Shown here: in pieces, positions 1 through 38,625 of the stretch | How the letters are laid out: each line of letters starts with the position of its first letter | Position numbering within the stretch: position 1 is the first letter of the stretch | Assembly (NCBI GenBank): GCA_005882775.1 | Contig: VBDY01000127.1 | Coordinates: 1-38,625, forward strand | From: Chloroflexota bacterium | Lineage (GTDB): Bacteria > Chloroflexota > Dormibacteria > CF-121 | Length of the DNA stretch: 38,625 bases | Direction of reading: 5' to 3' | Position numbers and translations under genes: made by a program | The notes under the pieces: model-generated | What the model was told of the DNA's origin: nothing | What the model saw: only the letters and a program-made list of their open reading frames with translations | The model's database searches: none

Positions 1-273
1 AACCTGAAACCCGTTACAGATGCCGAGCACCAGCCCACCGCGGTCGGCGAAAGCGGCCACAGCGTCCATGACCGGCGCGAAACGGGCGATGGCGCCGCAT
101 CGCAGGTGGTCTCCGTATGAGAATCGGCCGGGAAGAACGACCAGGTCAAGGTCTTCGAGACGTCGCGCCCGGTGGTCGATATAAGCGATGGGTTGCCCCA
201 GGATGTCGCCCAGAGCGTGGCCGCAATCGCGGTCACTCCAGGTTCCCGGAAAGACGATGATGCCTGCTTTCAA
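1..273 (-). CDS. purQ: Phosphoribosylformylglycinamidine synthase subunit PurQ (partial, truncated by window edge)
   Basis: Reverse strand reads TTG-start (M)KAGIIVFPGTWSDRDCGHALGDILGQ... with ...VLGICNGF (glutamine amidotransferase nucleophile motif) near position 1; TTGA overlap with the purS stop. Confidence 0.85.
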   Translation of the reverse strand, partial: MKAGIIVFPGTWSDRDCGHALGDILGQPIAYIDHRARRLEDLDLVVLPGRFSYGDHLRCGAIARFAPVMDAVAAFADRGGLVLGICNGFQV

Positions 274-545
274 CGACTCTCCACCGCCGTTCGCTCGGCG
301 ACCTGGTGCAATTCAAAGCGGAAGTCTTCGATCACTGCGTTGGAGAGCAGCTTTCGCGCCATCTCCTCGACGGCCGACCGGGCGCTGGCCTCGTCAGCCT
401 CGTCCACGGTCAGCACCAGGTACTTGCCAGACCGCACCTCCTGGACCTTGGTGAAACCCAGCGCGTGAAGGCCACTGCGAATCGTGATCCCCTCGGGGTC
501 GTTGACAACGGGCTTGAGAGATACGAAGACCTCAGCCCGGTACAT
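270..545 (-). CDS. purS: Phosphoribosylformylglycinamidine synthase subunit PurS
   Basis: MYRAEVFVSLKPVVNDPEGITIRSGLHALGF...VRSGKYLVLTVD is typical PurS; start refined from ORF 270..719 to the internal ATG at 545. Confidence 0.88.
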   Translation of the reverse strand: MYRAEVFVSLKPVVNDPEGITIRSGLHALGFTKVQEVRSGKYLVLTVDEADEASARSAVEEMARKLLSNAVIEDFRFELHQVAERTAVESR

Positions 546-1413
546 TGGCCCCCAGCAGCCGGTCATGAGCCTCGAGGTACCGCTGACGGGTGCCGCCGAC
601 GACGTCTTCGGGGAGAGGGGGGCCGGGAGGCCGTTTGTCCCAACCGACCTCTTCCAGGTAGTCCCGGACGTACTGCTTGTCAAAGGAGGGCTGGGGCTGC
701 CCCGGCTGGAACGACTCAATGTCCCAGAACCGCGAGGAGTCGGGAGTCATCACCTCGTCGATCAGGATCAGGCGGCCCTGGCGCATTCCGAATTCGAACT
801 TTGTGTCGGCCAGGATGAGGCCGCGCCGTAGGGCCTCCTCGGCCCCGAACAGGTAGAGCGCGAGACTGAGCCGTTCGAGCTGCCTGGCAAGGTCCGCGCC
901 CGCTTCCGACTCGAGGCGGGAGCGCGAGATGTTCTCGTCGTGTCCGGTCAGTGCTTTGGTCGCAGGAGTGAATATTGGTTCGGGGAGTCGATCACTCTCG
1001 CGGAGCCCGGCCGGCAAAGGGTCGCCCGCTATCGAGCCGGTGCGCTGGTACTCCTTCCACCCGGAACCGGACAGATATCCGCGCACCACACACTCGTACA
1101 TGATTGGCTCGGCCCGCAGGACCTGCAGGCTTCGAGCCGCCAGGTCCTGGTCCAGAGCCAGGACATCGACGGCTTGTCGCTGCTCCGCCAGGTGGTTGGG
1201 CACGATGTGTCCCGTCTGTTTGAACCAGAACAGTGACAGCTGGGTAAGCACCCTGCCCTTGTCGGGAATCGGTGTCGGAAGCACGACATCGAAGGCCGAG
1301 ATCCGGTCGGTCGCGACCATCAGCAGCTCGTCATTGCCAAGCTCGTACGTGTCACGAACCTTGCCACGCGAGTGCAGCGGAAGGGAAAGGCTGGTGGATA
1401 GGATCGCGCTCAT
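532..1413 (-). CDS. purC: SAICAR synthase
   Basis: GKVRDTYELGNDELLMVATDRISAFDVVLPTPIPDKG and IDEVMTPDSSRFW motifs. Confidence 0.95.
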   Translation of the reverse strand: MSAILSTSLSLPLHSRGKVRDTYELGNDELLMVATDRISAFDVVLPTPIPDKGRVLTQLSLFWFKQTGHIVPNHLAEQRQAVDVLALDQDLAARSLQVLRAEPIMYECVVRGYLSGSGWKEYQRTGSIAGDPLPAGLRESDRLPEPIFTPATKALTGHDENISRSRLESEAGADLARQLERLSLALYLFGAEEALRRGLILADTKFEFGMRQGRLILIDEVMTPDSSRFWDIESFQPGQPQPSFDKQYVRDYLEEVGWDKRPPGPPLPEDVVGGTRQRYLEAHDRLLGANVPG

Positions 1414-2723
1414 CAGGAGACGGCCACTGCCGCATCGATGCCGAGACGTTTGAAGGCCAGGTCTACATGGCGCAGGTAATAGGCGGGGTCGAAGAGCTCA
1501 GCAAGCTCATCCGTGGTCAACCGTTCGCGAACCTCGGGCGCCTGGCCGACGAGGGTACGGAACTCCTGCCCGCCGTCTAGCGCGCTCAGAGCCGCCCGCT
1601 GCACCACCCGGTATGCCTCGTTGCGGTTCATTCCCTTGTCGACCAGGGCCAGCAGTACACGTTGCGAGAACACCATCCCACCACCGCGGTAGAGATTAGC
1701 TCGCATGCGCTCGCGGTCGACTGTCAGGCCTTCGACGATATCGGACATCAGGCGGACTATGTAATCCATCAGGGTGCATGCATCCGGGATGATGATCCGC
1801 TCGGCCGAGGAATGGCTGATGTCGCGCTCGTGCCAGAGCGCCTGGTTCTCGAGCGCCACCTGGGCGTAGCCACGCACGGTGCGGGCGAGACCGCAGATGC
1901 GCTCGCTGAGCACGGGATTGCGCTTGTGTGGCATGGCAGACGACCCCTTTTGCTCCGGGCCGAATGGCTCCCGGACTTCGGAGACCTCGGTGGTCTGCCA
2001 GAGACGGATGTCGGTTGCGAACTTTTCCAGGCTGCCGGCGAGAATTGCCAGTGCCGCCATGAAATGCGCATGCCGGTCGCGGGCGACCACCTGGGTGGTG
2101 ACCGGCGCCACCTGCAGCCCAAGGCGCTGCAGTGCCCACTCCTCGACCCTGGGATCAACCGTGGCATGGGTGCCAACCGCTCCGGCGAGCTTGCCCACCC
2201 GGACCTCCTCCCGAACGGCGCTCAGCCTGGCGTGGGCTCGCTCGAGCTCATCCAGCCAGCCGGCCAGGACGAACCCGAACGTAAGCGGTTCGGCGTGCAT
2301 CCCGTGGGTCCGCCCGGCCATCAGCGTGCCGCGCTCCTGGATGGCACGCCGGCGGACGCTTTCGGACAGCCGGTCCACGTCCTTGAGCAGCAGGTCGGCT
2401 GCCCGGACCAGCTGGAGGGCGAGGGCGGTATCCAGGACATCTGACGAGGTGAGCCCGCGGTGAATGTAGCGGGCATCGTCGCCGAGGCGCTCGGAGACGG
2501 CGTCCAGAAAGGCCACCACATCGTGCCCAACCCGCTCTTCGAGCTGGGCCACCCGGTCCGGATCGACCGCGGCCTGGCGAAGGCGCGGTAGCGCTTCGCT
2601 GGGTATACCGCCGATCTCCGCCCAACCTTCACACACCAGGAGCTCGATCTCCAGCCATAGCCGGAACCTCGACTCTGGCGAAAAGATCTCGCTCATCTCC
2701 GGATGGGCGTACCGAGGTATCAA
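1413..2723 (-). CDS. purB: Adenylosuccinate lyase
   Basis: MIPRYAHPEMSEIFSPESRFRLWLEIE start and GSSAMPHKRNP fumarase/ASL signature; TGATG overlap with purC. Confidence 0.95.
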   Translation of the reverse strand: MIPRYAHPEMSEIFSPESRFRLWLEIELLVCEGWAEIGGIPSEALPRLRQAAVDPDRVAQLEERVGHDVVAFLDAVSERLGDDARYIHRGLTSSDVLDTALALQLVRAADLLLKDVDRLSESVRRRAIQERGTLMAGRTHGMHAEPLTFGFVLAGWLDELERAHARLSAVREEVRVGKLAGAVGTHATVDPRVEEWALQRLGLQVAPVTTQVVARDRHAHFMAALAILAGSLEKFATDIRLWQTTEVSEVREPFGPEQKGSSAMPHKRNPVLSERICGLARTVRGYAQVALENQALWHERDISHSSAERIIIPDACTLMDYIVRLMSDIVEGLTVDRERMRANLYRGGGMVFSQRVLLALVDKGMNRNEAYRVVQRAALSALDGGQEFRTLVGQAPEVRERLTTDELAELFDPAYYLRHVDLAFKRLGIDAAVAVS

Positions 2724-2901
2724 ACGGCGGCTGGTCTCAAAAGGGCGGCTGTCTCCTTTGGCGGGCCGTCGGTGATGACCGGCATTATACCGGCTGCCTT
2801 TTTCCGTGCCCGTTCAGTTAGAGGCTAAAGACGCCACCCCGACGCTAGCCGCAGGCGGAAGCGGGAAGTGCTGTAGATTTGGGCAACGCGTAACTAACTC
2901 T

Positions 2902-2934
2902 GGGCGCCTCCCGTTCCCTTTTCGACGGGCGCCC
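2902..2934 (+). promoter_or_regulatory. Stem-loop in the 5' leader of the ECF sigma gene
   Basis: GGGCG-[CCT bulge]-CCCGT-(loop)-ACGGG-CGCCC, two stacked 5-bp stems ending 16 nt before the TTG start at 2951. Confidence 0.35.
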
Positions 2935-2950
2935 TGGTGGGGGCCTGGAT

Positions 2951-3517
2951 TTGCCGGACGGGAGCCAAGACGAGCGGGAACTGGTCGAGCGGGCAAAACG
3001 CGACCCCGATGCGTTCGGGGCGCTCTATGACCGTTATTTTCCACAGATCTACCGCTTCGCCTATTCCCGGCTCCGCGAACAATCGCTGGCGGAGGATGTC
3101 ACCCAGGAGGTGTTTTTCAAGGCGCTAAGGAACATGGGGCGTTACACCTACAGCGGCCATCCCTTCTCTTCCTGGCTCTACCAGATCGCGCTGAACGCGG
3201 TCGCCGACCATTACCGCGGCCAGCGGGGCGAGGTCGAGCTGGAGGAAGCCACCGGGCTTGCCAGCCAGGCACCGGAGGTGGTCGACGAGGTGATCCGCCG
3301 AGATCGAAGCCATCGGGTCTGGACAGCCATCGACCAGCTGCCCAGACAGCAGCGCGCCGCCATGGTCCTCAAGTTCGGAGAGGACCGGAAGATCGACGAG
3401 ATCGCTCAGATCCTGGGAAAGAGCTCGGGCGCGGTCAAGCTGCTGCTCCACCGGGGCGTCGAGCGCCTGCGCCGTGAGCTACCGCAGCTCGAGGCTGAGC
3501 TGGGAACCAAGTCATGA
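2951..3517 (+). CDS. ECF-family RNA polymerase sigma factor
   Basis: Region 2 EDVTQEVFFKALRNMGRY...FSSWLYQIALNAVADHYR and region 4 LPRQQRAAMVLKFGEDRKIDEIAQILGKSSGAVKLLLHRGVERLR. Confidence 0.9.
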   Translation: MPDGSQDERELVERAKRDPDAFGALYDRYFPQIYRFAYSRLREQSLAEDVTQEVFFKALRNMGRYTYSGHPFSSWLYQIALNAVADHYRGQRGEVELEEATGLASQAPEVVDEVIRRDRSHRVWTAIDQLPRQQRAAMVLKFGEDRKIDEIAQILGKSSGAVKLLLHRGVERLRRELPQLEAELGTKS

Positions 3518-5808
3518 CCGATCCTGAACTCGACGATCTGTTCACCGATGCGGCCGACCGTGAAGTGGTCGAGCTGCTGTCTTCGGCGCGTCCGGCCACG
3601 CCGCCGCTGGATCCGCACTTCCGCAACTATCTGCGGACGCAGCTGATGGCCGAAGCTCGCAAGACCCTACCCAGGCGTGAGCGGGCCCCCTGGTTCAGCT
3701 GGCGCCTGCCGAGCCCGCCGCTGGCTATGGCCGCGGTGGCGGCCGGGTTCCTGATCGTCCTCGGCTTCGAGATTGCACTGCTGCAGCGGGGCGGCTCTCA
3801 GGCCCCGGTCGCCGCCGACATCCACCTGGTCAACGGCAAGAGCAATGTCGCCACCATCGAGCCGATCAAGATCCCGTTCAGCGGCCCCGTTGACAAAGCC
3901 GCCGTTGAGGTCCAGATCCAGATCGAGCCGGCGACCGACTATACGACACGGTGGGACGGGAACACCCTGGTGATCGTGCCCCGGCATCCGCTGGCAGCCA
4001 ACACGAACTACACGGTCAAGTTGAAGCCGGTCGCGACTCCTCAGCCCAACCAGCCGGCCCCCTCGGCGCAGCCGCAGGTGGTGGTCCACTTCGTAACCGC
4101 CCCGCCGCCCACCCCGCCGGTGGTTGCGCCGACATATAACAGCCAGAACCTGGTCTGGTCGGGCGACAGCCCCATCACCGAGCCGGGGGCGGTCGGCCAG
4201 GCCTCCTGGACACCGGATGGCGAGATCCTGGTCACCCGGCCCGTCTCGACGGGCCAGGCGCAAGGGGCTCAAGGGTCAGCGTCCGCTTCGGGAGGCCAGC
4301 CCTCCAGCTCCGCGACCGGGACAGATATCTGGCTGATGAGCCCCAAGGGTTCCTTCCTGCAGAAGCTCGCAAGCGGAGGACGCTACCCCGCCGCCGCGCC
4401 CGCAGGCGGTCTGTTCGCTTTCTGGCAGATGTCCGGCAACCGCGGCACCCTGCTCTATGGCGCCCTGGATGGAAGCGGTGGGGACCCGGTGGCGCTGGCC
4501 ACCATCGATGGGGCGCCCGACCGCGCCCCGGTCTGGCTCGGGAAAGACCGGGTTGCTTATCTCGACGCCGGCCGGCTGCGCGTCGTCGACCTCCACGGAG
4601 CCCAGGTCCAGCTCGCCTCCACCGTGAATGTTTCCGGCAGCCTGGCCGGATCCCCCGACGGAACCCTGATCGCCGCCGAGACCCTGTCCGGCTCCTCTAT
4701 CTACGACGCCGGCTCAGGCAAGGTATCGAAACCACTTCCCCAGGGGGCGACCGGTTTCAGCTGGTCGAGCTCGAACGACCTTGCCTTCGTGATCGAGCAA
4801 CCTGGCAACCCGCAGCTCAGGCTTCTGGCCCACGACCAGACGGCTTCAACCCAGGTCTATGCCGCGCCGGTCAACCGGAGCTGGACCGATCTGAGCTGGT
4901 CACCCGACGGTCATGCCGTCCTCTTCGCCAGCCGGCCCGCCTCGGCAGCTCCCGGCGAATTCTCGAGGACCTATCTGATCAACGCCGACGGTCAAGGCGG
5001 TCCCGTGCTGTTCGGCGGGGACGGTGCGGAATACGCGGCTCCCCGCTGGTCACCGTCCGGCACCATGGTCCTCTTCAGCCGGGCGGACGAGGGCTCGGGC
5101 ATCTCCAAGCTCTGGGTAGCCAACGTCACCGTCCAGCCGAGTGCGCTCGACCGGGCCGAGAACAGCGCCCTGGCCGAGGTCGACACATTCATGCAGGCCC
5201 GTCTCAAGGGTGACCTCACCGCCGCCCAGGCAGAGCTCGACGCCAATGGCCTGGCGAAGTATCAGTCCGGGGCGATGTCCCTGGCCAGCCCCTCAGGACA
5301 GCATTACGCACGGCGCTATGTCGTCAGCGTCCAGCTGATCAGCGCCGGCAAGTTCCTGGTCGGACTACGGCTGGTACTGGCGGATACCGCGAACCGGGAG
5401 ACGAGCTATGTGGACGAGCACCTGACGGTGATCGCCCAGGGTCCTAAATTCGTTATTGATGACATCGTCCAGGCGCCGGCGGTTCAGCTCGGCAAGGGAC
5501 CCACCGTGGTATCCGTCCAGGTACAAGCCAACAAGCCCGGCCCGCTGGTGCTGGTCCAGTTTGACTCCGACCTCGACCCGTCCACGATCACCAGCGCGAG
5601 CGTCTTCGTGCGTGACGACAGCGGGCAGGTTCGGTCGGAAACCCCCACCTACGACCGCACGACGCACCTGGTCACGCTGTCAGTGAAGCTAAAGCCCGGC
5701 AACACCTACCGGTTGGTGGTGACTACGAGCGTTACCGACATCAACGGGCATACGGTCGCCCAGCAGTTCGAATCGCCGATCCAGCCCGCCCAGGCGGGCG
5801 GCGGCTAA
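3514..5808 (+). CDS. Large membrane anti-sigma-like protein with Ig-like (Big_5/SbsA-type) and beta-propeller (WD40/TolB-like) regions
   Basis: ATGA overlap with the ECF gene; N-terminal cytoplasmic segment, one TM (LAMAAVAAGFLIVLGFEIALL), Ig-like IKIPFSGPVDKAAVEVQIQIEPATDYTTRWDGNTLVIVPRHPLAANTNYTVKL, repeated W/SPDG propeller motifs, second Ig-like VQFDSDLDPSTITSASVFVRDDSG...LKPGNTYRLVVTTSVTDINGHTVA. Confidence 0.75.
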   Translation: MTDPELDDLFTDAADREVVELLSSARPATPPLDPHFRNYLRTQLMAEARKTLPRRERAPWFSWRLPSPPLAMAAVAAGFLIVLGFEIALLQRGGSQAPVAADIHLVNGKSNVATIEPIKIPFSGPVDKAAVEVQIQIEPATDYTTRWDGNTLVIVPRHPLAANTNYTVKLKPVATPQPNQPAPSAQPQVVVHFVTAPPPTPPVVAPTYNSQNLVWSGDSPITEPGAVGQASWTPDGEILVTRPVSTGQAQGAQGSASASGGQPSSSATGTDIWLMSPKGSFLQKLASGGRYPAAAPAGGLFAFWQMSGNRGTLLYGALDGSGGDPVALATIDGAPDRAPVWLGKDRVAYLDAGRLRVVDLHGAQVQLASTVNVSGSLAGSPDGTLIAAETLSGSSIYDAGSGKVSKPLPQGATGFSWSSSNDLAFVIEQPGNPQLRLLAHDQTASTQVYAAPVNRSWTDLSWSPDGHAVLFASRPASAAPGEFSRTYLINADGQGGPVLFGGDGAEYAAPRWSPSGTMVLFSRADEGSGISKLWVANVTVQPSALDRAENSALAEVDTFMQARLKGDLTAAQAELDANGLAKYQSGAMSLASPSGQHYARRYVVSVQLISAGKFLVGLRLVLADTANRETSYVDEHLTVIAQGPKFVIDDIVQAPAVQLGKGPTVVSVQVQANKPGPLVLVQFDSDLDPSTITSASVFVRDDSGQVRSETPTYDRTTHLVTLSVKLKPGNTYRLVVTTSVTDINGHTVAQQFESPIQPAQAGGG

Positions 5809-7262
5809 CCGCCCTCGCTGACCGCCACCACACCGGCGATGGCGGCCGCGATTTCCGGGCTCCCATAGAGGGGCTCAAGGGGAGAGCCTTCATCGGTGAA
5901 GGCGCGCGTCCGCTCCAACAGGCCGCGATGCTCCTGGATAAAGTAGGTCGAGATCCGACCCTCAAGAAAGTCGGGCTCCTCCAGGATGGCACGGTGAAAC
6001 GGGATGGTGGTCCGTGGACCCGTGAGGACGAACTCGGATAGAGCTCGCCGGCCCCGCCCGATGGCCTGGGCTCGGTCGGCGCCGGACACGATCAGCTTGA
6101 GGAGCAGCGAATCGAAATGGGGGGAGACGTCCTGGTGGGGCCGGATGCCTGAATCCACACGCACGCCTGGACCGGTTGGCGGCGCGTAACGCTTGATCCG
6201 TCGGGGTGTCGGCAGGAAGTTATTGGCGGGGTCCTCGGCATTGATCCGAAACTCGATGGCATGGCCGCGTGGAGAGGGATATCCCTGCGCGGGCAGGCTC
6301 TCTCCGGACGCGACCCGGATCTGCTCGCGGACCAGGTCGATCCCCAGCACGGTCTCGGTGATCGGGTGCTCGACCTGGAGTCTGGTGTTCATCTCCAGGA
6401 AGTAGAAGTCGTCGCCGGCAACGATGAATTCGATGGTGCCGGCATTCTCGTATCGGACGGCCGCCGCAGCCCGGACCGCCGACTCCGCCATGGCCTGGCG
6501 ACGCTGCTCGCTGAGCCCGACCGCGGGTGTTTCTTCGAGCAACTTTTGATGCCTCCGCTGGATGGAGCACTCGCGCTCGCCCAGGGCAAGGGTGGTCCCC
6601 TGGGAATCCGCCAGAACCTGCATCTCGATATGCCTTGGGTGCTCGAGGTAGCGCTCCAGATACACGTCCCCGCTGCCGAATGACGACTGGGCGGCTCGGC
6701 GGCAGGCGTCGAACGCCGCGGGTAGCTCCTCCGGCCGCTGCGCGACTCGCATGCCGATGCCCCCGCCGCCCGCGGAGGCCTTGACCAGCACGGGGTAGCC
6801 GACTCGCTCCGCTTCCCGCAGCGCGGTCTGCGAGTCGGGGAGCGACCCGCTCCCGGGTGCGATCGGGACACCCGCTTCGGACATCCGCTTGCGGGCGGCC
6901 ACCTTGTCGCCCATGGCGCGCATGCTGTCCGCCGACGGCCCGATGAAGCGGATCCCCGCCCCGGCACAAGCATCGGCGAAAGCCGGATTCTCCGAGAGAA
7001 ACCCGTAGCCGGGATGAACTGCATCAGCACCGTGTCGCTCCGCCGCCGCAAGGATCTGTTCGATGTCCAGGTAGGCAGCTCGCGGGGACGGCCCCTGGAG
7101 ATGCACGGCCTCGTGCGCAAAAAACACGTGAGGCGCCCGTCGATCCGGTTCGGCGAAGACGCCGACGGTCTCGATTCCCATCTCGCGGCAGGTCCGAATG
7201 ATCCGCATGGCGATCTCGCCTCGATTGGCGATCAGCACTTTCCGGATGGGGGTACTAGCCAA
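5805..7262 (-). CDS. accC: Biotin carboxylase subunit (AccC/PycA-like)
   Basis: KVLIANRGEIAMRIIRTCREMGI, VHPGYGFLSENPAFA, KASAGGGGIGMR, FLEMNTRLQVEHPITE motifs. Confidence 0.93.
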   Translation of the reverse strand: MASTPIRKVLIANRGEIAMRIIRTCREMGIETVGVFAEPDRRAPHVFFAHEAVHLQGPSPRAAYLDIEQILAAAERHGADAVHPGYGFLSENPAFADACAGAGIRFIGPSADSMRAMGDKVAARKRMSEAGVPIAPGSGSLPDSQTALREAERVGYPVLVKASAGGGGIGMRVAQRPEELPAAFDACRRAAQSSFGSGDVYLERYLEHPRHIEMQVLADSQGTTLALGERECSIQRRHQKLLEETPAVGLSEQRRQAMAESAVRAAAAVRYENAGTIEFIVAGDDFYFLEMNTRLQVEHPITETVLGIDLVREQIRVASGESLPAQGYPSPRGHAIEFRINAEDPANNFLPTPRRIKRYAPPTGPGVRVDSGIRPHQDVSPHFDSLLLKLIVSGADRAQAIGRGRRALSEFVLTGPRTTIPFHRAILEEPDFLEGRISTYFIQEHRGLLERTRAFTDEGSPLEPLYGSPEIAAAIAGVVAVSEGG

Positions 7263-9051
7263 TCGTCATCAGGACCTCATTCGGGGCGACGATCGAGCCC
7301 TCGCGAGCATAAATCTCGCGGACGGTGCCCGCGACCGTCGCCACGATGTCGTTCTGCATCTTCATCGCCTCCAGCACCACCACCACGTCGCCAAGCTTGA
7401 CCCGGTCACCCGCAGCGACCTTGACCTTGACCACCATGCCCTGCATGGGCGCCTGGATGGCTCCGTCCGTCACGCCAGACTTAGCCGGCGGCGGCCCCGA
7501 GGCGACTTGCGCTTCGCTCGACGCCCGGACGCCGACACCCTCCCCCTTGACCTTCACCCGATAGGTTTCACCATCGACCTCTACCGTGAACTCACGCATT
7601 CCCGAAACCTCGGGAGACGCGGCCACCGCAGGAGCAGCTGGACTGGAGCGCGGGGATTCTTCCGCCTGCCTGGGAACCGCGGCCGCCGGTGCCGGCTCTG
7701 CCCGGGGCGCCGGCCGCAGGATCCCCGGAGCCTCTTCCGGGAAGAGCACGTAGGTCAATACCTGGTCAGGGCCGGTGGGCGTCAATCCCTGCCGGCGCAT
7801 CGCCTTTCTGGCCCGTTCCATGGCCGGTTCCAGCAGGTCGGCCGGGCGCATCGTGATCGGTTCAGAGCTTCCCAATGCTCGACGCCGGACCTCGGGATCC
7901 ACCGCATGAGGTGGCGCACCATACAGGCCCTTGATATAGTCCCGAAACGGTTGCTCGATGGACTGGTAGCGCTTCTCCCCCAGAGTATTCGCCAATGCCT
8001 GACGCGCTGCGATCTGGTTGATGGGGGCGGCCAGCGGCGGATAACCCATCTCCTGGCGGACGTTGACCAGCTCCTGCAGCAGGTGCTCATATCGGTCGAG
8101 CGCGTTGCGCTCCCGTAGGGTCTTGATCAGGTCGGCCAACACGGGCGCCGGCAGCTGGTGATCGAGGATATGGATGTCGTTACGGAACGCGATCGGATCT
8201 TGAAATTCGGCGTACTCGTCGTGGAGCTCGTCAAAGTAGCGGTTCGCCTGGCCGACCAGCCCCAGGTCGAGGCCGGTCTCGTGGGGACTTCCGCGAAACG
8301 CGGCCACCATGGTTTCCGTCGCGGGCTGAGAGGAGCCCCAAGCCATCGCCGACAACGCAGTGTCGATACCGGTAGCGCCTGCTTCGGCGGCGGCGAAATA
8401 GGTGATGGGTGCCAGTGCGGTCGAGCTATGCGAGTGGATCGACACCGGTAGTCCGACCGTCTTGACCAGCTCGGTGACCAGACGTCGCGCGGCCGAGGGA
8501 TCGAGGATGCCGGCCACGTCCTCGAGGCCAATCACGTGGCAGCCAAGCTTCTTCAATCGTCCGGCCCAGGTGACCATCCGAGCCTGGTCCTGGCCTGGGC
8601 TCGGGCTGTAGACCAGAGCCCCTATCACCCGTGCACCGGCACGCCGCGCCGCCTCGATGGGGACTTCGAGATTTCGAAGGTCGTTCAGCGGGTCGAACAT
8701 CCGGATCACGGCAATACCGTCCTGGACCGCTTGCTCGATAAAGGCGCGCACCACGTCGTCCGGCTGATGCTTGTTGCTGATCAGGGTCTGACCGCGAATC
8801 AACATCTGCAGCGGCGTCCTCACGATTGACGCCTTGATAGCACGCAGCCGGTGCCAGGGGTCTTCCTGGAGCAATCGAAGTGAGGCGGCAAAGGTGGCGC
8901 CACCCCAGGCGTCGAGTGCTTCATAACCGATCCGGTCCAGGGTCTCCGCGATTGGGAGAACGTGCTGAAGCTTGAGCCGGCCCTGCACAAGACTTTGCTG
9001 CGCGTCGCGCAGAACGGTCTCTGTGATCAAGACCTTGGGCACGCGTCCCAT
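7255..9051 (-). CDS. Carboxyltransferase + C-terminal biotinyl domain protein (pyruvate carboxylase subunit B / oxaloacetate decarboxylase alpha-like); divergent active site
   Basis: WGGATFAASLRLLQEDPWHRLR, DPLNDLRN, SIHSHSSTALA, SQPATETMVAAFRG and C-terminal VVVLEAMKMQNDIVATVAGTV biotinylation site; overlaps accC by 8 nt. Confidence 0.85.
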   Translation of the reverse strand: MGRVPKVLITETVLRDAQQSLVQGRLKLQHVLPIAETLDRIGYEALDAWGGATFAASLRLLQEDPWHRLRAIKASIVRTPLQMLIRGQTLISNKHQPDDVVRAFIEQAVQDGIAVIRMFDPLNDLRNLEVPIEAARRAGARVIGALVYSPSPGQDQARMVTWAGRLKKLGCHVIGLEDVAGILDPSAARRLVTELVKTVGLPVSIHSHSSTALAPITYFAAAEAGATGIDTALSAMAWGSSQPATETMVAAFRGSPHETGLDLGLVGQANRYFDELHDEYAEFQDPIAFRNDIHILDHQLPAPVLADLIKTLRERNALDRYEHLLQELVNVRQEMGYPPLAAPINQIAARQALANTLGEKRYQSIEQPFRDYIKGLYGAPPHAVDPEVRRRALGSSEPITMRPADLLEPAMERARKAMRRQGLTPTGPDQVLTYVLFPEEAPGILRPAPRAEPAPAAAVPRQAEESPRSSPAAPAVAASPEVSGMREFTVEVDGETYRVKVKGEGVGVRASSEAQVASGPPPAKSGVTDGAIQAPMQGMVVKVKVAAGDRVKLGDVVVVLEAMKMQNDIVATVAGTVREIYAREGSIVAPNEVLMTIG

Positions 9052-9111
9052 TCTATGCGCGGGTCCGGCCCCCTCCCCGAGTCTCCCCCCAGGAGGAGGG
9101 AGATAGTGGTG

Positions 9112-9588
9112 TCAGGCGGGCCGGGGTGCCCTCATTTCGTCGCGCTTTTGCACGATTCGCGCCCGGAGCGCCGGCTCAGTAAGCGACAGGATCACGGCCG
9201 CGAGATGCGCCGCGTTTTTAGCGCCAGGTTCGCCGATGGCCACCGTCGCCACCGGGATGCCTGCCGGCATCTGGGCCATCGACAGCAGGGCATCGAGTCC
9301 ACCCAGCGCCCCCGCCGACATCGGCACGCCGATCACGGGCAGCGTGCTCCATGCCGCCACCACACCCGGCAGATGCGCCGCCCCACCAGCCGCCGCGACC
9401 AGCACCCGCAGGCCACGACCCTCAGCCTCGGTCGCCCATCTCCTGCAGCCCTCGGGGTCGCGGTGCGCCGAGCGGACCACGACCTCGTAGCCCACCCCAT
9501 AGCCGTCCAGGACCTCGCAGCATCCCTGGATGGTCGGCCGATCCGACTCGCTCCCCATCACGATCCCGACCACAATCGCCTCGCTCAC
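9112..9588 (-). CDS. purE: 5-(carboxyamino)imidazole ribonucleotide mutase PurE (class I-like)
   Basis: [61 protein letters not shown]. Confidence 0.93.
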
Positions 9589-10868
9589 GAGGCAACACTC
9601 GCGGTGATCTCGCGCTGGGCAATGTCGCGGCGATAGCTCATTCCCTCAAAGCTAACCCGCTGCGCGCTCCGGTAGACGCGGTCGCGGGCGTCCGCCAGGG
9701 TGTCACCAAGGGCGACGAGCGTCAGGACCCTTCCGCCCGCTGTCCGGTACCCGTCGGGAGCCGCAACCGTCCCGCCATGGAAAGCAAATACGTCGGGCTC
9801 CAGCCTGGACAGTCCCTCGACCGGGTGGCCGGTCTGGTAGTGGCCCGGGTACCCGCGGGAAGCGAGCACGACGCCGACGCTGACCCGGTCAGACCAGGAG
9901 AGTGATTCCGGGGAGAGATTGCCTGCGGCGGCAGCCTGGAAGGCCGGGAGGACGTCACCCGACAACCGCGGGAGTATCACCTGGGTCTCGGGGTCGCCGA
10001 ATCGCGCGTTGAACTCCAGCACCTCCACCCCGGTCGGACGCTGGATCAGACCCGCGTAGAGGCAGCCGCGGTAGGGCGTACCCCGCGCCCGCAGCTCGTC
10101 GACCACCGGCTGGAACACCGTCGCCACAGCCGCCCTGACGTCGTCATCGGTGAAGAAACCTGGGGGTGAGTAACCACCCATCCCACCGGTGTTCGGGCCG
10201 CGGTCATCGTCCAAGGCGCGTTTGTAGTCACAGGCGGGGACCATCGGTATGACCCGCTCGCCATCGACCAGGGCCAGGAGGGAGACCTCCCTTCCCTCAA
10301 CCCGCTCTTCAAGGAGGACCTGGTCGGCGGCCGCGCCAACAGCACGACTGAGCATGAAAGTGTCGATCGCTTCCAGGGTCTCCGGAATGTCATCCGGCAC
10401 GATTGACCCCTTTCCCTTGGCCAGGCCATCCGCCTTGACCACGAAGGGCCGGCCCTGCTTCTGCACGTAGGCCTTAGCCGCGGACGCCTCCGTGAAGACC
10501 GCAAACGCAGGGGTCGGAACCCCGACTTTCTGCATCAGGGTCTTGGCGAACACCTTGCTGCTCTCGATCCTGCCGGCAGCGGCGGTTGGGCCCAGGGCGA
10601 GCCGCCCGACGCTGGTGAGCCGGTCCACCACGCCGGCGGCGACTGCTCCTTCGGGGCCGACGATGGTGAGGTCTATCTCACGCTCGTGGGCAAGCCGGGC
10701 GATTCCATCGACGTCCGTGGTTGGCACTGGAACGTTGACCGCGATCGCCCCGGTCGCCGCGTTACCGGGTGCGCAGAAGACCGCCCGACTCAGAGGGCTC
10801 TGCAAAACCTTCCAGGTGAGCGCATGCTCGCGCGCCCCGGTCCCGACGATGAGTACGTTCACTCCCAC
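9585..10868 (-). CDS. purD: Phosphoribosylamine-glycine ligase
   Basis: [52 protein letters not shown]. An internal GTG at 10862 (GTGA overlap with the guaA stop) is an alternative start. Confidence 0.94.
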
Positions 10869-12547
10869 TCGATGGTCGAGGGCGGCTTCGACGAGATGTC
10901 ATAAACGACGCGATTGATTCCTGGCACCTCATTGACGATGCGGCTTGAAATCTTCGCCAGCACGTCGTAAGGCAATCGCGCCCAATCAGCGGTCATACCG
11001 TCCTCGCTCTGAACGGCGCGGATCGCCACCACATTGCCGTACGTTCGGCCATCGCCCATCACCCCGACACTCTGCAAAGGGGTTAGCACGGCAAAGGACT
11101 GCCAGAGAGACCGGTATAGGCCGGCGGCCTTGATCTCATCGATCACAATCCAGTCCGCCGCGCGTAGCGTCTCGAGCCGCTGGCGTGTGACCTCTCCGAT
11201 GATGCGTACAGCCAGGCCGGGCCCGGGAAACGGCTGTCGATAGACCATGTCGTCGGGCAAGCCCAGCTCCGTGCCGATGGCCCGGACTTCGTCCTTGAAC
11301 AGGTAGCGCAGCGGCTCGATCAGGGTGAATCGCAGGTCTGCTGGAAGCCCGCCGACGTTGTGGTGGGTCTTGATTCGCTGAGCATGGTGCGTGTCGTGGC
11401 TGGTGCTCTCGATCACATCCGGGTAGAGGGTTCCCTGCGCCAGAAACTGGACACCCGATAGCCGGGCGGCGGCTCGGTCGAAGACCTCGATGAAAGCAGC
11501 GCCCACGCGACGTCGCTTGTCCTCTGGGTCGGTGACGCCGGCCAGGGTTCTTAGAAAATCCGCCGAAGCGTCGACCGATGCGAGCGAGATCCCCAGGTGC
11601 CGGTTCATGACCTCTTCGACCCGGCGTCCCTCGTCGCGGCGGAGCAGCCCATGATCGACGAAAAGGCAGGTCAGCTGGCCGGGCACGGCGCGATGCACGA
11701 GGGTGGCGCAGACGGCTGAGTCGACGCCGCCGGAAAGCGCGCACAAAACCTTGCCGGTGCCGACCTGCTCCCGGATCCGCAGGACAGCCTCCTCGATAAA
11801 AGCAGCCGGCTTCCACAATCCGCGACAGCCGGCTACCTGGTAGAGGAAGTTCGACAGGATCTCGCGGCCCTGAGGCGTATGCATCACCTCTGGGTGGAAC
11901 TGGATGCCGAAGCGGCCGTGGTCGTCACCGATGGCGGCGATTGCCGAGTTCGCAGAGTGCGCGATCGGGCGAAACCCGGGTGGAGCTTTCAGGATCGTGT
12001 CTCCGTGGCTCATCCAGACCGCCAGCTCGGGCGGGAGGTCCTCGAAGAGCCTGCCGGCATCGTCGACCTGGAGGCGGGCCGGTCCATATTCCCTACGCGC
12101 ACTTCCCGCGACCTGCCCACCGAGCTGGTGGGCGAGCAGCTGCATCCCGTAGCAGATGCCCAGCACCGGAACTCCCGAGGTCAAGGCCGCGGGGTCGCAG
12201 AGGGGCGCCTCCGGCTCGTAGACGCTTGCCGGCCCGCCCGAAAGGATGAGTGCCTTGGGAGCGCGGCCTCGAAGGGTCTCCCAGGCTGTGGTCCCGGGAA
12301 TGAGCTCGCAATAGACGCCTGACTCGCGCACGCGCCGAGCGATCAGCTGACTGTACTGGGAGCCGAAATCGAGGACCAGGACCAGTTCCTGCGTCGGCGG
12401 CGCCTGAGTCAGGGCGGGGCTCTGGCCTGCGGTTATTTGCCCATCCCCACGTGCTGGGCCTGCTGGAAAAGCTTGCCCTCGCTCTGGATGGAGGGCGCAA
12501 TCACCAGTTCGGTCTCCTGAAAAGCTCGCAGGTCGGGTGCCCCGCAC
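10859..12547 (-). CDS. guaA: GMP synthase (glutamine-hydrolysing); true N-terminus uncertain (expected around 12412-12436)
   Basis: [63 protein letters not shown]-terminal [12 protein letters not shown]. The only ATG/GTG/TTG in frame upstream of the conserved N-terminus is GTG at 12547, inside guaB3. Confidence 0.92.
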
Positions 12548-13638
12548 ACCCCCATCGCGGAGCGGAGAGCGCCGGCAAGGTTCTGTGTACCGTCGTCCAC
12601 TCGAGCCGGACCCAGGATGACCTCACGAAGCGAGCCCCGCTGGCCAACCTTGATCCGCGTTCCACGGGGCAGATTCGGATCCGGCGTAGCCATACCCCAA
12701 TGATTTCCATGCCCAGCCGCCTCTTTGGTGCCCGCCAGGATGGAGCCGATCATCACCGCATCCGCGCCCGATGCAAATGCTTTGGTCACGTCGCCGCCCA
12801 CCCGCATGCCGCCATCTGTGATCACCTGCACCCGCCGCCCAGTTTCCCGAAGGTGCGTTTCGCGCGCCGCCGCCACGTCGCTGGTGGCGGTCACCTGCGG
12901 GACGCCGACGCCCAGCACACCTCGAGTGGTGCACGCGGCCCCGGGCCCAACCCCGACCAGGATGCCGGCGATGCCAGTCCGCATCAATTCGAGCGCCGTC
13001 TGGTACTCGACGCAGTTTCCGGCGATGATTGGGATGTCGACACTAGCGCAGAGCGCATCGAAAGAGAGTTGCTCGTAAGAGCGCGAGACGTGTCGGGCGG
13101 TCAGGACCGTTCCCTGCACCACCAGGCAGCCCGCTCCCGCCTCCTGCACGAGACGAGCCCGGCGGCCGGCATGGGCAGGAACAGTTGAGACACCGACCGG
13201 GACACCCGCGCGCCTGACGGCGGCAATCCTCTCGCTGATCAGGTGCTCGCGAACAGGTGCCTGGTACACCCGCTGGAGTAACGCATTGATCGTCTCGCGC
13301 GGGGCTTCCGCGACCTCCAGCAAAACCCCGGTTGGATCCTCGTATCGCGTCTGCAATCCGTCCAGGTTGAGTACGGCAAGGCCGCCCAGCCGGCCCATCT
13401 CGATCGCGAACGCAACATCCACGACGCCATCCATGGCGGCGGCAAAGATGGGAATAGCAAGCCGCAGCGGCCCGAAGCTGACACTGATATCGACCTCCAG
13501 GGGGTTGATCGTGATCCCCCCGGGAACCAGGGCGACATCGTCGAAACCATAGGCTCGCCGGGCTTTCTTGAAGCGGCCTAGCTCGACCGAAGCCTGCGTC
13601 TCAGCCTCGATCGGGGCCACCGGCGCACGCACACCCAT
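12433..13638 (-). CDS. guaB3: IMP dehydrogenase family protein, GuaB3 type
   Basis: [81 protein letters not shown]. Confidence 0.88.
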
Positions 13639-13730
13639 CTGCTACGAAGCCGAGCTCACGAGTGGTTCAGCGGGTATGCGTGTACCTCGTAACGTGTGGT
13701 TTCCCGGCATTATAGCCGAACATCCAAAGC

Positions 13731-14207
13731 ATGACCACAGAATTTCCGGCCGCGGTCCGACGGGTCGAGGCGGCACTGACGGCAGCCGGGCTCGAGCCGC
13801 GCGTCCTCGAGTTTCCGGCGTCCACGCGCACGGCGGTGGAGGCTGCCGTCGCCGTGGGAACGACCGTCGGCCAGATCGTCAAGTCGCTCCTATTCCTTAG
13901 CGCGGGGCGTCCGGTGCTGGCACTTGTCTCCGGCTCAAATCGACTCGACCTGGAACGGCTAGCTGTCCTGGCAGGGCTCCCTGTCACAAAGGCCGACGCC
14001 AACGCCGTGCGGGAGGCGACCGGTTACTCAATAGGAGGCGTGCCGCCGCTCGGGTTCCCCCAACCCGTCCCCTGTTTCGTCGACCGAGACCTGCTCACCT
14101 ATCCCATCGTTTGGGCGGCAGCCGGGACGCCACACCACGTCTTCGAGATCACGCCCGCCGACCTGGTCAGAGTGACCGCCGCCACCGTGGCGGACCTCAA
14201 AGCCTAG
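13731..14207 (+). CDS. YbaK/EbsC (prolyl-tRNA editing / aminoacyl-tRNA deacylase-like) family protein
   Basis: TVGQIVKSLLFLSAGRPVLALVSGSNRLD and GYSIGGVPPLGF motifs of the YbaK fold. Confidence 0.87.
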   Translation: MTTEFPAAVRRVEAALTAAGLEPRVLEFPASTRTAVEAAVAVGTTVGQIVKSLLFLSAGRPVLALVSGSNRLDLERLAVLAGLPVTKADANAVREATGYSIGGVPPLGFPQPVPCFVDRDLLTYPIVWAAAGTPHHVFEITPADLVRVTAATVADLKA

Positions 14208-15499
14208 GGGTAGATGCCCCGAAGTGTCGTCGCCTGGGCGACCTTGTCGATGGCGAGCACGTAGGCGGCCGTGCGCATATTTATCTTCTTCTCAAGGTGC
14301 ACTCGGAGCACGTTGTCGAAGGCGCGCATCATGATCCGCTCCAGGCGCTCGTTGATGTCGTGCTCGTCCCAGAAGAACTCCTGCAGGTCCTGGACCCACT
14401 CGAAGTACGAGACCGTGACACCGCCCGCGTTGGCGAGGATATCCGGGATGACGAATTGCCCGTTATCGAACAGAATGTCATCGGCCTCGGGTGAGGTCGG
14501 GCCATTCGCCCCTTCGCAAATGACCCTGGCCTTGATCCGGCGGACATTCCCTGCATGGATCTGGTTCTCGAGCGCGGCAGGCACCAGCACGGTCACCGGG
14601 AGCTCCAGCAGCTCCTCGTTGCTGATGAACTCGCAGACCTTCTGACGAAGCCGTCCGTTCAACTCTTTCTCGCGAACTACTTCATCGAGCTCGATCCCGC
14701 CCTCGTTGTAGCAGGCACCGTTGGAGTCACTGACGGCGATCACCTTGCACCCTTTCTGGGCGAGCAGCTTGGCGGTGGTGTATCCCACGTTGCCCACGCC
14801 TTGCACCGCGACCGTCGCGTCCTCCGGCCGGATGCCCAGATGCTTGAGGGCGGCCATCGTGGTCAGCATGCAGCCGCGGCCGGTGGCCTCGGGGCGGCCC
14901 TCGGAACCGCCTATGCCAAGCGGCTTTCCAGTCACGACCGCCGGCACCGAATGGCCGGCGTGCATGCTGATGGTGTCCATCATCCAGGCCATGATCTGGG
15001 CGTTGGTGTTGACGTCGGGGGCCGGGATGTCGCGGTCGGGCCCGATCACGATACTGATCTCGCTCGTATAGCGGCGGGTGAGGTTCTCGAGCTCGTTTCG
15101 GCTGAGCTTCTTCGGATCGACGATCACCCCTCCCTTGGCGCCGCCGTACGGAATTCCCACCACGGCGCATTTCCAGGTCATCCACATGGCAAGTGCCTTG
15201 ATCTCTGCCAGGCTGACGTCCGGGTGGTACCGAATACCACCCTTGGCGGGACCGCGGTCTATGTTGTGATGGACCCGGAAACCGCTGAACATCTGGACGG
15301 TGTGATCGTCCATCAGGACCGGGAAGGTGACGATCAGCTCACGCTTGCACTCTCGAAGGACTCGCGCCATGTTTGGATCGAGGCCCAACGCCTGGGCGGC
15401 GATGTCGAACTGCTGCTGGGCGATCTTCCACGGGTCCGCACGAGCGAACTCAGGTTCTGCAAACCCCTGGCGCAGCGGCGCCTCCACCTTCTGAGCCAT
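14204..15499 (-). CDS. gdhA: Glu/Leu/Phe/Val dehydrogenase (glutamate dehydrogenase-like)
   Basis: FRVHHNIDRGPAKGGIRYHPDV, PYGGAKGGVIVDPK, CEGANGPTSPEADDIL; start refined to ATG 15499 preceded by AGGAGGAAAC. Confidence 0.93.
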   Translation of the reverse strand: MAQKVEAPLRQGFAEPEFARADPWKIAQQQFDIAAQALGLDPNMARVLRECKRELIVTFPVLMDDHTVQMFSGFRVHHNIDRGPAKGGIRYHPDVSLAEIKALAMWMTWKCAVVGIPYGGAKGGVIVDPKKLSRNELENLTRRYTSEISIVIGPDRDIPAPDVNTNAQIMAWMMDTISMHAGHSVPAVVTGKPLGIGGSEGRPEATGRGCMLTTMAALKHLGIRPEDATVAVQGVGNVGYTTAKLLAQKGCKVIAVSDSNGACYNEGGIELDEVVREKELNGRLRQKVCEFISNEELLELPVTVLVPAALENQIHAGNVRRIKARVICEGANGPTSPEADDILFDNGQFVIPDILANAGGVTVSYFEWVQDLQEFFWDEHDINERLERIMMRAFDNVLRVHLEKKINMRTAAYVLAIDKVAQATTLRGIYP

Positions 15500-15533
15500 G
15501 TTTCCTCCTACCCGATAGCCGCAGGTTGGCTCC

Positions 15534-16292
15534 GTGCGATCGGCATTGATTAGACTACACGGCACGGTGCCGCCGCGCGTATCCCTGCTGGCGAGCGTTT
15601 CGCTCGCCACCTTTTTGGTTGCGCTCCTGGCCGCGACACAGTTCCGGAGCCAGCCCCTTCCCCCATCGAATCGCTTCGCCCGGAACCAGGCGCTGACCCA
15701 GAGCGTCAACGAACTGGAGGCGCAGAACCGTCGACTCAAGTCCCAGGTCCAGTCGCTTCAGGCCAGCGTGAAGACGCTTGAAGACGACAGCGCCCAGCGG
15801 TCCAGCAGTGCGCAACAGGCCAATGCTCTGCTGGACACCCAGAAGACGGTGGTAGGTCTGCTCGGGCTACACGGCCCTGGGATCACCATCACGCTCCACG
15901 ACGGAAACGACCCAAACGACCCGTCCGACCATTCCCTGGGTTGGGTGGTCCATTACCAGGACCTGCAGGACATCGTGAACCTGCTCTGGGCCAGCGGGGC
16001 CGAGGCGATCTCGGTCAATCAGCAGCGGGTGGTCCCCACCACATCCTTCTTCTATGCAGGAGTCAACGTCCTGGTAAACAATGCGACCCGCTTGAGCGGG
16101 CCGTACACCATCACCGCCCTGGGTGACCCACCTTCGCTCGAGTCCGGGGTCAAGGACCCGGACCAGCTCTCCGAGCTGAAGAGCCGAAGCCGGATCTACG
16201 GACTTGGCCTTTCCTGGCAGCGGAGCAATTCTTTGCGAGTTCCAGGCTACGACGCCAGCTTTGTTCTCCGGTATGCGCAGCCTGCCGGCTGA
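15534..16292 (+). CDS. DUF881 family protein, copy 1 (start may be the GTG near 15567)
   Basis: N-terminal TM, coiled coil NELEAQNRRLKSQVQSLQASVKTLEDD, then GPGITITLHDG...YQDLQDIVNLLWASGAEAISVNQQRVVPTT typical of DUF881. Confidence 0.8.
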   Translation: MRSALIRLHGTVPPRVSLLASVSLATFLVALLAATQFRSQPLPPSNRFARNQALTQSVNELEAQNRRLKSQVQSLQASVKTLEDDSAQRSSSAQQANALLDTQKTVVGLLGLHGPGITITLHDGNDPNDPSDHSLGWVVHYQDLQDIVNLLWASGAEAISVNQQRVVPTTSFFYAGVNVLVNNATRLSGPYTITALGDPPSLESGVKDPDQLSELKSRSRIYGLGLSWQRSNSLRVPGYDASFVLRYAQPAG

Positions 16293-16956
16293 GCGCACCG
16301 CCCGAGCCCAGAGGCTGATCGTGGTCAGCCTGATTGCACTGCTGCTTGGCTTTTTGCTGGTGGTGCAGCTGCGATCGCAGGCCCTGGTCGCTCAGAACCT
16401 TGCCTCGCAGGACAACACCAGCGTGGCCCTCCTGATCAACGACCTGAATCGGGCGAACACCCAGCTCCTGGAGCAAAGCGTGACCCTGGAGCAACGTGAG
16501 GCCGCGCTTCGACAGGCCCTGGCGACCGGCGGCGCGGATGCCAAAGCCATCGAGAAGGAGCTCACCGTGTTCAAGGCCGTGGCTGGGGAACTGCCGGTCC
16601 ACGGATCGGGCCTGGAGATCCGCATCGAAGGGCCGGTCCAGGACTTCGAGGTCCAGGACGCGCTGAACAACCTGCGCAACGCAGGCGGAGAGGCCTTCGC
16701 CTTGAACGGCTATCGGATTGTGAGCGGCACACCGATCATGAGCCGCGGCGACCGGCTGATGGTGGCCGGCCATGTGGTCGCGGCGCCCTACGTCCTCCAG
16801 GCCATAGGCGACCCTGAGCAGCTTCAGATGGCGGCAGACCTATCGACCAGCAGCCTTCAGACCCGGGTCCAGGTCAGCGTGGTGCGCAAGACAGACCTCG
16901 CCATCACCTCCGTCCTCGAACCACGACCCCTCGTATACGCTCAGCTGGGCTCCTAA
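16274..16956 (+). CDS. DUF881 family protein, copy 2
   Basis: TM RLIVVSLIALLLGFLLVVQL, coiled coil, GSGLEIRIEGPVQDFEVQDALNNLRNAGGEAFALNGYRIV; start overlaps the end of copy 1. Confidence 0.8.
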
Positions 16957-16968
16957 TATGGGAAGCCC

Positions 16969-18045
16969 ATGAGCCGGACCGTCGAATTGCGGAGCGACAC
17001 CTTCACCCTGCCCACCGAGTCCATGCGGCGCGCCATGGCCACCGCCGAGGTCGGGGATGATGTCTGGGACGAGGACCCGACGGTCCACCAGCTGCAGGAG
17101 CGGGCGGCCGATATGGTCGGGATGGAGGCGTCCTTGTTCGTCCCCAGCGGAACCATGGGGAACCTGTGCGCCGTTCTCGGCCATACCCGGCCCGGCGACG
17201 AGGTGCTCCTCGACGTCGAAAGCCACATCTTCACCTCGGAAGTTGGCGGCGCGGCCGTGGTCGGCGGGGTGCAGTTCCACCCGCTCGAGGCGCCCGACGG
17301 GCGGCTCACCCCGAGCCAGGTTGCAGCGGCGGTCCGGGAGCCCGACATCCACCATCCACCAACCGCGCTTCTCTGCCTGGAAAACACGCACAACCGCAAT
17401 GGCGGCGTCTGCCTGTCACCCCAGCAGACACACGGGCTGGCTGAGGTCGCCCACCGGGCCGGCTTTCCTGTTCACCTGGACGGGGCCCGCGTGTTCAACG
17501 CCGCCGTCGCCCTCGGCGTCGACGTCCGGGAGCTCACCGGGCCGGTCGACTCGGTCATGTTCTGCCTTTCCAAGGGACTGAGCGCGCCGGTCGGATCCAT
17601 GGTTGCTGGCAAGCGAGACTTCATCGAACGCGCCCGGAGGGCGCGAAAGATGCTCGGAGGCGGTATGCGGCAGGCCGGGGTGCTGGCCGCAGCCGGCCTC
17701 TGCTCGCTCAACGAGATGGTGGCGCGCCTGGCCGAGGACCATGCCAACGCCCGCCGGCTTGCACTTGGCCTGGACGGGGCGCCGGGACTGCACATCGACC
17801 TGGAGCGGGTGGAGACCAACATGGTCTTCGCCGACCTCCAGTCGCCGCTTGACGCCAGCCAGTTCGAACGGCTCTGCGGCGAAGAGGGCGTCCGGGTCGA
17901 CCACGCCACGCCGGCGCGCGTGCGCCTGGTGACCCATCGAGGGGTGACCGCGGACGACATCGAGTACGCGATAGCGGCCATCCGGCGGGTCCTCCAGAAC
18001 CAGGCGAGCAGCGAGCTCCGGCCAACCGGCACATATAGAAGGTAG
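16969..18045 (+). CDS. ltaE: Low-specificity L-threonine aldolase / beta-eliminating lyase family
   Basis: ELRSDTFTLPTESMRRAMATAEVGDDVWDEDPTVHQLQ, CLENTHNRNGG, HLDGARVFNAAVALG, FCLSKGLSAPVGSM (PLP Lys). Confidence 0.92.
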   Translation: MSRTVELRSDTFTLPTESMRRAMATAEVGDDVWDEDPTVHQLQERAADMVGMEASLFVPSGTMGNLCAVLGHTRPGDEVLLDVESHIFTSEVGGAAVVGGVQFHPLEAPDGRLTPSQVAAAVREPDIHHPPTALLCLENTHNRNGGVCLSPQQTHGLAEVAHRAGFPVHLDGARVFNAAVALGVDVRELTGPVDSVMFCLSKGLSAPVGSMVAGKRDFIERARRARKMLGGGMRQAGVLAAAGLCSLNEMVARLAEDHANARRLALGLDGAPGLHIDLERVETNMVFADLQSPLDASQFERLCGEEGVRVDHATPARVRLVTHRGVTADDIEYAIAAIRRVLQNQASSELRPTGTYRR

Positions 18046-18360
18046 ACGCCACCGCGAACGTCGGGCCCCGGGACGCAACTCCCAGAAGGCGGTTGATCCT
18101 TTGAGGTGGTGTCCCAGTCGCCGTGACGGACCGATGGAACCTTAAGAACCGTGTAACAACGCGGCCGTAACGGGACTTGAAAGAGTGTCGCAACAGCAGC
18201 GCGACGGACTCGTCACGATGCTGGACCCCTCTTGGGCCGCCGCGGACTTTGCCATAGGCTGGCGTTGAACTTGCGCAGGAGTTATCGGATCCCGCCTGTT
18301 TTGCTATTGGTCGGGCTGCTCAGCAGCCGCGACGCGGACCGCTGCCAACAGGGAGGAGTG

Positions 18361-18861
18361 ATGCGAGAAAACGGACGCCCCAAGCGTAAAGGCGGTCAGG
18401 CTCTGGCTGAGATGGCCGTCATGGTGCCTTTTCTCGTGATCGGCATGATGGGCTTCCTCGACCTGGGCCGCGCCTTCTACTACCAGATCTCGCTGACGAA
18501 CGCGGTCCGGGAGGCGACCCGCTACGGGATCCAGAACGCTTACTTCGGACTTGCGCCGGCCTGTGTGATCCCGACCAACCTGGGACCGAGCTGCCCGGTG
18601 CCTCCCGATGACGCCATCTGCGCACACGTCGTGCAGGAGCTGGCCGGAAGCGGCTTCAACGTAACCTGCCCCGGCGACGTCACGATCTTGCCCGACCAGC
18701 AGGGCCGGTTCACGAACTACACCGGGGCCCCTCAGCAGACCCAGTATCAGCTGACGGTAGCCGGCACATACAAGTTCCACTTCATCACCCCCATCATCAG
18801 CAACCTGATCGGTGATCCCCTGACGCTGCGGTCGAGCGCCGAGATGAGGACGGATTACTGA
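18361..18861 (+). CDS. TadE-like pilus/secretion-associated protein, copy 1
   Basis: KRKGGQALAEMAVMVPFLVIGMMGFLDLGRAFYYQISLTNAVREATRYG; start refined to the ATG after GGGAGGAGTG. Confidence 0.88.
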   Translation: MRENGRPKRKGGQALAEMAVMVPFLVIGMMGFLDLGRAFYYQISLTNAVREATRYGIQNAYFGLAPACVIPTNLGPSCPVPPDDAICAHVVQELAGSGFNVTCPGDVTILPDQQGRFTNYTGAPQQTQYQLTVAGTYKFHFITPIISNLIGDPLTLRSSAEMRTDY

Positions 18862-19316
18862 TGAAGCGCAGAAACCGCGCGCAGTCGATGGTCGAGTTTG
18901 CGGTGCTGGCACCCATCTTCTTCATGCTCCTGCTGGGCACGATCGACCTGGGCCGCGCCATATACATCTACAACACCATCTCGGATGCCGCGCGCGAAGG
19001 CGCCCGGGCAGCTGTCCCATTCGACAACCCGTTGCCGAGCAATACCACCCTGGTGAACGCCGTGCAGAGCAAGCTCGGTGGCGGCTTCACCCTCGCCGTC
19101 GATCCATGCATCACGCAGGGAGGCACCTGCCCCGGGACACCGCTGACACCAAACACCGGCTACATCTGGTACAGCTCCAACGTCGGTCAGCTGGGACATC
19201 ACGGCGTCACGGTGAAGGTGACCTTCCTCTTCCAACCCTGGGTCCCGGTGATCCGGGACGCCAGCGGGAACGGGGTCACGATCTCCGCGCAATCAACCAT
19301 GGTGACGGAGTACTGA
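18861..19316 (+). CDS. TadE-like protein, copy 2
   Basis: RNRAQSMVEFAVLAPIFFMLLLGTIDLGRAIYIYNTISDAAREGARAAVP. Confidence 0.88.
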   Translation: MKRRNRAQSMVEFAVLAPIFFMLLLGTIDLGRAIYIYNTISDAAREGARAAVPFDNPLPSNTTLVNAVQSKLGGGFTLAVDPCITQGGTCPGTPLTPNTGYIWYSSNVGQLGHHGVTVKVTFLFQPWVPVIRDASGNGVTISAQSTMVTEY

Positions 19317-19319
19317 TCG

Positions 19320-20948
19320 ATGAAACTTGGTCATCGCGGCAGAAAGCGCGGGCAGAGCCTCGTCATCATCGCCCTGTCGGCTACCGTCCTCTTCGGAATC
19401 ATCGCCCTCGGGCTCGACGCCGGACGTCTGTACTTCCAGCGCCGGGATGTCCAGAATGCCGCGGACTCTGGTGCGCTCGCCGGCGCGCAGGAGCTGATCC
19501 CTACCGCCCCGAACGTGCTCGGCGGCGACCCCGCCAAAGCCCGGTGCCAGGCCGTCAGGTACGCGCTGCTGACCTTCAACGATGCGCCTGTCCACGACTG
19601 CAGCCTGGGCAACCTCGGGGTCTTCTGGAGCTCCGGAACGACCATAACCGAGACCGCTCAGAACGACACCGCCCCGAAGGTCACGGTCACGGCCCCTTAC
19701 AAGCCGAGCGAGATCAAGGTAGACGTCGTCTATACGGTGCCGACCACCTTCGCCTCGGTCATCGGCTTCCGTAGCTCGGACGTCGCCGCCTCGGCGGTCG
19801 CCCACGACGGCTTCTACAACAAGTTCTACACCATCTTCGGCTTCGACTCCACCGGGTCGGGCAACAGCGTGAACTACGACCAGAACGGCTACGGGCAGAT
19901 CGACGACGGCAAGGGTGGCGGCGACTGCCAGGTGGCCGACACGACCCTGGGCAAGATGGTTTCCAACGCAAAGTTCCATGTGCCGAACCCGAACAACCAG
20001 TTCCTCAACCTGAACGGTGACTTCCACTACGCTCAGGCGAGCGACACTCACGCCGTGGTCGTCTACTGGCAGAATCCGGTGTCACCGAGCACGACCACAC
20101 CGGATCCCGCGCCGGGATACGCGCCTCCCGATCCTCCATCCGGGACCATCGGCTGGGGCAAATGGAAGAACGTTGGGGGAGTCCAGTACTGGAAGTTCAC
20201 CCCGGGCGTGGCCGACAAAACGATCAATATCCCCGTGCCCGGCGGCACCGTTAACGACCGGTACGTCTTCGAGAACGGTATCTACTACTTCACAAACTTC
20301 GACCTGAACATTACGGGTGGCTACGTGAGCAATACCTCAACGGGTCTGCCGATGTACAACGGCCAGGGCTGGGGATCGAGCGACATGGGTACCGGCTCCG
20401 ACGGGATCACCAACGGTGTTGAGTTCGTGTTCGGCGGGAATCAGGCATCCCCGGGGGACGCGACCTTCAGCGCCAGCGGGACGCCGCACGTCTTCTTCGT
20501 CGCCCCGAACGCCGTGCCCTCGCCGGCCACCAACCGGATCGCCTTCTTCATCACCCAATATGACACCACCAGCGGCCCGAACGGCCAGGTCTGGACCGAG
20601 CTGGTCGATGGGACCCAGGGCGGAGAATTCCAGACATGGGGCACCATCTTCAACTCCGACCTCAACGGCTCGCACGGCACCGTCGTCGTGATCCAGGCGG
20701 TGAGCTCCACGGGTGTCGCCGGCAAGCCCTACAACACCAACCACTACGCCGTCACCGGGGAGATCGTCTCGCCGCAGGTAGATATCGACGGTGGGAACCT
20801 CGCGACAAATGGCAGCTTCACGCCGAGCACATGCCCAGCCGGCAGCGGCAACGGATCCGGCTACCGTCAGAACGGCGCCGGCCTGCTGGTCCAGTTCAAC
20901 GCCAACTTCGCGCCGCAGTTCTACGGCTTCTCGTACCTGATCAAATAG
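19320..20948 (+). CDS. TadG-like protein (putative Flp pilus-assembly TadG N-terminus) with long surface-exposed C-terminal region
   Basis: RKRGQSLVIIALSATVLFGIIALGLDAGRLYFQRRDVQNAADSGALAGAQEL then roughly 480 aa of Gly/Asn/Thr-rich sequence. Confidence 0.82.
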   Translation: MKLGHRGRKRGQSLVIIALSATVLFGIIALGLDAGRLYFQRRDVQNAADSGALAGAQELIPTAPNVLGGDPAKARCQAVRYALLTFNDAPVHDCSLGNLGVFWSSGTTITETAQNDTAPKVTVTAPYKPSEIKVDVVYTVPTTFASVIGFRSSDVAASAVAHDGFYNKFYTIFGFDSTGSGNSVNYDQNGYGQIDDGKGGGDCQVADTTLGKMVSNAKFHVPNPNNQFLNLNGDFHYAQASDTHAVVVYWQNPVSPSTTTPDPAPGYAPPDPPSGTIGWGKWKNVGGVQYWKFTPGVADKTINIPVPGGTVNDRYVFENGIYYFTNFDLNITGGYVSNTSTGLPMYNGQGWGSSDMGTGSDGITNGVEFVFGGNQASPGDATFSASGTPHVFFVAPNAVPSPATNRIAFFITQYDTTSGPNGQVWTELVDGTQGGEFQTWGTIFNSDLNGSHGTVVVIQAVSSTGVAGKPYNTNHYAVTGEIVSPQVDIDGGNLATNGSFTPSTCPAGSGNGSGYRQNGAGLLVQFNANFAPQFYGFSYLIK

Positions 20949-20984
20949 CCGTCCGCTCGTGCTGAGGCCCTACAATGCGGAGGC

Positions 20985-21527
20985 GTGGCGCACGCCATCT
21001 ACTGCTTCCTCGACGGCGAGACCCTGCACGGTGACCCGCCGCGGCGCGAGCTGGACAGCCCGGTGATTGAGACCCGCGTCCACAATGTGGGGACGAACAA
21101 CCGGGGGGCCTTCGTGCCGTTGAGCAGCCTCAAGTACGTGCTACTCGATTCGCGCTCGCCGTCTCCCGAGGTCGATCTCCAGCGGTACCAGCGGATCGCG
21201 ATTCATTTCGTGGACCATGAAGTCCTGCGCGGATACAGCGAGCGCGAGCTCCACTCGTCACGCTACGGGGTGACCCTATCCCTGATCTCGCCCGACCGCA
21301 GCGAGGTTAAAGATCTCAGCATCCCCTTCACCGCCCTGAAAGGGATCTTCTACCTGAAGACCTGGGAGGGAGGAGAGTCCCCCACGCTCGAGGCGGACTG
21401 GGTCCCCCGTATCCTGGAAGAGCGAGAGCGGGAGCAGGTCCGCCGCCAGTATGGTGCGACCGGCAACCCGCGCCGCCGGATGCCTCTCCTGGAGCGCATC
21501 ATTCGTCGCCGGCGGATCGCCGAGTAA
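20985..21527 (+). CDS. Uncharacterised protein with two similar beta-rich halves (DUF6982-like?)
   Basis: GTG start after GGAGG; IYCFLDGETLHGD...FVPLSSLKYVLLDSR and IAIHFVDHEVLRGYSERE...SIPFTALKGIFYLKTW look like a tandem repeat. Confidence 0.6.
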   Translation: MAHAIYCFLDGETLHGDPPRRELDSPVIETRVHNVGTNNRGAFVPLSSLKYVLLDSRSPSPEVDLQRYQRIAIHFVDHEVLRGYSERELHSSRYGVTLSLISPDRSEVKDLSIPFTALKGIFYLKTWEGGESPTLEADWVPRILEEREREQVRRQYGATGNPRRRMPLLERIIRRRRIAE

Positions 21528-21545
21528 GTTATCCTCGAACCCGGT

Positions 21546-22544
21546 ATGCAGCCCGCCGCTGTGCCGCCGCAGCCAGCGGCCGCCCGGTCCGAATCACTCA
21601 AGGACCGCTTCTTCGACATCCGGACCCTCATATCTTTCGCCATCCTGGCCTTCGTCCTCTTCTTCGTCCTCACCCACGTCCAGCTGGACTATCGAGAGAG
21701 CCTGCGGGCGATCAGCCAGACCAACCCCCTGCTTTACGGGCTGGCCTTTATCGCCTTCTACTTCTCCTTCGTAGTGCGCGCCGTCCGCTGGGAAGTGCTG
21801 CTCAGAAACACGGGCGAGCAGACCCACTTCGGCGAGCTCTTTCACATCGTCATCCTGGCCTGGTTCGCGAACTGCGTCCTACCCGCCAAGATGGGCGACT
21901 TCTACCGCGCCTACCTTTTGCGCCAACAGACCACCGTGTCAGGCTCCAAGGGGTTGGGCACCATCTTCAGCGAGCGCGCCCTGGACTTCCTGGTCCTGAT
22001 GAGTCTCCTCGTCATCAGCGGCCTGATCAGTTTCCGCGCCGGAGTGCCCCATCAGTTCCTGCCAGCTCTGCTTGTCGGGCTGGCGATCTGCCTGATCTTG
22101 ATAGGGGGCCTGGTGGCCGTCCGGTTCGGTCATGTCCATCTAGAGAGATTGATCCCCAGATCGTTGCGAGAGCGCGCCGGTCGATTTCGGTCCGGGCTGT
22201 TGAGCGCGTTCCACGGACGGCTCCTGGTGTTGCTTGCTCTCACTGTGCTGGTCTGGCTTGCCGAGTCGACCCGGCTATACCTGGTGGTGCAGGCGCTTCC
22301 CCTTCACGTCGACCTGAACCTGGCGCAGATCATGTTCATCGCCCTGGTCGCCTCTCTCCTGACCACCATCCCGGCGCTGCCCGGCGGCCTGGTGCTGGTG
22401 GAAGGCGGGATCGTGACGGTGCTGGTCTTCTTCGGCCTGACCGCCACCCAGGGCTTTTCGGTGGCCATCCTTGACCGCATCATCAGCTACTGGAGCCTGA
22501 TCGCGGTCGGCCTGGTGGTGTTCATCTTCAGCCACCGTCGTTGA
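21546..22544 (+). CDS. Lysylphosphatidylglycerol synthase TM region / UPF0104 flippase-like membrane protein
   Basis: Multi-TM; FVVRAVRWEVLLRNTG, NCVLPAKMGDFYRAYLLRQ, GTIFSERALDFLVL, IPALPGGLVLVEGGI. Confidence 0.87.
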   Translation: MQPAAVPPQPAAARSESLKDRFFDIRTLISFAILAFVLFFVLTHVQLDYRESLRAISQTNPLLYGLAFIAFYFSFVVRAVRWEVLLRNTGEQTHFGELFHIVILAWFANCVLPAKMGDFYRAYLLRQQTTVSGSKGLGTIFSERALDFLVLMSLLVISGLISFRAGVPHQFLPALLVGLAICLILIGGLVAVRFGHVHLERLIPRSLRERAGRFRSGLLSAFHGRLLVLLALTVLVWLAESTRLYLVVQALPLHVDLNLAQIMFIALVASLLTTIPALPGGLVLVEGGIVTVLVFFGLTATQGFSVAILDRIISYWSLIAVGLVVFIFSHRR

Positions 22545-23494
22545 AAATCCTGGTCACGGGGGGCGCCGGATTTATTGGTTCGCACGTGGTCGACCGGCTG
22601 GTCCAGGATGGCCACGAGCTGGTCATTCTCGACGACCTGACCACCGGACACGTCGAACACGTGAATCCGAAGGCCCGTTTTTACCAGATGGAGCTCGATT
22701 CGCCCTGGCTCGACGAGCTGTTCCGGATCGAGCAACCCCAGGCCGTTATCCACCAGGCGGCCCAGGCCAGCGTCCGGCGCTCGGTAGAGGATCCGGTCTA
22801 CGACGGGCGGGTCAACGTACTGGGCACGATCGCCCTGCTCCAGGCATCCGTCCGGCAGCGGGTCTCCCGCTTCCTCCTGGCCTCAACCGGCGGGGCCCTC
22901 TACGGGGACGCGACGGTGACGCCCACCCCCGAGGAATATCCGACCACACCGGTGTCGCCGTATGGAGCATCGAAGCTGGCTGCCGAGGGCTATCTGCGCA
23001 CCTTCAACGCTCTCCACGGTCTCTCCTACGCAACCCTGCGATACGCCAATGTCTACGGGCCACGCCAGGATCCCCACGGGGAGGCGGGCGTGGTGGCGAT
23101 CTTCACGGAGCGGCTGCTGACTGGTAAGGTGGCGCGGATCAATGGAGACGGTAACCAGACCCGCGACTTCGTCTACGTAGCTGACGTCGCCGACGCTAAC
23201 GCGCGGGCCCTCTCTTCTTCTGCCACCGGGGCCTTCAACGTCGGCACCGGCAAGGAAACGGAAATCAACGCCATCTTTGAGCTGCTCAAGGAGTTGACCG
23301 GCAATGACCAGCCCGCCCAGCGGGGCCCAGCCCTGAGCGGCGAGCAACGACGTTCGGTGGTGGACAGCCGCCGCATCCATGAGGCGATGGGCTGGGCGCC
23401 GAGGACAGAGCTCCGGGACGGGCTGAAGGCTACGGTGGATTATTTCCGGTCGGGGCGCCGGCAGGCGGCCGCAGTGCCGCGATCGAACCCCTGA
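22541..23494 (+). CDS. NAD-dependent epimerase/dehydratase (UDP-glucose 4-epimerase-like)
   Basis: KILVTGGAGFIGSHVVDRL, STGGALYGD, YGASKLAAEGYLR (YxxxK), YANVYGPRQDP; TTG start in a TTGA overlap. Confidence 0.92.
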   Translation: MKILVTGGAGFIGSHVVDRLVQDGHELVILDDLTTGHVEHVNPKARFYQMELDSPWLDELFRIEQPQAVIHQAAQASVRRSVEDPVYDGRVNVLGTIALLQASVRQRVSRFLLASTGGALYGDATVTPTPEEYPTTPVSPYGASKLAAEGYLRTFNALHGLSYATLRYANVYGPRQDPHGEAGVVAIFTERLLTGKVARINGDGNQTRDFVYVADVADANARALSSSATGAFNVGTGKETEINAIFELLKELTGNDQPAQRGPALSGEQRRSVVDSRRIHEAMGWAPRTELRDGLKATVDYFRSGRRQAAAVPRSNP

Positions 23495-23924
23495 GGTCAG
23501 CCTCACCGCTGTCGAGTAGCTGCCGGGCCGCCCTGAGGACCTCGGGGTTGTGGTTGCTCTCGCTCCCAATCATGCGGCTGGCCCAGTCGCACGCCTCGCA
23601 GGCTCGCGCCAAGCGGTCCCGGATGGACACAGCGGTGTCCGGCCCAGTCATCGGCCGCAGGCGCAGCGCCTGGTAGTAGCCGGTCTGAAAGATCTTGCGC
23701 GATTGGTTGGCCACGTCATCGAGGCCGTTCCCGTCGGAGAGTTCCTCGGCAGCCGCCCGGAGCCGGCCCGCGGCTCGAAGGGCGGACTCGGCCACATCGA
23801 TCAGGACGACCGTGTAGTCAGATGGGGCGAGGCGGGTCGGTTGCCCCAGCACCCGGTAGGCCCCCCAGAGGAAAGCTGCCGCAACCAGCAGCAGGAAAGC
23901 ATAGAGAAAGATCGCCCCTGACAT
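23430..23924 (-). CDS. Hypothetical membrane-anchored protein
   Basis: N-terminal TM MSGAIFLYAFLLLVAAAFLWGAYRVL; overlaps the convergent epimerase 3' end by 65 nt. Confidence 0.5.
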   Translation of the reverse strand: MSGAIFLYAFLLLVAAAFLWGAYRVLGQPTRLAPSDYTVVLIDVAESALRAAGRLRAAAEELSDGNGLDDVANQSRKIFQTGYYQALRLRPMTGPDTAVSIRDRLARACEACDWASRMIGSESNHNPEVLRAARQLLDSGEADLRGSIAALRPPAGAPTGNNPP

Positions 23925-23938
23925 TGGTCAGGAACAGC

Positions 23939-24247
23939 CTACTTGTAGCGAAAGATGATCCGTCCGCGGGTCAGGTCGTAGGGCGAAAGCTCCACCCGGA
24001 CTCGATCACCGATCAGGATCCGGATGTAGAACTTGCGCATCTTTCCCGATGTGTAGGCCAGGATGGTCTGCCCGGTCTGGAGCTTGACCTTGAACATGGC
24101 ATTGGGGAGCGGTTCCACCACCTCGGCATCCATCTCGATGGTTTCTTCCTTGCCGGCGGGAGTTTCCTTCGCCTCCAGCGTGTCGATGCCAGGACGGAGC
24201 GTGGTGGGGCCGCCTCGCTTCTTCGGATAGCTTCGCTTCTTACGCAA
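23939..24247 (-). CDS. infA: Translation initiation factor IF-1 with basic N-terminal extension
   Basis: [70 protein letters not shown]; in-frame TTG at 24247 gives (M)[31 protein letters not shown]- upstream of the canonical start region. Confidence 0.88.
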
Positions 24248-24290
24248 ATCGTCGCCATGATAACAGCACGTCCGTGAGAGAATCGCGCAC

Positions 24291-24500
24291 GTGGTGATCA
24301 AGGCCGAGCTGGCCGCGAATGTATGGAAGGTGCTGGCAAGCGAGGGTCAGCGCGTCCAGACGGATGAGACCCTCATGATCCTGGAGTCGATGAAGATGGA
24401 AATTCCGGTGACGGCGCCCAGCACGGGCAGCGTGAAACGGATTCACGTCAAGGAGGGCGACACGGTCCAGGAAGGCCAGGCGCTGGCCGAGCTGGATTAG
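24291..24500 (+). CDS. Stand-alone biotin/lipoyl attachment domain protein (TB7.3-like)
   Basis: 69 aa: [77 protein letters not shown] biotinylation motif. Confidence 0.88.
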
Positions 24501-24507
24501 GGCTAGG

Positions 24508-24699
24508 TCAGGCCGCCAGGGCGGTCTGCTGCGGCTGCGACTGGTGCGGGGCAAAGAAGGCGATGCCCATGACGGACATTCCGCGCTTGCAGAACTTGCA
24601 GATGGTCACCGTTACCAGCTCCTGCCGCGCCCAGCGCCGGACCTCCCGCCGCCCGCAACCCTGGCACACCAGGTCAAACATCATGTCGGCCATAAACAA
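24508..24699 (-). CDS. Small zinc-ribbon protein
   Basis: VCQGCGRREVRRWARQELVTVTICKFCKRG: CxxC...CxxC. Confidence 0.55.
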   Translation of the reverse strand: MFMADMMFDLVCQGCGRREVRRWARQELVTVTICKFCKRGMSVMGIAFFAPHQSQPQQTALAA

Positions 24700-24794
24700 C
24701 CTCCCCGCTGCGTCGTTAGCGCGAACGTACCACCGCGGGGGCCCGCCAGCCGTGACGGTCCGGCGACGGCCGGGTAAGAAACGATGAAGTCCCT

Positions 24795-25661
24795 TCAGGG
24801 GGTGGCGAGCAGTTGGTCGATCGCGGCCTTGACCTCATCCGTGGCGGTAGGTCCCTCGAAGCGGGCTCGAATGATCCCCTTGGAATCGATAAGGAAGATC
24901 CAGGGTTCGGTTTGGAGCCGCCAGTCAAGGACGGTCTGGGCGAATTGACGTTTGGTCGGGTCGGGTTTGTAGTCGCGGTAGATCTCGACGTGGATGAAGG
25001 CCAGGCGGCCCTGGTAGGCAGGCTCGAGCGACTGCACCACCTTGACCTCTGGACCGCAGGTCGCCGTCTGGCAGAAGGCCGGCGTGGCGAAGATCACCAG
25101 CGTCGGGCGCTGCTGGGCGATCGCGTCGGCGATCGAGATCTGGTGCATGTCGTCCGGCGGAGTCCCGCTGTCGATAGTGCTGACGTCCGAGACGTCTTTG
25201 GCTGTCGGATTGTGGCTGCGCGGGGCGGGCTGCCCGACCGCGGGCACGACCGGGTTCGCGACCACGTTGAAGGGCAGGTGAATCACCGCATGCGCCCCGT
25301 CGGCCGCCCGCTGCGCGGTGATCTCCGCCAGCCAGCTGCCGGCGATGTCGAACTTCAACCGGGCCACATAGACGCCCTTGCCCTCGAGCCCCTCTCCTTT
25401 GAATGGGGCGTCTGCCTGGCCGCGCATCTGGGAGCCGCTCGCGGCGCCCAGGTAGAAGGCCCGAACGTGGACGGTGGCGTCGTTGACCGGTGTGTTTTGC
25501 TCGAGGATGCCAAGCGGCAGGCGCTGGTCGCCGACCACGACTTCGGAGGCGACGATCTCACCCTGCAGCCCGGGAGTCGGCTGGGTGCCGGCGGTGTCGG
25601 TTCCCACCCCGCAGGCGGCGAGCAGGCAACCGAGCGCCAGAGCCGCCAGAGGGCGCCTCAC
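24795..25661 (-). CDS. Lipoprotein with thioredoxin-like C-terminal domain
   Basis: Lipobox PLAALALGCLLAACG; TLVIFATPAFCQTATCGPEVKVVQSLEPAY...EPWIFLIDSKGIIRARFEG; GTG start at 25661 overlaps the upstream stop (GTGA). Confidence 0.72.
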   Translation of the reverse strand: MRRPLAALALGCLLAACGVGTDTAGTQPTPGLQGEIVASEVVVGDQRLPLGILEQNTPVNDATVHVRAFYLGAASGSQMRGQADAPFKGEGLEGKGVYVARLKFDIAGSWLAEITAQRAADGAHAVIHLPFNVVANPVVPAVGQPAPRSHNPTAKDVSDVSTIDSGTPPDDMHQISIADAIAQQRPTLVIFATPAFCQTATCGPEVKVVQSLEPAYQGRLAFIHVEIYRDYKPDPTKRQFAQTVLDWRLQTEPWIFLIDSKGIIRARFEGPTATDEVKAAIDQLLATP

Positions 25662-26812
25662 GCGGCTGCGCGCAGGCGCTCCACCCACATGGACGGCCGC
25701 TGGATCTCGGCCATGGTAGGCAACGACTCGGGCCCCCGCCAGACTCGCTGCAGCAGCTCGTCCCCGCCGGAATCGCGGACCTGGCGGCAGAAGCGTTCGC
25801 CGAGCACGTACTGGCGCATCTTCATCTCCAGGCCGGTCAGGCGGAGAAAGGCTTTCTCCAGCGGGGTGCGCTCCCGCAACCTGCGCTGATAGGCGGCCTC
25901 GAGCATGGCGAAATTGGGTAGTTGGCGGCTGCCGACGTCATTCATCACCAGGTTGCTGTAACCCTCGAGCAGGCTCATCACCGCCTGGATCTTAGAGATC
26001 GCCTTCCACTGCTGGCTCACCCCCACCGTCATGGTGCGAACCAGCTCCCAGGTGGTCGGGCGATGGCCTTCGCCCAGCCGGCCCAGCAGGATCTCGCGCA
26101 GGAGCCCTTCGAGGTAGCTCTGCAGCCAGGGATGTGCCCGGAACTCCCAGGCGTGAGTGAGCTCGTGCATGGCCAGCCAGCGGCGGAGCTCCTCTACGGG
26201 CAGCTTGTCCTTGTCCGCCCATGCCTGCACGTTCGGCTCAACCAGGATCAATGAGGTTGTCTCGACGGGCTCCCGACCAAGGAGGGCGGGATCGTACTGG
26301 CCGAGAACACGCCGGGCGAGCAAGCCCAGCATCAGGCCGAGGTAGCGAGTCAGCGTCCGCTGCCCGAAGCCGACCAGCAAGGAGCCGGGCAGCAAACGCT
26401 CGAGGTTCTCGAGTGGCTGGAACATCTGCCGGAAGATGCGGATGTTGAACCGGACCCACTCGCGGCGTCCGACCGGTTGCAGGCTCGGATAGAGCTGGCT
26501 GCCGGAGGCGGCCGTGCCGGTGCCGAGAGCCTGTTCCAGCGTAGCGGCGAGCTCGGCGCCAAGCGCCCGATACGCCTGGACCTGGGCTGGGCTGAACTCA
26601 CGATCGCGATCCTCACCGCACCGGCGAAGGGCGCCTTCTTCCACCCGGGCCCAATCGATCAGCTGGGCCTGCTGATCCCGGGGGCGGACCAGCTCTCGCA
26701 GGACCACGGCTCCGACCCCGATGACGACGCCCCAGGCGACCGCCCGGCCGGGCCGGCGCGGCGACCGCCTCATGGCTGCAGCCAGGACTCGTGTACGCGA
26801 TGAAGCGGACAA
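25658..26812 (-). CDS. Zinc-dependent metalloprotease, Zincin_2 / F420-biosynthesis-associated type
   Basis: AMHELTHAWEFRAHPWLQSYLEGLL (HExxH) within a protein resembling the Zincin_2 family; N-terminal TM. Confidence 0.75.
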   Translation of the reverse strand: MSASSRTRVLAAAMRRSPRRPGRAVAWGVVIGVGAVVLRELVRPRDQQAQLIDWARVEEGALRRCGEDRDREFSPAQVQAYRALGAELAATLEQALGTGTAASGSQLYPSLQPVGRREWVRFNIRIFRQMFQPLENLERLLPGSLLVGFGQRTLTRYLGLMLGLLARRVLGQYDPALLGREPVETTSLILVEPNVQAWADKDKLPVEELRRWLAMHELTHAWEFRAHPWLQSYLEGLLREILLGRLGEGHRPTTWELVRTMTVGVSQQWKAISKIQAVMSLLEGYSNLVMNDVGSRQLPNFAMLEAAYQRRLRERTPLEKAFLRLTGLEMKMRQYVLGERFCRQVRDSGGDELLQRVWRGPESLPTMAEIQRPSMWVERLRAAA

Positions 26813-26910
26813 TCAGGCATGGGCCAATCATTCTACGGCCTCACTCGCGCGTGATCCGACACGCGCTTTGGGCCGGCAGGCACGGCTCGGGCCTTTATTG
26901 GCCCTCGCCT

Positions 26911-26942
26911 CCGGGGGCGATCCGAGGCTGGCGCTCCCCCGG
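26911..26942. repeat. GC-rich inverted repeat / stem-loop next to CIRCE
   Basis: CCGGGGG (26911-26917) ... CCCCCGG (26936-26942), perfect 7-bp arms. Confidence 0.45.
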
Positions 26943-26950
26943 GGCGACTG

Positions 26951-26977
26951 CTAGCACTCTCCGCCTAGGAGTGCTAA
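26951..26977 (+). promoter_or_regulatory. CIRCE operator (HrcA binding site) upstream of groEL
   Basis: CTAGCACTC-TCCGCCTAG-GAGTGCTAA against consensus TTAGCACTC-N9-GAGTGCTAA (one difference). Confidence 0.95.
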
Positions 26978-27048
26978 AATTCGGTTACCAACCGTCGGAA
27001 AATCTCGGACCGCGCACATCTTAGCTATATCAGGAAGGAGGACGATTT

Positions 27049-28659
27049 ATGGCGAAACAACTCGCATATGACTCGGACGCCCGGCAGGCGCTCAAGCGAG
27101 GCGTCGACAAGGTGGCTGACGCCGTACGAATTACGATCGGCCCCAAGGGCCGCAACGTCGTGCTCGACAAGAAGTTCGGCTCCCCCACCATCACGAACGA
27201 CGGGGTCACCATCGCCAAGGAGATCGAGCTGGAGGATCCCTTCGAAAACATGGGCGCCCAACTGGTCAAGGAAGTGGCGAGCAAGACCAACGACATCGCG
27301 GGCGACGGCACCACCACCTCGGTCGTGCTGGCCGCTGCCATCATCGGTGATGGACTTCGCAACGTCACCGCCGGCGCCAACCCGATGTTGCTGAAATCCG
27401 GTATCCAGAAAGCCGTAGATGAGGTAGTCAAGGCGATCAAGGAACAGTCAGTCCAGATCTCTGATCGCGAGAAGATCGCCCAGGTCGCCTCGATCTCGGC
27501 CGCCGACCCGGCGATCGGCGAGAAGGTTGCCGACGCGATGGAGAAGGTCGGAAAGGACGGTGTGATCACGGTTGAGGAGTCGAAGGGCATCGAAGACGAG
27601 CTGAAGCTCGTAGACGGGATGCAGTTCGACAAGGGCTACATCTCCGCGTACATGGTCACAGACACCACCCGGATGGAAGCGACCATCGAGGATCCCTACA
27701 TCCTGATCACCGAGAAGAAGATCTCTGCCGTGGCAGACCTGCTTCCCGTGCTCGAAAAGGTCGTGCAGAGCGGCCGGCCGCTGCTGATCATCGCCGAGGA
27801 CGTCGAGGGCGAGGCTCTCGCTACCCTGATCGTCAACAAGCTGCGCGGCACATTCACCGCGGTCGCCGTCAAGGCGCCCGGCTTCGGCGATCGCCGCAAG
27901 GCCATGCTTCAGGACATCGCGATCCTGACCGGCGGCCAGGTGATCTCGGAAGAGCTCGGCCTCAAGCTGGACGCGGTCCGGCTCGACCAGCTGGGCAAGG
28001 CCCGGAAGGTGAACATCACGAAAGACGACACGACGATCGTCGAGGGCGGAGGCAAGCAGGATGACATCAAAGGCCGGATCAACCAGATCAAGGCCGAGAT
28101 CGAGAAGAGCACCTCCGACTGGGACAAGGAGAAGCTTCAGGAGCGGCTGGCCAAGCTCGCCGGAGGCGTCGCCGTGATCAAAGTTGGCGCAGCGACCGAG
28201 ACCGAGCTTAAGGAGAAGAAGCACCGGATGGAGGATGCCGTGTCGGCCACCCGGGCCGCCGTCGAGGAAGGGATCGTTCCGGGAGGCGGCGCGGTACTGG
28301 TTCACTCCATCAAGGCGCTCGACAAGCTCAAGCTCGAGGGCGACGAAGCCACCGGGCTCCAGCTCGTGCGGCGGGCGCTAGAAGAGCCCCTTCGCCAGAT
28401 CGTGAACAACGGCGGCTGGGAAGGCTCGGTGGTGGTCGAGAAGGTCAAGAGCCTCGCCAGGGGCATGGGCTTCGACGCCAACAAGGGTGAATACGTCGAC
28501 ATGGTCAAGGCGGGGATCATCGACCCCACCAAGGTGACCCGGTCGGCGCTGCAGAACGCGGCGAGCATCGCTGCCATGCTGCTGACCACCGAAGCGCTCG
28601 TCTCCGATATCCCGGAGAAGAAGGCGCCAGCGCCGGCGCCGTCGATGCCGGACTACTAG
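27049..28659 (+). CDS. groEL: 60 kDa chaperonin GroEL
   Basis: [61 protein letters not shown]...[21 protein letters not shown]. Confidence 0.98.
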
Positions 28660-28675
28660 GCCGAAACAGCCGAGA

Positions 28676-28708
28676 GAAGCCGCCCCGCCGGGCGGCTTCT
28701 TCTTTATT
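28676..28708 (+). terminator. Intrinsic terminator after groEL
   Basis: GAAGCCGCCC-CGCC-GGGCGGCTTC (perfect 10-bp stem) followed by TTCTTTATT. Confidence 0.88.
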
Positions 28709-28734
28709 CACCGGAAGCGCTTACGATTGCCGAG

Positions 28735-29487
28735 GTGCTCACACCCAGCGGGATAGTCACGCTGCTGACCGACTTCGGGACCGAGGACGCCTACGTCGCC
28801 GCGATGAAAGGCGCCATCCTGACGGCGAACCCGAGGGCGAACATCGTGGACGTCAGCCACGCAGTCAGCGCCTTCGCCATCGCCCAGGCGGCTTATCTCC
28901 TGGATAGCGCCTGGCACTCGTTTCCGGCCGGGACGGTGCACCTGGTGGTGGTCGACCCGGGGGTCGGCGGGATCCGCAGAGGCCTCGCATTCCTGTCCGC
29001 CGACCATTACTACGTGGGACCCGACAACGGGGTCTTCAGCTTCATCGGCGAACCGCCAAGCCGGGCTGTCGAGCTGGCAGCTGGCGGGCATGCCAGCGCC
29101 ACCTTTCACGGCCGGGATGTCTTCGGCCCGGCCGCCGGACGAGTCTCCGGCGGTACGCCCCTCAAGGAGCTCGGCCGGATATCCAATCACGCCCTGGTGC
29201 GCCTGCCGGAAATAGCGGCGGTAAAGGTCGGGGAAGCCTGGCAGACCCTCGTCCTGCATTGCGACCATTTCGGCAACGTCGTCACCAACCTTCCTCCCCG
29301 AACCGTCAAGAGCCTGCGGGCCGTGAATGGCACCCGGCTGCGGCCGGTGCGGACCTACGAGGAGGGAGAGCCGAACGAGTTGCTGGCCCTCCTTGGGAGC
29401 AGCGGTCGGGTGGAGTTTGCGGTGCGAGAAGCGTCGGCGGCCAACCGGCTGCGGGTAAAGCCAGGGGAAACGCTGCTGGTCACGTGA
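28735..29487 (+). CDS. SAM hydroxide adenosyltransferase (DUF62 / SAM-dependent chlorinase-fluorinase family)
   Basis: VTLLTDFGTEDAYVAAMKGAILTANP, HLVVVDPGVGG, FHGRDVFGPAAGRV, CDHFGNVVTNLP. Confidence 0.9.
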   Translation: MLTPSGIVTLLTDFGTEDAYVAAMKGAILTANPRANIVDVSHAVSAFAIAQAAYLLDSAWHSFPAGTVHLVVVDPGVGGIRRGLAFLSADHYYVGPDNGVFSFIGEPPSRAVELAAGGHASATFHGRDVFGPAAGRVSGGTPLKELGRISNHALVRLPEIAAVKVGEAWQTLVLHCDHFGNVVTNLPPRTVKSLRAVNGTRLRPVRTYEEGEPNELLALLGSSGRVEFAVREASAANRLRVKPGETLLVT

Positions 29488-30203
29488 CCTTTCCCAGGGT
29501 CCCGGTTGGCGCGGTACCGACGGCGACGGCAGCTGGCATGCGCCAGGCAGACGCGGAGGCGGTAACCCGATTCGGCGTCGAGCCGATCCAGCTGATGGAG
29601 GCGGCCGGTCTCCAAACCGCTCGACTGGTTGCCTCCCTGTTTGGAGGCGTCGATGGAAAACGGATTGCCGTCGTCAGCGGCTCGGGAAACAATGGCGGCG
29701 ACGCCATGGTGAGCGCCCGCTACCTCCGGCAGCGCGGCGCCCGGGTAAGGGTCGTCGGGATACAGCCCAGCAGCGAAACCTCGCTATCCGCCCGTCATCT
29801 GCGCACAGTCCAGTCGCTCGGCATCGACTGGACGGACGCCCGAGCCGCGCCGATCGAGCTGGATGCGGACGTTATCATCGACGGGCTTCTAGGTACGGGC
29901 GTACGCCTGCCCCTACGACCCCTGGAAGCGAGGCTGATCGAGGCCATCAACCGGGCGAGTGCTCCGGTCGTAGCCATCGACATACCGTCGGGCCTGGAAG
30001 CGGATACCGGCGCCGGAGCGGACCATTGCGTCAAGGCCAGCTTCACCGTGACCCTGGGTCTGCCCAAGCCGGGCCTGCTCGGCAGCAAGGCTGCTGGACG
30101 AGTCTTCCTGGCCGATATCGGGCTTCCCGCGGACCTTTTCAGAGATGATCAGGCTGCAATTCGCGCCATATTCGCCCTGGGAGACCTGGTCGAATTGGTG
30201 TAG
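29484..30203 (+). CDS. nnrE: NAD(P)H-hydrate epimerase (YjeF N-terminal domain only)
   Basis: GMRQADAEAVTRFGVEPIQLMEAAG, VVSGSGNNGGDAMVSARYL, DVIIDGLLGTGVRLPLR, DIPSGLEADTG; GTGA overlap with the upstream gene. Confidence 0.88.
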   Translation: MTFPRVPVGAVPTATAAGMRQADAEAVTRFGVEPIQLMEAAGLQTARLVASLFGGVDGKRIAVVSGSGNNGGDAMVSARYLRQRGARVRVVGIQPSSETSLSARHLRTVQSLGIDWTDARAAPIELDADVIIDGLLGTGVRLPLRPLEARLIEAINRASAPVVAIDIPSGLEADTGAGADHCVKASFTVTLGLPKPGLLGSKAAGRVFLADIGLPADLFRDDQAAIRAIFALGDLVELV

Positions 30204-30233
30204 ACTGCACGCGTCTAAGCCGACGTTGCAGTA

Positions 30234-30761
30234 ATGGATCAGGTTCACGTCCAGGCACCGGCCGGTCGCTCGCGTGCGCACACGCTGGAGCGCGAGTTCT
30301 ACGCTGATTTTCCCCTCCTGGTGAACTACGTGGCTCGCCTGACCGACAGCATGGACCATGCTCCCGGCATCGCTTGCGAAGCCATGCGTCTCGCTTTCCA
30401 CGATCCGCGCTCGCACGCAAACCAGGCCTTCCCCCGGGCGGAGATCTATCGGATCGCGACCGAGCTGAGCCGTCGGTCGCTCAAGCCCCGCAGGTGGTTT
30501 CGGCGCCGGCGGTCGACCGGCGTGGTACTGGAGGGCTTTCCCCGGCAGGAGGCGAGCCGCGCCCTGCGCAAAGACACGATTCAGCGAGCCCTGGCGGCCA
30601 TGCCGCTCGACGCCCGGGCGGCCGTCCTGCTCCGGGATTTTGTCCGACTCTCCTATGAGGAGCTTTCGGAGGTCCTCGACATTCCCGTTCGCAAGCTGGT
30701 GCACACGCTCGACCGTAGCCGCGCCGAGCTGGGGGAGATTTATGACTACATCAAGTTCTGA
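30234..30761 (+). CDS. Divergent ECF-like sigma factor
   Basis: Region-4-like LAAMPLDARAAVLLRDFVRLSYEELSEVLDIPVRKLVHTLDRSRAELGEIYDYI; region 2 poorly conserved. Confidence 0.72.
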   Translation: MDQVHVQAPAGRSRAHTLEREFYADFPLLVNYVARLTDSMDHAPGIACEAMRLAFHDPRSHANQAFPRAEIYRIATELSRRSLKPRRWFRRRRSTGVVLEGFPRQEASRALRKDTIQRALAAMPLDARAAVLLRDFVRLSYEELSEVLDIPVRKLVHTLDRSRAELGEIYDYIKF

Positions 30762-32106
30762 GCGAAACAGATGCACCCGGATCTCACCCAGTGCGGTGCT
30801 GGACGACCAGCTGCAGGGGAAAGAGCTCGAGTGGGCCCGCGACCATCTGCTTCGGTGCGATGCCTGCCGGCAGCGAGTCGAAGAATTTCGCGAGATGCTG
30901 CTGCGAGTCGGCCGGCTCCCCAGCACGCCCCTCGCGGGCCCCGCCATTGACCAGGCCTATGCAATTGCCGTCCCGGAAAACGTTCGCGAGATATCCGTGG
31001 TGCGCCCGTACGATTTCCGGCCACCGCCGGTTGAGACCGAAGTCTCTGGGACCACCATGATGGAGATCCCGGTCCAGCCACCACCGTATGAACCCGCCAA
31101 CGTGGCCGAGGTGCCGGATCCGCTGAGCGAGCTCGAGCGCGAAATCTTCCGCGACAGCCCGTGGGAGGAGCGGCCGGTGGCATTGCCTGCGATCCACCCG
31201 ATGCGGGGCTACCGCGACGAGCCTGCCGGCGCCCTATTTGCAGAAGAGCCTGCGATTGAGTCGCTTGTCAATGAGCCTGAGCTGGACCAGGCACCGACCG
31301 CAGCGATACCCGAGATGCTCGCCGGTCCCGTCAAGGAGGTCCCCGTCGACTCGCACCAGCCGGCGCCGCCGCCTCCGCCCGTCGAACAACCCGTCCTTGA
31401 ATGGTCACCCGATGTGCAGGCCGAACCGCTTGCGTCCGAATACCCGCCTCTCGTCGAAGCGCCGGCGGCCAACCAGGACCTCGAGGCAGCCGCCGAGCTT
31501 CCTGAGACGACCCGAGCAGCTCCACCCCCGCGATCCGACAACGTGATGCGGATCGCGGTGGGGCTGGGAGCGGCCGCCTGTGTCCTGCTGGCGGCCGTGC
31601 TTTACGAGAGTGGGGGTCTCTTGAAAACCTCAGGGGTCAGGACGGCGGCCACCGGGGCGGCGCGCGCGTCGGCATCGGCCTCGGCCACCCCCAGGCTCAC
31701 ACCGAGTACCAGCCCATCGGCAATCCCGTCAATCGCGGCCGCGGTGGTTGCGCGGGTCGGGGACGGCGCGACCGGGGACACCGTGGTCCGGCTGCGGCCG
31801 GGCAGCGCCCTCGCGACGTTCACTCGGCTGGTTTTCGACCTGTCCGGGAGCGGATTGCCCGCCATCGTGGTCACTCGCCCCGATGACCTCCACCTGGTGG
31901 TTACCTTCCGGAACACGACCGGCGCGAGTGTTCCGTTAAGCGGGGTCCACAGTATCCAGGTGGCCGCTGTCGAGCACGCGGTCCAGGCGGGAGCCGACCT
32001 GATGATCACCATCGATCTCAAACGCACCGTGCGCCCGGTGGTTTTCACCATGACGCCGTCTGGCGGGCACCCCTTTCGCCTGGTGCTCGACCTGTACAGC
32101 AGCTAG
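30742..32106 (+). CDS. Zinc-finger anti-sigma protein with TM and C-terminal AMIN-like domain
   Basis: ELEWARDHLLRCDACRQRVEEFREML (HxxxCxxC); TM IAVGLGAAACVLLAAVLY; C-terminal RLVFDLSGSGLPAIVV...LHLVVTFRNTTG...FRLVLDLYSS resembling AMIN; overlaps the sigma gene by 20 nt. Confidence 0.72.
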   Translation: MTTSSSERNRCTRISPSAVLDDQLQGKELEWARDHLLRCDACRQRVEEFREMLLRVGRLPSTPLAGPAIDQAYAIAVPENVREISVVRPYDFRPPPVETEVSGTTMMEIPVQPPPYEPANVAEVPDPLSELEREIFRDSPWEERPVALPAIHPMRGYRDEPAGALFAEEPAIESLVNEPELDQAPTAAIPEMLAGPVKEVPVDSHQPAPPPPPVEQPVLEWSPDVQAEPLASEYPPLVEAPAANQDLEAAAELPETTRAAPPPRSDNVMRIAVGLGAAACVLLAAVLYESGGLLKTSGVRTAATGAARASASASATPRLTPSTSPSAIPSIAAAVVARVGDGATGDTVVRLRPGSALATFTRLVFDLSGSGLPAIVVTRPDDLHLVVTFRNTTGASVPLSGVHSIQVAAVEHAVQAGADLMITIDLKRTVRPVVFTMTPSGGHPFRLVLDLYSS

Positions 32107-32111
32107 GTTTA

Positions 32112-32132
32112 CCGGCGCGCATCACGCGCTGG
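32112..32132. terminator. Possible bidirectional hairpin between convergent genes
   Basis: CCGGCGCG-CATCA-CGCGCTGG (8 bp with one G-U); no clear T-tract. Confidence 0.35.
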
Positions 32133-32137
32133 CCAGG

Positions 32138-33799
32138 TCAGACGGCGGCCGGCGCGGCCTGGGGGGCAGCCTGGGCGAAGTGCTTCCGCCTCACGATCAG
32201 GCCGGTCAATAGCGCCCCCAAAATCATCAACCCGATCGGCACCGCGAGCGCGGGGCGCATGGCGTTCAGGTAGGCGGTGCCAAAGACCTGATGGGCCACC
32301 TGGTGAACCTGGGCAGCCGCCTGGGGCGGGATATTCGCGGGTAGGTTGACACCAGACTCTCCTCTCCCCACCTCCAGCGGACCGCTGGCAGCCTGGGCGA
32401 TTCCGGTGACGAATTGGGATCGGAACGGAGCCGGCAGGTCTACCGACTGAGCCTGGGCCTGGCTGACCAGCTCGCTGGCAAGCCGGTTCTGCAGGATGGC
32501 GCCGACGATGGCACTACCGATGACCCCGCCGAGCTGCCGGATCGTGTTCAAAACCCCCGATGCCGCTCCCGCCAGGCGTGGATCGACCCGACGCATGGTC
32601 ACCGTTGTCATGGGCGCAAAAGTACAGCCCAGGCCGAGCCCCGCCACGATGAACGGCAGGGTGAAGGTCAGGGCATCGGCATTGAGTGATGCGGTCCAGA
32701 TCACCAGGCCCATACCCAACGCGAATAGCGTCAGGCCGCCCATCAGGATGTACTTTCCCCCGAACCGGTCCGTGGCACGGCCGGAGAAGGGCGCCACCAC
32801 CATGGAGGTCAGGGACATGGGCGCGAACGTCAGGCCGGCCTTGAGAGCGGTGAAGCCCAGGACTGATTGGAGAAAGATGCTAAGAGGCAGGAAAAGGCCG
32901 AGCATGCCAAAGGAGACAATGGCCGCGATCGCGTTTCCGATGGCGAAGTTGCGATCCCGGAACAGGCTGAACGGGACCAGCGGCTGCGCCTGACCGCGCT
33001 GCCAGAGGAGGAATAGACCAAAAAACAGAGCGCTGGCGACAAACAAGCCCGGGATGCTGATCAGTCCCCAGTGGCCCCCAGCCGTGTCGAAGGTGGCGGT
33101 TTCGGCAATCGGCCCCCAGTGATATCTCTGCCCTTCGATCAGGCCGAAGGTGAGGGCGAAGAGGGAAGCGGTGGCCAGCACCACGCCCACCGGGTCCATG
33201 TTCAGCTTCCGGCCGAACCGGATATCGGGAAGCAGCCAAACACCGAGGACGAGGGTGACGATGCCCACCGGGACGTTGACCCAGAAAATCGCCTGCCAGT
33301 TGAAGTTGGTGACCAGAAAACCGCCCAGGGTTGGACCGGTCACCGATGCAACCCCGGCCACGGCCCCCCAGACGCCAAAGGCTGCACCTCTTCGGTTGGG
33401 AGCAAAGATGTTGGTCAGGATGGTGAGGGTCTGGGGGGTCAAGATCGCGCCTCCGGCGCCCTGGACCGCCCGGGCTGCGATCAGCTGGCCGGGGTTCTGG
33501 GCCACACTGCACGCGATCGACGCTCCCGTAAACACCACCAGGCCGATCAAGAAGAGGTTTTTCGGTCCGTACATGTCGCCCAACCGCCCGGCAGTGATCA
33601 GGAGAACCGCGTAGACCAGGATGTAGGCGTTCAGCACCCAGAGGATTTCGTCGAGGCCGGCGCGCAGGCTGGCGATGATGCTGGGGATCCCGACGTTGAC
33701 GATGGTCAGGTCGAGCAGGATCATGAAAAAGCCAAGGCAGAGGACCAGCAGGATGATCCATGGGCTGCGCTCGGTCTTGACGGCCGCGGTCATCGCCAT
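32138..33799 (-). CDS. MFS transporter, DHA2 (EmrB/QacA) family
   Basis: LDLTIVNVGIPSI, VYAVLLITAGRLGDMYGPKNLFLIGL, many TM segments; start refined to MAMTAAVKTERSPW. Confidence 0.9.
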   Translation of the reverse strand: MAMTAAVKTERSPWIILLVLCLGFFMILLDLTIVNVGIPSIIASLRAGLDEILWVLNAYILVYAVLLITAGRLGDMYGPKNLFLIGLVVFTGASIACSVAQNPGQLIAARAVQGAGGAILTPQTLTILTNIFAPNRRGAAFGVWGAVAGVASVTGPTLGGFLVTNFNWQAIFWVNVPVGIVTLVLGVWLLPDIRFGRKLNMDPVGVVLATASLFALTFGLIEGQRYHWGPIAETATFDTAGGHWGLISIPGLFVASALFFGLFLLWQRGQAQPLVPFSLFRDRNFAIGNAIAAIVSFGMLGLFLPLSIFLQSVLGFTALKAGLTFAPMSLTSMVVAPFSGRATDRFGGKYILMGGLTLFALGMGLVIWTASLNADALTFTLPFIVAGLGLGCTFAPMTTVTMRRVDPRLAGAASGVLNTIRQLGGVIGSAIVGAILQNRLASELVSQAQAQSVDLPAPFRSQFVTGIAQAASGPLEVGRGESGVNLPANIPPQAAAQVHQVAHQVFGTAYLNAMRPALAVPIGLMILGALLTGLIVRRKHFAQAAPQAAPAAV

Positions 33800-33812
33800 A
33801 CTGAAACCCAGT

Positions 33813-34199
33813 CTAGGAAATCGAGCTTCGTGGCTCCAGCCGAAGCGTTGCAGCGAGGACTTCGGGTCGCACGATCGCAAACAGATGCGGACCCTCCCTC
33901 GCATATTTTTGACGGAACGCTGTGCTCGCACGCTCTATCTCGTCGGCCGACGTAACCGGCACAGCCCGTAGGGAGACACGTTCGCCGGCGACGACAGCCT
34001 CTCCTTCGGGATTTGTCAGCAACTCCCGATACCAGCGGCCTCGCTGGCCCCGGACAGAACGGACGTAGACGCTCGCCCGGTCCTGGCCAACGACCGCCCA
34101 TACCACCGTGCTGTGTACGCGCTCGCCCGGATGCGCCCAGGTCACGATCTCGATCTGGTAGGTGCTGGCGAAACGGTCAAGCAGATCACAGGAAAACAA
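33813..34199 (-). CDS. DUF2255 family protein
   Basis: VWAVVGQDRASVYVRSVRGQRGRWYRELL...RVSLRAVPVTSADEIERASTAFRQKY resembles DUF2255. Confidence 0.72.
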   Translation of the reverse strand: MFSCDLLDRFASTYQIEIVTWAHPGERVHSTVVWAVVGQDRASVYVRSVRGQRGRWYRELLTNPEGEAVVAGERVSLRAVPVTSADEIERASTAFRQKYAREGPHLFAIVRPEVLAATLRLEPRSSIS

Positions 34200-34228
34200 G
34201 CGGGCTTTTTGGACCTGGAGGTCTTGTC

Positions 34229-34525
34229 CTAGCCGCCGGCCATGGCCCCTACGACCAGAATCGGCTCGCTCCCTTTCGCAACGGGCTCGGGTAGCGGGGC
34301 GTCGAGCGATTCATTGGAAAGGTCCTGCTCCAGGGCGAAGAACCTGATGAATGGCCGGCGCTTGAAGGTCACCTGGTCGCGGATGGTGCCACGCAGCATC
34401 GGGTAGCTCGCCTCCAGGGCGTCCAGTACCGAGCGCTGTGTCGGTTGCCCCTGGACGTCGAGCCGCAGCTCGCCGTCCACCTTCGCCAGTTTCCGCAGAT
34501 GCGTAGGCAGCACGACGCGAATCAC
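34229..34525 (-). CDS. MoaD/ThiS-family beta-grasp sulfur-carrier-like protein, C-terminal GG
   Basis: GTG start at 34525: [47 protein letters not shown]...[14 protein letters not shown] overlap with the upstream propeller gene. Confidence 0.82.
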
Positions 34526-35637
34526 GCCAGCGTCTGGACCTCCACGGAGAAGACTGCCGGAAGATCTCGAACGATTGGAGACCAGCTGTTCCCGGCATCG
34601 GCCGATGCATAAACCTGGCCACCGCTGGTCCCGAAGTACACGCCGCAGGGGTCGAGCGAGTCGACCGCCATCGCGTCGCGCAGCACGTTGACGAAGCAGT
34701 TGCTCTGGGGCAGGCCCTTGGTCAGTTCCTCCCACTCGTTCCCTCCGGCCCGGCTTCGGTACACGCGAAGCTTCCCGTCGGGTGGGATGTGCTCGGAGTC
34801 GCTCTTGATGGGCACGACGTAGATCGTCTCCGGCTCGTGTGCATGCACGTCGATCGGGAACCCAAAATCCGATGGAAGGTTCCCGCTCACCTCCTGCCAC
34901 GATTCGGCGGCGTCGTTGCTGCGCATCACGTCCCAGTGCTTTTGCATGAAGAGCACGTCTGGACGTGACGGGTGCATGGCAATCCGATGGACGCAGTGGC
35001 CGACTTCGGCGTTCGGGTCAGGAATGCCCTCGGAATGCAGGCCCCGGTTCATGGGACGCCAGGTCTTGCCGCCGTCATCGGTCCTGAAGACGCCCGCCGC
35101 AGAGATGGCGATGAACAACCGGTCAGGATGCTTTGGGTCCTGGAGGATCGTGTGCAAGCACATCCCGCCGGCGCCTGGTGCCCAATTGGGCCCGGTCGGA
35201 TGTTCGCGCAACCCGGCGAGCTCACTCCAGCTCTGGCCGCCGTCGGTGGATTTGAAGAGGGCGGCATCTTCCACGCCGGCGTAGACGGTATCCGGATCGC
35301 TCAGGGATGGTTCCAGGTGCCAGACGCGCTTGAATTCCCAGGGCCGAGGTTTGCCGTCGTACCAGAGGTGGGTGCCCGGTGTCCCTTCGTAGACGAACTT
35401 GTTGCCCACCGGCTCCCAGGTCTTCCCCCCGTCGTTGGAACGCTGGATCAGCTGTCCGAACCAGCCGGTCGTCTGGGATGCGTACAGCCGGTCCGGATCA
35501 GCAGGCGACCCCTTGATGTGGTAAATCTCCCACCCCGTAAAGTGCGGCCCGTCGACCTTCCACTGCTGGCGCTTTGGATCCGATGTCAGGACGAATGCGC
35601 CCTTGTGCGTCCCTACCAGTAACCGTACTCCGCTCAT
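34522..35637 (-). CDS. BNR/Asp-box beta-propeller protein (exo-alpha-sialidase / YCF48-like)
   Basis: Five Asp-box-type motifs: [50 protein letters not shown]. Confidence 0.87.
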
Positions 35638-35708
35638 CCCTTACTCCTCCCTGCTCTTCCTGCCTCCACCTGATAGACCGGGTGCCTCTCAGGTATACCA
35701 TTCAGCCC

Positions 35709-36323
35709 GTGGCTGGATTCATATCGCGGGGATTTCTTGGGCGCCGCCGGCCCGCCGAGGTCGAGAACCGGCTTCCCCCCGGACAGTATTTGGTGACCGA
35801 TTTCCCGGTGCTGTCCGCCGGCCCGACGCCGCACACGCCACTCGACCGATGGTCGTTCACGATAGAGGGCCTGGTCCAGTCGCCAGTAACCTGGAGCTGG
35901 GACGAGTTCCAGAAGCTTCCGACCCAGACCGTCACGGTTGACATCAGCTGCGTCACCAAGTGGACCAAGCTCGACACAAAATGGCGCGGTGTCACCTTCG
36001 ACACCCTGCTGCAGGCGGTCCAGGTCGAGCCAACCGCCCACTACGTCATGGCCTACAGCGACGGCGGCTACACCACCAACCTTCCGCTTGATGAGATGGT
36101 CAACGGGCAGGCATTCGTTGCCTATGAGTTTGACGGCAAACCCCTGGCGCCCGAGCACGGCGGACCGGCCCGCCTGGTCGTGCCGCACCTCTACTTCTGG
36201 AAGAGTGCGAAATGGATCCGGGGTCTTCGACTCATGGAGCGCAACGCGCCCGGGTTCTGGGAGTCTCTTGGTTACCACATCCACGGCGATCCGTGGAAGG
36301 AAGAGCGCTACAGCGGAGACTGA
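35709..36323 (+). CDS. Sulfite oxidase-like molybdopterin-dependent oxidoreductase
   Basis: VDISCVTKWTKLDTKWRGVTFDTLL (Mo-ligand Cys), AYSDGGYTTNLPLDE, ARLVVPHLYFWKSAKWIRGLRLM. Confidence 0.9.
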   Translation: MAGFISRGFLGRRRPAEVENRLPPGQYLVTDFPVLSAGPTPHTPLDRWSFTIEGLVQSPVTWSWDEFQKLPTQTVTVDISCVTKWTKLDTKWRGVTFDTLLQAVQVEPTAHYVMAYSDGGYTTNLPLDEMVNGQAFVAYEFDGKPLAPEHGGPARLVVPHLYFWKSAKWIRGLRLMERNAPGFWESLGYHIHGDPWKEERYSGD

Positions 36324-36324
36324 T

Positions 36325-37065
36325 GTGCAGCCCCTTATCGAATGGCAGGCGGGCACGGTCACGGAGATCCGCCCCGAGACGCCTCAGACCAAGAGCTTCA
36401 CACTGGCACTGCCGAAATGGACCGCCCACCGGCCCGGCCAGCACTATGACGTCCGGCTAACAGCTCCGGACGGGTACCAGACGCAACGCAGCTATTCGAT
36501 CGCCTCTGCCCCCGAGCAGGTCGGCGAGCTAGAACTGACCGTGGAACGGATCCCCGACGGGGAGGTCTCGCCCTACCTGCACGACGTCCTGGTCCCCGGC
36601 GACCAGCTCGAGGTACGGGGGCCGATCGGCGGATATTTCGTCTGGGAGGTCGGCCTGGGGGGCCCGCTGCTGCTGGTTGCGGGCGGTTCCGGGATTGTGC
36701 CGTTGATGGCGATGCTGCGCCACCGCGCCGCCCAGCGCGCGACTCTGCCGGCCCGGCTCCTGTACAGCAGCCGGGTGCCGGACGGCGTGATCTACCGAAG
36801 CGAGCTCGTGCAGCTGAGTGATCGTGACCACGCGCTGGAGCTGTTCTTCACCTTCACCCGGCAGGCTCCGGAGGGCTGGACCGGGTACCGGCGGCGGATC
36901 GATGAGGCGATGTTGACCGAGGTGATCAGACCGTTTGAGGAACGCGCTCGGGTCTACGTCTGCGGGCCGACCCTTTTGGTCGAGACGGTGGCGAATGCCC
37001 TGGTTCGGATGGGCCTGCCAACCGAGCTGATTCGCACCGAGCGTTTTGGTCCCACCGGAAGCTGA
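36325..37065 (+). CDS. Ferredoxin-NAD(P)+ reductase-type FAD-binding oxidoreductase
   Basis: RPGQHYDVRLTAPDGYQTQRSYSIASAP (FAD RxYS), VAGGSGIVPLMAMLRHR, VYVCGPTLLVETV; GTG start 36325. Confidence 0.9.
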   Translation: MQPLIEWQAGTVTEIRPETPQTKSFTLALPKWTAHRPGQHYDVRLTAPDGYQTQRSYSIASAPEQVGELELTVERIPDGEVSPYLHDVLVPGDQLEVRGPIGGYFVWEVGLGGPLLLVAGGSGIVPLMAMLRHRAAQRATLPARLLYSSRVPDGVIYRSELVQLSDRDHALELFFTFTRQAPEGWTGYRRRIDEAMLTEVIRPFEERARVYVCGPTLLVETVANALVRMGLPTELIRTERFGPTGS

Positions 37066-37077
37066 GGAGGCACAAAG

Positions 37078-37368
37078 ATGGAACGGATTGAGGCGGACAT
37101 GAACACGGCCCTGATGGTGGATGGGAACGCGGTCGCGGGCGAGCTGCAGCGGATTTTCGGCCGCGACATGACGATGGCGGTTGCCCGATGCGCGGGCTGT
37201 GCGAATGAGGCGGAGATGGGGGCTCTGATGGCCTTTACTCGGGGCCCCGGCGTGGTCCTGCGCTGTCCGGCTTGCCAGGCGGCGATCGCGCGGATCGTGG
37301 AGACGCCGTCAGCCATTTATCTAGAGGCTAGAGGCGCCACGTATCTCCGTCTTGCCGCGCAGTCCTGA
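37078..37368 (+). CDS. DUF6510 family zinc-ribbon protein
   Basis: DGNAVAGELQRIFGRDMTMAVARCAGCANEAEMGALMAFTRGPGVVLRCPACQAAIARIVETP; position downstream of the sulfite oxidase-like/reductase pair. Confidence 0.78.
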   Translation: MERIEADMNTALMVDGNAVAGELQRIFGRDMTMAVARCAGCANEAEMGALMAFTRGPGVVLRCPACQAAIARIVETPSAIYLEARGATYLRLAAQS

Positions 37369-37371
37369 AGC

Positions 37372-37521
37372 CTAGGCCCAGTCCCATTGCACGTCGGCGT
37401 TGTGAACGGCCTGGCCGTGCTCGATCAGCTCCTTTACCTTCTCCCGAGCCTCCTCGAGACTCTCGGCTCGCACACGAAAGCTGACGGAGACGCCGAATTT
37501 ACTCTCATATAATCCACTCAC
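37372..37521 (-). CDS. Small hypothetical protein (ORF could extend to 37653)
   Basis: YESKFGVSVSFRVRAESLEEAREKVKELIEHGQAVHNADVQWDWA looks protein-like; GTG start at 37521 avoids overlap with lysR. Confidence 0.4.
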   Translation of the reverse strand: MSGLYESKFGVSVSFRVRAESLEEAREKVKELIEHGQAVHNADVQWDWA

Positions 37522-37588
37522 GTCCCAAGCGTGAGAGGGACCGTGAAGCTTGTCCAATGCCTGGCTTCTTTCAACTGATAGCTCAGGC

Positions 37589-38572
37589 CTATGGTCGGCG
37601 GCCAGTTGCCGCGCCAGCGGACGCGGTTGCGACGTCATGGTCGCGCAACTCACGGGTGACGCTCAGGAACTCTTGCAAGAGAGGCGTTACGTTTGTGGGG
37701 GACCACACGGCAGCCACCTGGAAACGCGGGGCCGGGCCGAGGATCGGCCGGTAGACCACGTCTGGCGGCAAACCTCTGGCCATGGCGCGCGCGCTCAGGG
37801 TAATCGCTTCACCCGACTGAATCACCATGACCATGGTGTCGAACGAGTAGATTCCGGGCCCGTCGATTTTCAAGAAATGCGGTTTGACCCCGTTTTTCTG
37901 CAGCCACTCGGAGATCCGGTCATAGAGAGCTGGATTGACCGGCCGCTCCACCAGCAGAAGCTGCTCGCCCGCCAGCGCGGCGACCGGGACCTCAGAGTGT
38001 GCCGCAAGTCGGTGACCGGCGGCCAGTAACAACCCGTGTGGTTCGTCGATTATCTGCTCGACCGTGAGATCGCCGGGGTCCTCCGCCGGCGGGATTCTGA
38101 CAAAGGCAACATCGAGCCGACCGTGGCGAAGCTCAGGCAGAAGGGCCCGACTGTATCCCTCGGTGAGGGTGAGCTTCACCTCGGGGTGGCGGCTTCGAAA
38201 TGCGGCAGTGATGCCCGGAATGAAGGTTCGCTTTGCATACTCGGGAAAACCAACCCGAAGCGTTGCCGAGTCAACCGCGGCGATTCGGCGGGCTTTCACG
38301 ATCACCATGTCCAGTTGAGCAAGCAGGTGCTGGGCATCGTCCAGAATCGCCCGACCTGCATCGGTCAACGCCACCCGCTTCCGGTCACGCTGGAATAGGC
38401 GTACGCCAATGGTTGCCTCCAGAAGTGCGATCTGGTGGCTGAGAGAGGGCTGCGTGATGAATAGGCGCTCCGCGGCCTTGTGGAAATTGAGCTCCTGGGC
38501 AAGCGTCACAAATGACCTGATCTGCCGCAGCTCAATGGTCGGCCGTAATCGGAACCTTTCGGACATCGCCAC
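37589..38572 (-). CDS. LysR-family transcriptional regulator
   Basis: IELRQIRSFVTLAQELNFHKAAERLFITQPSLSHQIALLEATIGVRLFQRDRKRVALTDAGRAIL. Confidence 0.93.
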   Translation of the reverse strand: MAMSERFRLRPTIELRQIRSFVTLAQELNFHKAAERLFITQPSLSHQIALLEATIGVRLFQRDRKRVALTDAGRAILDDAQHLLAQLDMVIVKARRIAAVDSATLRVGFPEYAKRTFIPGITAAFRSRHPEVKLTLTEGYSRALLPELRHGRLDVAFVRIPPAEDPGDLTVEQIIDEPHGLLLAAGHRLAAHSEVPVAALAGEQLLLVERPVNPALYDRISEWLQKNGVKPHFLKIDGPGIYSFDTMVMVIQSGEAITLSARAMARGLPPDVVYRPILGPAPRFQVAAVWSPTNVTPLLQEFLSVTRELRDHDVATASAGAATGRRP

Positions 38573-38625
38573 TACTGTCTATTCCCCAGCTGAATGCAAC
38601 CTAAAAATTTGATCTCGGTTGGTCA

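Follow-up and report, generated by a model that had tools for sequence, protein, structure and literature searches.

Results

Gene content of the locus

We analyzed a window of 38,625 nt, contig VBDY01000127.1 of assembly GCA_005882775.1, from the class Dormibacteria (Chloroflexota), a group of soil bacteria known without cultures. On its reverse strand, a gene at 7255..9051 encodes a 598-aa PycB/OadA-like protein with an altered carboxyltransferase (CT) active site and a C-terminal biotinyl domain; its coordinates, strand and frame, as well as its EAMKMQ biotin site, had been given correctly in an earlier note on this DNA. The stop end of this CT gene overlaps by 8 bases the start of accC (5805..7262, reverse strand), which encodes an AccC/PycA-like protein, the sole biotin carboxylase of the genome. 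On the other side lie, all on the reverse strand, purE (9112..9588; TIGR01162 above cut-off), encoding an N5-CAIR mutase with the class I signature GGAAHLPG, purD (9585..10868; TIGR00877 above cut-off) and, upstream in conserved order, guaA- and guaB-type genes (10859..13638) named by eye from the sequence of their open reading frames. Two further purine genes on the same strand, purC (532-1413; PF01259) and purB (1413-2723; PF00206 with PF10397), are found nearby. Positions 2951-5808 of the forward strand carry a gene for a sigma-70-type factor followed by one for a large protein containing repeats of the bacterial Ig-like and WD40-like types, a pair that is conserved across the class and convergent with accC.

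Active-site residues of the CT protein

The domain order of the CT protein, HMGL-like barrel, PYC_OADA and biotinyl domain, is that of PycB/OadA-type enzymes, and its top whole-protein model is PRK09282, 'pyruvate carboxylase subunit B', with a score above the cut-off. The C-terminal domain is of the carrier type (PF00364), with Lys564 of EAMKMQ (7360..7362, reverse strand) as the predicted biotinylation site. Because this protein provides the single PF02436 match of the assembly, a second, canonical CT copy was ruled out.

Residues were assigned by alignment to transcarboxylase 5S, with 5S numbering anchored on Met186Ile of PDB entry 1u5j, which places the Lys two residues upstream at K184 and the Asp of LRD at D23. 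The metal-ligand set of Asp, carbamylated Lys and two His is incomplete. Asp16 (9004..9006, equivalent to D23) and the His pair of H206-S-H208 (8428..8436) are kept, and Glu177 (8521..8523) aligns with and replaces the Lys that is carbamylated in 5S (K184), OadA and PycB. The proton-shuttle Thr/Ser is replaced by Ala306 (8134..8136), and AP stands where canonical CTs have GG; all these codons lie on the reverse strand. The alignment thus bears out the earlier note on the Lys-to-Glu and Thr/Ser-to-Ala exchanges, the loss of GG and the retention of both His ligands and SQPATE. It also reveals two changes absent from that list, Asn93 for the canonical Tyr and Gln18 for the His after RDA. A supposed Asp-to-Glu change of the metal ligand in DTTLRDAHQS was mistaken: the metal Asp is that of LRD, and the first letter of the motif sits five residues before it and is also Glu in 5S and in two Holophaga homologues that are canonical at the other positions. 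The first letter of ETVLRD was therefore rejected as a metal ligand. The protein is PycB-like and lacks both the complete ligand set and the shuttle residue by which PycB is defined, so that the name 'pyruvate carboxylase' is unwarranted.

Among characterized systems, PycB of the two-subunit pyruvate carboxylase from Methylobacillus flagellatus (PDB 5ks8) has the same full-length architecture, with about 36% identity in the structure match, and a PycA-like AccC is likewise encoded next door; unlike in PycB, the carbamyl-Lys, shuttle Thr/Ser and GG are replaced. The alpha subunit of oxaloacetate decarboxylase from Vibrio cholerae (OadA; PDB 2nx9) shares the CT fold within 1.5 Å at 40% identity, but the window protein, at 551 bits, falls well short of the OadA equivalog cut-off of 756 bits and its active site is altered. 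Transcarboxylase 5S (PDB 1rqb/1rqh), the template for barrel and metal-site geometry, also has Glu at the start of E-x-x-LRD, but its carbamylated residue is Lys and its shuttle residue Ser, where the window protein has Glu and Ala.

Distribution and residue state across the class

Scanning genome contigs yielded 80 relatives. The survey of the class covered 85 Dormibacteria genomes in four families, f1 to f4, with the window belonging to f1. An orthologue occurs in 82 of the 85 genomes, in single copy in all but one, which rules out that the gene was duplicated and one copy then decayed. A quick tree, some branches of which are long, separated the class proteins as a single clade (support 100) from 13 canonical homologues of archaea, Dehalococcoidia and Holophaga. 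Families f1, f3 and f4 were each recovered as one clade, and two f2 rows (G004 and G006) fell with f3.

The shuttle Thr/Ser is lost in all class proteins (82/82), and EAMKMQ shows no variation in any protein whose C-terminus is present. The metal site is a different matter in each family. It is kept in most f4 members (Asp in 34/35, Lys in 33/35, both His in 35/35), where Glu mostly occupies the position of the shuttle Thr. In f1, Asp and both His are retained with Glu for Lys, and Arg15, Gln19 and Arg86 are also kept; Glu is found in 13/13 of the nearest relatives (69-73% identity) and in 14/14 family members. One His is the sole ligand left in f3, and almost none persists in f2, where the first His is present in 2/19. 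Two f4 proteins on long branches (L140 and L126, from G063 and G064) have Asn and Ala for the carbamyl-Lys and keep both His. The CT domains of L172 and L175 (G013 and G014, genus g13) sit on a very long branch of 2.05 changes per column; no biotin-type carrier other than the CT protein was found in this genus, and within-genus dN/dS is nonetheless low.

A check proposed earlier, a tree of homologues with the substituted positions, thus recovers a conserved Glu/Ala clade, which refutes sequencing error or sporadic decay as the source of the substitutions. The accompanying suggestion of a CT with a different acceptor or chemistry, or of a degenerate one, is upheld as far as the conserved clade goes; the quite different residues of the same orthologue in sister families argue against one new acceptor chemistry shared by all. 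That Glu mimics a carbamyl-Lys is possible from the alignment for the window's family alone, where Glu is fixed (14/14) beside Asp and both His. The loss of most metal ligands in two of four families speaks for relaxation of the CT site on a biotin carrier that was itself retained.

Selection and predicted structure

Pairwise dN/dS values (Nei-Gojobori, 19 pairs, some with dS near saturation) were 0.01-0.21 for the barrel, including families with lost ligands, 0.01-0.18 for the PYC_OADA domain, about 0.1-0.5 for the linker and 0-0.36 for the biotinyl domain. With f2 and f3 providing no exception, the CT protein is under purifying selection class-wide. The modeled structures of the window CT protein and of one f2 protein (mean pLDDT 87.6 and 87.7) superpose on the CT domain of OadA (2nx9) at 1.5 and 1.6 Å, respectively; the CT fold is thus predicted to be intact despite the residue losses. 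Conservation of the former active-site loops within families somewhat exceeds that of the remaining domain; the difference is clear in f3 alone, where 45 of 5,000 random block draws were as high.

Biotin carboxylase, carriers and candidate partners

Exactly one biotin carboxylase C-domain was identified in 78 of the 85 genomes, with more in three and none in four, and the three genomes without a CT protein also lack accC. The AccC motifs that carry the catalytic residues in E. coli biotin carboxylase are intact throughout the four families, f4 reading VNAR for MNTR. AccA- and AccD-type matches were present in 20/20 genomes tested, alongside PccB-type carboxyltransferases; accD, accA and fabH lie side by side in the window's genome. 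No AccB (TIGR00531) exceeded the curated cut-off in any of the 85 genomes, and the best sub-threshold match was usually the biotinyl domain of the CT protein.

Besides the CT protein, only one biotin-type motif was found in the window's genome, ESMKM in a small stand-alone carrier of 78 aa and the PRK05889 family (24264..24497, forward strand; NF004547 above cut-off and motif scan). A similar small carrier adjoins a PccB-type carboxyltransferase in some class genomes; that of the window stands alone. As the window's genome has this second carrier, an argument from necessity is limited to other genera. In G028, G032 and G034 (genus g19) and in G013 (genus g13), motif scan, PF00364 and domain sequences show all remaining Biotin_lipoyl domains to be of the lipoyl type. 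Judged from these sequences, acetyl-CoA carboxylase in these four genomes would have no candidate carrier but the CT protein to go with AccA/AccD, unless the drafts miss one. PEP carboxylase is encoded in the window's genome and in 61/85 genomes overall, with no match in the eight genomes of genus g19 (G027-G034).

Purine genes

The order guaB-guaA-purD-purE-CT-accC is found in most f1, f2 and f4 loci of sufficient length; f3 has guaB-guaA-purD-CT-accC. A purK above cut-off was detected in 14/16 f3 genomes, with fragments in the other two, and purE adjoins purK in the four f3 loci read. None of the 69 f1, f2 and f4 genomes, the window's included, has purK above cut-off. In these three families, the purE at the CT locus carries the class I signature.

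Discussion

We give about an even chance to the view that a two-subunit pyruvate carboxylase was turned into a general biotin-carboxylase/carrier module, with the CT barrel now mainly structural. The conversion of a PycA-like AccC and a PycB-like CT-carrier would predate the diversification of the class. AccC would carboxylate biotin on Lys564 of the PycB-like protein, and the carboxybiotin arm would serve separate carboxyltransferases, AccA/AccD of acetyl-CoA carboxylase first and perhaps PccB-type enzymes as well. The old barrel would have lost oxaloacetate synthesis and been retained as an oligomerization and docking scaffold, its metal site eroding to differing degrees in different families. 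We infer all three of carboxybiotin transfer to AccA/AccD, the scaffold role and the loss of pyruvate activity. The proposed role equals that of AccB; the protein is not AccB by the family test and carries a CT-type barrel.

Several results favor this carrier reading: the shuttle loss throughout the class, the loss of most ligands in f2 and f3 and the invariant EAMKMQ. We also count for it the single class clade, the low barrel dN/dS and the models fitting 2nx9, as well as the single biotin carboxylase of most genomes, the consistent presence of AccA/AccD, the missing AccB and the lipoyl-type nature of the other domains in G028, G032, G034 and G013. In Rhizobium etli pyruvate carboxylase, the T882A exchange, at the corresponding Thr, abolishes CT activity (PMC5895798), which supports a loss of pyruvate chemistry in the class proteins. 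Other results count against the carrier reading. A pure scaffold would not need the metal site that f4 keeps whole in most members and f1 for the most part, and within families the former active-site loops vary no more than the remaining domain and, in f3, less. The sole-carrier claim rests on draft genomes, and in genus g19, which lacks PEP carboxylase, anaplerosis would be unexplained if pyruvate carboxylation were lost. A literature search, largely outside subscription journals, returned no paper on Dormibacteria carboxylases or such a protein; within the same scope, none was found on PycB with acetyl-CoA carboxylase in Chloroflexi or on pseudoenzyme carboxyltransferase carriers.

At least in f1 and f4, the kept ligands could instead belong to a biotin carboxyltransferase that is still metal-dependent and uses a different acceptor or proton shuttle. 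Asp16, His206, His208, Arg15, Gln19 and Arg86 in f1, its family-wide Glu177, the complete ligand set of most f4 proteins and the Glu at their shuttle position are in keeping with such an enzyme. We nevertheless regard it as rather unlikely, given that GG and the shuttle residue are gone class-wide and that orthologues at the same locus in f2 and f3 lost most ligands, which are therefore dispensable for the shared function. An ordinary pyruvate carboxylase tolerant of the substitutions would agree with PRK09282 as the best whole-protein model and with the adjoining AccC; with shuttle residue, GG and carbamyl-Lys all replaced, and the corresponding T882A enzyme dead, it appears improbable.

The purine genes offer a further candidate role. 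AccC shares the ATP-grasp fold of PurK (N5-CAIR synthetase), and a search with the PurK family gave only a weak match for AccC. Conceivably, AccC and the carrier replace PurK, with carboxybiotin carboxylating AIR to N5-CAIR or CAIR together with PurE from the neighboring gene; dependence on biotin would be a novelty relative to PurK. The purE-CT-accC adjacency in the purK-less families, the position of purE beside purK in the f3 loci read and the nearby purB and purC of the window fit this idea. We consider it quite improbable on the genomic data: CT pocket residues differ among f1, f2 and f4, where a conserved pocket would be expected, and in f3 the module stays under selection although purK is present. 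In mycobacteria, purE and purK presumably lie near accA3/accD5 with purK present, and such linkage need not be mechanistic; a literature search for this cluster found no paper naming purK together with acc genes. Moreover, class I PurE is already known to occur without PurK, which has been explained by CO2 supply (PMC3261824).

Sequencing error or a decaying pseudogene, which the lost catalytic residues might suggest, is scarcely credible and was ruled out by clade, synteny and dN/dS values well below 1 in every domain, the 598-aa frame being open and the same residues recurring in 13 other family genomes.

If the carrier reading is true, pyruvate carboxylase, an enzyme of central metabolism, has become a biotin-carrier subunit of other carboxylases throughout the class without losing its fold. 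The families would then form a natural series of metal sites, from kept (f4) through partly changed (f1) to mostly lost (f2 and f3). Fatty-acid synthesis in bacteria with AccA, AccD, a single AccC and no AccB would be explained, and pycB/oadA annotations in Dormibacteria should then not be taken as anaplerotic pyruvate carboxylation. The PurK-less locus also frames a testable question on purine synthesis; were PurK indeed replaced, biotin would be used in this pathway.
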